Shown: piece after piece, positions 1 to 54,646 of the stretch
Layout: the number at the start of each line of letters is the position of its first letter
Numbering within the stretch: position 1 is the stretch's first letter
DNA from: Stenomitos frigidus ULC18
GTDB taxonomy: Bacteria; Cyanobacteriota; Cyanobacteriia; Leptolyngbyales; Leptolyngbyaceae
NCBI RefSeq assembly: GCF_003003795.1
Contig: NZ_PVWK01000034.1
Coordinates: forward strand, 1-54,646
Reading direction: 5' to 3'
DNA: 54,646 nucleotides
Notes under the pieces: model-generated
What the model was told of the DNA's origin: nothing
The model's database searches: none
The model's input: only the letters and a program-made list of their open reading frames with translations
Program-made: the position numbers and the translations under genes

Positions 1-2
1 AG

Positions 3-302
3 TCCTTTGCACCCGAAGCTCTGGTAGGGACGCTGAATGGCTATGAACACCCCTTAGTCCACTAGCTCAAGCAACAACACAACCTTGATGTCATTGTCTG
101 CAAGCTCGCCCTTCAAGACCGGGAGGAAACCTGTTTGGTGGGCAATCTCGATGCCTTCGCGATCGCGGATGAGCTGCCGCTAGAAACCTTTGGGCAGTGG
201 TTGCCAGCTTGCCTCGATTGGAATGCTGGACAAGACCCAGACCGCTTCCCAACTGTGACGGCGGCTGAGGTGCTCTCTTTCCTCGCTCCCTACCACGACT
301 AA
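3..302 (+). pseudogene. 3' part of an unknown gene with an in-frame stop
   Basis: One forward frame runs from the window edge to a TAA at 300-302 and is broken only by a TAG at 63-65. The part after the TAG encodes about 78 residues of ordinary composition, ending in the motif LSFLAPYHD, and contains a HIP1-like CGATCGC. No ATG follows the TAG in this frame, and no ribosome site is visible. It looks like the tail of a gene that entered the window from the left and has picked up a nonsense mutation. I do not recognise the family. A chance open frame cannot be excluded. Confidence 0.3.
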
Positions 303-405
303 AGCCACAGACAAGGAAAGTCTGGCTTGGGCAAGACATAGTTCAGATCTCAAGGTTGACCTGCTTGAGTTTGCAGAATCGCAAGGCACTCGTGCACAAA
401 CGCTT

Positions 406-915
406 CTAGGGGTCAGCCCGATCGCTCCAAACACCAACTCGCTGTTGTCTCGCCCGCTGCTCGACCAGTGCGATCGTCTCCCAGGCTGGACAAGCTTTTG
501 CTGTCGTCGGGTCTGCCAGCAATAATCCAGCTTCAACTAACGTTAGCTGAAGTAGCTCGCCTGAGAGCGAATGCACCAAGACGGTCTGTTCGCCATCCAA
601 GTAGACCTGATTGCCAAGTTGTTGGAGCCTTTCAGTCAATTGCTGCTTCGCCCGATTGCGCCAGCGCTGCTGTTGGGGCAGCACAACACAAGCAAGACGC
701 ACCTGTCTCTTAACACTCTTTGCATCTGCCACGAGCATCGCATCACCCGCAAGCACCTGCATCACGTCATAAGCAGCCGGGTTTCGCTCCACCCTGGTTT
801 CTGAAGCTTGCTGCCTTCGCATCCAGAGAGAGGCGAGAAAGAGGAGCAACAACAACGCAGGCAGTTTAAGACTGTGAAAGCTTTTTGATACCATTTTGAA
901 GCCAGAAAAGGTCAT
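406..915 (-). CDS. membrane-anchored nuclease-like protein (degenerate SNase fold)
   Basis: About 169 residues from the ATG at 915. An earlier TTG at 927 and a later ATG at 894 are alternatives. An N-terminal hydrophobic segment (LPALLLLLFLASLW) is followed by a domain whose order resembles staphylococcal-nuclease-like proteins: a short beta segment VLAGDAMLVAD, then VKRQVRLACVVLP, then a long helix RAKQQLTERLQQLG, and a C-terminal RARQQRVGVW. The last motif matches the usual ARxxxxGLW ending of such proteins. The acidic metal-binding residues normally found around the VRLxGIDxPE motif are not evident, so activity is doubtful. It lies downstream of the partition genes on the same strand, but about 160 bases of box-rich DNA separate them. 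Confidence 0.55.
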   Translation of the reverse strand: MTFSGFKMVSKSFHSLKLPALLLLLFLASLWMRRQQASETRVERNPAAYDVMQVLAGDAMLVADAKSVKRQVRLACVVLPQQQRWRNRAKQQLTERLQQLGNQVYLDGEQTVLVHSLSGELLQLTLVEAGLLLADPTTAKACPAWETIALVEQRARQQRVGVWSDRADP

Positions 916-961
916 TAAAAGATACAACCCTTAAACCATAGTGATACCCAATGGGGAGACA

Positions 962-978
962 TTAGAACACCGTTCTAA
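962..978. promoter_or_regulatory. 7-bp perfect palindrome upstream of the nuclease-like gene
   Basis: TTAGAAC and GTTCTAA are perfect inverted repeats separated by three bases (ACC). The site sits about 50 bases upstream of the nuclease-like gene and beyond the stop of the ribbon-helix-helix gene. It has no T-tract, so it reads as an operator rather than a terminator. It resembles a Bacillus-type LexA half-site pair but has a spacer of three instead of four, so I do not call it LexA. Confidence 0.3.
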
Positions 979-1001
979 CCGTCAACAACTGGCACCATGC
1001 T

Positions 1002-1063
1002 AGTATCACTCCGGTATCACTTAGATATTTAAATAATTATCGGAGTGATACCGCATTGATACC
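1002..1063. promoter_or_regulatory. phased GATACC boxes, cluster downstream of the RHH gene
   Basis: Four hexamers occur in two pairs: AGTATC at 1002 and GGTATC at 1013 in one orientation, then GATACC at 1047 and 1058 in the other. Members of each pair start exactly 11 bases apart, about one helical turn, and the pairs face each other around an AT-rich centre. TATCACTCCG (1004-1013) is the exact inverse of CGGAGTGATA (1041-1050). Further single boxes lie at 943 and 887. RHH partition proteins typically bind phased short repeats, so this is a plausible centromere or operator. Confidence 0.6.
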
Positions 1064-1075
1064 TAGATGGCATCA

Positions 1076-1366
1076 TTACAACCCAGACTCTTCGCGCTCT
1101 AAATAAGAGAGCATCGCTTCCAGAATCCAATAATGCCTGCTAGTCTTCAGAGGTCGGTTCTGCACCACAGCATCGACCCGTGTTAACAGCGCTGTTGGCA
1201 CCCTCAGCCGTAACGATTGGATCTCTTCCTCTTGGTCTTGTTTCGCTGAAGTCTGTGGCGGCTCAGCCTGTCCAACGACAGACCCACCCTTACTGATAAA
1301 CGATTCTATGGGATCGACCGCTGTCACTTTTGGGGACGATCGGGACGCTCTGGGCTTAATTGGCAT
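1076..1366 (-). CDS. ribbon-helix-helix plasmid partition protein (ParB-type partner)
   Basis: 96 residues. The first 45 are polar and probably disordered (Pro, Ser, Glu rich). The C-terminal half has the ribbon-helix-helix layout: a beta strand IQSLRLRVP, helix TALLTRVDAVVQ, and helix SRHYWILEAMLSYLEREE. It lies 45 bases downstream of parA on the same strand, which is the usual order for small ParA/RHH partition operons. Phased GATACC boxes occur upstream of parA, between the two genes, and downstream. That is what is expected of a protein that both represses the operon and marks the plasmid for segregation. The role is inferred from family layout and context. Confidence 0.75.
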   Translation of the reverse strand: MPIKPRASRSSPKVTAVDPIESFISKGGSVVGQAEPPQTSAKQDQEEEIQSLRLRVPTALLTRVDAVVQNRPLKTSRHYWILEAMLSYLEREESGL

Positions 1367-1385
1367 AACTACTACTTCCCCTTAC

Positions 1386-1402
1386 GATACCGCCATGATA
1401 CC
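1386..1402. promoter_or_regulatory. phased GATACC pair between parA and the RHH gene
   Basis: GATACC at 1386 and again at 1397, 11 bases apart and in the same orientation, lie in the 45-base gap between the parA stop and the RHH start. The spacing equals that of the two other clusters around the operon. Confidence 0.55.
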
Positions 1403-1411
1403 TTAATGGCT

Positions 1412-2119
1412 TCATTTTGACTTCGCTTTGATTCCTTTGCGATTCCCTTTCGGTGCCTCTGTAACACCAAAAACATAGCGATAGAGCGCTTCCATTTCCG
1501 CGATCGCCTTCTTATCCTTTGCCTTGAGTTCCGAAACGGCTAACCCCTCCCCTCCTGTATTACGGAAAGCGCGACGGTTGACGATCGGCAGATCAACGTA
1601 CTGGAGTTCTGGCGCTTCCTGCTTCGCCAGGTCTGCTGCCTGCTGGTTCTCTGATCCTCGCGCATCCGCCTTATTCAGAACGCAGTAAGCTACCAGGTCT
1701 GGATTAATCACCCGCGCCTCCCTCACAAGCTCCGAGAACGGTGCCAGCGTCCACACATCGTAGGAGCCAGGAAGAAACGGCACCAGATAGACATTGCCCA
1801 CCAGCAACGCCGCTCTCTGACTGCCCGTATCCCGACCGCCCACGTCGATCACAATATCGTCATACTTTTCCTTGAGATTTAGCACCTCGGAGCGGACAGC
1901 CGCACCATAAAGCTGGACGGCTGTAAAACCAGCCCTACCTAAAAGCTCATTCCGTTGGAGCACGAAATCAGAAGCGCTGCCCTGCTCATCCGCATCCACC
2001 AGCATCACCTCATACCGTTGCCCCCCCGCTTTCGGCTCCAAAGAACGCAAAACAGTGAGGTTGGTCGCAATGGTCGTCTTACCAACGCCTCCCTTTGTCC
2101 CACCGACCACAATGATCAT
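1412..2119 (-). CDS. parA: ParA-type partition ATPase
   Basis: 235 residues. The protein opens with the deviant Walker A signature KGGVGKTT at residues 9-16. LVDADEQGSASDF follows near residue 40, then the switch region DIVIDVGGRD and a C-terminal helical part. It is the short ParA type that lacks an N-terminal DNA-binding domain, and such proteins normally work with a small partner supplied by the next gene, here the RHH protein. It drives plasmid segregation by ATP-dependent interaction with the nucleoid. Three GATACC-type boxes lie 13-40 bases upstream of its ATG, so expression is probably autoregulated by the partner. Confidence 0.92.
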   Translation of the reverse strand: MIIVVGGTKGGVGKTTIATNLTVLRSLEPKAGGQRYEVMLVDADEQGSASDFVLQRNELLGRAGFTAVQLYGAAVRSEVLNLKEKYDDIVIDVGGRDTGSQRAALLVGNVYLVPFLPGSYDVWTLAPFSELVREARVINPDLVAYCVLNKADARGSENQQAADLAKQEAPELQYVDLPIVNRRAFRNTGGEGLAVSELKAKDKKAIAEMEALYRYVFGVTEAPKGNRKGIKAKSK

Positions 2120-2131
2120 TTCTGCACCTTT

Positions 2132-2159
2132 GATACTATTGTGATACCGCGATGGTATC
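2132..2159. promoter_or_regulatory. three 11-bp-phased GATACC boxes upstream of parA
   Basis: GATACT at 2132, GATACC at 2143 and the inverted form GGTATC at 2154 start exactly 11 bases apart, immediately upstream of the parA start at 2119. This is the expected position of an operator for the partition operon and a candidate parS. Confidence 0.6.
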
Positions 2160-2214
2160 TTTTTTATCTATTTGACGTACCAGATTGGAGTCAAATATAG
2201 ACCATAGCAAGCCG

Positions 2215-2235
2215 CACTGAAAGTTTTTACAGTGA
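2215..2235. repeat. 21-bp dispersed repeat, copy 1
   Basis: This 21-base sequence with CACTG and CAGTG ends recurs exactly, on the opposite strand, at 51862-51882. A looser match (17 of 21) lies at 7104-7124. It is itself an imperfect palindrome. No gene is apparent in the surrounding 2160-2310 stretch. Confidence 0.5.
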
Positions 2236-2309
2236 CACCAAGCAAAAAAGGAGTCCAGGCTATAGCTAAACTCCCCACACGAACTACTACCTTTTGCAAA
2301 GGAAAAAGC

Positions 2310-2564
2310 TCATCGATCCCTTGACCAGAGATCCCAGAGCGTTTGGGCTGTACGCGCTGGCACACCGAAGCGCTTGAGATTAGCAGCAGAGCCAAAAGCA
2401 CCACAAACCCATCTAACAACCTGCCAGCGACCAGCAGACTGCTTGAGAATAGCTTGTCCACCTATATTCTCAGTAGACCAACTTAGGAGTGCATAACCAT
2501 CAGACACAACAACACGATCCACCTTGACACTCCCCGCTCTAAAGAGACGGGGATTCTTAAGCAA
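2310..2564 (-). pseudogene. fragment of a conserved cyanobacterial hypothetical protein
   Basis: The recognisable part is 2310-2520. It encodes VDRVVVSDGYALLSW, then GGQAILKQSAGRWQVV, and ends in GVPARTAQTLWDLW. This matches from memory a small secreted cyanobacterial family of the form (V)SxxYALxxW...GGQALLxxxxGxWQVV...LxxxGVPxxxAQxL. The first 14 residues of the open frame are encoded by the terminal hairpin of the adjacent IS200/IS605-type element. The native N-terminus has therefore been replaced. No matching N-terminal half was found beyond the element. Confidence 0.5.
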
Positions 2565-2622
2565 TCCAGAATCGGACTCTTAAAGGCGAAGTCAAAGCGC
2601 ACTGGTTGGCATCCGTAACTTG

Positions 2623-2922
2623 TCATTCCCCTTTTGCCTCGTCTTCGAGTTGCTGGATATAGCGTTCGGTTTTTGGCTTCGGAAGTAGCCGCAAAAGCAC
2701 AATGTCATGAATCTTTGCAGCGGAAATGAATTCTGGATGCGCTTGATGTGCGTAGAACTGTGCGGCGCTTAAAATCTCGCTGATTTCGTAAGGATCGTTT
2801 TGCAAATACGCGGGAACGTGCTGAAGGGTCTCTTGGGTTACTTGATACAAAACCGCCTCCAAATCTAAACCCTCACTAAGCAATTCTTTAACTCGTTGAG
2901 CCATCTCAGAACCTTCAATCAT
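2623..2922 (-). CDS. hypothetical protein, passenger in the IS200/IS605-type element
   Basis: 99 residues, or 93 from the ATG at 2904 (MAQRVKELL). I do not recognise the family. It is predicted mostly helical and acidic with a charged C-terminus (ERYIQQLEDEAKGE), and has no membrane segment. It is divergent from the transposase gene with 63 bases between the starts. It lies inside the hairpins that bound the element, so it would move with it. An 8-bp inverted repeat at 2942/2979 flanks the shared promoter region. It could be an accessory or regulatory gene of the element, or an unrelated gene trapped between two element remnants. Confidence 0.5.
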   Translation of the reverse strand: MIEGSEMAQRVKELLSEGLDLEAVLYQVTQETLQHVPAYLQNDPYEISEILSAAQFYAHQAHPEFISAAKIHDIVLLRLLPKPKTERYIQQLEDEAKGE

Positions 2923-2941
2923 TTGTCGTTATCCTTGCTAC

Positions 2942-2986
2942 TATCGACATAAGACTACTATAACAGCTAAAATGGAATTGTCGATA
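2942..2986. promoter_or_regulatory. divergent promoter region with an 8-bp inverted repeat
   Basis: TATCGACA at 2942-2949 and TGTCGATA at 2979-2986 are perfect inverses. They bracket the gap between the passenger gene and tnpA, and the second arm ends in the A of the tnpA ATG. It is a plausible operator for both genes. Confidence 0.35.
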
Positions 2987-3417
2987 TGTTGGTAGAAAAC
3001 TACAAAGATTTCATGAGAAAGCAGAGCTTTGAATACCAGCACTACAACCATTCCGTAGGTTTAGCTATTGTCCATTTTGTCTTCGTGCCAAAGCGTCGTA
3101 AGCCTGTCTTGCGGGGTGAGGTCAGAAACAGGCTTACGACGCTTTGGCAAGAGTTAGCGATTGAGAAAAAATGGAATATCAGGGCTTGCGAGATTGCGCC
3201 TGACCACATCCATTTGTTTGTTGAGATTCATCCCACAGACCCGATTCACTTGGTTGTGAAGGCGTTTAAGGGTCGATCTTCTTTCTATCTACGGAAGGAG
3301 TTTCCTGAATTGTTGAAACTGCCTAGCCTATGGAGCAAAAGCTACTTCTTCAGCACGGCTGGCAACGTGAGTGCGATTACCATTCAGAAATACATCGAAG
3401 ATCCACACCATCATTGA
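2986..3417 (+). CDS. tnpA: IS200/IS605-family Y1 transposase TnpA
   Basis: 143 residues. The HUH metal-binding motif appears as PDHIHLFVE near residue 68. The catalytic tyrosine is in TIQKYIEDP close to the C-terminus. The core FVPKRRKPVL and LAIEKKWNIRACEIAPDH follow the family pattern, and the length is normal (about 130-145). The enzyme cuts and joins single-stranded element ends through a 5' phosphotyrosine. The first 25 residues before the conserved core are slightly longer than usual, so an internal start is possible. The coding sequence contains a long perfect inverted repeat (3086-3149, separate entry). No TnpB partner is present. Confidence 0.88.
   Translation: MLVENYKDFMRKQSFEYQHYNHSVGLAIVHFVFVPKRRKPVLRGEVRNRLTTLWQELAIEKKWNIRACEIAPDHIHLFVEIHPTDPIHLVVKAFKGRSSFYLRKEFPELLKLPSLWSKSYFFSTAGNVSAITIQKYIEDPHHH
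3086..3149. repeat. 22-bp perfect inverted repeat inside tnpA
   Basis: Positions 3086-3107 and 3128-3149 are exact reverse complements with a 20-base loop. They encode VPKRRKPV on one side and RNRLTTLWQ on the other, both normal parts of the transposase. As RNA this would be a very stable hairpin within the message. Confidence 0.85.
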
Positions 3418-3544
3418 ATACAGGCGGCTCAAGCCGCTAGTTGGGCTTTCCACCTCGCTCTAAAGAGACGAGGCTACCAGCCCTATCAGCTATTTCTGGT
3501 GTTGTTGATCTAGCTTCTTGCCACTCAACCGGGACGGCTTGGTG

Positions 3545-4555
3545 CTATGCAGCCTGAGCAATCAAAACCGCCATCACACTTGCTGGCAAGAGGTTTGCCT
3601 GCATCACCCCATCCCAGACTGTAAGCACAGGCGTTTCACCGTGACTCACAATAAAATTGCCAACCGCTCCAGAAAGAAGCAACTCTGCATTCAAGCCTGG
3701 GAAGGAAAGCGACCCAACCTCAAGAGCCGCCTCTAAAGCCGGGATGAGTAAGGCACTAGCAGACTCCAAATCCGCCTCGTAAATGGCTCTCAAGCGTCCC
3801 AACCGCGATTGCATTTCAGCCGTCAAACCGCCCACCTCACGCAAGGTACGATCGTCCACCTCATAGCCGTGATGTTGGAATTTAGCGATGAAATCGCCAA
3901 TGCGTCCGAGTTTGTCAGTATCAAACGGTTCGAGCACGCTCACGATCGTTTTCCAGGTTCGCAGTTTGGAAGCCGTCAGACGATTGCGAAACGCGATAAT
4001 ATCCTGCGTTTCAGCCGTGTTAGGGGCAGGCACAAACTTCGATTCTGCCTGCGGTTTGGGAGAGTTGGCATAGCGCTCTTGCTTTTGGGCTTTTTCGTCC
4101 GCTGTCCGCTGCACCATGCGCTTAGTAGTAGCGGGACAGGTTGCCTCATAAAGATCGGGAGCAATCTCCCGCAGTCTCGCCCAGACACCTTCTTCGCGCT
4201 GAGGCGTATACATGAGCGCTGGGGCACAATGCGTCACATCAAGCTTGCTCAGTGTCTCTTGCCGAAAGTCATCCGAGATCTCCAACTCTAGACCTGCCTG
4301 GTCAATGAGACTCAATGCCGCTGCATCGTGGGGAATGTGGCGTTCAGAGCAAAATTGCTGCCAACCAAAGACATCCGTCAGCAAGGCATAGAAAGCCTCC
4401 CCGTTTGTACGCTGTACTTGCATTGACTTGTCCCCAACTATCTGATTTTTGGAGCCAAAAATACCGCGTACTGCCTGCTGGGACTTGCGGGCACTCAGTT
4501 GAGCGATCGAGACGGCTGTGAGCGTGAGCGCTTCCTTTTCGGGAGTAGCAACCAT
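3545..4555 (-). CDS. plasmid protein of unknown function, 336 residues
   Basis: I do not recognise a family. The protein is soluble, with no signal or membrane segment. A charged linker near residues 150-185 (KAQKQERYANSPKPQAESK) separates an N-terminal part from a helical C-terminal part with RNRLTASKLRTWKTIVSVLEPF and a run of long helices. Its start lies 56 bases downstream of the topA stop on the same strand, so the two are probably co-transcribed. The context suggests plasmid maintenance or DNA processing, but the sequence alone gives no function. The adjoining 3418-3544 holds the right end of the IS200/IS605-type element. Confidence 0.65.
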   Translation of the reverse strand: MVATPEKEALTLTAVSIAQLSARKSQQAVRGIFGSKNQIVGDKSMQVQRTNGEAFYALLTDVFGWQQFCSERHIPHDAAALSLIDQAGLELEISDDFRQETLSKLDVTHCAPALMYTPQREEGVWARLREIAPDLYEATCPATTKRMVQRTADEKAQKQERYANSPKPQAESKFVPAPNTAETQDIIAFRNRLTASKLRTWKTIVSVLEPFDTDKLGRIGDFIAKFQHHGYEVDDRTLREVGGLTAEMQSRLGRLRAIYEADLESASALLIPALEAALEVGSLSFPGLNAELLLSGAVGNFIVSHGETPVLTVWDGVMQANLLPASVMAVLIAQAA

Positions 4556-4611
4556 GATGTTTGATCCTTTGGGTAAGGTTAAGGTTAATTAGTGAGCAGA
4601 GAAAACCGGGT

Positions 4612-6882
4612 TCAAGTCGTTTTCGACTTCTTTGGGGCAGTTGTCCTACCAGGGGATTTGGTACTGGTAGCCTTGCTCCTACCAGCAGGCTTCGTTGCAC
4701 TGCCAGCAAGCTTTTCGGTCATCGGTTCAGCTTCCAATTTGAAGCTCCAGAACCCACCCTTTTTACTTTGGAAGTAGACCGAAAGCTCCTTCTTTTGCGG
4801 GTCTTTGCCACAGTCGCCAGAGCAACGCAGCATGAGCTTGCTGGCACCCTCTTTGCTATAGGCAAACTCTTCTAGGGGCTTGCCACAACACTGGCAGACG
4901 AACGTTGTGAGCTTGCCTGGAGTCTTCGGCACACCGCTCGACTCACCCTTTTGCAGCCACTTAGCAGCCTTGTCATTCCAGAACATGACCAGATCGGCAC
5001 AGGTCATGCATTTGAGGAAGAAGGGTTTGGAACTAAAGGTTTGAGCCTTGCGGTACGGCACCTGACTGAGCGGCTGGCTGCAACCGGGACAGGAGACATC
5101 AGACTTCGCATATGCCCTCGGTTGCTCCACGGCATCAATATCAATGCCAGCCTTGAGCAGCGCCGGACGAAAGAATTTGAAATCAAAGGCGATCAGGTAT
5201 TGCTCCCATTCCTTCTCCCCTGCCGCAATGAGATCCAAATCGGTTTCCATCTTGGCGGTAAACTTGCTGTCAATCACTGCCGGGAAGACTTTAGCGAGGA
5301 TATCAGTTGTCTTCATCCCCAAAGATGTAGGCACCATCGACTTTTTCTGAAAAGTGACGTATTCCCGGTCTTTCAACGTTTTGATGATGTTGGCAAACGT
5401 ACTGGGTCGTCCAATCCCCAACCTTTCGAGGGTTTGCACTAACGAAGGCTCCGTAAACCGACCAGGGGGACTGGTCTTTTTCGCTTCGTGCCACACCTTC
5501 TGCACTGTCAAGGCTTGACCCTCTTGCACTGCCGGGAGTTGAGTGTCACCGCCCAGGTCAGAGAGGATTGTGGTGTAACCAGGTGCTTTGAGGATCGAGC
5601 CACGCGCTTCCCAAAACGTTGTACCCGACTGAATCACGATCCGGCTTTTGTCCAGTTGAGCAGGCGCACACTGAGAGGCAACCGCTCGCTGCCAGATCAA
5701 GGTATACAGCTTCAATTGGTCGTCGGAAAGAAAGGACTGCATCGCCTCTGGCGTAAACTTCACTTCCACCGGACGGATCGCTTCGTGGGCACCCTGAGAG
5801 CCTTCTTTTGCCTTGTGCTTGGTCGTTTTAGTCGGCACCAAAGCGGGATGTTGCTCACTCAACCAGTGGCGCACCTCCTCACAAAATTCAGGTGATAGGT
5901 CAACCGAGTCCGTCCGGTGATAGGTGATCGCACCATGCCGGGAACCATCGGGCAATGGCACCCCTTCAAATAACTCCTGAGCAAGGCTCATCGAGCGATC
6001 GCTACTAAACCCATACTTCACCCCTGCTGCCTGCTGGAGTGCTGAAGTAGTGAGTGCTGGTGGCGGTGCTTTCTGCGTGTTGCGACTGGTGCACTCGGTA
6101 ATCCGGTGGGGGTTGGCACAAGCAATACCCACCAGTCGATCGGCTTCGGCTAAACTCGTCACCCGTTGCCGAGCTTCCGACGCTCCTGACTCTGCCGGAT
6201 CAGCCGCATCATCAACGGCAGCGCTCTCCGCTTCGACTTCAGCGATCGCTTCCGAACCCAAATAGGAAGCGGTAAACCCCTCACCATACCGCGCACTCAG
6301 CGACCAGTAGGGCACAGGCTTAAAGTTTTCAATCTGCCGTTCACGCGCCACCAACAGTTGCAAAGCTGCCGACTGCACTCGTCCAGCCGACTTACCACCA
6401 CCACCGTTTTGCACAATGCGCGATAGCTTGAACCCGACTCGCTTATCGAGACATTGCCGGGACCGCTGCGCGTTGATCAATGCCATATCCAGTTGCCGAG
6501 GATTAGCGATCGCAGCTTTGACGGCTGCTTCCGTAATCTGGGTGTAGGTCACACGATGGATGGGTTTTTTCCCACAGATTTGCTGTTGAAGGTGCCACGC
6601 GATCGCCTCACCTTCCCGGTCGGGGTCAGTGGCTAACCAAATGCTGTCCGCTCGACTGGCTAACCCCTTAAGCTTTTTGATCACGCTCTCACCACGTTCC
6701 CCATTGGCAACGTAGCGACACACCACACTTTTCTCTGTAATTTCAAACCCCAAGTTCTCGTTGCCATCACTGGCAAGCGTCGTAATATGCCCGACGCTGG
6801 CAGCAACTTCCCAATCAGCACCGAGAAACCCTTTAATCGACTTCACCTTGTTCGGTGACTCAACAATGAGTAATTTAGACAT
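4612..6882 (-). CDS. topA: type IA DNA topoisomerase (TopA-like), plasmid-borne
   Basis: 756 residues. The Toprim domain shows LLIVESPNK (Glu8) and ATDPDREGEAI (Asp86, Asp88). The active-site tyrosine is Tyr321 in ITYHRTDSVDLSP, preceded by the conserved PPPALTTSALQQ. QTLERLGIGRPSTFANI follows, as in TopA. The C-terminus carries two cysteine-rich modules, CPGC..CMTC and CQCCG..CSGDCG, that probably bind zinc, then a basic tail (SKATSTKSPGRTTAPKKSKTT). The enzyme relaxes negative supercoils. An additional topA on a large plasmid is common next to conjugation or replication genes. It is followed in the same direction by the unknown 336-residue protein. Confidence 0.93.
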   Translation of the reverse strand: MSKLLIVESPNKVKSIKGFLGADWEVAASVGHITTLASDGNENLGFEITEKSVVCRYVANGERGESVIKKLKGLASRADSIWLATDPDREGEAIAWHLQQQICGKKPIHRVTYTQITEAAVKAAIANPRQLDMALINAQRSRQCLDKRVGFKLSRIVQNGGGGKSAGRVQSAALQLLVARERQIENFKPVPYWSLSARYGEGFTASYLGSEAIAEVEAESAAVDDAADPAESGASEARQRVTSLAEADRLVGIACANPHRITECTSRNTQKAPPPALTTSALQQAAGVKYGFSSDRSMSLAQELFEGVPLPDGSRHGAITYHRTDSVDLSPEFCEEVRHWLSEQHPALVPTKTTKHKAKEGSQGAHEAIRPVEVKFTPEAMQSFLSDDQLKLYTLIWQRAVASQCAPAQLDKSRIVIQSGTTFWEARGSILKAPGYTTILSDLGGDTQLPAVQEGQALTVQKVWHEAKKTSPPGRFTEPSLVQTLERLGIGRPSTFANIIKTLKDREYVTFQKKSMVPTSLGMKTTDILAKVFPAVIDSKFTAKMETDLDLIAAGEKEWEQYLIAFDFKFFRPALLKAGIDIDAVEQPRAYAKSDVSCPGCSQPLSQVPYRKAQTFSSKPFFLKCMTCADLVMFWNDKAAKWLQKGESSGVPKTPGKLTTFVCQCCGKPLEEFAYSKEGASKLMLRCSGDCGKDPQKKELSVYFQSKKGGFWSFKLEAEPMTEKLAGSATKPAGRSKATSTKSPGRTTAPKKSKTT

Positions 6883-7131
6883 GATCTTTTCCAGTTTGTG
6901 TGCATGAATAACTGGAGAGGGGGCGACTCCGATTGAATTGACTTGAAACCTTTGCTGTAAGCCGTTTGGCGCTTACTTTATTCCTTTTAGTCTTCCCACC
7001 TGGAGGGCTTAAACTCGTGTGTGGGATTGCTTCACCGTGGCTTTACCGCTGTGCCAGCTCTTCTGGATCGTATTGATAAATAAGCTTTGCCATGACTGTC
7101 AACCAGTGAAAAATTTTACAGTGGACATGAA
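6883..7131. other. intergenic region between the giant gene and topA
   Basis: About 250 bases without a gene. A loose third copy of the CACTG/CAGTG repeat lies at 7104-7124, just past the giant gene's stop. The stretch could hold a topA promoter, but no clear -10/-35 pair or factor-independent terminator is visible. Confidence 0.4.
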
Positions 7132-10100
7132 CTAACGGGCATTTGCGACTTTTTGCGTCTGCGCGTGTTTTTGGAGCACAGCACTGAAAGCCTTGAAGGT
7201 CTGGTGATCCAGGTTGGTCACGGCTGAATTTTCGTGGTCTACCTTGCCTTTCACAATAGACAGAATCGTTTGATTCCGACTCTTATCAAACACCACCAAA
7301 GTTTGCGTTTTACGGTCTTCAGAGAGCCGAAAACGTCCCTTCTCACCACGATCGAAGACAACCTGACCACCAGGTTCCCGCTTACCGACTGACCGTAGAA
7401 TCTGCACACTCATTGCCGCTACCTCTAGATTGCGGACTTGCGTTTGATCACGAGTCATCGCTTTCACCGCCGCCTCTGAGAGCGTAAATTCAGCATGGCT
7501 GAAAGTTACATCCCGTTCGGCAATCGGCTTGAACACTTCATCGCTATTTCTGAGCAAGTCATCACTCAGAGTGCGAATCCGATCGAGATAGGCACGATCA
7601 CGCCCCAGATCTTTCGCATTGACCAGCCAATCCCGCATTTCACCCAGAGAAGGACTATAACGATCGCTCTTGGCTGGAGCTTGCCGCATCACGTTCACTG
7701 TCTCCGGATCATGCTGCTCCATCAACTGCTGTGTGACCAACAGCGCGGGTAGGGGCTGCTCCACGGTTGGCTGTAAAGGCTGGACTGCAACGATCAGCGC
7801 TGACTCCACTGCTTGAGATTCAACCGCTGGCTCCACAACAACAGCGATCGGCTCTGGTGTCGCCTGCACAGGTTCAACGGCTTCAGCTTCCACTATGGGG
7901 ATGACTGGCGCTTGTGAAACTGCTAACTCATCGGTAAACAGCACGTTATAACCAGCCGCCTCCAAGCGTGGCACCACAACAGACAGATCTTCTTTGGGAA
8001 AGCCTGCCATCGGCACACAGAGATGGGCTGTCTCTGGTGTAGTGGCTCTAGTGGTAAGACTTGCACCAATCACATCAGCCACGATCGCCGCATCTTCAAA
8101 AAATCCTTCATAGAAAGACCCAATCGGCTTCAGCAAGAGGCTATCGGGATGTTGATCCTTAAAGGACAAATACTCTTGCAGTTCGGGAGAAAGTAGCGTC
8201 CGATCCACTAATTGCGAGTTGGTAAACTCAGGCTGTAGCTGCTGGCGACCAAAAGAGAACTGTTCGGCAACCCGTTTGGCATCCGCTTGCAGACTGGAAA
8301 CAGGCTCAACTGCCTCAACGGTCGGCACTGGTACCGCTTCGACCAGTGGCGCAATCGCCTCAACCTCAGCCTGAATCGCCTCCACTGTGGGCACAGGTTC
8401 CAGTGCTTCATTACCCCTCAGCCTGTTTTGTGTCGGCGTATCGTAGGTAAGGTAGTCCAACGCAAAATGGGTCTGAGTCTCACCCTTTTCACCCGATCGC
8501 TTCTCCCAGGACTTGAGATAACTTGTCTCCGCTGTCAGTGCCAACTGCCCCGACGTGATCGCCTCTCTCACCGCACTGGTATAAGTAGGTAAGTAAAAGC
8601 TGTTAACAGAGTTTTGAGCATAGCCCTCTTCTAGAAGGGCAATCTCTGCCTGACAGAGTGACTGGATCTCTGCCTGAGACTGAAGTGGCTGCAACGCCTC
8701 CACAAAATGTTCAATCAGTTGTTGCCGCTCTGCCTTCGTCAACTTCGTGCGATCGCCATTCACAATCCGCTCACGATAGGTTGCAACCAGATCGTCACGG
8801 GACGGTTTTGATTCCTTTTCGGTATCAAATTGACTTATTTCTGATACCGGAATTGTATTAATTTGGTTTCTTTCTGGTATCGGAACAGTATCGATCTGAT
8901 TCATGGCTGGTGCCACTTCAGGCACTTGAACACCACCGTCTTGAACCTGTACAACCGCTGGCACTGGAGACTCGCCAACCGCTTGCTCTGCGATCGCGGC
9001 AACAACCGCATCCACATCCACCTCAAGGTCAAGGTCTGGGGCAATTGCTGCCTCTGCAACTGTTTCGACTACAGGCTGTACGAGGGCAGCTTCAGCCTCC
9101 ACAGCTTCAATCACTGCATCCACATCAAGCTCGTCCTCTACTGCCACAGGCTCAGCTTCCACAGCTTCAGCTTCCACAGCTTCAATCACTGCATCCACAT
9201 CAAGCTCGTCCTCTACTGCCACAGGCTCAGCTTCCGCTGCCACGGCTACAGCTTCAGGCTGAATGACAGCAAGTAGCGCATAGGGCACTTCACTATCAAG
9301 CCAGTCTTGCAGATAGGCGGTCCCGCTTTTGGGTGCAAAGGCAGAGTTACCCTTAATGTCCGTGCCCACTAGCAGCAGTGTGTTATCGGGCTGAATCTGG
9401 AAGCGAAGCGACAGGGCATCAACCCCAACGCCATCGGCTAGAGACTGCTCAAATTGCAGCGTTTCACCCGTCCTGGAAACAACGAGCGGGTGTCTGCCCT
9501 TCGGGGTTTCAAACTCTAGGCGAAAATCCGACCCAAAGGATATCGCTGGGTCTGCCTTTTCATTGACCATTGCCAAAAATTGAGCGACCTTATCTGCCGT
9601 CTCTTCAGCCGCGTTCGCGTTGACTTGAGCCATGAAGCTTTCTGGACTGATAGCCTCTAGTCCTAACTCACGAATCGACGCATCACCTCGAACAACGCTG
9701 TATGTCTCCGTGGAGCCTAAAGCAGCGTCAAGTGCAAAATCAGCCGCCTCATCACGGCTCTCAAACTCACCGATCGCCTGTTCTTCCGCCCAAAGCAGTA
9801 GATAGTAAGCGTCAATGTTCTCCGCCGCTACTGCCACAGGTGACGGTTGCGCTTCAGCTCCAAGAGCTTCAATCACTGCATCGACATCAATCTCTTCCTC
9901 TACTGCCACCGCATCAAGGCTGGCTGCTTCTACTGCTGCCTGTTCTACGGCTTGCTGTTGCAACACGGCTGCTAGGCGCTGTGGATAGCCTTCGTCAATC
10001 CAGTCAGAAAGCGGTACAATCGCCACCCCAGGCGCATACTGCCGACTGCCATTGATAAAGGTAGCCGTCAAGTTGATGCCATCATCCAGCATTCTGAACT

Positions 10101-13100
10101 GAAGGGCGATCGAGTCACCCACACCAGCCGTTTGCTCCAGTGTCAGCACCCCATCGGTCAGGAAGGCTGACAGCGACACGCCATCACTAGCAGCCGGGAT
10201 GACCACCGCAAAATTGGGCTGATCAACCAGGTTGGCTAGATCAATGCCACTTGCCGCAAAGAACTGTTGACCGAACTGTTGACCCAACGTGTCCGCGATC
10301 TTCTGTTCATAGTCAGCAGCCGTCAAACCAGAGGATGTAGTCACCGGAAGCTCAGTTCCAAGAGGCGTTGCAATTGTAAGCTGCTCAGCCGCAGGGATAG
10401 TTTGCCCTTCCGGTGTCACAGACGGCAAATCGAACATCCGTTGTAAATTCTTCGCCGCAACCACCGGATCACCCACCTCAATCGGTGGAGCCATCGACGC
10501 TAACATCTCATCCGTCAGCGCTTCCAGCTTGGGAATTTCCACGCCTAAGAACTGTCGAGCACCTTCCAATTCGCTGTAGGCACTGAGTCCAATGCCTTGC
10601 TGATAGAGCGCGTTCATCACGTCCGCTGCCCGCTCTGCGCTGACCGTCATCGCCATCTGATTGCCCATCGAGTAGAACTCATTTTGAGCCGCTTCCAGCA
10701 CGATCGGGTTGTTGTAGTAGCGTCCACCTGTGTCCTTCGGTCTGGGTGTCGTGAGTACCAAATCGCCATTGCTGTAGCGCATCACGGTCATGTTCTGATC
10801 AGCCGTTTTGAGTTCATGCCGTGACGCGATCGATAGGAAGGCTAGAGCCTGTGAAGCCGATGGCATTTTGACGGGTGCTTTAGCCAACTCTTTCTCAATT
10901 TCAAAGCCTTTCCGCATCAGCAACCCCTGACGGACATTGCCCTGATAGTCCTTGTAATTGACCAGCTTCCCTTTGAAGTTAGAGAACGCACGAATGACAT
11001 TACCCGTGAAGATCTGTCGTTTCTCGCGTGAGGCGTTCTGCCGCAAGTCAAAGGTGGTGTAAATGTCATTGCCGCTGTAGTCGGCAGCCTGCGCTTCCAC
11101 GCGGATCGCGCCTCTGCTACTGGTATTAACCTTGGTGAAGGGCACCGTAATTTGACGCGCACCATCAGCTACCTGGATCTGGAGCCGCCAGTTGCCCGGA
11201 GTCGCAGGGTTGCCTTTGCCTTCTGACTTATCAACGACTTTCTGCACCACCCCGTAGTAGATCGTGCCGTCCTTCCCCACCACACGCACTGTTTTACCGA
11301 TTTCAAAGTCCTGAAGAAGCTGACGAATAGCGCTGTACTGCCGTTTAATCTTGTCGTCAAACTTTGAGATCCGGGCTGCAATGTTGGCTTCCGTTTTCGC
11401 CTTGCTCTCCAGTTGCTCAGGGGTCAACGCCTCACCCTCTGCCACTGCGTAGGCTTTTAGCCCTGTCTCCTGACGCGCCACATAGCGACGGCGATAGTCA
11501 TTCGTCCGCTCGGAGAAGCTACGAATCGTGGCGACCCGCCGCGCTTCGGCTGCATCTGCCAGCGCATTGAAGTCATGGTCATCCACAGAAGCGACAGGCT
11601 CTAACTCCAACTCAGACCGGATCAGATTCACGACTGCCAACTGCGGTAGGGGCATTCGGGGTGATTTACAATCCACCACATCCAGATAAACCGCACCCGC
11701 AAACGGTGAACTGTTGCCTTCGATCGCTGGGAGCAAATCCATCCGAGCCAGAGGCTTGGCATCCAGATCGAGCGTTTCGGCTTCCAGGATGGATTGCCCC
11801 ATCGCCTGCTCACGCTCTACCAGGTCGTTATAATCCCGCTCAATCAGGGCATACAGCTTCTCTTGTTCAGCCACAGGGAGAGATGGAATCCGTCCCGTGA
11901 CTTTGCGGATCGCGCCTTCTGCCTCCATTTGTTCAACATCAGAGTCTTCAGTCAAGCCGTCGATCGGGGAACCCAGGCGCATGTGCAACTCTGGGTTGTT
12001 GCCCATGATTTCCAGTACCACCTGATCGCCGTACTCATTCATGAAATCGGTGACACCATCCATCTCGAAATTACTGTCACGCGAGGCTGTCGTGTTGGCA
12101 TTGAGCGATGCCATTTTCTTCATCAGGATGGCAGTCGGACGCTTTTCGGCTGGCACGTCACCAGTGAGGATGGTATAGCGCGGCTGTACCACCTGTCCGG
12201 TACGATTGACCCGCCCCAAGGTTTGCATGAAGGTATCAATGTTTAGCTCTGGCTGCGCGACGATCAACCGTCTGGGACGTTGATCCGCCACTTTTTCAGA
12301 GGCATGAAGACTAATACCTGTGGAGCCAGAACGGTTGAGAATCAAGACATCCAGCTTGCCATCGTTAAAGCCATTGATCGATTGAATATCCTTAAATTCA
12401 GACTTACTACGCTTCTGATACGTCTGAGTGCCATCGGCTTCGTACTGAATGCAGTCCGTGCGACCCGTGATTTCATCAACAACCACTCCTTCCTGCTGCA
12501 ACCGCTGTTCAATATAGTCGATCGGTGAAACAGGCAGACCACTCCAGTCCATGTCTGCAATCATCTCCATCGTCTCGTCATACAGCGTGACGGCATCATA
12601 ACCAAGCTCTCCATTGGTGAGCTGTCGTCGTTCCGTGGTGCCAAACGCATCCTTAGTTCGCACATCCCGCGAGCGCTCCAGGTATTTCCGCATCAGGTCG
12701 CCAAACGAGATATCGATCGCGTCCCCAACTTGCAAATTCTGGTCGTCGGCTGTATCGCCAATAAAGCTACCCATCGTATTGGAGAGGGCAAGGACAGGCT
12801 TTTCACCATTACGGACACTTTCTAATGCCTCCTGCACCGATGCTTCTGCCTTGATGGACAACAGCGATTGACCAATGACGTTGTGCATCAAGCTGGAAAA
12901 GTTAGTCGATTCTGCGCCCGCACCGCCTACAGAGGAGTCACCCGCAAGCCGCTTAGCATCATTTCTGATGTCTTTCTTCAAGGTTTTAACCGCCGACTGC
13001 TTGAGTTCATCAAACTCCAAGATCCGGCTCATCACGGATGCCAGATTGTCTGCCATCTGGTGCTCTACGGGTGCCACCTTCACCTTGAACTCAATGCCAT

Positions 13101-15585
13101 CAAACGAGCGTTCCCGACGAATGTATTGCCCGGACTCCGCAAGCTTGGCAGCAATCATCTGTTGGAGCGGTACACCGCCCTCTTCAATCATCTCCGTCAG
13201 CGATTTAGCACTGTTCTCATCCTGCGCGAACCGCATTCCTGTCTTGCTGGCATACAAGCCCATGACATGTGGATTCTTCGCATAGGTCGCTGACGAAAAA
13301 ATCACCCCACCCGCTGCCTTAGCCACCAACGAACGAGTGAAATCCGATCGATCCAGCGGACCCGCTGACCCAAATCCCTTTGCCGACCCACCCGCATTGT
13401 GGCTTTCATCCAGCACCAACATGCAGCGCCCAGCCGCCCAGGACAGAAACTCACGCCGGGGCGTGTCTTCACCTTTCACGGTCTGCAACTGGCTGTAGGT
13501 CGTAAAAATAATGTCCACATCTTTGAGGTCATTACCCGCCATTAGCTCTTTGAGCTTGTCTGACTGGTTCGCACCCGTTCGTACAATATCGCCGTTAGGC
13601 AACAGAATCTTGGCGCTATTGGCAGTGGGCAGAATGTTGTAGTGTGCGCCCAGATCAGTCAAATCCCGCACGATATCTGCTAGAAGTTTCGGCTTCTCCG
13701 TGCAAAAAATGACGGGATACCCCCGCTCTCTGGCGTACTTGATGGCACCAGCCAGCTGAAAACCTTTACCAATCCCGGTTTGATCGCCCAGGATAAAACC
13801 CTCACCTTTTTCCAGGTTGGCAATCCCCAGCGCAATCCCATCGACCTGTTCCGCCATGAACTGCTGAGGCATGTCTTCGGGCTTGATCCGCAGGCGATCG
13901 TACACATAATCATCCAACGAACCATACTGCGCTTCGAGACGTTTGAGCGCACTGGTGACAGACGTTTGCATATTGACAGGTAGGAGCGTTCCACCTGGTT
14001 TTGCTCGGCTCACAGCCTGATACGCAACTTGTTTCGCTTGTGGTCTTTCGTCTGCCATGCTGATAACCCTATCCTTCGGTGGTGTTTCAAAAGTTGTGAA
14101 TGGTGTTTGTCGCTCTAGTCCGTCCGGCTCAGGTCTACCATCAGATCCAGCCAAGCGCTCAGCGTCGTGGTTTGAATCACGTCCTGTACCTGCGCCACTT
14201 GCTCCAGTTCGCTGGTCGTCGGACTCGGAAAGTTGAAGAGGTAATCCTTCGCGTCTAAGGGCTTCACTGCTTGCAATGCCTCCTGGAACTCCAGGTTGTG
14301 CAGTGTCATTGCTTCTGCCCATGCCGTCGATCCCGGCAACTCGTCCGGCTCCAACCCCGCTGTCTGTGGGAGTTGAATCGCGTCCAGTTGTGCCCGTCGC
14401 ACGGCGTTCCGCATCAGCTCCCAGGCTGCTTCCTGACTCTCTTCTTGCAGAATCAGCCAGTCCACTCGCAGCAGCAGCAGGTTCATGTAATGCTGCCAGC
14501 GTTGGATCGACTTCAGATCGTTCGGCACCAGGATCGCGGCTACCTGCATCGTCGCGCTGTCCTCGGTCGCTGGTTGCCACACGGTTTGGGTTGCGAGGTA
14601 AAGAGACATTGGGTACTAACTCCTTTAAAGTTTCATAGGATGAGTAAACTTGGGGCAATTCAGCAGCAGGAAGCCGTCTTGAGGACTTACCCCGACCGTC
14701 AACGACAATTACATCAACGGGATAGCTCGTACCCTGACGGGCATACAAGTTGCCCGTCAGGGTGAAGTGCTGCGTCACGTTGTAGTTGTCGTACAAGCTT
14801 TTATAAAACGCGACATATTGCCCTCCGTTGTAGGTCGTAGCGGCTGCTTCCTGATTGCCAGTCTTTTGACCCATCGGAGCACCCAACACCAGCACTGCCC
14901 GTCCCTCGTCCTTCAACGACTGAAGGGAATGCAGCGCGATCGCGTGGTCAATATTGGTGGTTCTGTACGCCGGAGTTGCAGCCCCACCCCGTACCAGCCA
15001 CTCTTTTGAAACACCACCGATACTCACCGCACCAAAAGGCGGATTCATGACGATGACATCCACTGGTTGCTTCGGTTTATAAGACGACGCATCCTGCTCC
15101 GTCACCTGAAAACCCTGCGCTCTTAAATCAGCCGCACGGACTGGATCAATTTCATTGACGATCGCTGTCTCTCGATTCGCCTCGACCAGCAAGGCACCAT
15201 GCCCACCCGTAGGCTCATAGACCACTGACTCAGGCGTAATGCCAGCTAATGCCGACACCAGATAACCCAACGGCACCGGGGTACTGTACGCCTGGTTCTG
15301 AATGCTGGTAGACGAACGAGTCGAGAGGTTGGGTTGACGTTCGTACAAGTCCACTAGCCGCTCGTAGGCTTGTCCTGGTGTTTCTGCTGTGTCCACCAGC
15401 AGACGGGCAGTACGCACCAAACTCGCCTCAATGGTTTCCTCGGTTGCCTTTGCTTCCTTTGTGCCCCGCTCCACCGTGGCACCAAGCAGTTCAGACGCAT
15501 AGCTTCGCGCCTCCACGATCGAGTTGAAACGCCCACCCTTGAGGAAGTAGTCAGAAAAAGCATCAATCAGGGCAGCATTCGACAT
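7132..15585 (-). CDS. giant N6-methyltransferase / strawberry-notch helicase / MutS-I protein
   Basis: 2817 residues, taking the ATG at 15585 that follows the upstream gene's TAA by one base (a GTG at 15594 is possible). Domains in order: an N6-adenine methyltransferase (about 100-325) with EPTGGHGAL and the catalytic NPPFG near 181; a low-complexity Arg/Gly/Ser/Asp linker (about 330-495); an SF2 helicase of strawberry-notch type with GDQTGIGKG near 600, DESH near 726 and QTLGRVNRTGQ near 1120; a long coiled or beta region with two related copies of a 110-residue domain (about 1755-1875 and 1995-2110); acidic Ala/Val repeats with DVDAVIEA; a MutS domain I-like segment (about 2460-2555) with PIGSFYEGF and CVPMAGF; and a C-terminal small domain. 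Methyltransferase-helicase giants are known on phages and plasmids, for example the DarB type, where they protect incoming DNA from restriction. That role is inferred here. Confidence 0.85.
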   Translation of the reverse strand: MSNAALIDAFSDYFLKGGRFNSIVEARSYASELLGATVERGTKEAKATEETIEASLVRTARLLVDTAETPGQAYERLVDLYERQPNLSTRSSTSIQNQAYSTPVPLGYLVSALAGITPESVVYEPTGGHGALLVEANRETAIVNEIDPVRAADLRAQGFQVTEQDASSYKPKQPVDVIVMNPPFGAVSIGGVSKEWLVRGGAATPAYRTTNIDHAIALHSLQSLKDEGRAVLVLGAPMGQKTGNQEAAATTYNGGQYVAFYKSLYDNYNVTQHFTLTGNLYARQGTSYPVDVIVVDGRGKSSRRLPAAELPQVYSSYETLKELVPNVSLPRNPNRVATSDRGQRDDAGSRDPGAERSEVDPTLAALHEPAAAASGLADSARRESGSSLGADAERRATGTTGRDSTPTDSGVGAGRVAGIDGMGRSNDTAQPGVPGGIASSEALRREGLPLQLSESDDQRTGASGAGTGRDSNHDAERLAGSDGRPEPDGLERQTPFTTFETPPKDRVISMADERPQAKQVAYQAVSRAKPGGTLLPVNMQTSVTSALKRLEAQYGSLDDYVYDRLRIKPEDMPQQFMAEQVDGIALGIANLEKGEGFILGDQTGIGKGFQLAGAIKYARERGYPVIFCTEKPKLLADIVRDLTDLGAHYNILPTANSAKILLPNGDIVRTGANQSDKLKELMAGNDLKDVDIIFTTYSQLQTVKGEDTPRREFLSWAAGRCMLVLDESHNAGGSAKGFGSAGPLDRSDFTRSLVAKAAGGVIFSSATYAKNPHVMGLYASKTGMRFAQDENSAKSLTEMIEEGGVPLQQMIAAKLAESGQYIRRERSFDGIEFKVKVAPVEHQMADNLASVMSRILEFDELKQSAVKTLKKDIRNDAKRLAGDSSVGGAGAESTNFSSLMHNVIGQSLLSIKAEASVQEALESVRNGEKPVLALSNTMGSFIGDTADDQNLQVGDAIDISFGDLMRKYLERSRDVRTKDAFGTTERRQLTNGELGYDAVTLYDETMEMIADMDWSGLPVSPIDYIEQRLQQEGVVVDEITGRTDCIQYEADGTQTYQKRSKSEFKDIQSINGFNDGKLDVLILNRSGSTGISLHASEKVADQRPRRLIVAQPELNIDTFMQTLGRVNRTGQVVQPRYTILTGDVPAEKRPTAILMKKMASLNANTTASRDSNFEMDGVTDFMNEYGDQVVLEIMGNNPELHMRLGSPIDGLTEDSDVEQMEAEGAIRKVTGRIPSLPVAEQEKLYALIERDYNDLVEREQAMGQSILEAETLDLDAKPLARMDLLPAIEGNSSPFAGAVYLDVVDCKSPRMPLPQLAVVNLIRSELELEPVASVDDHDFNALADAAEARRVATIRSFSERTNDYRRRYVARQETGLKAYAVAEGEALTPEQLESKAKTEANIAARISKFDDKIKRQYSAIRQLLQDFEIGKTVRVVGKDGTIYYGVVQKVVDKSEGKGNPATPGNWRLQIQVADGARQITVPFTKVNTSSRGAIRVEAQAADYSGNDIYTTFDLRQNASREKRQIFTGNVIRAFSNFKGKLVNYKDYQGNVRQGLLMRKGFEIEKELAKAPVKMPSASQALAFLSIASRHELKTADQNMTVMRYSNGDLVLTTPRPKDTGGRYYNNPIVLEAAQNEFYSMGNQMAMTVSAERAADVMNALYQQGIGLSAYSELEGARQFLGVEIPKLEALTDEMLASMAPPIEVGDPVVAAKNLQRMFDLPSVTPEGQTIPAAEQLTIATPLGTELPVTTSSGLTAADYEQKIADTLGQQFGQQFFAASGIDLANLVDQPNFAVVIPAASDGVSLSAFLTDGVLTLEQTAGVGDSIALQFRMLDDGINLTATFINGSRQYAPGVAIVPLSDWIDEGYPQRLAAVLQQQAVEQAAVEAASLDAVAVEEEIDVDAVIEALGAEAQPSPVAVAAENIDAYYLLLWAEEQAIGEFESRDEAADFALDAALGSTETYSVVRGDASIRELGLEAISPESFMAQVNANAAEETADKVAQFLAMVNEKADPAISFGSDFRLEFETPKGRHPLVVSRTGETLQFEQSLADGVGVDALSLRFQIQPDNTLLLVGTDIKGNSAFAPKSGTAYLQDWLDSEVPYALLAVIQPEAVAVAAEAEPVAVEDELDVDAVIEAVEAEAVEAEPVAVEDELDVDAVIEAVEAEAALVQPVVETVAEAAIAPDLDLEVDVDAVVAAIAEQAVGESPVPAVVQVQDGGVQVPEVAPAMNQIDTVPIPERNQINTIPVSEISQFDTEKESKPSRDDLVATYRERIVNGDRTKLTKAERQQLIEHFVEALQPLQSQAEIQSLCQAEIALLEEGYAQNSVNSFYLPTYTSAVREAITSGQLALTAETSYLKSWEKRSGEKGETQTHFALDYLTYDTPTQNRLRGNEALEPVPTVEAIQAEVEAIAPLVEAVPVPTVEAVEPVSSLQADAKRVAEQFSFGRQQLQPEFTNSQLVDRTLLSPELQEYLSFKDQHPDSLLLKPIGSFYEGFFEDAAIVADVIGASLTTRATTPETAHLCVPMAGFPKEDLSVVVPRLEAAGYNVLFTDELAVSQAPVIPIVEAEAVEPVQATPEPIAVVVEPAVESQAVESALIVAVQPLQPTVEQPLPALLVTQQLMEQHDPETVNVMRQAPAKSDRYSPSLGEMRDWLVNAKDLGRDRAYLDRIRTLSDDLLRNSDEVFKPIAERDVTFSHAEFTLSEAAVKAMTRDQTQVRNLEVAAMSVQILRSVGKREPGGQVVFDRGEKGRFRLSEDRKTQTLVVFDKSRNQTILSIVKGKVDHENSAVTNLDHQTFKAFSAVLQKHAQTQKVANAR
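9098..9232. repeat. tandem 72-nt repeat coding acidic DVDAVIEA units
   Basis: Two nearly identical copies, 9098-9160 and 9170-9232, lie in the giant gene and encode VEDELDVDAVIEAVEAEA twice. More diverged relatives lie at about 8995-9030 (DVDAVVAAIAEQ) and 9860-9915 (IDVDAVIEALGAEA). The units sit in a flexible acidic linker and probably expand or contract by slippage. Confidence 0.8.
14115..14609 (-). CDS. 164-residue gene nested in another frame of the giant gene
   Basis: The frame starts with ATG at 14607-14609. An AAGGAG Shine-Dalgarno sequence lies about 10 bases upstream, within the giant gene's own codons. It ends at TAG 14115-14117. It is on the same strand as the giant gene, shifted by +1. 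Its product looks like a real folded helical protein: QVAAILVPNDL, YMNLLLLRVDWLILQEES, AWELMRNAVRRAQLDAIQ, TLHNLEFQEALQAV, LSAWLDLMVDL. Codon use is ordinary (many CTG, GAG, GAC, CAG). By contrast, the giant frame over exactly this stretch is a low-complexity Arg/Gly/Ser/Asp linker, as expected of an overprinted shadow. I do not recognise the family. This could instead be the sole ancestral gene of the interval. Confidence 0.65.
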   Translation of the reverse strand: MSLYLATQTVWQPATEDSATMQVAAILVPNDLKSIQRWQHYMNLLLLRVDWLILQEESQEAAWELMRNAVRRAQLDAIQLPQTAGLEPDELPGSTAWAEAMTLHNLEFQEALQAVKPLDAKDYLFNFPSPTTSELEQVAQVQDVIQTTTLSAWLDLMVDLSRTD

Positions 15586-15586
15586 T

Positions 15587-15838
15587 TTATGCACCCACTG
15601 CTTGCGCTTGAGGCACTACTTCTGTGATCACCAGCGACTCAAACCGCAGACGAATTTGATTCACTTCAACCACACCATCCCGCAGGGCATAGACAAGCTG
15701 GTCATCCCAACAGATTTCCAGCAAGCTGGGGGACTTAGACACCATCACCCCATACACGACTCCATCGACAATCCGCACAACTTCGCGTCCATCGTGGCGG
15801 ATTGATACTACTCTCGGTTCGACAAATTTAGTTTCCAT
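15587..15838 (-). CDS. small hypothetical protein upstream of the giant gene
   Basis: 83 residues from the ATG at 15838; a TTG nine bases earlier is possible. It is a beta-rich small domain: PRVVSIRHDGREVVRIVDGVVYGVMV, LLEICWDDQLVYALRDGVVEVNQIRLRF, VITEVVP. There is no membrane segment or recognised motif. Its TAA is followed one base later by the giant gene's ATG, so the two are translationally coupled and probably work together. It may be a subunit or chaperone of the giant protein, but that is a guess. Confidence 0.6.
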   Translation of the reverse strand: METKFVEPRVVSIRHDGREVVRIVDGVVYGVMVSKSPSLLEICWDDQLVYALRDGVVEVNQIRLRFESLVITEVVPQAQAVGA

Positions 15839-15880
15839 GACTCCCAATCACTGCGTTGACCGTTAACAAGCGAACCAGAC

Positions 15881-16885
15881 CTAGCGACCAGCCGCAGTTT
15901 TGCCAGCTTTTTTAGTCGCTGCCTGCGTTTTAGCTAACACCTTGCCGCTACTGGTGAAATCGTTTAAATCCTTGTCGGTCAGCCTACTTTGCGTCCCGCT
16001 TTGATCTTTCCGAAACACTTCACCTTGACCATCTTTGCCAAAAATGCGCGTCACACCGAGGGCTTCAAAGAACTGATACCGTGCCCCACGAAAGGTTTTG
16101 CCAGCAGGCGATTCGACTGCACCTTGACTGTTGGTTAACGCATGGGCGATCGCTGCCACTTGCTGATGCTGCCACTCTCGCAACTTTTCTTTGGTGCCTT
16201 CCGGAGCCAGGTTTGCGAGTCCTTGCGCCATTTGCTGCAACCGATCGCCTGTCGTTTTTGCCGCCGCTACGGTTTTGTCTGCGACCACCTGACCACCCGC
16301 TCGGATCACGTCATACTGCTGATTGAGCGGCATTTGATTTTTGGTAATTTCAACACCACGAATGCCATTGTGTTGAAACTCCAGCAGCGCTTTCCCGTCA
16401 CGGTCTTCCATGACATAGGTATTCATCTTGTTCACATCTTGCAGCCGCAAAGCCTTGTCGTCTTGGGGTTTCAAGCGCATAGTGAAGTCTTCAGTCTGGT
16501 AAACGGTTTCGACCTTACTCGCGTTACCTTGCACCACACCAAACTCTTTCACCAGCGTCATGACGCTATCGCAAAGTGCGCGCTCGCGTGTCTGCCGGGG
16601 TAGTTGCTGCAATGCCTTCAATCCCTCACGAGCCGCCGCTGCACCTTTGGTCTTCAGCTCTTCACCCAGTCCCGATGCAGCGACTTCCTGAAACCGATCG
16701 CGTAGCCAGTTGCGGGTTGGCTCCTTGAGCTGCTCGTGCAACTCAATCATGGCGATCGCCATTGCTGGAACTTTAGTGGTCATGTCTTCCACAGCCTGAG
16801 CAACACCATCCTTGAGTCGCTTAGCCGTTTGAGACGGCTTCGCAGCAGGTTCAGTCGCTGGGACTGGGACTGTTATCGGCTCTGG
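15881..16885 (-). pseudogene. C-terminal part of a plasmid gene split by the IS630-bounded island
   Basis: The frame is open from the IS630 junction at 16885 to the stop at 15881, giving 334 residues. The part nearest the junction, PEPITVPVPATEPAAKPSQ, is a proline-rich linker. Then come helices (IELHEQLKEPTRNWLRDRF) and two short modules with the pattern YxxxxDFTMRLKPQDDKALRLQD and ARYQFFEALGVTRIFGKDGQG. These resemble the C-terminus of the giant protein and the product at 53016-53444. Its N-terminal half lies at 51788-52685, and the two rejoin in frame when 16888-51787 is removed. An internal GTG at 16792 could still yield a shorter product. Function is unknown. Confidence 0.75.
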
Positions 16886-17749
16886 TAAGTACTCAATCAG
16901 AATTAATTACACAAATAGACATTATAATCAATAAGACCATAAAGTTGTGTAGTGAATGAGGTCTTAGATGCTTTTCATTCGAGAAATAAACCCACTGTCG
17001 TTGAAGCTGCTGGAACGGATCTACCGCCAAAGCCGACATCATCAAGTACGGCAAAGAGCGCCTTGCTTAATGTTGGCTTCGCAAGGCATCAAGGTGGAAA
17101 AACTTATGACCACTTTAAATGCGAGCTATAAAACAATCTACAACTGGCTCAAGCGCTGGGAAACTGAGGGCATGATAGGACTGTATAACAAACCCGGTAG
17201 AGGGCGTAAGCGCACCTTTAATCAGGCACAAGAAGAAACCATTAGAGCATGGGCTAAACAAGAACCAAGACCATTAAAGCAAGTGCAACAGAAAGTCAAA
17301 GCAGCATGGAACATTGAAACCAGTACCGAAACGATTAAAAGAATACTTAAAACCTTCTCGATGAGTTGGCATCGGCTGCGGCGTGCTGTTGGTGGAGAGC
17401 CAGAACCGAGACAATACGAGGAGAAGAAGGCACAGCTAGAAGCCTTGAAGCGGTTAGAAAATGAGGGCAAGATCAACCTCTATTTCTTAGATCAAACAGG
17501 CTTTTGTTTAAGTCCTTCTGTACCCTATGGCTGGCAAGATAAGGGTGAATACTTAACCATTAAGAGTCGCCGTAGTCCACGCTTAAATGTCTTAGGTCTG
17601 ATGAATCGAAAAAATCATCTTGAAGCTTATGTTTCCACTCAAAGTATTAATTCTGATGTCGTGATTACTTGTATCGATACGTTCTTCCCCGTCGTCAATA
17701 AGCCAGCCGTTATTGTTGCCGACCAAGCCTCGATTCATACAAGTCATGC
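16886..17749 (+). mobile_element. IS630-family element, copy 1, truncated at its right end
   Basis: The left end is TA (16886-16887) followed by AGTACTCAATCAGAATTAAT, identical to copy 2. Identity with copy 2 continues to 17749, apart from a few substitutions and one extra GAA codon, and then stops abruptly. The last 220 bases of the element, including the right terminal repeat, are missing. IS630 elements insert at TA and duplicate it. The left flank is the interrupted plasmid gene. Confidence 0.88.
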
Positions 17750-17831
17750 GGTTCCATTGAGTTTTGAGAATGAGAGAGTGGGTGGAAAGGGAATTTTCTG
17801 GGCATCTCATCATCTCATCACCTCAAAATAG
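16968..17831 (+). pseudogene. IS630-family transposase, truncated
   Basis: 287 residues. The first 260 match the intact transposase at 50785. They include the winged-helix N-terminus, the first catalytic Asp in YFLDQTGF and the second in VIVADQASIH. The last 27 residues come from unrelated DNA after the break at 17749. The third catalytic residue, Glu in LNLIEILW of copy 2, is absent, so the product cannot be active. Compared with copy 2 there is an extra Glu in FNQAQEET, an Ala/Thr change near VNKP, and a Thr/Pro change before SHA. Confidence 0.88.
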
Positions 17832-17852
17832 GTTGATTCACCTTTCGGCTTC

Positions 17853-19355
17853 CTATTGCTCAATCAACTGCTCTCCTTTTTCTATATTGCGATCGGCATG
17901 TTCCCAGATCGCGTCGAACGCTGTTTTTTCCTTGGCTGATTCGAGTCTAACTGCCAAACCTTTCCTGGTAAGCTCCTGATTAGCATGGTAGAAATCACTC
18001 AACTTTCTGTAGAACTGATGAGAAGTGGGGAGCAAATACACATCGTTATCCAACACGCCAGTGAAGCACTCATTCGATGTCTCACAGATAGTCAACATAA
18101 TTAAAAGTCTTTGACTAAATTGATAATCCGTTAGAGCCTCCTGAAAGTATCTGAGCGCGGGATGTTGGCTAGTATTTGATGCTTGCTGAAGTAGCTTTAA
18201 CTCGTTTCCGATACTGTCAATACTAGAAGCAAACTCCGCAGTAGACATGCCTGATTTTAGGGCACTCGAAAGTTGATTGAAACTGGTGGCAAAGTTGCGT
18301 AACTTTTGCTTTACGGGTTCATTTATAAACTCATCAAGTGCTTCATTGTAGGTTTTTCTAGTCTTGATTGCCTCTGCGGAAACGGTTGTTCCTTCCGTTG
18401 GGATTTTTCTCAGTCGATCAATTGCGCCGCGCAGGTTGGCTTCAGCATCTTTGCGCTTTGTCGCATCTGTGGTGCCTTGATTCGCTGCAAACTGCTGATA
18501 GAGACCCTTTGCGTCATTGAAGTTTTGCACCGCAGTATGCTCACGATCACGTTGATTTTGAGCCACTGTGAGGATTTGCTGGTATTCTTTCAGGCGATTT
18601 TGGGCATCGCCGAAAATTGGTAACGATGCTTTCAGGTCAACAGGATTGCCGAAACTGTTTTGAATTAGATCTAAATGCTCGATCGCAGCTTCCAGTTTAA
18701 CTACATGATCTGCCCACTCTTCCTCAGGAAGGACAGGCAATCGCTGAACAGCATCGCGGGCCGCTTCACTCATTGTTGCTGCTTCCTGAAACAACTTCGT
18801 CGCATCAATGTTGGTTTTGCAGAGAGCATATTTTGAGGTTAATGCCTGAGCATCCTTAACACCAAAGCCGGGAAATGGAGGAATTCCTTGAAGCTGAGTG
18901 GTCGCCTTGTTCCAACCAGCCTCAGCCGTGTTTAAGGCTTCTGCGTCTGAAAGGGTTGTTGTATTACAAGTCTCGCGCAATAAGGTTTCAGCTTGAGCAA
19001 TTTTATTGTATTGCTCGGTTCTGAAATAGTTGCCTGCGATCGCGCTTCCCACAATAGCGACTGTAATTCCAGAAGCAATAATTGCCATCTTGAGACTGAG
19101 CCGATGCTTTGGAACTGTTCGCAGCGCTGGCGCGATCGTGATCTCGGAAGGTGCTTCAGTTACCTGCTCTGCTTCAATTGATGGAGACTGCACAGAGGTG
19201 GGAAGAGACCCAAGGGCTGGGCCTGGAGCCAGAGGTGGTAGCGGTGCAACGTCGTCTGGCAATTTAGTCGAACCTTGCGGTTCTAAAGCTTGAGGAACAT
19301 TCTGACGGTCCGAGTCAAGCGTTTTGTGAGAATTATTAGAATGGATGGTGGCCAT
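17853..19355 (-). CDS. membrane-anchored coiled-coil protein in the CHAT/nSTAND operon
   Basis: About 500 residues from the ATG at 19355, chosen because AGGGAAGGG lies 7 bases upstream. Upstream codons back to 19463 lack this signal. Residues 1-95 are polar and Pro-rich and probably cytoplasmic. One membrane segment follows (MAIIASGITVAIVGSAIAG, about 100-120). The remainder is a long helical, probably extracytoplasmic domain with many Ala, Gln and Glu residues and several Cys. No enzyme motif is visible. It is the last gene of the operon, about 155 bases after the NTPase gene on the same strand. An anchored receptor or effector for the neighbouring signalling proteins is possible, but the family is not recognised. 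Confidence 0.7.
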   Translation of the reverse strand: MATIHSNNSHKTLDSDRQNVPQALEPQGSTKLPDDVAPLPPLAPGPALGSLPTSVQSPSIEAEQVTEAPSEITIAPALRTVPKHRLSLKMAIIASGITVAIVGSAIAGNYFRTEQYNKIAQAETLLRETCNTTTLSDAEALNTAEAGWNKATTQLQGIPPFPGFGVKDAQALTSKYALCKTNIDATKLFQEAATMSEAARDAVQRLPVLPEEEWADHVVKLEAAIEHLDLIQNSFGNPVDLKASLPIFGDAQNRLKEYQQILTVAQNQRDREHTAVQNFNDAKGLYQQFAANQGTTDATKRKDAEANLRGAIDRLRKIPTEGTTVSAEAIKTRKTYNEALDEFINEPVKQKLRNFATSFNQLSSALKSGMSTAEFASSIDSIGNELKLLQQASNTSQHPALRYFQEALTDYQFSQRLLIMLTICETSNECFTGVLDNDVYLLPTSHQFYRKLSDFYHANQELTRKGLAVRLESAKEKTAFDAIWEHADRNIEKGEQLIEQ

Positions 19356-19510
19356 GGTGATGCCCTTCCCTGATTTAAGATGTGATACGGGTAGATACGG
19401 AAAACGGAAAATATAGCACGTTAAGGAATTGGGGGCTGAGTAGCAATGGAACAGTGGCAGCACTTCCTGTAGCGATGAAATATGGGCGTTACGACACAGT
19501 CTGTTGGTGC

Positions 19511-22500
19511 TCAGAGAGTTGTTGGGGCACCTTCTCTCGGTGGCAGATTAGGACATGTGGATTCATAAGGAATATCATCTCCCATAAACTTTTGCCATTC
19601 ATCCATTGTGAGATTACGCCATACCTTCTGGCAAACCATCTCAGCCAGCCTATCGGTAGATACAAGCCAGAGGCGAACAGTATTGTCATAGCTACCTGAA
19701 GCTAAATATTTGCCATCTGGAGTAAAGGCAACGGATGTGATACTTTGATTATGATTTTCCAGGACAATGGGAAGTACATTGATTTTGATTTTGCCTGACT
19801 TCCAATCAATCTGGTTGATGCGCCACAGCCGGATACTGCGATCGAAGCTGCCCGAAGCTAATGTTTTCCCATCTGGACTAAAGGCTACCGAACTTACCCA
19901 AGCGCTGTGTCCTTTCAAACGAACATGAACTGGATACTTCGGATCAAGGTTCTCCAAATTCCATACTTGTAGCTCCCAATCATCACTGGCTGAAGCCAGC
20001 AACTTTCCATCTGGGCTGAATGCAATTGACCAGACTCTACCATTGTGATTTTGTAGAACAATCGGATCCGTATCGGGTCGTTCTACATTCCAGAGACAAA
20101 TTTTGCGATCGTTGCCTGCCGATGCCAAGGTCTTGCCATCTGGACTAAATGCAACGGAGGTGATGCCATCTGTGTGCCCTTTTCCTTTGAAAGAGATTGG
20201 CTCAGGCTCAAGTTGATTCAAGTTCCAGAGCTTAACCGTGCCATCGATTTTCCAACTGCCCGATGCCAACCATTTTCCATCTGGGCTAAAGGCAACAGAG
20301 CTGACCCCATCTCGGTGTCCTTTCAATTCTCTGAGCCAAACATCCGAAGGCTTTCGTAAATCCCACAGACGGATGTTGTTGTCGGCACTGCCTGCGGCTA
20401 GTAACTGAGTTTGGCGATCGGCGCTGACAAACAGCGCGACTCCAAATACCTTACCGCAACGCTTAAAGATTTCCAGTTCAGTGATTTTCGGTTCAGTATC
20501 AAGTTGGCTGAGCTTCCACAACCGCACCGTACCATCTTCACTCCCCGAAGCTAGCAGTTGATCCGGCCCATCCTGGGAACTGATAGCGATCGAGCGTACT
20601 TTTTCTTGATGCCCTTTCAGAATCCTAGGCTGAGCAATGGGGGGATTCAAATCCCAAAGTCGCACAGTATTGTCCGCACTAGCTGAAGCCAAAAACTGAC
20701 TGTCTGGACTGAAGGCCACTGAGAAGATATCAAAAGTATGTCCGCGAATAACCTGAGGTGCTTTTTCAAATTCATGAGCATCCCAAAGTCGAATGGTTTG
20801 GTCATCGCTGGCGGAGGCTAACATTTTGCCATCAGGGCTAAACGCCAGGGTTCGGATCTTTTCTGTATGCGCTGTGAGGACTTCGGGTACGGCTCGATAC
20901 TGACTCATATCCCAAAGGCGAATGGTACGATCATCGCTGGCAGAAGCCAATGTCTGTCCATCGGGACTAAAGGCGAGAGCATTAACCTGCTCCTCATGAC
21001 CATAGCGAACAGTGGGTTCTTTATCTGGTGTTTGAGCAGGCTCTTGCACATCCCAAAGCCATATAGATCGGTCAAAACAGCCCACAGCCAACTGAGATCC
21101 ATCTGGAGATGTATCGGGGCTAAAGGCAAGAGAACAGACACTTCCCATTTCTCCCTTCAAACTATGTTCCTTTAGCACGATAGGGAATTGATCCGGCTGA
21201 TGCCAATGCTGCCATAGCTTGACTGTTTTATCCTCGCTCCCAGATGCCAGGAGGTTTCCATCTGGACTAAAGGCAATGCATCTTACTCCTTGGTCATGAT
21301 TTCCGATCACGGTGCAGACGGCATCTTCGTGATGTAAATCCCACAGCCTGATGGTCGTGTTACCGAGATTAGCAGAGGCTAACCAGTGTCCGTCGGGGCT
21401 AAAGGCAAGTGAGTAGACCTCTTTTTCGCAAGCACTATTCTCATGCTGATTATCCAGGGTTTTGGGTTTAGAACCATGCTGCGATCGATTCCAGTTCCAT
21501 AGCCAAATTTTGCCATCTAGGCTAGCCGCAGCTAGTTTTGTGCCATCTGGACTAAAGGCGATCGAGGAAAATGCACTGGTATGCGCTTTCAATATGTTGC
21601 TGAAATGAGACGCACTCAGAACTTTTCTCAGTGCATCATCCACCCGATCTAACACTTGAAGTTTATCCTGCTGATTGAAGTGATATGCTTGCCGCGCTAG
21701 CAATGCGGCTACTTCATGTTGTTGCAGCAGTTTTTGCTGTAGTGATTGAGCTGCTAATTCTTTTTTAATTGTGTGGGTTCGATTCATTATTTCCTTATTT
21801 ATTTTTTGTTCATGTTGATGGCGCTCTTGTTCAATGTCTTGCTGATCTTGCTCACGTTGTCGCTGATCTAAATGGCGTTTTTGCCAATCTAGAATTGGCT
21901 GAGCGAGAACATCATGACGAATTTCAAATCGTTCCTTGATTGGTTGATTAGGCAACGGATCGACCGTTTTCAAAATACGATAACCTTCACCAGCCAGAAG
22001 ATTCAATAGATCAATCATCTCAGTACTATCACAATGAATACGCCCTGCTAAATCAGCAGCAGAATGAACACATTTAGTTTTGGAAGGTGTTACCAGATAG
22101 TTAAAGACTTTAAAGATGATATCTTTCTGTTTCTCCCCAAGTTTTCCCATAGCTTGATTCAAGTGCTCATTAACAATCTTTTTTACACCACCTAGGTTAT
22201 TCAAGGTTTGTAGGCACAGGAACTTTAAATCACATTTTATTTTCTCTGCCCAAATGTACTGCATTACCAATTGGAGCAAAGGGGCTTCAAATTCTTCGTT
22301 TCCGGAGTTCCCGGAGGTAGATGAGTCGCTAGTTTCATCCTGAGTACCCTCAAGATCCTTTATGGAGAGGGGCCCAAGCTGATCCAAGACCGCCTCAACC
22401 AGTTCAGGGTCGATATCGATTGCCTTGGATGGCTGGTGGGTGGGTTCCTCAATGGGTTTGACCAGATCCGCGATCGTTGGATTTTCTCCCAGTTGCTTCA

Positions 22501-23701
22501 TCTGCAAGAGATGGTCGAAAATACTCGGGATATATGCCTCAAAATGTTTGAGTAAATCCCTTGCCTCATCGCGAATAGAGATCAGGAAATGAACTGGCAG
22601 TTCAGAATGATTTACTGCACGAGCAAGTTCAGCGACAAAACTGTCCTCTTTCATACTCGGCTGTTGGTACTGGAAAAATTCCTCAAACTGATCGAGAATG
22701 ATAAACAAGTGTACGTTTTGCTCGTCTCTGGCAAGGCGCTCTGCCCAGCCCTGCAAGGTTTCAGTCAATGAAGCTCGCGGTTCTGGGGCTAAGATATTGG
22801 GAAAGCGTTCTTTGAGATCTGTCTCAATCTGCTGAACTAAGTCAGTCACTGGATTGTTTTGCCAGGACTTGAAGGTAATCACCTCGCTGAGGTTACCCGT
22901 CCTCTCCCGAAAGACACGCGCGATCTCCTGGAGAACACGACTCTTGCCCGTACCGTTACCAGCGGATAGTACTGTTAGTCGGGAGGTTTGGAAATAGTCG
23001 GCGACAATCTGCTGAAGGTTGTATTCCCCAATAGGTTTGACAATTGCATTTTTTGCTGATACGCGATCCAGGTGCTTGAGTTCTAGTCGATCGTCAAGGA
23101 TATTGAGGATGCGCTCATGGAAACGATCAAGTTTAGCAAGGGCATCTTGGCGCATGGCAATCAGGAAATTGACTAACAGGTCAGATCGGTTGACCCAGCG
23201 AGGGAATTCATCAGCGAATGTTCCCGCCCCAGCTTCTCGGGCGTGATACTGGAAGTATTCCTCAAACTGGTCAAGAATGAGGAACAGTTGTCCAAATCCT
23301 TGCCCTCCCCCCAACTTTTTCGTCCAAACTTGCAGGCTTTCAGTCGGTGTTGGCTCCATTTGCAAGTGAGTCGGGTTCATGTTCATTGCTTCGGCAACCG
23401 AATCCCGAATCTTCTCCAATAGCTCTTTTAAAGGGTTTTGTTGATGCCAGTCCCTAAAGACGACAACCACTAAGTGAGGTTTACCCGCTTCACGCCTCTG
23501 CTTGGCATTTCGGTGGACTATAGGTAGAACACCAGCCTCTAGAATTGAACTCTTCCCTACTCCACTTTCCCCCAACAAAACTGTCAGGCGAGAGACATAC
23601 AAGCTTCTAGCAATCTTTCTTTCTTGCTCTTCTCGTCCAAAAAAGAACCGTGCTTCTTCTTCTGAGAAGGGAGTCAATCCTGGGTAAAGTTGAGGATTCA
23701 T
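19511..23701 (-). CDS. nSTAND NTPase with duplicated NTPase modules and 14 WD40 repeats
   Basis: 1396 residues. The N-terminus YPGLTPFSEEEARFFFGRE is typical of nSTAND1 proteins. Walker A is GESGVGKS (44-51) and Walker B LILDQFEEYF. A second, related module follows with GNGTGKS (248-254) and IILDQFEEFF (about 334-343). Both modules have a following (R/N)xSxLxVxFLI segment and end in xxVKPI. A winged-helix-like part and a Gln/Glu-rich coiled coil (about 620-690) lead to 14 WD40 repeats, each with AFSPDGxxLAS and a W-D/N-L type end. That is enough for two seven-bladed propellers. STAND proteins oligomerise on ligand binding and activate effectors. The Shine-Dalgarno GGAG lies inside the last codons of the CHAT-SIR2 gene, and the gap is 4 bases, so translation is coupled. 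Confidence 0.93.
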   Translation of the reverse strand: MNPQLYPGLTPFSEEEARFFFGREEQERKIARSLYVSRLTVLLGESGVGKSSILEAGVLPIVHRNAKQRREAGKPHLVVVVFRDWHQQNPLKELLEKIRDSVAEAMNMNPTHLQMEPTPTESLQVWTKKLGGGQGFGQLFLILDQFEEYFQYHAREAGAGTFADEFPRWVNRSDLLVNFLIAMRQDALAKLDRFHERILNILDDRLELKHLDRVSAKNAIVKPIGEYNLQQIVADYFQTSRLTVLSAGNGTGKSRVLQEIARVFRERTGNLSEVITFKSWQNNPVTDLVQQIETDLKERFPNILAPEPRASLTETLQGWAERLARDEQNVHLFIILDQFEEFFQYQQPSMKEDSFVAELARAVNHSELPVHFLISIRDEARDLLKHFEAYIPSIFDHLLQMKQLGENPTIADLVKPIEEPTHQPSKAIDIDPELVEAVLDQLGPLSIKDLEGTQDETSDSSTSGNSGNEEFEAPLLQLVMQYIWAEKIKCDLKFLCLQTLNNLGGVKKIVNEHLNQAMGKLGEKQKDIIFKVFNYLVTPSKTKCVHSAADLAGRIHCDSTEMIDLLNLLAGEGYRILKTVDPLPNQPIKERFEIRHDVLAQPILDWQKRHLDQRQREQDQQDIEQERHQHEQKINKEIMNRTHTIKKELAAQSLQQKLLQQHEVAALLARQAYHFNQQDKLQVLDRVDDALRKVLSASHFSNILKAHTSAFSSIAFSPDGTKLAAASLDGKIWLWNWNRSQHGSKPKTLDNQHENSACEKEVYSLAFSPDGHWLASANLGNTTIRLWDLHHEDAVCTVIGNHDQGVRCIAFSPDGNLLASGSEDKTVKLWQHWHQPDQFPIVLKEHSLKGEMGSVCSLAFSPDTSPDGSQLAVGCFDRSIWLWDVQEPAQTPDKEPTVRYGHEEQVNALAFSPDGQTLASASDDRTIRLWDMSQYRAVPEVLTAHTEKIRTLAFSPDGKMLASASDDQTIRLWDAHEFEKAPQVIRGHTFDIFSVAFSPDSQFLASASADNTVRLWDLNPPIAQPRILKGHQEKVRSIAISSQDGPDQLLASGSEDGTVRLWKLSQLDTEPKITELEIFKRCGKVFGVALFVSADRQTQLLAAGSADNNIRLWDLRKPSDVWLRELKGHRDGVSSVAFSPDGKWLASGSWKIDGTVKLWNLNQLEPEPISFKGKGHTDGITSVAFSPDGKTLASAGNDRKICLWNVERPDTDPIVLQNHNGRVWSIAFSPDGKLLASASDDWELQVWNLENLDPKYPVHVRLKGHSAWVSSVAFSPDGKTLASGSFDRSIRLWRINQIDWKSGKIKINVLPIVLENHNQSITSVAFTPDGKYLASGSYDNTVRLWLVSTDRLAEMVCQKVWRNLTMDEWQKFMGDDIPYESTCPNLPPREGAPTTL

Positions 23702-23705
23702 ATTA

Positions 23706-25349
23706 TTATCTCCAATGATTGTAAAGGGATCTCTTCTCCAAAGCTTCTATCTGCTTGGCTAACTCCAGTCGGTACCTTTCCAAGTCGCTGTCGAGTAGCT
23801 CTACGTTCCGCCCACTCCAGAACCCTTTATCTAGAGATCCGATTCTTGACTGATGGATCATCCAAGATTTCTGACCTAAAAGCTTCTTGCCCCAAAGCCG
23901 ATTGACAATGATCCGCAAATTCACATCACTGGGACTATAGCCCATAAACAAAATATTACTGCTTCTCAAAATCTGCAAAATATCTTTTGGAAATGCTCTT
24001 TCGATCTCTTGATTGACCAAATAATTAATGTGTTGATCTTCGGTAATGACAAAGTTATTAGTTACGCCATAGAGCTTAAGAATAAGAGGACGATTGCCGT
24101 GTAACACTACTTGATCAGAGGTGATGAGACGAGACTCTTCTCCAGAGGGTGTATATCGAAAACGCCCCTGTGTATTTTCTCCATCTGTCTCCGCCACATA
24201 GGATAACAAATCAAATAATTGATTGTTTTTTACAAAGGCACTTTCCAACATGTTATCGTAGTTGGTAGTTACTAACAGTTTATAGGGAAGGGGAAACTCT
24301 TTCTTTAGCATTTCTCCTGGAAGGGTAGCAAAAAATTTGTGAAATTTGTTGGTGTGAGATCTTTCTCGAAAGAGTCTATCCAACTTTTGATAGACATTAT
24401 GGAGACTAGACTCAAACGCGATGTGTTGGGCGAGGCATTGGAGCTTTAACTGTGCAACTGCTAGCGCCTGTTCATGTTCCGGACAAGCTATTGCCGCTCC
24501 TTCTAGCAAGGTTTTTCTGAGAGGGCAATCTGCTGGAAGATTCTCGTTACTAACTAGGCAAACTGAACAGGGAGATCCCTGTAAATATTGATAGTTATTA
24601 GCAAGTTCCAGATCTTGTGCCAAGTAATCTACTAACTCGATGTTACTGATTCTCTCATTCGATGGCTGCCCGTCATCCAAGTTTATCCCCGAACCAAGAA
24701 AAGGAATGACTTCACCATTTTTGAAAGCATTAATAACTGAATTGTAGTGAAGGGAATCCGGTAAATCTAGACTCTTTCTTGGCGGAATGGTTGGTTTTTC
24801 CAAAAAGATTGGCAGTAAATCGCTCTGTATTCCCTGCAATTCAAGAGCAATGCGACCAAAATTAAAAGCTTCTCTATAGGAACGTTCTGTGATCAGGGTT
24901 GCATAAAAATTGGCGGCAAATTGAATAGCTGCGTCGTCTGTAATATCACCTTTCATACCAATCACATATTGGATATGTTTGTGAATTGCCTTAGCCTGAT
25001 CTTCGCTATGGCAAGCATTCAAGAAAACACACTCAACTGTATCCTTGAATTGCTCAAATAGCCTTCCTAATGTACTTACCTCCACGGATTGAGAGTTTCC
25101 AGACTCATTCTCAAAAACCAAACCCCCTTCTTTTCCATGTCCGCAGAAATGGACAATTTGAGGTTCTTTTTCCTGTAGAAGTGGAATTAAATCGTCAGGT
25201 TGAACAGCCAATTCAGGGATAATTTCAAACCGATCTCGGTTTTTAGATCGCTCTATTTTTTCTTTGATTTCTTTGATTTCTCTGTCGGCACGCAATTTTA
25301 CGTTGTCGTTTGGGTTTGATGTCAAAATCAGAATTTTTTTATGCAGCAT
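23706..25349 (-). CDS. CHAT caspase-like protease fused to a SIR2-like domain
   Basis: 547 residues from the ATG at 25349, which has GAGG 8 bases upstream. An ATG at 25355 is too close to that signal. The CHAT half starts ILILTSNPNDNVKLRADREIKEI, as in cyanobacterial CHAT proteins. Its catalytic dyad is His in VHFCGHG (about 71) and Cys in VFLNACHS (about 113). The second half is SIR2-like: VIPFLGSGIN (about 219), TTNYDNMLESA (about 363) and ILFMGYSPSD (about 470). The usual active-site His of Sir2 (LHG) is Tyr here (LKLYG, about 427). Four cysteines at about 261, 264, 275 and 289 could form a zinc knuckle. Two potential killing domains in one chain, next to an nSTAND sensor, suggest an abortive-infection effector. 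Confidence 0.9.
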   Translation of the reverse strand: MLHKKILILTSNPNDNVKLRADREIKEIKEKIERSKNRDRFEIIPELAVQPDDLIPLLQEKEPQIVHFCGHGKEGGLVFENESGNSQSVEVSTLGRLFEQFKDTVECVFLNACHSEDQAKAIHKHIQYVIGMKGDITDDAAIQFAANFYATLITERSYREAFNFGRIALELQGIQSDLLPIFLEKPTIPPRKSLDLPDSLHYNSVINAFKNGEVIPFLGSGINLDDGQPSNERISNIELVDYLAQDLELANNYQYLQGSPCSVCLVSNENLPADCPLRKTLLEGAAIACPEHEQALAVAQLKLQCLAQHIAFESSLHNVYQKLDRLFRERSHTNKFHKFFATLPGEMLKKEFPLPYKLLVTTNYDNMLESAFVKNNQLFDLLSYVAETDGENTQGRFRYTPSGEESRLITSDQVVLHGNRPLILKLYGVTNNFVITEDQHINYLVNQEIERAFPKDILQILRSSNILFMGYSPSDVNLRIIVNRLWGKKLLGQKSWMIHQSRIGSLDKGFWSGRNVELLDSDLERYRLELAKQIEALEKRSLYNHWR

Positions 25350-25370
25350 TGTCATTTCCTCTTTGCTTTC

Positions 25371-25826
25371 TTATCCGCGCATTGTCTTTCTAGTGGCAGC
25401 TTTATTTTTTGATTCCCCTTTTCCCAAGCTAGGCTGAGGTTCTTCCGTTTCCCCTCGCATTATCTTTTTTGTGATGCCTTCTTTTATTTTTATAGAGTCT
25501 TCTTTATTTAAAGAAGATACCATTTCTTCTCTTGTGAGAATGGGAACAAGGGCAACTTTTATAGTATGAATATCTTGCCGTTGTGACTTTCCAGACGATT
25601 TACCAGTCAATTCTCCTTCACCTAATTTGAGAAGATCAACACCTAAAACATTGATTTTTAAATCGACCTTACCCTTAGCTTGCCCCTCCAGTGAACTTTC
25701 CTGAGAAACTGTTACGTGAATCTCTAATTCCACCTTTTCTAAAAAAAAGATTGGCGTTCCTTCCATCGGTTTTAAGTCTTCTTTGACTTTAGCAATGAAT
25801 TCACCTAATCCAATTTCATTTGACAT
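25371..25826 (-). CDS. trypco2-like protein heading the CHAT/nSTAND operon
   Basis: 151 residues. AGGAG lies 7 bases before the ATG. The pattern IGLGEFIAKVKEDL, FFLEKVELEIHVTVSQES, GKVDLKINVLGVDLLKLG, IHTIKVALVPIL matches the trypsin-co-occurring domain 2 (trypco2). That domain was described from STAND-containing conflict systems, where it sits beside proteases or other effectors. The C-terminal 45 residues are a charged extension with a repeated TKKIMRG/TRKTMRG. Only 15 bases separate its stop from the CHAT-SIR2 gene's first ATG. A role as an adaptor or inhibitor of the effector is inferred from family context. Confidence 0.8.
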   Translation of the reverse strand: MSNEIGLGEFIAKVKEDLKPMEGTPIFFLEKVELEIHVTVSQESSLEGQAKGKVDLKINVLGVDLLKLGEGELTGKSSGKSQRQDIHTIKVALVPILTREEMVSSLNKEDSIKIKEGITKKIMRGETEEPQPSLGKGESKNKAATRKTMRG

Positions 25827-26264
25827 TTTAGTTCTCCTAAAAATGCGAATAATGATGCGTTTGTCTTTTCACTTATTAGTCTAGAGTTCTCTGTTTTAAA
25901 AGACTGCTTCCGAAACAAAAGCACTCCCTTTTACGATGAGATCTCTGTTCTTTGCAGAAAAATTTATTGCTTCAATCACTGCCGATATGGCGATCGGCGA
26001 TTCATACCCTAACTCAGCAACGCCTGATTTTCAACTTGCGTTTGCCTGACTACTATTGTCATCTTACGTAGCGAGATAATTTCTTTCCTTTATTATTCTG
26101 AATGACTACCGTTTGATTTGCTGCTTGAGTTGATTGATTACGGTACAAATCGTAATCAAAAGGAAAAAACCTGAAGGCGCAAAGGCAATCCGCGATCGCA
26201 GATTTTTGCAATAGATTCTTTGATCCTCTGACAGTGCCTAGTTTTACTGGGTTGCCCACCGTTT
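25827..26264. other. AT-rich upstream region of the trypco2 operon
   Basis: 438 bases without a convincing gene. A 66-codon frame at 26059-26259 on the minus strand has an atypical composition and no ribosome site. The segment next to the trypco2 gene is AT-rich and must contain the operon promoter. I could not fix a -10/-35 pair. Confidence 0.4.
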
Positions 26265-26468
26265 ATGCTGATCGGTGATGAACCCCAAAAGAAGCTTAGC
26301 GTTGGAGGAAGAATTCTTTCATGGCACGATCGCCTCGTGATGCAAGCTTACGGCTTCAGCGATAGCGACGCTATCCTGGAGAAACTCCTCACCCTGAATC
26401 TGGAACTGTCAGAGAAAGAAAAACAGGATGAATCTGTCATTAGTCCCTGGGCACCTCAAGAGCGGTGA
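26265..26468 (+). pseudogene. short C-terminal fragment, possibly of a DNA methyltransferase
   Basis: 67 residues: ILSWHDRLVMQAYGFSDSDAILEKLLTLNLELSEKEK, then ISPWAPQER. From memory this resembles the C-terminal tail of large cyanobacterial DNA methyltransferase/restriction proteins, which end in a (Y)GxxDxxxIxxKLLxLNLExxxKE pattern. No catalytic part is present upstream, so it is most likely a remnant. It lies between a conflict operon and a toxin-antitoxin pair, which is typical of a turnover-prone defence region. The identification is tentative. Confidence 0.35.
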
Positions 26469-26497
26469 TGGGTATAGCCCGTGGGTGGTTCATAATG

Positions 26498-26845
26498 CTA
26501 CAACCCCAAGCAGTACCTGACGGCATTTTCAACCTCAATCATTTTTTCGTTTGAGAGTTTACCCGCTGGCGCGTCAGGAAATCGTTTTGCATCCAGTGAT
26601 CGCACCTGAAACCCTAAAAAGACTGTTTCAAGCGGTAAACCACTATCTTCTGGCAGCACCCGCACATTTGTGGAGTAATCTTTCGGAATGTTGCTGCCCT
26701 TCGTACCAACTACAACCGTGATGACAAGGGGTAAGCGATTAATCGCATTGATGGAGAGGACAAGTACAGGTCTTTGTCCAGCTTGCTCTCTGCCTTGAAC
26801 TGGATTCAAATTAACAAAGTAAAGCTCAGACCGCTCTATACTCAT
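26498..26845 (-). CDS. MazF/PemK-family mRNA-interferase toxin
   Basis: 115 residues. The start IERSELYFVNLNPVQGREQAGQRPVLVLS carries the family's conserved G-(R/S)E-(Q/I)-xGxRPVLV element. VVGTKGSNIPKDYSTNVRV is the second conserved beta region, and LLxETVFLxxQVRSLD-like residues (LPLETVFLGFQVRSLD) form the third. Length is normal. Such toxins cleave mRNA at short sequences and halt growth unless neutralised. The ATG overlaps the stop of the upstream antitoxin gene by 4 bases (ATGA), so the pair is translationally coupled. Confidence 0.9.
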   Translation of the reverse strand: MSIERSELYFVNLNPVQGREQAGQRPVLVLSINAINRLPLVITVVVGTKGSNIPKDYSTNVRVLPEDSGLPLETVFLGFQVRSLDAKRFPDAPAGKLSNEKMIEVENAVRYCLGL

Positions 26846-27057
26846 GCGCTCTGCAACCCATCCATCTCCGTCAAGGCAAACTCCTGCTCAATTGCGATAA
26901 TCTCAGCCTGTATTGCTAGATCGCTGGCCATATTTGATAATTCAACTTCATCCGGTTCTCTAAGCTGGCGGGCAATCCGTTCCAGAAGCCAGAGCTTTTC
27001 CCTGCTAGATAAAGTGGCGATCGCTCGTTCGATCTCTAATAGGTGCTTTGAAGCCAT
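26842..27057 (-). CDS. antitoxin partner of the MazF/PemK-type toxin
   Basis: 71 residues from the ATG at 27057 (MASKHLLEIERAI); a start at 27099 is possible but less likely. The N-terminal helix pair AIATLSSREKLWLLERIARQLRE is the kind of segment found in small cyanobacterial antitoxins. The acidic C-terminus (AIEQEFALTEMD) would bind the toxin. It precedes the toxin gene with a 4-base overlap. The family name is not certain, so the call rests mainly on size, order and coupling. Confidence 0.7.
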   Translation of the reverse strand: MASKHLLEIERAIATLSSREKLWLLERIARQLREPDEVELSNMASDLAIQAEIIAIEQEFALTEMDGLQSA

Positions 27058-27101
27058 GACAACAATATCGGATTTTGGCACATACCATAACGATAACACG
27101 G

Positions 27102-27319
27102 CGGGAAGGCAGCAAACAGTGGACTTAAACTTGATGGGTCGCGCCGTCTTCTTGAAGGTGAATCGGCATCAATTTAAGTGTGCTCCTTGCGGTAAGCCGT
27201 TCAGTGAGACCTTTACTTTTTTGGGTCAGCAACGCAAGCAGACAGATCGCTTTGCCGCCATGATTGTGGAGCAAGTGATCCATCGCGACTTGCACAATGT
27301 CGGGCAACAAAATGACTGA
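27102..27319 (+). pseudogene. ISL3-family transposase remnant
   Basis: About 72 residues without a start. Motifs are VFLKVNRHQFKCAPCGKPFSE, with a CxxC zinc-binding pair as in the ISL3 N-terminus, then QTDRFAAMIVEQV. The rest of the transposase is missing after the TGA at 27317, and no terminal repeats were found. It marks an old insertion beside the toxin-antitoxin pair. Confidence 0.7.
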
Positions 27320-27379
27320 ACGGATGAGGCAGTGAAACCCAACGCTGGTCTCTTGGTCGGAAATGATTACCTGAAATCG

Positions 27380-28057
27380 CTAACACCAGGATTGCTCTCC
27401 GGGCGGATTGTGCAGCAACTCCTGGATATTCGCTTCGATCACGCGGTAACCCACGTTGCCATTCAGCCGTTGCCGTCCCTCATTAAAAATCAGGGTAGGG
27501 CTAACAGACACCGTATGTTCCTTTACCAGGTCAAAATCTTTGGCGAGCTGGGCATAAGCCTCACCGCGATCGATCTGCTTCTGAATCATGGAAACTGGCA
27601 GTCCTAGCTTCTCTGCAATGGCAAATTGTACGGTGCGATCGCTCACATTTGCCAGTTTGGTAAAAAATGCTTCTCGAAATGCCCAGGTTGCCTTTTCAAA
27701 CACCTTGTCGTGTGGTTCGACAATTCCCTTGATTTCCAGCAATTGAATCGCATGGAGAAACAAATGACAGGACATGGATGAGGAGGGAATGGCTCCCATC
27801 CAAATATCGGGATGAACGGTGATGTGTTCAAACTTTTTGGCAACGTTCTGAACGTGATCGCTATAGCCCTTTAAGCTCCCCTTATCGCGCCAATTCTTCT
27901 CTAACTTTTCATGGGCATTGCCAAAAACTGAGACGAAGTGATAATCGATCGCAATCTTGTCTTGAAAAGTCGTTTTCAACTCATCTAGCCGAATTTGAGC
28001 AATATATGCCCAGACGCAGAGAACATCAGAAAAGTAGGAGATATGAATAGGTTGCAT
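27380..28057 (-). CDS. DsbA/FrnE-like thioredoxin-fold protein
   Basis: 225 residues from the ATG at 28057; an upstream ATG at 28096 adds 13 residues. It begins PIHISYFSDVLCVWAYIAQIRL, the position where FrnE/DsbA-family proteins carry a CxWC motif. Here only the first Cys remains (CVWA). The helical insert and C-terminal SVSPTLIFNEGRQRLNGNVGYRVIEANI, with a cis-Pro before TLIF, are typical of the fold. There is no signal peptide, so it is cytoplasmic. With one active-site cysteine it may act as a glutathione-dependent isomerase or reductase rather than a disulfide oxidase. Confidence 0.85.
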   Translation of the reverse strand: MQPIHISYFSDVLCVWAYIAQIRLDELKTTFQDKIAIDYHFVSVFGNAHEKLEKNWRDKGSLKGYSDHVQNVAKKFEHITVHPDIWMGAIPSSSMSCHLFLHAIQLLEIKGIVEPHDKVFEKATWAFREAFFTKLANVSDRTVQFAIAEKLGLPVSMIQKQIDRGEAYAQLAKDFDLVKEHTVSVSPTLIFNEGRQRLNGNVGYRVIEANIQELLHNPPGEQSWC

Positions 28058-28121
28058 TGTTACTTCAGTAGTTGCTAATACGAGGAAATTATTCACCCTT
28101 TTACAATCCTATATCTTTGCC

Positions 28122-29801
28122 TCACTTAATACCTAGCTGCCAAGGCTTCATGCAATCCCTATCACAATCAATAGTCAGTTCACAAGGAAGTTTCGTGTTA
28201 CAAATTTTAGCCTTCTTTAGCTGATCAATAGTAATTTTTGTTTCAATAAAAATGGTGTTAAATAGGTTGGTTCCAGTTAGATTAATGTTATGCCAACTGG
28301 AGCCACTGAGATCGGCATTAGAAAGATTAGCCTCATTGAAATCAGCATTATTAAGATCAGCATTTCTAATATTAGCAGAACCTAGTTTTGTGAAGTGAAT
28401 AATAGAATCACTCAAATCAGCATTGGCTAGATTTACAGCGTACAAGCTAGCGTGACTGAGATTAGCATGATTAAGGTTTATATCACTCATGTCTGCCCCA
28501 GAAAAGTTACTTAATTGGAGCAATGCGCCGCCGAGATTGGCACGATGAAGATTTGCTCCTTTGTACTCTTCATTTTGAGTTTTTAATGGATCAAGCTTTC
28601 CCCAAGATTTTCTGACATATCTCTCTATTGCTTCGCTAATAGGCTCTCCGTCAAGAGTTGTATGATTGATTCTAGCTTCACGAAAATCAGCCACTCTAAG
28701 TTTTTCTCTATAAAGCTTAGTAGAATAAAAGGCATCATCAATATCAGCTTTTTCAAGACCAACACATTCTAGAAACAAAGAAGAATCGCAGCCCTCTAGA
28801 AATGACAAAATAAGGGCTTCAGCGCAATTAAGTGACTCTAACTCTCCAGCAGAGAGGTCAGCTACTCGAAGATCTGAATTTTTCAGGTTAGCATCACGAA
28901 GATCAGCTTGGCGTAGGTCTGCAAGTCTAAGATCAGCCCCATCTAAATTTGAGTCACTAAGATCTGCGTTGCATAAATTGGCGTAACGTAAATTAGCACA
29001 GTGGAGGTTAGCTAAGCTGAGATTAGCGTTGCAAAGGTTAGCATTATGTAGGTCTATCCGGCGAAGATCTGCACGGCGTAAATCTGCTCCATCAAGATTT
29101 GCCCCACTTAAATTTATGCCACTTAGATTAATTAATCCTAAATTTGCTCCACTCAAATCTGAATAACTTAAATCAATTTCATTGATAATAGTAGAGTCTT
29201 TTAAAAACCTGATTAATAAGCCCTTGCGAAATCCATCAAGTTCCTGTAACGCTACCAACGTTCTAGCGCGTATAATTGCCCGCTGTTTAACTTTATCTTC
29301 TTCCAGCCCATTCATATCTAAAAACAACCTTGCTATTTGCTCTATATATCCTTTAAGTGCTTCTTGATGTAAACGATTCAGTGCAATCTCCTCTTCTTGC
29401 CTTCTTCTTGCTTTCTCTTGTTCCTCTATCAATTGTTTACGCTTCTCCTCCTTTACGTTTAAATATTTCTCATGTCTCTTTGCTTGAAACTCTAAGAATC
29501 TTTTGATTGCGAAACCACCGCTAGCTAGTAGAAGAGGGACTATTAAAAGTTCCATCCAATCCCAAATTGATTTTCCCAAAAATTCTATTTTTGTTAAATC
29601 TGCTGATCTATTTGCATTCAAGATTGTGATCCAAGTCCAGTTCCGGAAATCATTTTTAGTTAGAGTTAAAATGATAAATGCAACCGAGATAAATAAAGCT
29701 GTAAGCCATCTTAATTTTCTTCGTCCGATTTTTGAAAATAACATCTCAATACTTCTCCCATATAGGACTGAAATTTGATTCCGAATAAATCCAAAGAGCA
29801 T
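28122..29801 (-). CDS. membrane protein with pentapeptide repeats
   Basis: 559 residues. Two membrane segments near the N-terminus (LTALFISVAFIILTL, about 34-50; WMELLIVPLLLASGGFAI, about 82-100) are followed by a basic coiled coil (EEKRKQLIEEQEKARRRQEEE) and a helical stretch. A block of A(D/N)LxX pentapeptide repeats follows (about 215-320), then a less regular spacer, then a second block (about 420-525). Pentapeptide repeats form a right-handed quadrilateral helix. The function of this membrane-linked type is unknown. It starts 2 bases after the RND pump's stop, so it may be the last gene of that operon. The ATG at 29744 is an alternative start. Confidence 0.85.
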   Translation of the reverse strand: MLFGFIRNQISVLYGRSIEMLFSKIGRRKLRWLTALFISVAFIILTLTKNDFRNWTWITILNANRSADLTKIEFLGKSIWDWMELLIVPLLLASGGFAIKRFLEFQAKRHEKYLNVKEEKRKQLIEEQEKARRRQEEEIALNRLHQEALKGYIEQIARLFLDMNGLEEDKVKQRAIIRARTLVALQELDGFRKGLLIRFLKDSTIINEIDLSYSDLSGANLGLINLSGINLSGANLDGADLRRADLRRIDLHNANLCNANLSLANLHCANLRYANLCNADLSDSNLDGADLRLADLRQADLRDANLKNSDLRVADLSAGELESLNCAEALILSFLEGCDSSLFLECVGLEKADIDDAFYSTKLYREKLRVADFREARINHTTLDGEPISEAIERYVRKSWGKLDPLKTQNEEYKGANLHRANLGGALLQLSNFSGADMSDINLNHANLSHASLYAVNLANADLSDSIIHFTKLGSANIRNADLNNADFNEANLSNADLSGSSWHNINLTGTNLFNTIFIETKITIDQLKKAKICNTKLPCELTIDCDRDCMKPWQLGIK

Positions 29802-29803
29802 TA

Positions 29804-32800
29804 TTAGATCATCCCATCACTCGTTATCTTGGCGACAGATTCTTCTACTTCAACTTTAGAGTTTTTCTGATTCCCTTTGCGGTTACGCCAGAGTTTGTAA
29901 TAGAGAATGGGCACCGCCGATCGCGACAGCAACAACGAAGCCACTTCACCTGCCATCAGCGAGATCGCTAACCCCTGGAAGATTGGGTCAGCCAGGATAA
30001 TGGCCGAACCAACCACCACAGCCGCCGCAGTTAAGAGCATAGGACGGAAGCGCACCGCTCCGGCATCAATTACCGCTTCTTCTAGGGGCATGCCTTCCTT
30101 CAGGCGTAACTCGATGAAATCCACCAGGATGATGGAGTTCCGCACCACAATGCCTGCTCCAGCGATAAAGCCGATCATGGACGTGGCTGTAAAAAATGAT
30201 CCCATCAGCCAGTGAGCGGGCATAATGCCGATGAACGAAAAGGGAATCGCTGCCATAATCACTAACGGCGTGGCAAAGGACTGAAACCAACCCACCATCA
30301 GGACATAAATCAGCAACAGTACCACCGCAAAGGCAATCCCCAAATCACGGAAGACTTCATACGTCACCTGCCATTCGCCATCCCACTTGATCGCGTAGGT
30401 TTCAGTCGTTGGGGGTTGTTCAGTGAGATAGGTTTGAATGGTAGCTCCCGTGGCTGGAACGAGTTGATTGATCTGTGGTTGCAGATTGAGCATGGCATAG
30501 ACTGAGCTTTCGACTCTGCCAGAAACATCACCCAAGACATAGACAACGGGCTGTAGGTTTTTGTGGTAAATGCTCGTGTCTGCTGTTGTTGTGTCTGTCT
30601 TCACCAGGCTGCTCAAAGGGACTAAATTACCATTGGTGCCCTTGAGGTTCAGGGCTTTCAAATCATCCAGGCTGGTGCGGCTCGACTGACTGAAGCGTAG
30701 ATTAATGGCGACATCTTCCCGCGCGTTTTCGTCATGTAACAGTCCCACATTTTGTCCAGCGAGTGCCATTTGCAAGACTTGTGAAATCTGAGTCGGGCTG
30801 ATGCCGTTCAGCGCTGCTTTCTCGCGATCGATAACCAATCGGTAATCAGTCTGTGGCGCTTCCATATACCAATCCACATCAACAACACCATCGGTTGACT
30901 GATATAACTGGCGAATTTTGGTCGCGAGGTCAATCTGTCCTTGATAATCGGGACCATACACTTCAGTCACCAGGGTTTGCAGCACCGGAGGACCAGGAGG
31001 GATTTCGGCAACCTGAATCCGGGCACTGTAGCGATCGCCAATTTCCTTCAGTTGGGGACGAATCGCTTTGGCAATCTCATGGCTCTGACGATGGCGATCG
31101 CCCCTGGGCAAAAAGTTCACCTGAATATCGGCAACATTAGTACCCGATCGCAAAAAGTAATGCCGCACCAAGCCGTTGAAATTGTAAGGAGAAGACGTGC
31201 CGATGTAACTTTGATAGTTAATGACTTCGGGAACCGTCGCCAGATATTGTCCCATCTCGCGGGTGGCTCTAGCCGTCTGCTCCAGGGTCGTACCTTCTGG
31301 CAGATTGACGACGACCTGCAACTCGCTCTTGTTGTCAAACGGCAGCATTTTGAGAATCACCAGCTTAAAGCCTGCGAATCCACCGACAATGAAGATCAGG
31401 GCTAACACCGTGGCGACCAGAAACGTGGTTCCTCGACGTGGATAATGCACGAGTGGAAGCATAAACCGACGATACAGGCGGCTCAGGGCATCCTCGCCGT
31501 GATCATGGGCAGCGTGGCTGGCACCACTAAAGACTCGCATCGTTGTCCAGGGAACGACAATAAAGGCGACCAGTGCCGAAAAGATCATGGCAGCAGAAGC
31601 ACCGAGCGGGATGGGCAGCATGTAGGGGCCCATCAAGCCGCCGACAAACGCCATGGGCAGGATTGCCGCAATTACCGCTAAGGTTGCCAGAATGGTCGGA
31701 TTACCTACCTCATCCACTGCTTCCAAGATAATCTGCTGTAAGGTGCGCCGCCGATTGGTCGAGAGTTGCAAGCGGGTTTTATTTTCTGGCAATTGCAGAT
31801 GACGACCGACATTTTCGACCACGACGATCGCGTCATCTACCAGAATCCCAATGGAAAAAATCAGCGCAAAGAACGTGACGCGATTTAGCGTGAAGTGATA
31901 AAAGACAAAGCTGGCAAGCGTGAGTGCTAAGGTCACGGGAATTGACACCGCCACCACCATTGCCTCTTTTCTACCCATCACAAACCACATCAGCAGGGTC
32001 ACAGAACCGACTGCAATCAGCATGTGAAACAGCAGTTCATTGGAACGTTCGGCGGCAGTTTCACCATAGTCCCGTGTAACCGTCAGATTGACGTTGTTAG
32101 GAATGTAGTTCCGTTTAATTTGGTCGAGCTTATGCAGCACATGATGAGAGACTTGAATCGCATTGGCTCCAGAGCGTTTGGCGATCGCGATCGTCACCGC
32201 TTCGGTTTCTCCAACAGGCGTTCCTGATTGGCGCTGATTATTTTCGCGTTGTTCTCCCTGCCCAAAAAACACATAACTGGCAGGTTCTTCTGAACCATCT
32301 ATAACGGTTGCCACATCGCGCAAGTAGACAGGTTGATTGTTCGCAACCGCAACCACAAGTCCTTTCGCATCTTCCGCCGATCGGATAAAACTTTGGGTTC
32401 TGACTAAAAACGATTGATTGTTTTGATTTAAGGCACCGCTAGCCAGTTCAGTATTCTGAGCTTGAAGCGCTTTAGAAATTTCTAAAGGCGTGATGCCAAA
32501 GGCATTGAGTCGGGTTGGATCAAGATCGACTCGCAGTTGCCGTTTCTGTCCACCAATCAGTGTCGTTTCTGAAACATCTGGTACTTGCTTAATTTGTTCA
32601 TCTAATTGCGCTGCAATTTGCCGTAATTCTGCTCCCGTACTGTGTTCACCCCATAAGGTCAAAGTGAGAATCGGAACATCATCAATTGACCGTGATTTAA
32701 TCAGGGGTTGAGAAACACCGGGTGGAATCTTGTCAAAGTTAGCATAGAGCTTGTTGTAAAGCTGAACAATAGAGGTTTCTGTGTTTTGTCCTACGAGAAA

Positions 32801-33139
32801 ACGCACAATCACCAGGGAGGAACCGGGACGCGAGGTGGAATAAACGTATTCCACTCCTGGAAGCTCTTTGATCAGCTTCTCCATTGGCGCAGTAACACGC
32901 TGTTCCACGTCTTTTGCAGACGCTCCCGGCATTTGCACAAACACATCGGCCATCGGTACGGTGATTTGCGGTTCCTCTTCCCGTGGCAAAATCAGGGTCG
33001 CGCCAATCCCCAATAGCAGCGACACCAGAATGATCAGCGGTGTCAGCTTGGAATCGATGAATTTCTTGGCTAGATTGCCGACGAAACCTAGTCTGTGAGG
33101 TTTTGCAGGATCTCGGTCAGTATGTGCGCCATTGTTCAT
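29804..33139 (-). CDS. RND efflux pump, inner-membrane permease
   Basis: 1111 residues, normal for the family. The first membrane helix is [18 protein letters not shown]. The porter-domain signature PREEEPQI appears at the start of the first periplasmic loop. Transmembrane helix 4 has [13 protein letters not shown] with the paired Asp used for proton relay, and [12 protein letters not shown] is present in TM10. The sequence is closest in feel to cation/multidrug pumps of the AcrB/HAE type (TALE-like [18 protein letters not shown]). The Shine-Dalgarno GAGG lies in the end of the preceding exported-protein gene. With the adaptor at 33677-35011 it would form a tripartite exporter; the outer-membrane partner is not in the window. 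The substrate is unknown. Confidence 0.95.
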
Positions 33140-33141
33140 GT

Positions 33142-33657
33142 CTACCTCATCCTCCCGTTCATCATGGCAGGCATTCCTTGCTCTGCAAACTGGGCCACTT
33201 CCCGCGCGTGTTCTCGAATGACGGCGACCAGCTCAGGATTGTCAGATGTTTCTGTGACTGCAATGCCTTTAGCGGTAAGCTGAATTCGCCGCTGATATTT
33301 ATTTGCCGACTGGGACAGGGTCGGCAACGTAGAACTCATCCCAATCATGGGAATGGGTTGATTTTTATTGACGCGATCGTACATTTTAGAGGCATGGGCT
33401 TGAATCAAAGCCACAACTTGAGGGCTATCTGATTCAGTCACAGCACGAATACCACCAGAAATTTCTTCTACAGTGCGATGAATTTGATTGTGGTAAGCAA
33501 AGAGTTGATGAATTGTTTGGGCATCGCCACCCCCTCCCATGCCCGGATTGCCCATCATTCCTGGAGATCTTCCCATCTGACCATTCACAACTTGGGGAAT
33601 TGCTAAAACCACAACTAAAGCCAGAATGGAAAGCCATACTAAAATTCTGCGTTGCAT
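33142..33657 (-). CDS. exported Met-rich protein between the RND adaptor and pump genes
   Basis: 171 residues with a signal peptide ([23 protein letters not shown]). Next comes a Met/Gly-rich segment ([16 protein letters not shown]) and a domain with [21 protein letters not shown] and [12 protein letters not shown]. The domain part is repeated loosely as [18 protein letters not shown] and IREHAREV. The His/Met content suggests a periplasmic metal- or thiol-handling protein. I recall similar proteins next to heavy-metal and sulfur genes, but no name is secure. It sits 2 bases upstream of the pump start, so co-expression is certain if the operon is transcribed. Confidence 0.75.
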
Positions 33658-33676
33658 TGGAAACCTCCTGAAGAAT

Positions 33677-35011
33677 TTAAGGCTGTGTTGTAATGGGCTG
33701 TCCGTCGCTCAGTTGCTCGATGTGATTCGTAATGATGCGATCGCCTGTCGTCAAGCCTGAAACAATCTCGACTTTTCCATCACGTTGTTGCCCTGTTTTG
33801 ACCCAACGCAAAACAGCAGTCGATTGATTCGATGTATTTGTGTTCACAACATACACTCCCTGTAATTGCCCCCGCTGAATTAGCGCGGTCGAGGGAATGA
33901 GAATCGTGTCTTGTTTTCCATTGACTGGTAAGGCAATCCGTCCAAACATGCCAGAGATCAAGCGACCAGAATTATTTATGGGAATCTTGACCAGAAAACT
34001 CCGAGAGTTAGCGTCTGCGGCTGGAACAATCTGCTGAATCGTGGCTTTTAAGGTTTGACTGGCGGACTCCACCCGTACCTGAACCGATTGACCCACCCGC
34101 ACGAAGCGTAAGTTCGCTTCTGGCACAGAGATCTCTAGCTGGAGCCGATCGGGATTTTCAATCTTCAGCAAGGCCGTACCGTTCATGGAGTAGGGATTCG
34201 TCGTCTCACCCAAAGATGCCAGCTTTTCAGTCACGATGCCATCAAAGGGAGCGATCACAGTGCCGTAGCTCTCATTCATTGAAGCGGCTGTGACCCCCGA
34301 TTTTGCTTGATTGATCGCCGCCTGGGACTGAGCGATCGCCGCCTGGGACTGCTGGATACCTGCTTCTGCCTGGGCGACTTGTGCTCTAGCTTGATCCAGC
34401 GCCGTATTGGTCTCATCCAGGTTTGCTTGCGAGACGGCTCCCGCTGCTCTCAGTTGAGCAGACCGAGTTTGGTTAATTTGTGCCTGTCGGAGTGCTGCCT
34501 GAGCGGACAACTTCTGAGATCTTAATTGGCTTAAAGATGCCTGGGAGCGCGCCAATTCGGCTTGCGCTTGGGCAACGCCCGCTTGAGCCTGATTAGTCTG
34601 AGCCGCGATGTCCTGCACATCAATGCGGGCAAGGATATCTCCTTGACGAAAGCGATCGCCCGCCTCCAGGGGAAAGTAAATGATGCGTCCGCTGACCCGA
34701 GTTGACAGGGTTGCCTGGTCAACTGGACGGATCGTACCAGAGAGTTCCAGTGTATTGGCAAGCGCTTGAACCCGAATGCTCAGGGTTTCAACGGCGATCG
34801 CAGGCGCTGATATAGCTTCTGGCGAGTGGGTCGAACGGGTGAGTTGCAAAATACCCCAGGTTCCCCCTGCCAGTAGCAAGGCACCGCCCAGCAACAGTCC
34901 CCACCCCTTTTGAGAAAGCCCTGGTGGAGGAGACCGTTTGGGCTGCACTGATCCATCTATGGTTTCATCAAGCGATTCATTCAGCGGTTCATCTGAGGTG
35001 GTATGAGTCAT
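33677..35011 (-). CDS. RND pump periplasmic adaptor (membrane fusion protein)
   Basis: 444 residues. One N-terminal membrane anchor (GWGLLLGGALLLAGGTWGI, about 35-55). Then a lipoyl/barrel-sandwich half (LSTRVSGRIIYFPLEAGDRFRQGDILARID). A long Ala/Gln coiled-coil hairpin (about 140-235) is followed by the second lipoyl half (ESYGTVIAPFDGIVTEKLASLGE) and the beta-barrel and membrane-proximal domains (ISGMFGRIALPVNGKQDTILIPSTALI). It joins the inner-membrane pump to an outer-membrane channel. It is followed within 20 bases by the exported Met-rich protein and the pump gene. Confidence 0.94.
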   Translation of the reverse strand: MTHTTSDEPLNESLDETIDGSVQPKRSPPPGLSQKGWGLLLGGALLLAGGTWGILQLTRSTHSPEAISAPAIAVETLSIRVQALANTLELSGTIRPVDQATLSTRVSGRIIYFPLEAGDRFRQGDILARIDVQDIAAQTNQAQAGVAQAQAELARSQASLSQLRSQKLSAQAALRQAQINQTRSAQLRAAGAVSQANLDETNTALDQARAQVAQAEAGIQQSQAAIAQSQAAINQAKSGVTAASMNESYGTVIAPFDGIVTEKLASLGETTNPYSMNGTALLKIENPDRLQLEISVPEANLRFVRVGQSVQVRVESASQTLKATIQQIVPAADANSRSFLVKIPINNSGRLISGMFGRIALPVNGKQDTILIPSTALIQRGQLQGVYVVNTNTSNQSTAVLRWVKTGQQRDGKVEIVSGLTTGDRIITNHIEQLSDGQPITTQP

Positions 35012-35023
35012 TGCTGTTCTCCT

Positions 35024-35365
35024 TTAAGGGCGATTACCGCGTTGCACGGGATAGCCTGCACCTTGCCATGCCAGTAGTCCACCTTGCAGGTTGTAGACTT
35101 GACGGTAACCTTGAGTCACTAACCATTGCGCTGCGATCTCACTGCGATGACCCGATAGACAAGTGATGGCGATCGCCTGCTCTTTGGGAATGTCTTTCAA
35201 AATTCGGTTGCGGCTGAACCGTTGCGCGGTTGGAATATGCCCCATCCAGTATTCCAGCCACCCTCGCACATCAATGATCAGCAGTTGATGTGCCTGTGAC
35301 TTTAGTTGAGCAGGAGTCAGCAAAACTGGATTCATCGCTTGTTTCTTCTGTGCTTTCATTTTCAT
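35024..35365 (-). CDS. single-domain rhodanese (sulfurtransferase)
   Basis: 113 residues from the ATG at 35365, which has AAGGA 7 bases upstream and lies 4 bases past the SCP2-like gene's stop. LIIDVRGWLEYWMGHIPTAQRFSRN gives the N-terminal rhodanese signature. The active-site loop is CLSGHRS, with the catalytic Cys, and QVYNLQGGLLAWQGAGYPV closes the domain. Such proteins carry sulfane sulfur as a cysteine persulfide. Its place in the run SQR, ArsR, SCP2-like, rhodanese suggests it accepts the persulfide or polysulfide made by SQR. Confidence 0.92.
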   Translation of the reverse strand: MKMKAQKKQAMNPVLLTPAQLKSQAHQLLIIDVRGWLEYWMGHIPTAQRFSRNRILKDIPKEQAIAITCLSGHRSEIAAQWLVTQGYRQVYNLQGGLLAWQGAGYPVQRGNRP

Positions 35366-35369
35366 CTTG

Positions 35370-35774
35370 TTATCCTTCTCCAACTCTGCTCATGACCGAA
35401 AATGATTTAATAAATGGTCCTGCCATGCGCGGATCTTTAATCATGGCGGTGTAGTCTCCGACCCGAAATTGCAACTTCCGGCTCATATACGCCATGCTTA
35501 AGCCCATCATGTTCAGTCCTTTTGTCTTCCACCGCTGCCAGTGGTCGCGATCGGCTCGTAAATCCCAGTTCAGCTTCTGTCCGTCATATGCCCCCGCAGA
35601 AATCACCCGTCCTGCTTCAACGGTGAGTACGCCGAGCGGGGTTGGATCGTTCTCAAGACCGTAACCAATGACTGAATTAAAATGAATCTTGGCAAGAGCC
35701 TCTGCCAAGTCGGGTTCTGCGTTCCACCGGTCACCAAATGCGCGCATCCATTCGGGTGAAAATAAGTCTGCCAT
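35370..35774 (-). CDS. SCP2-like sterol/lipid-binding domain protein
   Basis: 134 residues. It follows the short SCP-2 fold layout: helix PEWMRAFGDRWNAEPDLAEALAKIHF, a beta sheet with VLTVEAGRVISAGAYDG and NWDLRADRDHWQRW, and MSRKLQFRVGDYTAMIKDPRMAGPFIKSF at the end. No catalytic residues are expected; the family binds hydrophobic ligands. It is the gene after the ArsR regulator and before the rhodanese. SCP2-like genes occur in sulfur-oxidation clusters of other bacteria (recollection), which fits this setting. Confidence 0.75.
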   Translation of the reverse strand: MADLFSPEWMRAFGDRWNAEPDLAEALAKIHFNSVIGYGLENDPTPLGVLTVEAGRVISAGAYDGQKLNWDLRADRDHWQRWKTKGLNMMGLSMAYMSRKLQFRVGDYTAMIKDPRMAGPFIKSFSVMSRVGEG

Positions 35775-35824
35775 TGCATTCTCTCCAGGTCGCTTTTTAT
35801 AGAGTTGGTCAATGAAATTGAACC

Positions 35825-36118
35825 TTACTTATGGCGGGTAACTTGTCGATGAGTACAGAGTGCTAATAATTCGGTATCAATCACCCGGTAATAGCGCCAA
35901 ATCCCTGCCCGACGACAGGCTACGACTCCAGCATCTTTCATCAGTCGTAAGTGCTTGGAGACATTGCCCTGCTGTAAGCCTGTGCGATCACAAATATCTT
36001 GCACGCTGCGTTCCTGATGGCAGAGTGCCGCTAGAATTTGCAATCGAGCGGGTTCTGCGAGGATCTTGAAGCGGCTTGCGAGTCCTTCTAGTTCATCAGG
36101 ACTCAAAATCATTTCCAT
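35825..36118 (-). CDS. ArsR-family repressor within the sqr operon
   Basis: 97 residues with the ArsR winged helix: LAEPARLQILAALCHQERSVQDICDRTGLQQGNVSKHLRLMKDAGVVACRRAGIWRYYRV. Cys residues occur in AALC, DIC, VVAC and LALC. This arrangement differs from that of the other two ArsR proteins in the window, so it probably senses through a different cysteine set. It lies 55 bases after the SQR gene. The TATAACTAAT-type palindromes upstream of the operon at 37843, and also at 41318 and 44871, are candidate operators for it. Confidence 0.9.
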   Translation of the reverse strand: MEMILSPDELEGLASRFKILAEPARLQILAALCHQERSVQDICDRTGLQQGNVSKHLRLMKDAGVVACRRAGIWRYYRVIDTELLALCTHRQVTRHK

Positions 36119-36173
36119 AAATCAGGCTCCATCGAAGTGATGAGAGTGGGGAAGGGGAAGCCATCCCATCACC

Positions 36174-37478
36174 TCAAACGGTCGGAGTCAAAGGGCGATT
36201 CTGTTCTACTGGTAAGGGTAAAGGTTCCACCAGTGGCAGCCCGATCGCCCGAAAAGCCCAACGCTCAAACCAAGGAATCGTCCAACCCAGGCGCATTTTT
36301 GTGAGGAAATAACGCTCAAACCCTGCCTTCATCCAAGCCACCCAGATGCCGTGATAGGTGAGAGCACGGTGGCGATGTCCTGCCTCATCCGGTAGGAGTG
36401 GATCAGCTAAAAAGAGCGCTCCGGTATCCCCAAAATCCGCGAAGCAAACTGCCTGTAGCGTTGGCCTGAGCTGATCACCAGACGTAACTCCTAACTCCAG
36501 GGCAATATTATGGGCAACCGCCAGCGCCATTTCTTCGCTCATCAGCCCCACCTTGGGCGCACCCGTAGGAATCGAGGTTTGCTCTGCGGCTTTAAGTTGG
36601 GTGATCACCCCCACGGCGTAAATCGACTCAAAATCAGGATGACGATAGGTCGGCAAGACGGGTACAAACCCCTTGGTATCGGTTAATCCTAGGGCTTCGC
36701 GCAAGAAGCGGGGGCCCCGAAAGGGCGGCAAGACCATTGTGTACTTTGATGGAATCTTCCGTCCATCCGCCAGATGCACCGCATCCGCTTCAAAATGTGA
36801 AATCGCTGTATTTTCCATCAGCTCAATTTCCCGCGCTGCCATGAATTTCCGCATCAGCCAGCGGGAGTTAGCCATCCCACCAATACCCAGATGTCCGGCG
36901 TAGGGTTCTGAGGTAATGAAGGTAATGGGAACTTGCGATCGCAATCCCTTCCGCTTCAAAAGGTGATGGATCAAAAAGGCAAACTCATAGGCGGGTCCAA
37001 AACAACTGGCTCCCGGTGCCGCACCGACCACAATCGGTCCTGGATCGGCTAAGAATTTCTCCCAGGCTGCCCCCGCCAATACGGCATGATGAGGATTACA
37101 GACCGATTGGGTATAGCCTCCCTCCGGTCCCAAGCCTGGGATTGCATCTAACGCCAGTTCTGGTCCAGTAGCGATCACGGCATAGTCATAGTCCAAGGTG
37201 CGATCGGTCATCGTCATCTGACGAGACTTCGGATCAATCGCCGTGACGGCAGCATGAATGAACTCAATACCATGCTGCGGCACGATCTTAGCCAAATCCA
37301 ACTGGATTTGATCGAGGGACTTTAGCCCTAAACCGACCCAAGGCAACGACGGCACAAACGTAAACTTCGGTTGATTTGAAATGAGCGTGATCTGATGTTC
37401 ACGCGGTAACACATGCCTCAGTTCGTAGGCGGCAGGCAATCCTCCCAGTCCAGCACCAATCACAACAACACGAGCCAT
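36174..37478 (-). CDS. sqr: sulfide:quinone oxidoreductase
   Basis: 434 residues. FAD-binding GxGxxG is at the N-terminus (VVVIGAGLGGLPAAYEL). The second FAD motif is YDYAVIATGPE. Three cysteines at residues 127 (SVCNPHH), 159 (GASCFGP) and 345 (AVCFADF) match the three redox cysteines of well-studied SQRs in place and order, and support real SQR rather than a related NADH dehydrogenase. The C-terminus has amphipathic helices (WVAWMKAGFERYFLTKM, WFERWAFRAI) for peripheral membrane attachment. The enzyme oxidises sulfide to sulfane sulfur and reduces quinone. A DUF2892 protein precedes it and an ArsR gene follows. Confidence 0.9.
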   Translation of the reverse strand: MARVVVIGAGLGGLPAAYELRHVLPREHQITLISNQPKFTFVPSLPWVGLGLKSLDQIQLDLAKIVPQHGIEFIHAAVTAIDPKSRQMTMTDRTLDYDYAVIATGPELALDAIPGLGPEGGYTQSVCNPHHAVLAGAAWEKFLADPGPIVVGAAPGASCFGPAYEFAFLIHHLLKRKGLRSQVPITFITSEPYAGHLGIGGMANSRWLMRKFMAAREIELMENTAISHFEADAVHLADGRKIPSKYTMVLPPFRGPRFLREALGLTDTKGFVPVLPTYRHPDFESIYAVGVITQLKAAEQTSIPTGAPKVGLMSEEMALAVAHNIALELGVTSGDQLRPTLQAVCFADFGDTGALFLADPLLPDEAGHRHRALTYHGIWVAWMKAGFERYFLTKMRLGWTIPWFERWAFRAIGLPLVEPLPLPVEQNRPLTPTV

Positions 37479-37577
37479 AATCGCGACTCCTAAAGATTAA
37501 GTTTTAAAGTTGAGTTTTGAAATAACCCTTCGATACGCTGAAGCACTGATGGGTCAACTCGTGTTCACCCTACGGCT

Positions 37578-37784
37578 TCACCCTCTTACTCCCAGCCTTT
37601 GCAGTAATACAATCAACGGACACCAGTTGGTAAACGCCGATTGCAGCAGGTTCAGTCCCACAAAGGCGGTTAACCATAACCAGGCTGGATTGCTTAACGC
37701 TAACGTTAAGCTCACGAGTATAATGCTGCCCGCAATCAAACGTAGCCACTGATGCTGAGTCCAGGATCGCTGGCGGCTGTTCAT
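37578..37784 (-). CDS. DUF2892 membrane protein at the head of the sqr operon
   Basis: 68 residues from the ATG at 37784. Two membrane helices (LRLIAGSIILVSLTLALS and WLWLTAFVGLNLLQSAF) are followed by TNWCPLIVLLQRLGV, the conserved NWCP ending of the YgaP/DUF2892 membrane family. In other bacteria this module is often fused to or adjacent to a rhodanese, which fits this sulfur cluster. A palindrome of the TATAACTAAT type lies about 60 bases upstream. Confidence 0.85.
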   Translation of the reverse strand: MNSRQRSWTQHQWLRLIAGSIILVSLTLALSNPAWLWLTAFVGLNLLQSAFTNWCPLIVLLQRLGVRG

Positions 37785-37842
37785 CGGCTTTAGCATAAGG
37801 TTCTCAAGGAATTTGATTAACTCATTATATAACTATTCAGTA

Positions 37843-37860
37843 GTATAATTGATTAGTTAT
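37843..37860 (-). promoter_or_regulatory. candidate ArsR operator upstream of the DUF2892-sqr operon
   Basis: On the minus strand the site reads ATAACTAATCAATTATA, close to TATAACTAATTGGTTATA at 41318-41335. A second, imperfect TATAACTA half-site lies at 37828-37835. The position, 60 bases before the first gene, suits a repressor site overlapping a promoter. Confidence 0.45.
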
Positions 37861-37891
37861 TTGAAATATTTCAAAACTTTTACACACGACC

Positions 37892-38085
37892 CTAGTGGTC
37901 TACCAAATCAACTTTACCGGGTTCAAAAGTAGGATATAATCGCCCTGATTTATCTCGCGCATCGGTCGTTGCGAAACACCAATTCACCGTTGCTTTTTGC
38001 TCATTCCGTGGCTGCTGCCAAGCGTTCACTTCGTCGGTCAATTCCCATTTGGTCGCAATGCGTCGGTCGAGACATTGACGCACTA
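37892..38085 (-). pseudogene. C-terminal remnant of another IS630-type transposase
   Basis: About 64 residues: RQCLDRRI, then LTDEVNAWQQPRNEQKATVNW and FATTDARDKSGRLYP. These match the C-terminal end of IS630-type transposases, which usually end near TTxDARxKLxRLYP. The catalytic part is missing, and the type differs from the two 1.1-kb copies at 16886 and 50703. Confidence 0.7.
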
Positions 38086-38266
38086 CCCCGCTGAGAAGCT
38101 TGGCGCTGGGGTTACAAAACTAAACCAGATTCACCAAGCCACGCAAGCGTATCTTGATGGGCGGGGAATTTCTCAGACTACTTGGCAGCAGATGCAGGAT
38201 GATTTGCAGCAGCAGAAACAGCAAAGAATACGATCAAGACAAAAAGATCTTGGATTGGAGATGTAA
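38072..38266 (+). pseudogene. small unrecognised open frame, possibly a gene tail
   Basis: About 64 residues of natural composition: YPAEKLGAGVTKLNQIHQATQAYLDGRG, then WQQMQDDLQQQKQQRIRSRQKDLGLEM, which is helical and Gln-rich. It directly abuts the IS630 remnant on the other strand and has no own start with a ribosome site. It reads like the tail of a gene that lost its front to the insertion. I do not recognise it. Confidence 0.25.
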
Positions 38267-38379
38267 GCGATAAACCCTGGCTGAATTAGAGGCGATTAAG
38301 GGCACAGGCGGACAGGCTCCAGTGTTGGGAAGTACTTGAGCAGTTGTTTGGCCGTGGGGAATTTTTTATGGGAGAGCCT

Positions 38380-38769
38380 CTACTTTCTCGCGTTGACTTT
38401 AAACTTTCTGTTGTCTGTCGCGACTGGCTTAGCCTGCCGTAATCCTTCCAGTTGCTTGAGTTGCTGGGACTGTTCTCCCAATCGAATTGAGAGGCGATCG
38501 CCCACCAGTTCACACAGCTCAAAGATGAACGGTTCCGCAATCTCGTAATACACACTGACGCCTTGAGGCGTGCGGGAGACAATGCCTGCCTGCGCGAGAA
38601 TCTTCAGGTGCTTTGAGACGTTCGCTTGCCCCAATCCAGTTGCTTCCATGATTTCGGTGACATTCTTCGAGCCTGTCTTCAAAGAACATAACACCTGCAA
38701 GCGGCTGAGTTCGGACAGCACTTTGAAGTAATCAGCCACTTGTGCCAGGGCGGAAGGAGGTAAAGACAT
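38380..38769 (-). CDS. ArsR-family repressor, possible thiol sensor (paralogue of 50030)
   Basis: 129 residues. Winged helix: LSELSRLQVLCSLKTGSKNVTEIMEATGLGQANVSKHLKILAQAGIVSRT, then YYEIAEPFIFELCELV. It is about 85% identical to the product at 50030-50419. Only two Cys are present, Cys28 in RLQVLC and Cys86 in FELC. This placement, one in helix 2 and one in the last helix, resembles the persulfide-sensing pair of BigR/SqrR-type repressors. It is divergent from a rhodanese gene, and their shared gap holds a palindrome (38809-38846) containing a 13-mer also found upstream of the paralogue. Confidence 0.9.
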   Translation of the reverse strand: MSLPPSALAQVADYFKVLSELSRLQVLCSLKTGSKNVTEIMEATGLGQANVSKHLKILAQAGIVSRTPQGVSVYYEIAEPFIFELCELVGDRLSIRLGEQSQQLKQLEGLRQAKPVATDNRKFKVNARK

Positions 38770-38808
38770 AGGGACAGAAAATTGCTTTTAGAAGGGTCTT
38801 AATTCATT

Positions 38809-38846
38809 CTATACTATATCAAATATATTGCTATATGGTAGTATAG
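38809..38846. promoter_or_regulatory. palindromic ArsR operator between arsR and rhodanese genes
   Basis: CTATAC at 38809 and GTATAG at 38841 are the outer arms of an imperfect palindrome. Its core TATATTGCTATAT (38824-38836) is the exact inverse of ATATAGCAATATA at 50469-50481, upstream of the paralogous arsR gene. The site lies in the 94-base divergent gap and could control both genes. Confidence 0.6.
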
Positions 38847-38863
38847 TTAACAAAAAGCATCGA

Positions 38864-39199
38864 ATGATCGTCAGAATTCCTAGTCCCAAACTCAGAAAGC
38901 TGTATTCTAATGTACTGCTGGTTCACTGGCAGCAACTCGCAGATTTGAAGGATGGTTTACTGTTAGATGTTTGGAATGTGGATGAGCTTGAAGCAGGGCA
39001 CATCGAAGGCGCAGTCAACATTCCCCTGGCTCAATTGCGCGATCGCCTGCCTGAACTGAACCCCGAGCAAAAAATTTGGGTCTATTGCCAGGTCGGGCAA
39101 CGAGGTTACTATGCCACTCGTGCATTGCGGCTGAATGGGTTGAATGCCTATAACTTGAGTGGTGGATTCAAAACCTATCAGGCAATCTCGTCCAATTAA
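38864..39199 (+). CDS. rhodanese-like sulfurtransferase divergent from arsR
   Basis: 111 residues from the ATG at 38864; a TTG 36 bases upstream overlaps the operator and is unlikely to be used. The domain shows LLLDVWNVDELEAGHIEGAVNIPL, the active Cys in VYCQVGQRGYYA, and NLSGGFKTYQ at the end. The first signature has DVW in place of the usual DVR. It probably handles sulfane sulfur and is induced when the divergent ArsR releases its operator. Confidence 0.92.
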   Translation: MIVRIPSPKLRKLYSNVLLVHWQQLADLKDGLLLDVWNVDELEAGHIEGAVNIPLAQLRDRLPELNPEQKIWVYCQVGQRGYYATRALRLNGLNAYNLSGGFKTYQAISSN

Positions 39200-39260
39200 G
39201 CTGACAGAGAACTAAGTCATGGTGTCTGGGGCACTAACCCCCGTCGGGGTTTGGGAGCTG

Positions 39261-39310
39261 ATTGTTGTGCCTTGTTGTGCCTTGTTGTGCCTCGTTGTGC
39301 CTCGTTAGGC
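39261..39310. repeat. five tandem 10-bp repeats
   Basis: The decamer CTTGTTGTGC is repeated head to tail five times with a few substitutions, from 39261 to 39310, in the gap between two convergent rhodanese genes. Nothing else is seen in this 134-base gap. Confidence 0.85.
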
Positions 39311-39333
39311 TCATGGGTCTATGTCTGCCTAGG

Positions 39334-39714
39334 TCAACTTGCTTGAGCTTTCGTCTCTGTTCTCAACCCTAAGCGACGCCATTCCACCATGCCGCCAGTG
39401 ATGTTATAAACCGCTGTGAAACCAGATTTCACCAGCTGCTTGGCCGCGATAGGGCTGCGGTGGGCAGTTAAGCAGACCACCGCCACGGGCTGATCGTGCG
39501 GCAGTGCTCGAAACCACTGGGGTAAAAATCCTCGCCATATCCCCAGGCCAAGTAAGAGACGAGGCAGGCTTAAATTGCGGGCTCCTGGGGCGTGTCCGGT
39601 AAAGTATTCCAGTCCGCTGCGCACATCAATGAGCAGGGGAGCATTGGCCGTTTGGGACAGGTCTGTGGGGGATAGGTCCACCACAGTTGAGTTGGATGAG
39701 GAGGGCTGAGTCAT
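39334..39714 (-). CDS. rhodanese-like sulfurtransferase
   Basis: 126 residues from the ATG at 39714. PLLIDVRSGLEYFTGHAPGARNLSL is the entry signature, the catalytic Cys is in VVCLTAHRSPIAA, and VYNITGGMVEWRRLGL closes the domain. The loop CLTAHRS resembles CLSGHRS of the rhodanese at 35024, so the two are probably related. It is the last gene of the run DUF2892, Rieske, NifX-like, rhodanese on the minus strand. Confidence 0.9.
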   Translation of the reverse strand: MTQPSSSNSTVVDLSPTDLSQTANAPLLIDVRSGLEYFTGHAPGARNLSLPRLLLGLGIWRGFLPQWFRALPHDQPVAVVCLTAHRSPIAAKQLVKSGFTAVYNITGGMVEWRRLGLRTETKAQAS

Positions 39715-39847
39715 GGGGCACCAGAAAATTGGGGGATGGTTTGAGCGGGCGATCGCACCGTCGAACGGACAACTAGCGACCACCACAAACGAAGTGGAAT
39801 TGCGTCATACCCTGTCCGTTCAAGCTATGAAAGGGCAGGGCCAGCGT

Positions 39848-40249
39848 TTACTCTGGGCTGTGTTCGGGTTTCCCGTGGCGGTGCCCAGGGGCATCACCAT
39901 GTTCGCGTTGATGATGTTCTTCTGGGGTCATCACGACGAGCGTATCGTCCAGATAGGCCATAACGGCTGCATCCAGGTCAGTTTCAGCGGTAATCAGTGG
40001 CTGAATGCCCTTGGACTGTAGACGACGGGCTAATCCCCGTCCTATACCACCGCTAATCAGCACCTGAACGGTGTCTAGGGGATGAGAATCTTTCGGAGAA
40101 CTCTCGTGGAAGCTCTGGTCTTTGGTGATTCGGAGCAGTTGTTTAGTCTGGATGGTGGTGTCATCCACGTCATAGATCCAGAATTTCTGACAATGTCCGA
40201 GGTGGGCTGTCACATTGGTCTGGTTTTGGCTAGACACGGCGATCTTCAT
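39848..40249 (-). CDS. NifX/NafY-family dinitrogenase-cofactor-like protein
   Basis: 133 residues. The family core is visible: KIAVSSQNQTNVTAHLGHCQKFWIYDVD, VQVLISGGIGRGLARRLQSKGIQPLITAE, AVMAYLDDTL. A His/Glu-rich tail (EEHHQREHGDAPGHRHGKPEH) could bind metal. Members bind Fe-S or FeMo-cofactor precursors, but many occur outside nitrogenase clusters, and no nif genes are near. Here it is co-directional with a Rieske protein and a rhodanese, so a role with Fe-S or sulfur species is more likely than nitrogen fixation. Confidence 0.88.
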   Translation of the reverse strand: MKIAVSSQNQTNVTAHLGHCQKFWIYDVDDTTIQTKQLLRITKDQSFHESSPKDSHPLDTVQVLISGGIGRGLARRLQSKGIQPLITAETDLDAAVMAYLDDTLVVMTPEEHHQREHGDAPGHRHGKPEHSPE

Positions 40250-40331
40250 AGGATTCCTATTGATTAAGATTGAGGGAATTGATTGAAATTGAGGGAGTTT
40301 TTCGGGTGTTTGGCAATACGCATCTGGTGGG

Positions 40332-40889
40332 TCAGACCCACCAGGGGGTTTCCCCAGTGCGGGGATCAGTCTCTGTCCACGGTGAAATCAAAATGTTGTT
40401 ATCGACGACAGCAACGTGGAAGATCTTGAGTGGGAGGGGCGCTGGACCGCGAACCACCGTCCCATCTGGCGCATAGCGGGAACCGTGACAGGGACATTGA
40501 AACTGTTGATCCATCGGATTCCAGGGGAAGGAGCAGCCTAGGTGGGTACAGTTATCCAGAATCCCAATGCTGTCCAGGGTATTATCTTCTTTGACAATCA
40601 AATAGGTGGGTTCACCGCTCACACCTGCAACCAGGGCACGGCTTCCCGGTGCTTCTGCCAGGATCTGGGTGGCTGGGATTGGGTTTCCCAGAATATCTTT
40701 GGCAATAATGGCTCCCCCCGCTCCCGTTTTTTCTGCGGGAGGAATGAAGAATTTGCCGACAACATAGAGCGCGGCACCAGTGGGAACAGCAAGAACTGCT
40801 CCGGTAATGAAGTTGAGAAGCTGCCGCCGCGATATGGATGGACTTTCAATCGGAAGATATGGACTTTCAATCGGAAGATTAGCGTCCAT
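40332..40889 (-). CDS. petC: Rieske iron-sulfur protein, cytochrome b6f type
   Basis: 185 residues. The N-terminus carries an RRQ motif and a single membrane helix (LLNFITGAVLAVPTGAAL), the uncleaved anchor or Tat-type signal of Rieske proteins. The [2Fe-2S] ligands are in CTHLGC and CPCHGS, followed by the GPAPLPL loop. Length and motifs match PetC of the cytochrome b6f complex. Since this lies in a mobile island, it is likely an extra, condition-specific PetC rather than the main one. Near the start, the segment LPIESP is duplicated because about 20 bases are repeated at 40840-40880. It follows a DUF2892 gene by about 100 bases. Confidence 0.9.
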   Translation of the reverse strand: MDANLPIESPYLPIESPSISRRQLLNFITGAVLAVPTGAALYVVGKFFIPPAEKTGAGGAIIAKDILGNPIPATQILAEAPGSRALVAGVSGEPTYLIVKEDNTLDSIGILDNCTHLGCSFPWNPMDQQFQCPCHGSRYAPDGTVVRGPAPLPLKIFHVAVVDNNILISPWTETDPRTGETPWWV

Positions 40890-40991
40890 GATAGAACTCC
40901 TGGATTTAGAAGGTGTATTCAGTTTGCAAAGTACTTAGCTTTGTTTCAAGCAGGCGATCGCTCACCTGTCATCGTTTCTAGCTAGTCGCGC

Positions 40992-41213
40992 TTAAGTTTT
41001 TCTAAAATTGCTCGTTGGCTGATTGGTATGAATTCCCAAGAGGCGATAAAGACCGCAAAAGCCTACCAGGGCTGTCACCAGCAGGACACCACCAGCAACG
41101 ACTAGCCCAATACCTAACGCAGAGCCGCTGTAGGAAAACAACCCCAGATAGAACAAGGCAGAAGCCAAAAATAGGCGGATCAGGCGATCGAGTGAACCAA
41201 CATTCGTTTTCAT
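40992..41213 (-). CDS. DUF2892 membrane protein
   Basis: 73 residues from the ATG at 41213 (MKTNVGSLDRLIRLF). Two membrane segments (ASALFYLGLFSYSGSALGIGL and VVAGGVLLVTALVGFC) end in FCGLYRLLGI, the usual CxxYxxLG ending of the short DUF2892 family. It heads the run ending in the rhodanese at 39334. A TATAACTAATTGGTTATA palindrome lies about 105 bases upstream of its start. Confidence 0.8.
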   Translation of the reverse strand: MKTNVGSLDRLIRLFLASALFYLGLFSYSGSALGIGLVVAGGVLLVTALVGFCGLYRLLGIHTNQPTSNFRKT

Positions 41214-41317
41214 GGCTGAAATCTCCAATATTGAGCGGATTACAAAAACCTTGCTGCATAGCTGCATGAAGCGACTCTCAAGGTGATTGCAATTTTTTTG
41301 TAACTTTACCTTCATAT

Positions 41318-41335
41318 TATAACTAATTGGTTATA
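41318..41335. promoter_or_regulatory. near-perfect palindrome, candidate ArsR operator
   Basis: TATAACTAATTGGTTATA has only one mismatched pair across its centre. Related sites lie upstream of the sqr operon (37843-37860) and of the DUF4079 gene (44871-44888). Confidence 0.5.
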
Positions 41336-41669
41336 GAATAGTAAAGTAATTTTTAGTGGATGATACGTACTCCGCACAGGCAAGCCAACACTTGCAAGAT
41401 AACCATTATCAGAACAAGATGGGCGATCCTCTAGCGAGTCGCTAGAGGATTGACTTGAAACTTTAACTAGCGTTTTATTAATAACTTGTTTTTCTTGCGA
41501 TTTGTATCGAAGTCAATCAAATCAATCGGGGAATAACCCATCAGCCTGTCAAGGTAGAAGCGGATAGCAGAGCCGTTAATTCAAATCAAGCCGTCCTCCT
41601 TTTGACAGATTGACTAGGTAGTAAGAACTCAACTATTGATTAGACGTAAGAAAATTTCTGGAGGTTCAC
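41336..41669. other. intergenic region with a 12-bp perfect palindrome
   Basis: 334 bases without a gene, upstream of the CsbD-like gene. ATCCTCTAGCGA (41426-41437) and TCGCTAGAGGAT (41439-41450) are exact inverses around one G, which makes a strong hairpin without a T-tract. The 3' part should hold the promoter of the CsbD-like gene, whose Shine-Dalgarno GGAGG ends at 41665. Confidence 0.6.
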
Positions 41670-42077
41670 ATGATTTTACTTCGCCAAGTTCGCAAGATTT
41701 TACTGATCATAGGATTAGCAGTATTTATTTCAACTGCTTCAACCTTTGGCTTTGCATCTGGAGAAAGTTGGGCTGTCACTTTATCCTCACCAGGCATTAG
41801 ACAACTGCCTGTTCCAATCGCAACCATGAATCAAGCTAAAGCGATGACTAAGAATATTGAAGGCAAAGCTCAAGAAGAGATTGGCAGCATGACAGGTGAT
41901 CTGAAAACCCAGGCTACTGGAAAAGCCAAGCAGCTTGAAGCTAAGACCCGAAAGGGAACCAATAGAAGCATTGAGAACCCCAACTACCAGCCTGGGGGAA
42001 CAAGCAAGCAAGCAGAAGAACAAAGCCGTGATGCAAGAAAAGCCATAGAAGATGAGGTTCGTGATGCCTTCCAATAA
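41670..42077 (+). CDS. CsbD-like stress protein with an N-terminal anchor
   Basis: 135 residues. A hydrophobic N-terminal segment (ILLIIGLAVFISTASTFGF) precedes the CsbD-like motif NIEGKAQEEIGSMTGDLKTQATGKAKQLEAKTRK. CsbD-type proteins are small, hydrophilic and induced by general stress. The anchored cyanobacterial form adds a signal or anchor. The C-terminus is charged and probably disordered. A good GGAGG lies 6 bases before the ATG. It begins a forward run of small cell-envelope and stress genes. Confidence 0.85.
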   Translation: MILLRQVRKILLIIGLAVFISTASTFGFASGESWAVTLSSPGIRQLPVPIATMNQAKAMTKNIEGKAQEEIGSMTGDLKTQATGKAKQLEAKTRKGTNRSIENPNYQPGGTSKQAEEQSRDARKAIEDEVRDAFQ

Positions 42078-42304
42078 GGAGGATGGATAAAGAGCATCAG
42101 CGAAAAAGCGTAGAGTGTTTTAAAGGCAAACAGCAGCGTAATGGGCTGAATTCTAGCTAGATATAGTAACGCCTATCGCATTCTACGTTGATTTTGTGTT
42201 CAGGCAAGCAGTCCTCATATTCAATCAGGAGTGCATTAGGCACTCGTAAATATGAGGTTAAGGCAACTGATAAGAATATTGAAGAAAATTCATAAAGGAA
42301 GACG

Positions 42305-42664
42305 ATGATGAATAACGAAAATGATTCCCAAGCTTCTGTCCCTCAATATGACGCGCACATCACCCCTGCTGAATCTATCGCACGGCAGCATCGGGAAGGC
42401 AAGTACTTTGGACACACCTCTCATGAGGAACCGGATGGCGAATCGAGCCACGCCACAGAAGGTTACACGGTCGATCAAGAGGGGTTGCTCAATAACTACG
42501 CGATCGAGCCAGAAATGTACGTTGATGTTCCCGGAGATATGCGAGAGCAAGCAGCCCAGGAAGCAGCAGAACATGCCCATGAGATGCAGGAGTTATCTGA
42601 GGATGAGGACGGTAAGCTGACAACAGAACACGATTGGCGGCATAAAGGACCAGGCTTGATTTAG
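42305..42664 (+). CDS. conserved cyanobacterial hypothetical protein
   Basis: 119 acidic residues, probably largely disordered. The core TEGYTVDQEGLLNNYAIEPEMYVDVPGD and the end GKLTTEHDWRHKGPGLI match from memory a small family seen only in cyanobacteria, with no known function. AAAGGA lies 7 bases before the first of two consecutive ATGs. It is followed within 35 bases by the hydrolase gene, so the two may be co-transcribed. Confidence 0.75.
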   Translation: MMNNENDSQASVPQYDAHITPAESIARQHREGKYFGHTSHEEPDGESSHATEGYTVDQEGLLNNYAIEPEMYVDVPGDMREQAAQEAAEHAHEMQELSEDEDGKLTTEHDWRHKGPGLI

Positions 42665-42698
42665 CGCACGCAAGAAATCCAACCAGGATAGAGAACTG

Positions 42699-43592
42699 AT
42701 GTTTATACCTCGTGGTTTTGGCGAATGCTCGATCACAACTAAACTGGGCAGGATGGTCTACTATACGGCTCAAGGAGAACCGTGGGATGAATGTAGATCA
42801 AAAGAAACATTAGTTTTCCTGCACGGCTTTGGTGGTGGTTCCTCGGCTTACGAATGGTCAAAAGTTTATCCCGCTTTTGCCGCAGAGTATCAAATCTTGG
42901 CACCCGATTTGATTGGCTGGGGGCGATCGGATCATCCTGCCCGTAGCTACCAAGCCGAAGATTACATCGCGATCGTCATAGAATTTATGGAGCAGACCTG
43001 TCTTGTTCCGACGACTGTCATTGCCTCGGCCTTGACGGCGGCATTTACAATTCGTGCTGCGATCGAACGCTCTGACTTATTCAAGTCATTAATTGTCACG
43101 ACCGCCGCTGGTTTAGCTGAGTTTGGGCAAGACTATCGCCGCAGCGGTTTTGCCCAGTTTGCTCAGTCTGTGAATATCCCATTCCTCAATCAACTACTTT
43201 ACGGTGCAGGCGTGGCAAACAGTTTTGGCATTCGTAGCTTTTTAGAGCAACGCCAGTTTGCTGATGCAGCGCAAATTTATCCTGAAATTGTTGAGGCGTA
43301 TCGACAATCGGCTCAACGCCCCAATGCGGAGTATGCGGCACTTTCATTTGTGCGGGGAGATTTGTGCTTTGATTTGTCCCAATACATCACCAAATTGACG
43401 GTACCTACCGCCATGATTTGGGGCAAGGGCAGTGAGTTTACCAGCCCCGATATCGGTCGTAAACTGGCTGAAATGAATCCTCAAGCCATTCGTCGCTTTT
43501 ACTATCTGGATAATGTGGGATTTACGCCGCAGCTAGAGCAACCTGCGGTGACGATCGGGCTGATTCGCCAGATATTACCCTTACTGGAGTAG
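42699..43592 (+). CDS. alpha/beta-hydrolase fold protein
   Basis: 297 residues. LVFLHGFGGGSSAYEW carries the oxyanion-hole HGFG, and ILAPDLIGWGRSDHP is the typical beta4/helix region. The nucleophile elbow, normally GxSxG, reads VIASALTAAF, so Ser is kept but both Gly are replaced by Ala. A late MIWGKGSEFTSPD region corresponds to the acid position. A catalytic His near the C-terminus is not obvious (YLDNVGFTPQLEQP has Gly-Phe where a His is usual). It may be a weak or inactive hydrolase, perhaps binding a small hydrophobic ligand. Confidence 0.85.
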   Translation: MFIPRGFGECSITTKLGRMVYYTAQGEPWDECRSKETLVFLHGFGGGSSAYEWSKVYPAFAAEYQILAPDLIGWGRSDHPARSYQAEDYIAIVIEFMEQTCLVPTTVIASALTAAFTIRAAIERSDLFKSLIVTTAAGLAEFGQDYRRSGFAQFAQSVNIPFLNQLLYGAGVANSFGIRSFLEQRQFADAAQIYPEIVEAYRQSAQRPNAEYAALSFVRGDLCFDLSQYITKLTVPTAMIWGKGSEFTSPDIGRKLAEMNPQAIRRFYYLDNVGFTPQLEQPAVTIGLIRQILPLLE

Positions 43593-43683
43593 GGGTTTAA
43601 CTAACCGGATGCCACGAGAGATCCCGAACTAGACCTGACATAACATATGCCATTCAATCAACTTATTTCAGGAGCAAGAACCG

Positions 43684-44313
43684 ATGCACAAGTTATCTCA
43701 GCCTGTTCTGAACCTTGTACTGATGATCAGTGTCAGTCTGCTGCTGCTCAGTTGGAGTACCGCGAATGCCTCAGCCGCTCCAGCTATTCCCCATCCCAAC
43801 GAGTTGGCGCAAGCAGTCCAAGAGATTGAAGCTTTGGATACCATGCGTTCTGGGCTGGCTTCTTCCCTGGAAGGGAGTACCGAAGTACCCACCATGCAAA
43901 CCATGAAAGAAGTCTGCCGTCCGGTCGGAATGCGCGCCATCCAACTCAGCCAAGAGAATGGCTGGCAGGTCAAACAGATTGCTAAGAAATATCGCAATCC
44001 AGACCATGCTCCAGACAACTTACATGCTCAGATCGCGTTAGCAAAATTTGAACAGGAACCGGAGCTAATCGGTTTTTGGGATCGAGAAACTCTGAATCAA
44101 CAGACAGGAACACGCTATTACCGCCGCATCAATGTGGAAGCCAGTTGTCTCGCCTGTCATGGTTTGAAAGATCGCCGTCCCCAGTTTGTTAAAGATGGTT
44201 ATCCTCAAGATTTAGCCTATAACTTTCACGTTGGCGATTTGCGCGGTATGTATGCCGTTTTCATTCCAGATGCGATTCAAAAAGCAATGCAAAATTCAGT
44301 CGATCAACAATAA
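43684..44313 (+). CDS. exported c-type haem protein (Tll0287-like / DUF3365)
   Basis: 209 residues. A signal peptide (LNLVLMISVSLLLLSWSTANASA) leads to the DUF3365 domain: ALDTMRSGLASSLEG, then CRPVGMRAIQLSQENGWQVKQIAKKYRNPDHAPD, with the haem site CLACH in VEASCLACHGLKDRRPQF. In cyanobacteria the Tll0287 type is a periplasmic or lumenal haem-PAS protein thought to act in redox sensing. The YNFHVGDLRGMYAVFIP ending is typical. It is followed 20 bases later by the DUF3122 gene. Confidence 0.9.
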   Translation: MHKLSQPVLNLVLMISVSLLLLSWSTANASAAPAIPHPNELAQAVQEIEALDTMRSGLASSLEGSTEVPTMQTMKEVCRPVGMRAIQLSQENGWQVKQIAKKYRNPDHAPDNLHAQIALAKFEQEPELIGFWDRETLNQQTGTRYYRRINVEASCLACHGLKDRRPQFVKDGYPQDLAYNFHVGDLRGMYAVFIPDAIQKAMQNSVDQQ

Positions 44314-44333
44314 CCCTAATAAATGCAAACAGC

Positions 44334-44864
44334 ATGAAGATAAATTCCATTTTACGTTTCATCGGAGCATCACTCATCCTCGCAACGCTAGTTTGGACGT
44401 TGACGGCTAATCTGGCGATCGCCCCAGTTCAGGCAGCCATCCGACAATTAGAAGAAGCCCCAGGGCAACTGGTGTGGCAGTCTCGACAGACGCTCAAAGA
44501 CGAGCATGGCGGTAGTTGGCAAGCGATCGCCTTCAAGCGCGTTCGTCCCGATGGCTCAGCCCATATCTATTTGCGTTTAGTTGGGTTTCCAGGAACAGCA
44601 GACCTGGATCATTCGCAACCGCTAACGCTCACCAACTCACTGGGCAAAACATTGACCGCAGCAGATATATCCTCAGATATGTTTACTGATAAAACCCAGA
44701 TAAAAACCGATATGGGGCAGTATGATTTACAACCGATCTTGATGCAGCTAGAGCCAGCGATGCCGTTGCAACTAACACTTCCCACCCTTGACCAGGAAAA
44801 GATTAGCCTCAATGTTTCTCCTACCGTGGTTGAAGAGTGGCGATCGCTGACTGACCAAAAATGA
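44334..44864 (+). CDS. DUF3122 exported protein
   Basis: 176 residues with a signal peptide (ILRFIGASLILATLVWTLTANLAIAPVQA). The body GQLVWQSRQTLKDEHGGSWQAIAFKR, HIYLRLVGFPG, and PLTLTNSLGKTLTA matches DUF3122, a cyanobacterial family of unknown function. It lies 20 bases after the haem-PAS gene and probably shares its transcript. Confidence 0.85.
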   Translation: MKINSILRFIGASLILATLVWTLTANLAIAPVQAAIRQLEEAPGQLVWQSRQTLKDEHGGSWQAIAFKRVRPDGSAHIYLRLVGFPGTADLDHSQPLTLTNSLGKTLTAADISSDMFTDKTQIKTDMGQYDLQPILMQLEPAMPLQLTLPTLDQEKISLNVSPTVVEEWRSLTDQK

Positions 44865-44870
44865 TCACCT

Positions 44871-44888
44871 TATAACTAAATAGCTATA
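44871..44888. promoter_or_regulatory. palindrome resembling the ArsR operator, upstream of DUF4079
   Basis: TATAACTAAATAGCTATA agrees with the 41318 site at 15 of 18 positions. It lies within a longer palindrome whose outer arms CACCTTATA and TATAAGGTG are perfect. It falls about 50 bases upstream of the DUF4079 ATG and just after the DUF3122 stop. Alternatively it could be a terminator, although no T-tract follows. Confidence 0.5.
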
Positions 44889-44937
44889 AGGTGAGGAAAA
44901 GATTTTAAGACATGCAAATACTTTGGAGATAACCATC

Positions 44938-45420
44938 ATGAGTTTAGACAGTCTAGCCGCTCTCAAGCCCTATCTCAGCTTTTTCCACCCGATTACGATG
45001 TGGATCTTGCTGGCCGTGGCGCTCTATGCCATGTATTTGGGTGTGCAGGTGAGGCGAACGCGGTTGGCAGAAGGAGAGTCTAAGAAAGAACTGGTGAAGG
45101 GTCGATTCGCCATTCGCCACCACCAAATTGGCTCCATCCTTCTAGCGCTAATGGTAATGGGGGCGATCGGCGGCATCACCGTGACCTACCTGAACAGTGG
45201 CAAAATTGTGATTGGACCCCACCTGTTTGCGGGTTTAGGGATGGTGGGGCTGGTTTCCACGTCTGCGGCACTGGTTCCCTTTATGCAAAAGCATGACTGG
45301 GTGCGCAGCATCCACGTTTCGCTGAACCTGATTCTGCTGGGATTGTTTGGTTGGCAAGCCGTAACCGGGGTACAAATTGTGCAAAAGATTGTCAGCCAGA
45401 TGATGCAGTCTCCTGCGTAA
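44938..45420 (+). CDS. DUF4079 membrane protein
   Basis: 160 residues from the ATG at 44938; GGAGA lies about 10 bases upstream. Four membrane segments are visible: [57 protein letters not shown] and [20 protein letters not shown]. His residues in [14 protein letters not shown] and SIHVSLNL could bind haem as in b561-like proteins. The family is mostly cyanobacterial and of unknown function. The palindrome just upstream suggests redox- or sulfide-linked control. Confidence 0.85.
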
Positions 45421-45637
45421 CTATGGTCACAAAGCTTCTGCTGGATCGCGCATTAATATCAACGCTTTGATAGTGTCTGAATGTACAGCTAAGAATTATG
45501 GATTTAATAAGATCTGGAATTTGATTGCTGGTAGGGGCGAACGGCCGTTCGCCCCTACCGAAGAATCGCGGAGTTATTTAATTCTCATTCCTAACCTACT
45601 TAATTTCAATTACCTGATTAATTTGGAGACCAACGTT
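45421..45637. repeat. gap with a 30-bp perfect palindrome
   Basis: Positions 45530-45559 form a perfect palindrome of two 15-base arms, starting GGTAGGGGCGAACGG. This GTAGGGGCGAACG-type palindrome is a known type of dispersed repeat in cyanobacterial genomes (recollection). The rest of the gap is AT-rich and holds the promoter of the Dps-like gene. Confidence 0.75.
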
Positions 45638-45952
45638 ATGCAGACCATGCCAATCAACATCGGAATTGAGGAAAAGGATCGTCGCGAGATTGCTCAAGGG
45701 CTTTCCAACCTACTGGCGGATACTTACACCCTGTACTTGAAGACCCATAACTTCCACTGGAACGTCACAAGACCAATGTTTCGGACATTGCATCTTATGT
45801 TTGAAGAGCAATATACCGAACTGGCTTTGGCGGTGGATCTAATAGCTGAACGCATCCGAGCGCTGGGGTTTCCGGCTCTAGGCACCTATAAAGAATTTGC
45901 CAAGCTCTCTTCAATTGAGGAGCTTACTGGCGGAGTAGAGCCGATTAGCTAA
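45638..45952 (+). pseudogene. dps: Dps/ferritin-like protein, C-terminally truncated
   Basis: 104 residues. [58 protein letters not shown] contains the Dps ferroxidase residues (HNFHW and the DxxAE-type Asp/Glu). Dps proteins are normally about 160-180 residues and continue with two more helices. Here the frame ends after [15 protein letters not shown], and no continuation was seen in the next 100 bases. It cannot form the normal four-helix bundle, so it is probably a broken copy. The start has no strong Shine-Dalgarno sequence (GGAG lies 12 bases upstream). Confidence 0.85.
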
Positions 45953-46069
45953 TCGGTCATAGTCCATTGGAAGATTGATAGAGCTGGCTAATGTCATTTC
46001 TCCAATGTTCTTTCTAGCCTTCCTTTGCTGGCGCAAATTTTTTAAACTGCGATTTTGGAGGCACTTGAA

Positions 46070-46429
46070 ATGAAAAAATTACGAACCGTTTTTGCATTGT
46101 TGCTCAGTATTGCTCTCTTTCAAGCACTTGTGTTTACGTTGCCATTTCCTAGTTCGCCTGCAATGGCCACCGATTCTCTAAGTGGAGCAAAAGTGTTTAA
46201 GAACAACTGCGCCATGTGCCACGTTGGGGGTAAAAACGTCGTAATGCCAGATAAAGCCTTAAACCAAGCTGCCCTTGATAAGTACGGTAAGAATTCGGTA
46301 GTAGCCATTACGGCTCAGATCAAGGCTGGAATGAATGCCATGCCAGCCTTTAAGGAAAAGCTAACCGACGCCCAAATCGAAGACGTTGCCGCCTACGTAC
46401 TCGACCAAGCTAAGAACGGTTGGCAATAA
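46070..46429 (+). CDS. petJ: cytochrome c6 (cytochrome c-553)
   Basis: 119 residues from the ATG at 46070, with GGAGG 8 bases upstream. The signal peptide ends at PSSPAMA, then DSLSGAKVFKNNCAMCHVGGKNVVMPDKAL shows the CxxCH haem site and the axial His. The sixth ligand Met is in NAMPAFKEKLTDAQIEDVAAYVLDQA. All family features are present. This lumenal protein carries electrons from cytochrome b6f to photosystem I or to the terminal oxidase. In this island it may serve an SQR-fed chain together with the Rieske protein. Confidence 0.96.
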   Translation: MKKLRTVFALLLSIALFQALVFTLPFPSSPAMATDSLSGAKVFKNNCAMCHVGGKNVVMPDKALNQAALDKYGKNSVVAITAQIKAGMNAMPAFKEKLTDAQIEDVAAYVLDQAKNGWQ

Positions 46430-46445
46430 TTTTTGACTAGGTGAA

Positions 46446-47357
46446 ATGCGACGGATCTCAGTTGCAAAATTCGTTAAAACCCTGATGAAGACCTCGTTAG
46501 ACTGTATTCCCTGTCTCTTGCGCCAATCTTTAGAAGCGGCCAGGTTGGTATCAACAAATCCATCGGTTCATGAGCACATTATCCGGGATGCGCTGAGTTG
46601 GGCGGTCGAGATGGACTTAAATCAATCACCTCCTGCCATGGCGCAACGTATTCACCGACGGTTGCGCGAGATCACCGGGGTGGATGACCCTTACCGTGAG
46701 ACGAAAGACTGGCAAAATCGCGTCGCGATGGAGTTGATCCCAGCGCTCCGGGCTGAGGTTGAATCTGCCAGAGATCCATTGTTGATGGCCGCTCGTCTGG
46801 CGATCGCCGGAAATGTGATTGATATGGGTAGTAATGGCAATCTGACAGAGGCAGATGTGCGACAGGCTTTGAACCAAGCCCTGACAGAGCCATTTTTCGG
46901 AGAACAGAACGAGTTTCGTGAGGCGATCGCCCAAGCAAAATCAATTTTGTATTTAGCTGACAATGCCGGAGAAATCGCCTTTGATCGACTTCTGGTTGAA
47001 CAACTTTTACCAGTGCGGATTACCTTTGTCGTGCGCGGTGCGCCAGTCCTTAATGATGCCACACTTGTCGATGCGCGAACGGTAGGGCTGGATCAAGTTG
47101 TCAAGGTGATCGACAATGGCTCAGACGCTCCAGGAACCATCTTAACCGACTGTAATCAGGATCTTCGCGATCGATTTGCGACCGCCGACCTAATTATTGC
47201 TAAGAGGCAGGGGAATTTTGAGACTCTCTGTGGCGAACCCGGCAATATTTTTTTCCTATTCAAGGTCAAATGTCTGGTGATTGCCAGTCTCGTTAACCAA
47301 CCGATCGGGACACAAATGTTGGTACATTCTAGATTGGGTACAGCTTATGGGTTGTAA
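46446..47357 (+). CDS. DUF89 / ARMT1-type metal-dependent phosphatase-like protein
   Basis: 303 residues from the ATG at 46446; an ATG at 46485 gives the conserved start MKTSLDCIPCLLRQ. Family motifs are CIPC at the N-terminus, ILYLADNAGEIAFDRLLVE (metal-binding Asp, Asn, Glu), VVRGAPVLNDATL, and LIIAKRQGNFETL. In the last, most members have AKGQGN, so a Gly is replaced by Arg. DUF89 proteins are proposed to be damage-control phosphatases that remove harmful sugar phosphates. It follows petJ by 16 bases and may share its transcript. Confidence 0.88.
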   Translation: MRRISVAKFVKTLMKTSLDCIPCLLRQSLEAARLVSTNPSVHEHIIRDALSWAVEMDLNQSPPAMAQRIHRRLREITGVDDPYRETKDWQNRVAMELIPALRAEVESARDPLLMAARLAIAGNVIDMGSNGNLTEADVRQALNQALTEPFFGEQNEFREAIAQAKSILYLADNAGEIAFDRLLVEQLLPVRITFVVRGAPVLNDATLVDARTVGLDQVVKVIDNGSDAPGTILTDCNQDLRDRFATADLIIAKRQGNFETLCGEPGNIFFLFKVKCLVIASLVNQPIGTQMLVHSRLGTAYGL

Positions 47358-47500
47358 CCATCGGGTTTTAGAGCGTACCGATCGCATCATTTCTGATTGA
47401 AAGCCATGGGTCAGCTATGGCATGAACTGGGCGATCGCTGTGTCGATTGCCGGACAGGGACTCAGTTAGTGATCGCTTAACAAGAAAGCTAAGGAAGTAG

Positions 47501-48019
47501 TTACTTGACGATCGCCTCCCCTGCTGCTTTCCAGCCCGCAAAGCTCGGCGGAAATCCCCGTACATTGTCATAATTCAACAGATGCAGCGTCATTACTCCC
47601 ATCGCTGAGCGATAGCCAGTGGAACAATACAGCACCACAGGGCGATCGGTTGGAATTTTATTTAAATTGCGAGCCATCTGCTGGAGCGGAATATTGGTTG
47701 CACCAGGGATATGACCCGACCGATACTCAGAGGGCGATCGCACATCAACTAATAACGGCTGACGGTCTGCCATCAGACTTTTCAACGCTTCGACGTTGCC
47801 GATCGTGTAATATCCCGATGGCATCGACATGAGATACTGATCCACGGCTGATTCCAACTTGGGAAAACCTTGTGGATCTGACAGAACCTTGGGGTCAGTT
47901 ATTACAGCTGACGAAGTAAGATTTGCCGCCATGATCGGGTTTTGCCCAGCACCAAACAAAAGGCAAAGCCACAGGGCGAATCCCAGCACTATAGTCTGAA
48001 TTGACTTCTTGAATAACAT
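47501..48019 (-). CDS. exported rhodanese-like protein
   Basis: 172 residues from the ATG at 48019. A signal peptide (IQTIVLGFALWLCLLFGAG) places it outside the cytoplasm. The rhodanese domain shows PLLVDVRSPSEYRSGHIPGATNIPL, the catalytic Cys in VVLYCSTGYRSAMG and VRGFPPSFAGWKAAG. It is the fourth rhodanese of the island and the only exported one, fitting sulfane-sulfur handling in the periplasm or lumen. The gap 47358-47500 before it holds nothing recognisable. Confidence 0.92.
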   Translation of the reverse strand: MLFKKSIQTIVLGFALWLCLLFGAGQNPIMAANLTSSAVITDPKVLSDPQGFPKLESAVDQYLMSMPSGYYTIGNVEALKSLMADRQPLLVDVRSPSEYRSGHIPGATNIPLQQMARNLNKIPTDRPVVLYCSTGYRSAMGVMTLHLLNYDNVRGFPPSFAGWKAAGEAIVK

Positions 48020-48221
48020 AGATTTCTCCCGAAATGGGTATTTCTCATCATGACCCAGCGCCTCTGTTATCGGGCTGCAACTTCGGCAATATGAGGGCTG
48101 ATAATCGGAATAGATAGCCAAAATGATTGATAATGAACAGATTCAAAGCCTGCTTCTTATTTATACCGTCTTATTATGTGTGTGTAGGTACGTCTACTTG
48201 TGTTCAATCACTGAAGCTCTT

Positions 48222-48734
48222 TCAATAAAACCAGGGGATTAGCTTTTTGACCTGCAATTGATACGAACTATAGTCAGAGAACTTATCTTTTAGCCATGAC
48301 TCTTCTTTTCTGGCTTTGATGTCAAAAAATAGCAGCAAAATCACTGCACCAATCAGATGCGTTAAACTCCATTGCCAAATACCATAGGCGATCGCCAGGA
48401 AAATCACGCCACTATAAATAGGATGCCTGACTACGCCGTAAGCTCCACTGGTGACTAATTTTCCGGCGTCTTTAGGATGGGGTAAGGGAGTAAGATTTGC
48501 ACCTAACCCTAGTCCTCCCCAAAATAGCAATAACGCGGCAATTAGGCTGAAAAGACTCGCTAATCCCCAAGTCGTGTATGTCCAAATGTGAGACAACCGA
48601 TCCAGCCTGATCACTGGATATACGGGCAATAGGATAAAACCAACAAAGAGGATTATTTGAGCAAGAACCCAATATTCACCTCTCGCACCCTGCCACCATT
48701 GGGCTGAGAATCCTAATGCTTTAAGTCGGTTCAT
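48222..48734 (-). CDS. isoprenylcysteine carboxyl methyltransferase-like membrane protein
   Basis: 170 residues with four membrane segments (LAQIILFVGFILLPVYPVI, LASLFSLIAALLLFWGGLGLG, VIFLAIAYGIWQW, HLIGAVILLLFFDIKA). The motif GKLVTSGAYGVVRHPIYSG is the cofactor-binding signature of the ICMT/PEMT-type methyltransferases, followed by ARKEESWLKDKF, which has the conserved E-E-xxL. Substrates of bacterial members are mostly unknown. It is a lone gene here, with no evident operon. Confidence 0.88.
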   Translation of the reverse strand: MNRLKALGFSAQWWQGARGEYWVLAQIILFVGFILLPVYPVIRLDRLSHIWTYTTWGLASLFSLIAALLLFWGGLGLGANLTPLPHPKDAGKLVTSGAYGVVRHPIYSGVIFLAIAYGIWQWSLTHLIGAVILLLFFDIKARKEESWLKDKFSDYSSYQLQVKKLIPWFY

Positions 48735-48801
48735 GTCCTAGCCTCCTCTGTCTATGCTAGCTCGTTTTATCATTCGGAAATCATGTGGGGTATTGTCATC
48801 A

Positions 48802-49896
48802 TTAAGCGACTAACTCTGCCATCAGTTCGGCAACAGGCATCAGGCGCTGAGCACGTCCGGCATTGCTCCCCGAAAACACCAGTCCATTTTCAATATCTCC
48901 TCGTGCCGCTTTATCTAAAGCCTGAACAATGCAGAAGGATTGCTGTTCATCCCGGCATTTGCAGGCATGGAGACAATTAAACAAACATCGTTTTTCCAAG
49001 TCTGGGGAACCTGCGATCGCCTTTTCCACAAAGGCATTTCGCAGTGCCCGTCCCGGCATGCCCACTGGACTAGAAATGATCACCACATCGTCTGGTTGAG
49101 CATGAAGGTGAAATTCTTTGTAACGAATATTGGCATCACATTCATCAGTGGTGATAAAGCGAGTCCCAATTTGTACACCACTGGCTCCTAATGCCAACAT
49201 TCGGTCAATATCAGCTCGATCCCACACTCCCCCTGCGGCAATCACTGGAATCGATTGACCCACTTCCTCGTGCAAATAAGCCACTAATGCTGGGATGACC
49301 TGTTCGGCGTTTAGGGCGCGATCGCCTAACTCCTCTAATTTCGCACCGAGATGTCCGCCTGCTGTATTGGGATTTTCTACGACAAACGCATCGGGTAGCC
49401 GCCCGTATTGACGTTCCCACTTCCGGCACATAACGCGAGCCGCACGAGTACTGGAGACGATCGGTACCAGTGCTACCTCTGGAAAGGCTGCGGTATAGGA
49501 CGGCAATTGCAGCGGTAATCCTGCACCTGAAATAATTAGATTCACGCCTTCTTCTGCCGCTGTCCGCACCAGGGTTTCGTAATCTTGAGCAACAACCATC
49601 GCATTGATGCCCAGAATTCCCTTGGGACTTAAGGTGCGGGCGGCTCGAATTTCATCAACCAGCGCCAACCGGTTGGCTTCAAAGAACTGTTCTCGGCGCT
49701 TGCGACCATTGGTCTGAGTGCTATCAAAGTAGGTTGAGTTTAGCCCTAGAGCAACAGCAGAGATGATCCCAATGCCACCTGCATTGGCAACGGCAGCGGC
49801 AAGTTGTGCCCCAGAAATCCGAATGCCCATACCGCCCTGAATAATGGGATAGCGAGCCATGTATTGACCGATTTGGAGCGAGGGGAGTGGTGTCAT
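48802..49896 (-). CDS. nitronate monooxygenase-like flavoprotein
   Basis: 364 residues from the ATG at 49896, preceded by AAAGGA. FMN-barrel motifs: YPIIQGGMGIRISGAQLAAAVANAGGIGIIS, GILGINAMV, LIISGAGLPLQLP, VVENPNTAGGHLGA, PVIAAGGVWDRADIDRMLALGASGVQIGTRF. A Cys-rich segment (RCLFNCLHACKCRD) near the C-terminus is typical of the NMO/FabK-like subgroup with an iron-sulfur or structural cysteine cluster. Members oxidise alkyl nitronates or act as flavin-dependent reductases. It has no operon partner in view. Confidence 0.9.
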   Translation of the reverse strand: MTPLPSLQIGQYMARYPIIQGGMGIRISGAQLAAAVANAGGIGIISAVALGLNSTYFDSTQTNGRKRREQFFEANRLALVDEIRAARTLSPKGILGINAMVVAQDYETLVRTAAEEGVNLIISGAGLPLQLPSYTAAFPEVALVPIVSSTRAARVMCRKWERQYGRLPDAFVVENPNTAGGHLGAKLEELGDRALNAEQVIPALVAYLHEEVGQSIPVIAAGGVWDRADIDRMLALGASGVQIGTRFITTDECDANIRYKEFHLHAQPDDVVIISSPVGMPGRALRNAFVEKAIAGSPDLEKRCLFNCLHACKCRDEQQSFCIVQALDKAARGDIENGLVFSGSNAGRAQRLMPVAELMAELVA

Positions 49897-50029
49897 AGAT
49901 TCCTTTGGATTAGTTCGTTCAAAAAGCAGGATTCGGTGCAAATGATACGTGTATTGTTCTCGCTATCCCGCTCCACGGCCTTTTCCAGATCTGAACATCT
50001 ATCAGTAAGGCGAGAGACAATAATGACTT

Positions 50030-50419
50030 TTACTTTCCTCCTTTCCCTGTAGAACTTCTGCTGCCTAGACCGAAAGCTGCAGTTCGCCGCAATCCTTCCA
50101 ACTGCTTTAACTGCTGAGACTGTTCTTCCAATCGACTGGTGAGGCGATCGCCCACTAGTTCACAAAGCTCAAAAATGAACGGTTCCGCAATCTCGTAATA
50201 AACGCTGACACCATGAGATGTGCGGGAGACAATCCCCGCCTGAGCTAGAATCTTCAGATGCTTTGAGACATTTGCTTGCCCCAAGCCTGTTGCTTCCATA
50301 TGTTCAGTAACATTCTTCGAGCCTGATTTAAGCGCACACAACACCTGCAAGCGGCTGAGTTCAGATAGCACTTTGAAGCAATCAGCAACTTGAGCAAGGG
50401 CAGAAGGAAAGAGGAACAT
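50030..50419 (-). CDS. ArsR-family repressor, paralogue of 38380
   Basis: 129 residues, about 85% identical to the ArsR at 38380-38769 over its first 110. The two key Cys (RLQVLC, FELC) are kept and there is one extra Cys (ADCFKVL). The tails diverge (GLGSRSSTGKGGK here). It is divergent from the MFS gene start at 50610. The operator-like 13-mer ATATAGCAATATA lies 50 bases upstream of its ATG, as for the paralogue. It probably arose by duplication and controls the truncated transporter. Confidence 0.9.
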   Translation of the reverse strand: MFLFPSALAQVADCFKVLSELSRLQVLCALKSGSKNVTEHMEATGLGQANVSKHLKILAQAGIVSRTSHGVSVYYEIAEPFIFELCELVGDRLTSRLEEQSQQLKQLEGLRRTAAFGLGSRSSTGKGGK

Positions 50420-50468
50420 GGTGCGAGTGCTGGATTTTTAACTGTTATGATTGATTCATTGTATGCCT

Positions 50469-50481
50469 ATATAGCAATATA
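50469..50481. promoter_or_regulatory. ArsR operator core shared with 38824
   Basis: ATATAGCAATATA, with flanking bases CT and G, forms a 6-bp inverted repeat around AGCA. It is the exact inverse of the core at 38824-38836. It lies between arsR (minus) and the MFS gene (plus). Confidence 0.55.
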
Positions 50482-50609
50482 GCAGGGGTTAAGGTGAAAA
50501 GAAACCGATCTTTACGGTTATCCACTCATTGTCCTGTCATCCTTCCATTCTCAGAACCAGAGAATCAGACCATGATGGTTTGTCCATTGATCTAGGGAGG
50601 TTTTGCCGA

Positions 50610-50704
50610 TGCGATTGTTCCGATCCATTCCCCGTAATGTTTGGATCTTGGGGTTGGTCAGCCTGCTCACCGATGTTGGGGTTGAGATGATTTATGCACT
50701 GTTA
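50610..50704 (+). pseudogene. 5' end of an MFS transporter gene, cut by IS630 copy 2
   Basis: The ATG at 50610 has AGGGAGG upstream. The product begins MRLFRSIPRNVWILGLVSLL and TDVGVEMIYALL, the first membrane helix of MFS transporters of the type (W)xLGxVSLLxDxSxEMIYPLLP. The frame enters the IS630 left end at 50703 and stops soon after. The remainder of the transporter is not in the window; the DNA after truncated copy 1 does not contain it. Confidence 0.8.
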
Positions 50705-51787
50705 AGTACTCAATCAGAATTAATTACACAAATAGACATTATAATCAATAAGACCATAAAGTTGTGTAGTGAATGAGGTCTTAGATGCTTTTCATTCGAG
50801 AAATAAACCCACTGTCGTTGAAGCTGCTGGAACGGATCTACCGCCAAAGCCGACATCATCAAGTACGGCAAAGAGCGCCTTGCTTAATGTTGGCTTCGCA
50901 AGGCATCAAGGTGGAAAAACTTATGACCACTTTAAATGCGAGCTATAAAACAATCTACAACTGGCTCAAGCGCTGGGAAACTGAGGGCATGATAGGACTG
51001 TATAACAAACCCGGTAGAGGGCGTAAGCGCACCTTTAATCAGGCACAAGAAACCATTAGAGCATGGGCTAAACAAGAACCAAGACCATTAAAGCAAGTGC
51101 AACAGAAAGTCAAAGCAGCATGGAACATTGAAACCAGTACCGAAACGATTAAAAGAATACTTAAAACCTTCTCGATGAGTTGGCATCGGCTGCGGCGTGC
51201 TGTTGGTGGAGAGCCAGAACCGAGACAATACGAGGAGAAGAAGGCACAGCTAGAAGCCTTGAAGCGGTTAGAAAATGAGGGCAAGATCAACCTCTATTTC
51301 TTAGATCAAACAGGCTTTTGTTTAAGTCCTTCTGTACCCTATGGCTGGCAAGATAAGGGTGAATACTTAACCATTAAGAGTCGCCGTAGTCCACGCTTAA
51401 ATGTCTTAGGTCTGATGAATCGAAAAAATCATCTTGAAGCTTATGTTTCCACTCAAAGTATTAATTCTGATGTCGTGATTACTTGTATCGATACGTTCTT
51501 CCCCGTCGTCAATAAGCCAACCGTTATTGTTGCCGACCAAGCCTCGATTCATCCAAGTCATGCCATGCTTGATAAGGTTGATGAATGGCAAGCACGTGGT
51601 ATTACCATTTTCACATTGCCATCTTATTCTCCACCGTTGAATTTGATTGAGATTTTGTGGCGGTTTATCAAGTATGAATGGCTTGAGATCGAGGCTTATT
51701 CTAACTGGCAAACTTTTGTTGATTCTGTTGAGAAAATTCTTAGAGAGTTTGGAGAGAACTATGTAATCAATTTTGTTTAACTACTTA
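50703..51787 (+). mobile_element. complete IS630-family element, copy 2
   Basis: The element is 1081 bp (50705-51785) flanked by TA at both sides. The left end AGTACTCAATCAGAATTAAT and the inverse of the right end (AGTAGTTAAACAAAATTGAT) agree at 15 of 20 positions, so they are the terminal inverted repeats. It is in the same orientation as copy 1 at 16886. Its right flank is the N-terminal half of the split plasmid gene. Confidence 0.92.
50785..51780 (+). CDS. IS630-family transposase
   Basis: 331 residues. An N-terminal helix-turn-helix part (LNASYKTIYNWLKRWETEGMIGLYNKPGRGRKR) is followed by the DDE catalytic core: Asp in YFLDQTGF, Asp in VIVADQASIH, Glu in LPSYSPPLNLIEILW. All three catalytic residues are present. 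The enzyme excises and inserts the element at TA. Compared with copy 1 it lacks one Glu in FNQAQET. It is intact and could be active. Confidence 0.95.
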   Translation: MLFIREINPLSLKLLERIYRQSRHHQVRQRAPCLMLASQGIKVEKLMTTLNASYKTIYNWLKRWETEGMIGLYNKPGRGRKRTFNQAQETIRAWAKQEPRPLKQVQQKVKAAWNIETSTETIKRILKTFSMSWHRLRRAVGGEPEPRQYEEKKAQLEALKRLENEGKINLYFLDQTGFCLSPSVPYGWQDKGEYLTIKSRRSPRLNVLGLMNRKNHLEAYVSTQSINSDVVITCIDTFFPVVNKPTVIVADQASIHPSHAMLDKVDEWQARGITIFTLPSYSPPLNLIEILWRFIKYEWLEIEAYSNWQTFVDSVEKILREFGENYVINFV

Positions 51788-52685
51788 TCGCTGTTTGACG
51801 TAGCTGATCGACTCGTGCGGTTGTGTTTTCGCGCATCCAGGCAGGTTTTACTGCAACTGGCTCACTGTAAAAACTTTCAGTGACGGGTTCGTTAAAGGCG
51901 ACTTCATCAACCACATCAACCACTGAATCAAAGCCAAAAGCATCTAACGCCTCCGCTTGGACTTCCGGTGTGCTTTCTACGGGTGTTTCCATCGCTACAG
52001 CAACGATCGACTCGACCGTAAGGTGTTCGCCATTGTGCATGAGCATCGGCTGCGTAGTGCCTTCAACCCCATCAGCCAGTTCCTCTGAAGAAACTCCAAA
52101 GGCTTCCAGCGCTGCCGTCTCTAGTTCAACCTGCTCTACTGGCTCTACTTGAGGGTTGAAAACATCCAGATCAACCTTGCCGCCGCTATAGCGAAAGATC
52201 GGCTCACCACCCAGCTCGATGTTGATCGTGCCTTTTACTGGTGCTGTCTCCGGCTGTGGCTTCAGCCCGACCTCTTTCAAGAAATCATGTGCAGCTTTGT
52301 GGGAGTGGTCGGGATATTCAAAAGAGTCGATACCATGCTGAGACTCATACGCCTGAATCGCGGTTTCAAGCGGGACTGTCAAATAATCGCCGCCGATAAC
52401 TTCATAGATGTCTGCGATCGTCTTCCCGGCTAAAGCGTCGTAGTCGGCGCGTGTAATCGCTGGCGGCATAGCGCTTATGTCTGAGCGCAACATGGCGGCA
52501 CCAATCAGTATCATGTGAGAATCGGTCAGCTTGTCTACGATCGGCTCTGACCCGATCTCACCGCGAAAGACAATGCTACGTCCCATCTTGATCGTAATCG
52601 GCAAATCGGGTGTGTTTGCGCTCAAACCACCTTCAACCCAGCGATCTCTAAGAGCGGTTAAAAAGATGTACTGATCAGTTTTCAT
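51788..52685 (-). pseudogene. N-terminal part of the split plasmid gene
   Basis: 299 residues of genuine sequence from the ATG at 52685 to the IS630 TA. The open frame continues 3 codons into the element and stops at 51777. The protein starts MKTDQYIFLTALRDRW and has MGRSIVFRGEIGSEPI, ITRADYDALAGKTIADIYEVIGGDYLTVPLETAIQAYESQHG and an acidic linker rich in Glu, Val and Ala. Family unknown. Its C-terminal half is at 15881-16885. Its ATG overlaps the stop of the next upstream gene (52675-53016), which indicates coupled translation. Confidence 0.75.
51862..51882. repeat. 21-bp dispersed repeat, copy 2
   Basis: The exact reverse complement of 2215-2235. Here it codes TESFYSE inside the split plasmid gene, so it is constrained by protein sequence as well. 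Confidence 0.5.
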
Positions 52686-53016
52686 AGCTCGTCCAATCCG
52701 CTTTGATAAAGTTTTCTGGCAAACGATTGACGAGAATGTCTTGACCCACTTTCACTAACAGCAACTCCTGGTCGCCATAGAGCGTAATCACAGCCGGAAC
52801 ATAGTCAGGATCGAAAAACAGTTGATGCACAATCACTCCATCTGTTTTCAGGAGGACGGACACATCTTCAAAAAAGAATTCAAGGCTGCGAGGGTTGTAG
52901 TCACAAGGCATAGACGGCAAAGCTGCTGCTTGGATTGCTTCTTCTGCCAGTGCCGGGAAGTCGCGCAAAATGCCTGCAATCGCCTGTTTTTTTCCGTGTT
53001 CGAGTGTTTGAATCAC
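52675..53016 (-). CDS. plasmid hypothetical protein, 113 residues
   Basis: I do not recognise the family. The N-terminus is helical (KKQAIAGILRDFPALAEEAIQAA). The remainder is beta-rich (EFFFEDVSVLLKTDGVIVHQLFF, AVITLYGDQELLLVKVGQDILVNRLP). It overlaps the start of the split gene by 11 bases and abuts the gene at 53016-53444, so three backbone genes form one coupled operon. There is no membrane segment or known motif. Confidence 0.65.
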   Translation of the reverse strand: MIQTLEHGKKQAIAGILRDFPALAEEAIQAAALPSMPCDYNPRSLEFFFEDVSVLLKTDGVIVHQLFFDPDYVPAVITLYGDQELLLVKVGQDILVNRLPENFIKADWTSYEN

Positions 53017-53444
53017 TAGCGTTCTCCAATTTCAAGTGAGGAAACATTTTTGACGGCAGCAGCAACTTTCACAGGTTGAACCGCTGCTAGTTTGTCGAAC
53101 ATGCCGTTAAAGTTTTGGCGGTTTTGGGGTGATAAAGCTGCCTCTGATGCCTGGATCGCACCATTGCGATCCATTTGAAAGAGGGGTGCCTTTGTTTGGC
53201 GATCGGTGATTGTGATTGCACCATCCTTTTGGCGCTTGAAGGCATAGCGCTGACCCTCTAACGACTCCACATCACCGTCCCGCATGAGGCGATCGGCAAC
53301 CAGCACAGCCTTAGAGCCATACGGAGCCATCTCACCCATCTGATCTAAGCGCTGCTGCACCACTTCAGCACCCTTCAGCCCTTTGGGGACGGCTAAACCA
53401 TCTCTGGACTGAGCCAACTCGGGGTTGAGCCGACATACGACCAA
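53016..53444 (-). CDS. plasmid protein with the small conserved C-terminal module, 5' end altered
   Basis: 142 residues. The N-terminal MVVCRLNP is encoded by one arm of an inverted repeat (53421-53589), so the native start has probably been replaced. The body has KGAEVVQQRLDQMGEM and the module GQRYAFKRQKDGAITITDRQTKAPLF, QMDRNGAIQASEAALSPQNRQNF. A similar module ends the giant protein and occurs in the split gene's C-terminal half. The stop overlaps the next gene's start by one base. Function is unknown; it is probably a truncated plasmid transfer or replication protein. Confidence 0.6.
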   Translation of the reverse strand: MVVCRLNPELAQSRDGLAVPKGLKGAEVVQQRLDQMGEMAPYGSKAVLVADRLMRDGDVESLEGQRYAFKRQKDGAITITDRQTKAPLFQMDRNGAIQASEAALSPQNRQNFNGMFDKLAAVQPVKVAAAVKNVSSLEIGER

Positions 53445-53589
53445 AAAAGTGTAAGATGAGGCTACAAATCTTTCTCGGTCGGGCTTCTGAATAAAGGCTC
53501 AAACAGGGAGGAAAGCATCAAAATTTAACGACAGAATCAGGGTTTTAGCCCCCTGTTGCACTAAATTAGGCGTATGTCGGCTCAACCCC
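53421..53589. repeat. 169-bp segment bounded by 19-bp perfect inverted repeats
   Basis: GGGGTTGAGCCGACATACG (53421-53439) and its exact inverse (53571-53589) enclose 131 bases without a gene. The left arm supplies the start of the gene at 53016-53444, and the right arm supplies the end of the integrase fragment. It looks like a MITE or the scar of a rearrangement. No target duplication is seen outside the arms. Confidence 0.7.
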
Positions 53590-53760
53590 TAGCACATCGC
53601 CCGCTCGCAACGCTTTCACCTGCCCCACCTTCAGTGACAGCAACTCATTAGACCGATAGGCCGTGTTAATGCCCAGCGTGAACAAACACAGATCACGGGG
53701 ACGATCCGCCAGGATTTTCTTAATGCGGTGGATCGCCTTCTTGTCCCGAATCGGCTCCAC
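53566..53760 (-). pseudogene. tyrosine recombinase (integrase) N-terminal fragment
   Basis: 64 residues from a GTG: PIRDKKAIHRIKKILADRPRDLCLFTLGINTAYRSNELLSLKVGQV, then RAGDVLGVEP. This is the start of the catalytic domain of XerC/D-like integrases common on cyanobacterial plasmids, including the first catalytic Arg region (NTAYRSNELLSL). The frame then runs into the inverted repeat and stops. The HxxR and Tyr parts are missing, so it is inactive. The upstream frame is open to about 53854 and may hold a few more N-terminal residues (KFLHYYTKAIK). Confidence 0.8.
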
Positions 53761-53865
53761 CTTAATCGCCTTTGTATAGTAGTGGAGAAATTTTGGTCGC
53801 CAAGGCTGAAACTCCTACCCAGTAGATCTTCTGGCTGTAGCCTTGATTGAACGCTTAAAGAGTTA

Positions 53866-53976
53866 AACTGTCCCACTATCGCCTCTAAACGGGACAGTTA
53901 AGGCTGCAAACCCCTGGCTTTACGCTGATATAGCCTTCCGATTGCCAACAGCCCAGGTATCGAAAATGGGACAGTT
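53866..53976. repeat. three GGGACAGTT boxes
   Basis: AACTGTCCC at 53866-53874, then GGGACAGTT at 53891-53899 and again at 53968-53976. The first two form an inverted pair with a 16-base gap. They lie upstream of the integrase fragment and may be operator or recombination arm sites. Confidence 0.4.
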
Positions 53977-54042
53977 GCTCTTAGCGACCATTTTTTCTCC
54001 ATTGCTAAACAAAGGCGATCATTGCGCCTCATGACAACCTAA

Positions 54043-54072
54043 CATTGCCGAAAAGAGTCATTTTCGGCAATG
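54043..54072. other. dif-like palindrome: 12-bp arms around a 6-bp centre
   Basis: CATTGCCGAAAA (54043-54054) and TTTTCGGCAATG (54061-54072) are perfect inverses around GAGTCA. Arms of 11-12 bases and a centre of 6 are the layout of Xer/tyrosine-recombinase crossover sites, and an integrase fragment lies about 300 bases away. A terminator hairpin for the gene at 54207 is the alternative, but no T-tract follows the stem on the minus strand. Confidence 0.45.
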
Positions 54073-54206
54073 ATTGAACATGCTCTTTGTAGAATTAAAT
54101 TCTAAAGAAGATTTGACTCTATAGGAGGCATCACCAGTGAAGTACAAAGCTAACAGTAGGTGAGAAACTCAAAGGTGAGATTGTAGAGCAGCAGCACTGT
54201 AGAAAT

Positions 54207-54646
54207 TTAAGGGGCAGGATCTTTAGGCAAACTAGAGGCGGGTGGAGCCACTTCGACTGGGGCAGGCAGTGGGGTCACTTCCACGGGAAGTGGTTCCGAA
54301 CCTAGAGGAGCAGGGAGAACCGTTTCAACGGGCGGACGAACAGGGGCGGGGAGATCTATAGGGGCGATACCCTGCGGGTATCGCGGAGAGAGCGTCTCTG
54401 TTTTTTTCGCTGGCGTAGATGCAGGTTTAGCCGGAGATTCATTAGCGGCAGCGGTTGGCTGACGTTGAGGTGCAGTTGGTTGGGGTTGTTCCTGGTCTGC
54501 TACCTGCCGCCGTTGCTCATTTTGACGTTGATAGTTAGAGCCTTCTTCTTCAAAGGTGACGCGCACTCGGGGTTCCTTGACGCAAAGGTACGTAAAGCGA
54601 CATGCCCCTGCGAGGAAAGGCGCTAAGATCCACCGTTTACATGGGT
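54207..54646 (-). CDS. Pro/Gln-rich anchored protein, partial at the window edge
   Basis: The frame is open from the window edge to the stop at 54207, about 146 residues. It starts inside the gene with PCKRWILAPFLAGACRFTYL, a likely membrane segment, then VKEPRVRVTFEEEGSNYQRQNEQRRQVADQ, a Gln-rich linker (QPQPTAPQRQPTAAANES) and a long Pro-rich tail (PAPVRPPVETVLPAPLGSEPLP). A GTG at 54566 is inside this frame and is unlikely to be the real start. A proline-rich periplasmic spacer after one membrane helix recalls VirB10/TrbI-like or TonB-like transfer proteins, but the diagnostic domain would lie elsewhere, so the family is not assigned. Confidence 0.6.
   Translation of the reverse strand, partial: PCKRWILAPFLAGACRFTYLCVKEPRVRVTFEEEGSNYQRQNEQRRQVADQEQPQPTAPQRQPTAAANESPAKPASTPAKKTETLSPRYPQGIAPIDLPAPVRPPVETVLPAPLGSEPLPVEVTPLPAPVEVAPPASSLPKDPAP

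Follow-up and report, generated by a model that had tools for sequence, protein, structure and literature searches.

DarB of phage P1 is the archetype of the DNA methylase-helicase dyad of polyvalent proteins. In this dyad, found in phages and plasmids, an adenine methyltransferase is fused C-terminally to a SWI2/SNF2-type helicase, strawberry-notch (SNO) variants included, and the role proposed for it is the protection of incoming DNA (PMC5512222). Among same-strand overlaps of bacterial genes, a one-base shift (phase 1) is reported as the commoner phase for long overlaps (PMC2542354). Overprinted genes have also been described in E. coli, where the relevant passages present them as recent in origin or antisense (PMC4683798, PMC9927249).

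The window analysed here is a stretch of 54,646 nt from the cyanobacterium Stenomitos frigidus ULC18. In prokaryotes, long genes embedded in other genes are as a rule passed over during annotation, and few have been proven. The window contains a candidate of this type, for which dozens of comparable loci make dual coding open to measurement as well as to argument.

The locus and its predicted products

The features of the locus are the following.

7132..15594, minus strand: giant ORF of 2820 aa with methyltransferase, linker, SNO helicase and a long C-terminal part (ORF call; Pfam N6_Mtase, AAA_34, Helicase_C_4)
14605..15594, minus strand: methyltransferase part of the giant ORF, aa 1-330 (tblastn alignments to relatives; bounds picked for searches)
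14620..14625, minus strand: AAGGAG Shine-Dalgarno (SD) of the small gene, doubling as Lys-Glu codons of the giant ORF
14115..14609, minus strand: small gene of 164 codons with ATG start, in the +1 frame relative to the giant ORF (homologues; structure model)
14116..14607, minus strand: giant-frame linker overlapping the small gene (composition; pLDDT 55.5, predicted disordered)
14056..14058, minus strand: in-frame ATG just past the small-gene stop, a possible, weakly indicated start of a separate helicase
11695..14034, minus strand: SNO helicase part of the giant ORF, aa 521-1300 (Pfam, relatives; bounds picked for searches)

The methyltransferase was recognised by the Pfam model N6_Mtase (E 5.6e-5, 23 bits, cut-off 20.4), and its NPPF motif is visible in the translation. 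The strawberry-notch helicase lies in the same polypeptide (AAA_34, E 1.5e-24; Helicase_C_4, E 4.7e-29). In the wide sense, the giant ORF is thus like a DarB-type dyad, with methyltransferase and SNO helicase in one chain. It differs in that no gene lying between the domains is mentioned where the dyad is described (PMC5512222). By eye, with the domain borders unmapped, no comparable +1 ORF was evident in P1 darB.

The small gene lies wholly within the giant ORF, on the same strand and in another frame, and is therefore an embedded overlap; its ATG follows the AAGGAG at a spacing of 10 nt. The preliminary description had proposed a complete 164-codon gene with this ribosome site in the +1 frame of a giant methyltransferase-helicase gene, and the ORF coordinates, the homologues and the fold model bear this out. 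The pair shares its strand and one-base shift with phase-1 overlaps as treated in PMC2542354; here, however, the small gene is embedded along its whole length of about 490 nt, its product has a predicted fold of its own, and many genera retain the overlap. Like the E. coli cases, as far as these are outlined in PMC4683798 and PMC9927249, the small gene adds to a known gene a further protein, read in another frame and overlooked by annotation; unlike them, it shares the strand of the gene that contains it and has numerous homologues, free-standing ones among them.

Structure modelling predicts that the small protein folds (pLDDT 93.6, pTM 0.89). Searches of Pfam, PHROGs, NCBIfam, PADLOC and PDB sequences gave no family match at the curated cut-off or at E 0.001. 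For the window protein, the weak matches comprised Gag_p24 (E 0.81) and phrog_6055 (E 0.018); others were the antitoxin ParD for the free homologue L122 (E 0.001, 19.9 bits, below the cut-off of 27.3), NF006464 for the free homologue L120 (E 0.0095) and a TetR chain in the PDB for A4 (E 0.05). The structure 3jsr (All0216) was considered as a relative and dropped, as its E of 0.52 with A1 was followed by absence with A4; alignment A1 has no conserved stretch. Fold searches found nothing at E 0.001 in the PDB (27 matches at E<=10, best 3.0) or in BFVD (26 matches at E<=10, best 1.1), and the best VIA Z was 2.1, with 185 chains aligned. The small protein used alone to scan genome contigs gave no match. 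With tblastn in plasmids it gave two matches, one of them relevant (E 0.02), which is convincing only because of its place in a homologous gene.

Conservation of the arrangement and selection on both frames

A helicase-first survey of 388 cyanobacterial genomes located 65 helicase N-termini by the helicase alone. At most two candidates were scored per genome and only places starting at query residue 1-4 were counted, so that the 65 are not exhaustive. Upstream of one (L133) the contig ends after 101 bases, and six helicase pieces (L141-L145, L147) were set aside. The small gene lies directly upstream in all 64 assessable cases, embedded in the +1 frame in 62 and free in 2.

Small-gene homologues occupy the same place and frame in 64 loci that have the domains on either side, L030 and L032 having been removed before counting for lack of a small-gene match, and L002 and L037 (weak, own-genome match) having been set aside. 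Methyltransferase and helicase stand in one open frame, with no stop between them, in 60 of these 64 loci, and in 63 no interruption of the giant frame falls within the small gene. The exception, L105, has an indel inside; in L089, L094 and L121 the frame is open over the small gene and broken elsewhere. The 60 loci with both frames open come from 45 genomes, as counted from their places, and no assembly frameshift is needed to account for them. The small gene is real and conserved. Seven named records of cyanobacterial plasmids with the overlap were examined; six nevertheless leave the small gene unannotated, while the seventh annotates it and omits the methyltransferase region. In Picosynechococcus PCC 7002, the small ORF of plasmid pAQ6 is L129 4578-5084 (NC_010480.1, 101013-100507, minus strand); a six-frame search of spectra from this strain, with its plasmids included, is described in PMC3364912.

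The ribosome site is conserved as well. An SD of at least 6 nt precedes 46 of 60 small-gene starts, against 5 of 1298 internal ATGs, and the spacing to the ATG is mostly 10 nt. Where Lys-Glu occurs at the SD site, it is written AAGGAG in 44 of 50 loci; elsewhere this spelling is used in 57 of 212 cases. These features argue against the reading that programmed +1 frameshifting out of the methyltransferase is the sole way into the small frame, yielding a methyltransferase-small-protein fusion and no free protein. The small frame is indeed +1 and starts about where methyltransferase homology stops, but in the window a stop codon stands three codons ahead of the ATG, and free homologues exist, which makes frameshifting very improbable.

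Both frames are under selection. Differences between relatives were highest at small-gene codon position 3 in all 20 pairs compared (361/265/737 by position over 3018 codons), which indicates protein selection on the small frame. At fourfold sites, pooled over 17 pairs after omission of the three most diverged, divergence was 0.211 in the small gene, 0.394 in the methyltransferase and 0.387 in the helicase; the small gene had the lower value in every one of the 17 pairs when set against the helicase, and in 15 of them when set against the methyltransferase. This lowered divergence implies that the giant frame constrains the sequence too. Together, a giant frame uninterrupted over the small gene in 63 of 64 loci and a rate of change at this gene's fourfold sites about half that of the flanks indicate that both frames are used. 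Of the two frames the small one is the more strongly conserved; conservation is not confined to the giant frame. In 52 of 60 loci the small frame matches the codon use of the flanking domains better than the giant frame does, in line with the normal codon use attributed earlier to the small gene.

Read in the giant frame, the linker DNA is rich in Arg, Gly, Ser and Asp and nearly devoid of Trp (pooled over 36 loci, including the window), and the model of the linker reached a pTM of 0.15 at the low pLDDT listed above. The earlier view of this stretch as a wrong-frame-like linker agrees with these data, which support a giant linker behaving as a disordered by-product frame.

The openness of the frames was compared with chance by synonymous resampling. 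With the giant linker amino acids of the window fixed, an equally long +1 frame stayed open in 19% of resamplings; an open +1 frame alone is thus weak evidence, and the openness in the window by itself was rejected as an argument. With the small protein fixed instead, the giant frame stayed open in 0.25% of resamplings in the window and, across loci, in 0.2% of trials on average. The arrangement lies far above chance because it is conserved in other genomes. A chance open frame or an assembly error, which the 19% figure might suggest for the window, is hardly conceivable, and for the cyanobacterial set it is already refuted by conservation in 60 loci, the substitution phase, the SD and the confident predicted fold. 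In overlapped small genes, T-ending codons stand before AA, AG or GA codons in 0 of 2180 cases (418.6 expected), compared with 60 of 235 and 43 of 161 in two sums of free copies, into which the similar loci L124 and L125 enter separately. This count is not separate evidence, being the same fact as the openness of the giant frame in loci chosen for openness.

It could also be supposed that no fusion is made: an operon would then give methyltransferase, small protein and helicase as separate proteins, and the giant frame would be open by accident. In 57 of 60 related loci an in-frame ATG is found close to the stop of the small gene (about 30 expected), with an SD core in only 13, and a Gloeobacter record annotates the helicase start at this ATG. 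The single stop-free frame of methyltransferase and helicase in most loci and the rarity of open giant frames on resampling nevertheless render this reading improbable. A separate helicase may perhaps be made in addition to the giant.

Association with the helicase and origin of the overlap

The most probable interpretation, in which confidence is considerable, is a dual-coding stretch that yields the giant enzyme and an internally initiated small protein, the latter a putative accessory subunit of the helicase part. Ribosomes starting at the giant's own start would read the methyltransferase, then the unstructured linker, then the SNO helicase. Others would start internally, at the AAGGAG-ATG where the methyltransferase region ends, producing the 164-residue helical protein of the +1 frame. 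As the exact sequence of the linker would matter little, its DNA would be free to encode the small protein. Both proteins would then be made, and in step.

A separate function of the small protein, e.g., in counter-defence or regulation, is a less likely alternative, in which the gene is real and translated but only carried along within the gene for the enzyme. For six free homologues (L033, L110, L114, L118, L120, L122), no methyltransferase or helicase domain lies within 3 kb on the same strand, suggesting that the small protein can serve without them; in addition, no significant family or fold match points to a role, and the sub-threshold match of L122 is to ParD. Against this stands the link with the helicase, seen at every assessable helicase N-terminus. 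Free copies directly before the helicase occur in L124, L125 and L138-L140, and in L124 and L125 the small gene keeps this place although the methyltransferase is downstream of the helicase. It also stays with the helicase where the methyltransferase has diverged: in three pairs from one genus (g92), identity is 0.91-0.92 for the small protein, 0.94-0.96 for the helicase and only 0.63-0.65 for the methyltransferase. Another pair (L082/L091) runs counter to this link: the values are 0.64, 0.88 and 0.67, respectively, so that the small protein has diverged more than the helicase and about as far as the methyltransferase.

The homologues outside the overlap, namely these six and the five copies before the helicase, led to rejection of the idea that the small gene is a young overprinted orphan. 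It had been suggested that the small gene once lay between separate methyltransferase and helicase genes that were fused by read-through, but the helicase tree and the gene order lend this no support. In the tree, L125 and L138-L140 form one clade nested in a larger one, in which all other members have either the overlap or, at the corresponding place, a +1 ORF. It is thus the free gene that looks like the derived state.

Viral and proteobacterial loci

Methyltransferase-SNO fusions also occur in proteobacteria and their mobile elements. No recognisable small gene was found by profile search in those of Pseudomonas and Vogesella, or by eye in those of a Cupriavidus plasmid and an Acinetobacter phage. 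Fusions without it in these four suggest that the enzyme as such does not need the small gene everywhere. The linkers are short in Pseudomonas (295 nt), Vogesella (118 nt) and Cupriavidus (325 nt), and not short in the Acinetobacter phage (433 nt). Two candidates were discarded: a +1 open frame of 186 codons in Pseudomonas (L131), without a profile match and by eye resembling a wrong-frame reading, and a +1 ORF with an SD at the right place in Thalassospira (L126), with a profile probability of 3.7 and a chance openness of 0.57.

Bacteroides phage BS-TP4 and viral relatives have a selected +1 ORF at the corresponding place. Between L150 and L162, differences by codon position in this ORF are 26/10/43 over 121 codons, a clear coding phase; in the methyltransferase they are 44/29/161 over 310 codons. 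Among seven viral pairs, which share members, five gave clear numbers with position 3 highest and two had too few changes; in L155/L163 position 3 was highest only just (59/37/63). In a profile comparison of the BS-TP4-group ORF with the cyanobacterial small protein, the probability was 0.3, so that homology is not supported.

An unrecognised third subunit may be common to the methyltransferase-SNO enzymes of cyanobacterial plasmids, Bacteroides phages and other viruses, coded in the alternative frame of the linker. This broader proposal is tentative. Under it, the overlap would be ancient, lineages with free copies would have escaped it, and coding within the interdomain linker would let enzyme and subunit be inherited together. 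The small gene points to a missing component in a class of mobile-element enzymes.

A match to the family profile was obtained for one further locus, L170 (probability 89.4, E 2e-6), whose open frame by itself would be expected by chance at 0.885. Homology is not claimed for L164, L169 and L171, where the chance values for an open frame are 0.52-0.81; for L166 and L167 these are 0.18 and 0.09. L164 and L168 have a longer open stretch in frame +2 than in frame +1.

The embedded gene and its occurrence in cyanobacteria

The preliminary description of this contig of Stenomitos frigidus ULC18 placed a complete small gene inside a giant methyltransferase-helicase gene. Such a reading frame is present on the same strand, with AAGGAG ten bases upstream of its ATG:

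7132-15594, minus strand: giant ORF of 2820 codons, which includes N6-adenine methyltransferase and strawberry-notch helicase parts
14115-14609, minus strand: small gene, an ATG-initiated ORF of 164 codons between the methyltransferase and helicase parts, in the +1 frame of the giant

A search of the same genome yielded no other good copy, the next match having E 0.08. Against plasmids, the small protein gave one relevant weak tblastn match (25% identity, E 0.02), located within the homologous giant gene of a Chroococcidiopsis plasmid, and among 194 genomes searched, other genera showed clear matches (best 1.6e-22). A first set comprised 13 loci with both flanking domains, including the window and the Chroococcidiopsis locus. 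All 13 have a +1 ORF at the same position and a giant frame open across the linker, the giant-frame reading of the same DNA; in L025 and L027 the giant frame is broken farther upstream. The small-gene products can be aligned as one family. In L025, about 2 kb with ORFs that look transposase-like by eye (5640-7650) splits the methyltransferase, apparently as two insertion sequences.

The profile of these 13 sequences matched 54 of 388 cyanobacterial genomes (E <= 0.01), and the regions fetched for most of the matching places provided 73 loci for analysis. Homologues of the nested product searched by itself exist, the small gene being found in 71 of the 73. It lies in the +1 frame of a preceding methyltransferase, with the helicase after it, in 64 of these 71, among them L105, where the frame changes at an indel inside the small gene. 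Both domains share one open frame in 60 of the 64; the breaks in the giant frame of L089, L094 and L121 lie outside the small gene.

Selection of loci by the small gene itself was avoided by searching the 388 genomes with the helicase part, which matched 57 of them and gave 65 places starting at the helicase N-terminus. The 13-sequence profile matches at most 300 nt upstream in 58 of the 65. Among the remaining seven, L134 carries the small gene in the +1 frame (E 5.7e-17), and L135-L137 have a +1 ORF of 180-182 codons upstream of the helicase, that of L137 reaching a probability of 91.6 against the family profile and those of L135 and L136, neither scored alone, resembling it. L138 and L139 have a free small gene, not embedded in a giant ORF, upstream of the helicase (E about 5e-6 against a 60-sequence profile; probability 89.6 in profile comparison for L138). 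With L133 left out because its contig ends too early, the small gene is upstream in 64 of 64 assessable places, embedded in 62 and free in two.

Conservation and constraint in the two frames

Twenty non-overlapping pairs were drawn from the 60 loci with one open frame. The third codon position of the small gene, which is the first position of the giant frame, has the most differences in every pair; the counts for positions 1, 2 and 3 are 361, 265 and 737 (3018 codons, 20 pairs). In the methyltransferase and helicase on either side, it is the third position of the giant frame that varies most. Because the differences peak at position 3 of the small gene, unlike in the flanks, the protein conserved across the overlap is, judging from codon positions, the small one.

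The AlphaFold2 model of the small protein, built from 41 sequences (five free copies, the rest embedded), is helical with a few short strands (pLDDT 93.6, pTM 0.89), as its helical pattern had suggested. For the linker, the giant-frame product of this DNA, a model from 36 sequences gave pLDDT 55.5 and pTM 0.15. Pooled over 36 loci, the linker contains R 0.11, G 0.11, S 0.12, D 0.09 and W 0.002, and the small protein L 0.13 and W 0.043; by codon use, the small frame is the better fit in 52 of 60 loci. The initial impressions of normal codon use in the nested gene and of an Arg/Gly/Ser/Asp-rich, wrong-frame-like linker are borne out by these values. Models, amino-acid make-up and codon use together suggest that the giant's linker is a by-product frame. 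Family and fold searches found no significant match for the small protein, the nearest family match being a sub-threshold one to ParD for the free homologue L122.

Given the small protein and the codon usage of each locus, resampling on the 60 open loci left the giant frame open in 0.2% of cases on average (highest locus value 4.6%; window 0.25%). Even so, 63 of 64 loci keep the giant frame open over the small gene. Fourfold sites were compared in 17 of the 20 pairs, leaving out the three most diverged. Differences amount to 234/1109 (0.211) in the small gene, 1822/4703 (0.387) in the helicase and 948/2408 (0.394) in the methyltransferase, the last figure being inflated by three pairs with a strongly diverged methyltransferase and the helicase figure being unaffected. 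Divergence in the small gene is below that of the helicase in 17/17 pairs and below that of the methyltransferase in 15/17. Amino-acid identity is 0.863 in the small frame versus 0.744 in the linker. In the pairs L070/L075, L073/L081 and L071/L072, methyltransferase identity is only 0.63-0.65, with small protein and helicase above 0.9; the methyltransferase may have been exchanged there as a module.

Translation signals and free copies

At the best start candidate, the Shine-Dalgarno (SD) match is at least 6 nt long in 46 of 60 loci and at least 4 nt long in 56, the choice of the best start per locus favouring the small-gene site somewhat. Among 1298 ATGs inside helicase parts, the corresponding numbers are 5 and 242. 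The small-gene SD is also read as Lys-Glu codons of the giant, and Lys-Glu is found there in 50 of 60 loci. It is coded AAGGAG in 44 of these 50, as against 57 of 212 such pairs elsewhere in the same domains (Fisher p 1e-15, uncorrected for shared ancestry). In the record of Gloeobacter plasmid pGMOR1 (L130, 3998-9862), the small gene is annotated (WP_230844304.1), the helicase starts at its stop and the open methyltransferase region is unannotated; this annotation is a forced choice between overlapping frames.

A Leptolyngbya boryana plasmid (L125) carries the small gene as a free, annotated gene (BAY59332.1) immediately preceding that of the helicase, and the methyltransferase comes only after the helicase; L124 has the same arrangement. 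A free copy also precedes the helicase in L138-L140, and where the L139 stretch ends, its helicase ORF continues, by eye, into methyltransferase-start-like sequence. A helicase tree was built with 41 rows. L125 and L138-L140 group in it as a single clade (100/100), nested in a clade of 33 rows (100/100); the remaining 29 rows of the larger clade have +1 ORFs at the corresponding position, six of them (L126, L164, L166, L167, L169, L171) labelled by position only. This tree, the root of which is arbitrary, makes a free gene next to the helicase look like the derived state. In six more loci (L033, L110, L114, L118, L120 and L122) the free copy has other surroundings, neither domain occurring within 3 kb on the same strand; in L110 and L114 its neighbours resemble, by eye, a Dps-like gene and ATP synthase genes.

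Loci outside cyanobacteria and possible function

Viral scans with the helicase gave 17 loci, some near-identical. In all 17 the giant frame is open, and close to the end of the methyltransferase the +1 frame is free of stops for 97 codons or more (stop to stop). Chance alone would be expected to give such an open frame in L164, L169, L170 and L171 (0.52-0.89); eight other viral loci tested gave chance values of 0.01-0.18. L170 matches the small-protein family profile, and in a Bacteroides phage and its relatives the coding phase of the +1 ORF is visible in pairs. No recognisable small gene was found in a Pseudomonas, a Vogesella and a Cupriavidus plasmid or in an Acinetobacter phage. In Persicobacter, methyltransferase and helicase are two adjoining genes with no gene between them.

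Since the small gene constantly sits before the helicase, and stays with it even when the methyltransferase is diverged or located elsewhere, we infer that the small protein may be a partner of the helicase part. The role proposed for the methyltransferase-helicase enzyme class is modification or protection of incoming DNA (PMC5512222). Among the matches listed from open-licence PMC papers, no description of the overlap was found; the one listed paper to combine strawberry notch with cyanobacteria, PMC5512222, does not contain the word 'overlap' in its main text.

The long C-terminal part of the giant matches MutS domain I (aa 2470-2557, PF01624, E 3.3e-13), an unusual location for a mismatch-recognition domain. 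Elsewhere on the contig (19511-25355, minus strand), an nSTAND-WD40 protein adjoins a protein with SIR2-like and CHAT domains, a pair that looks like a defence cluster.
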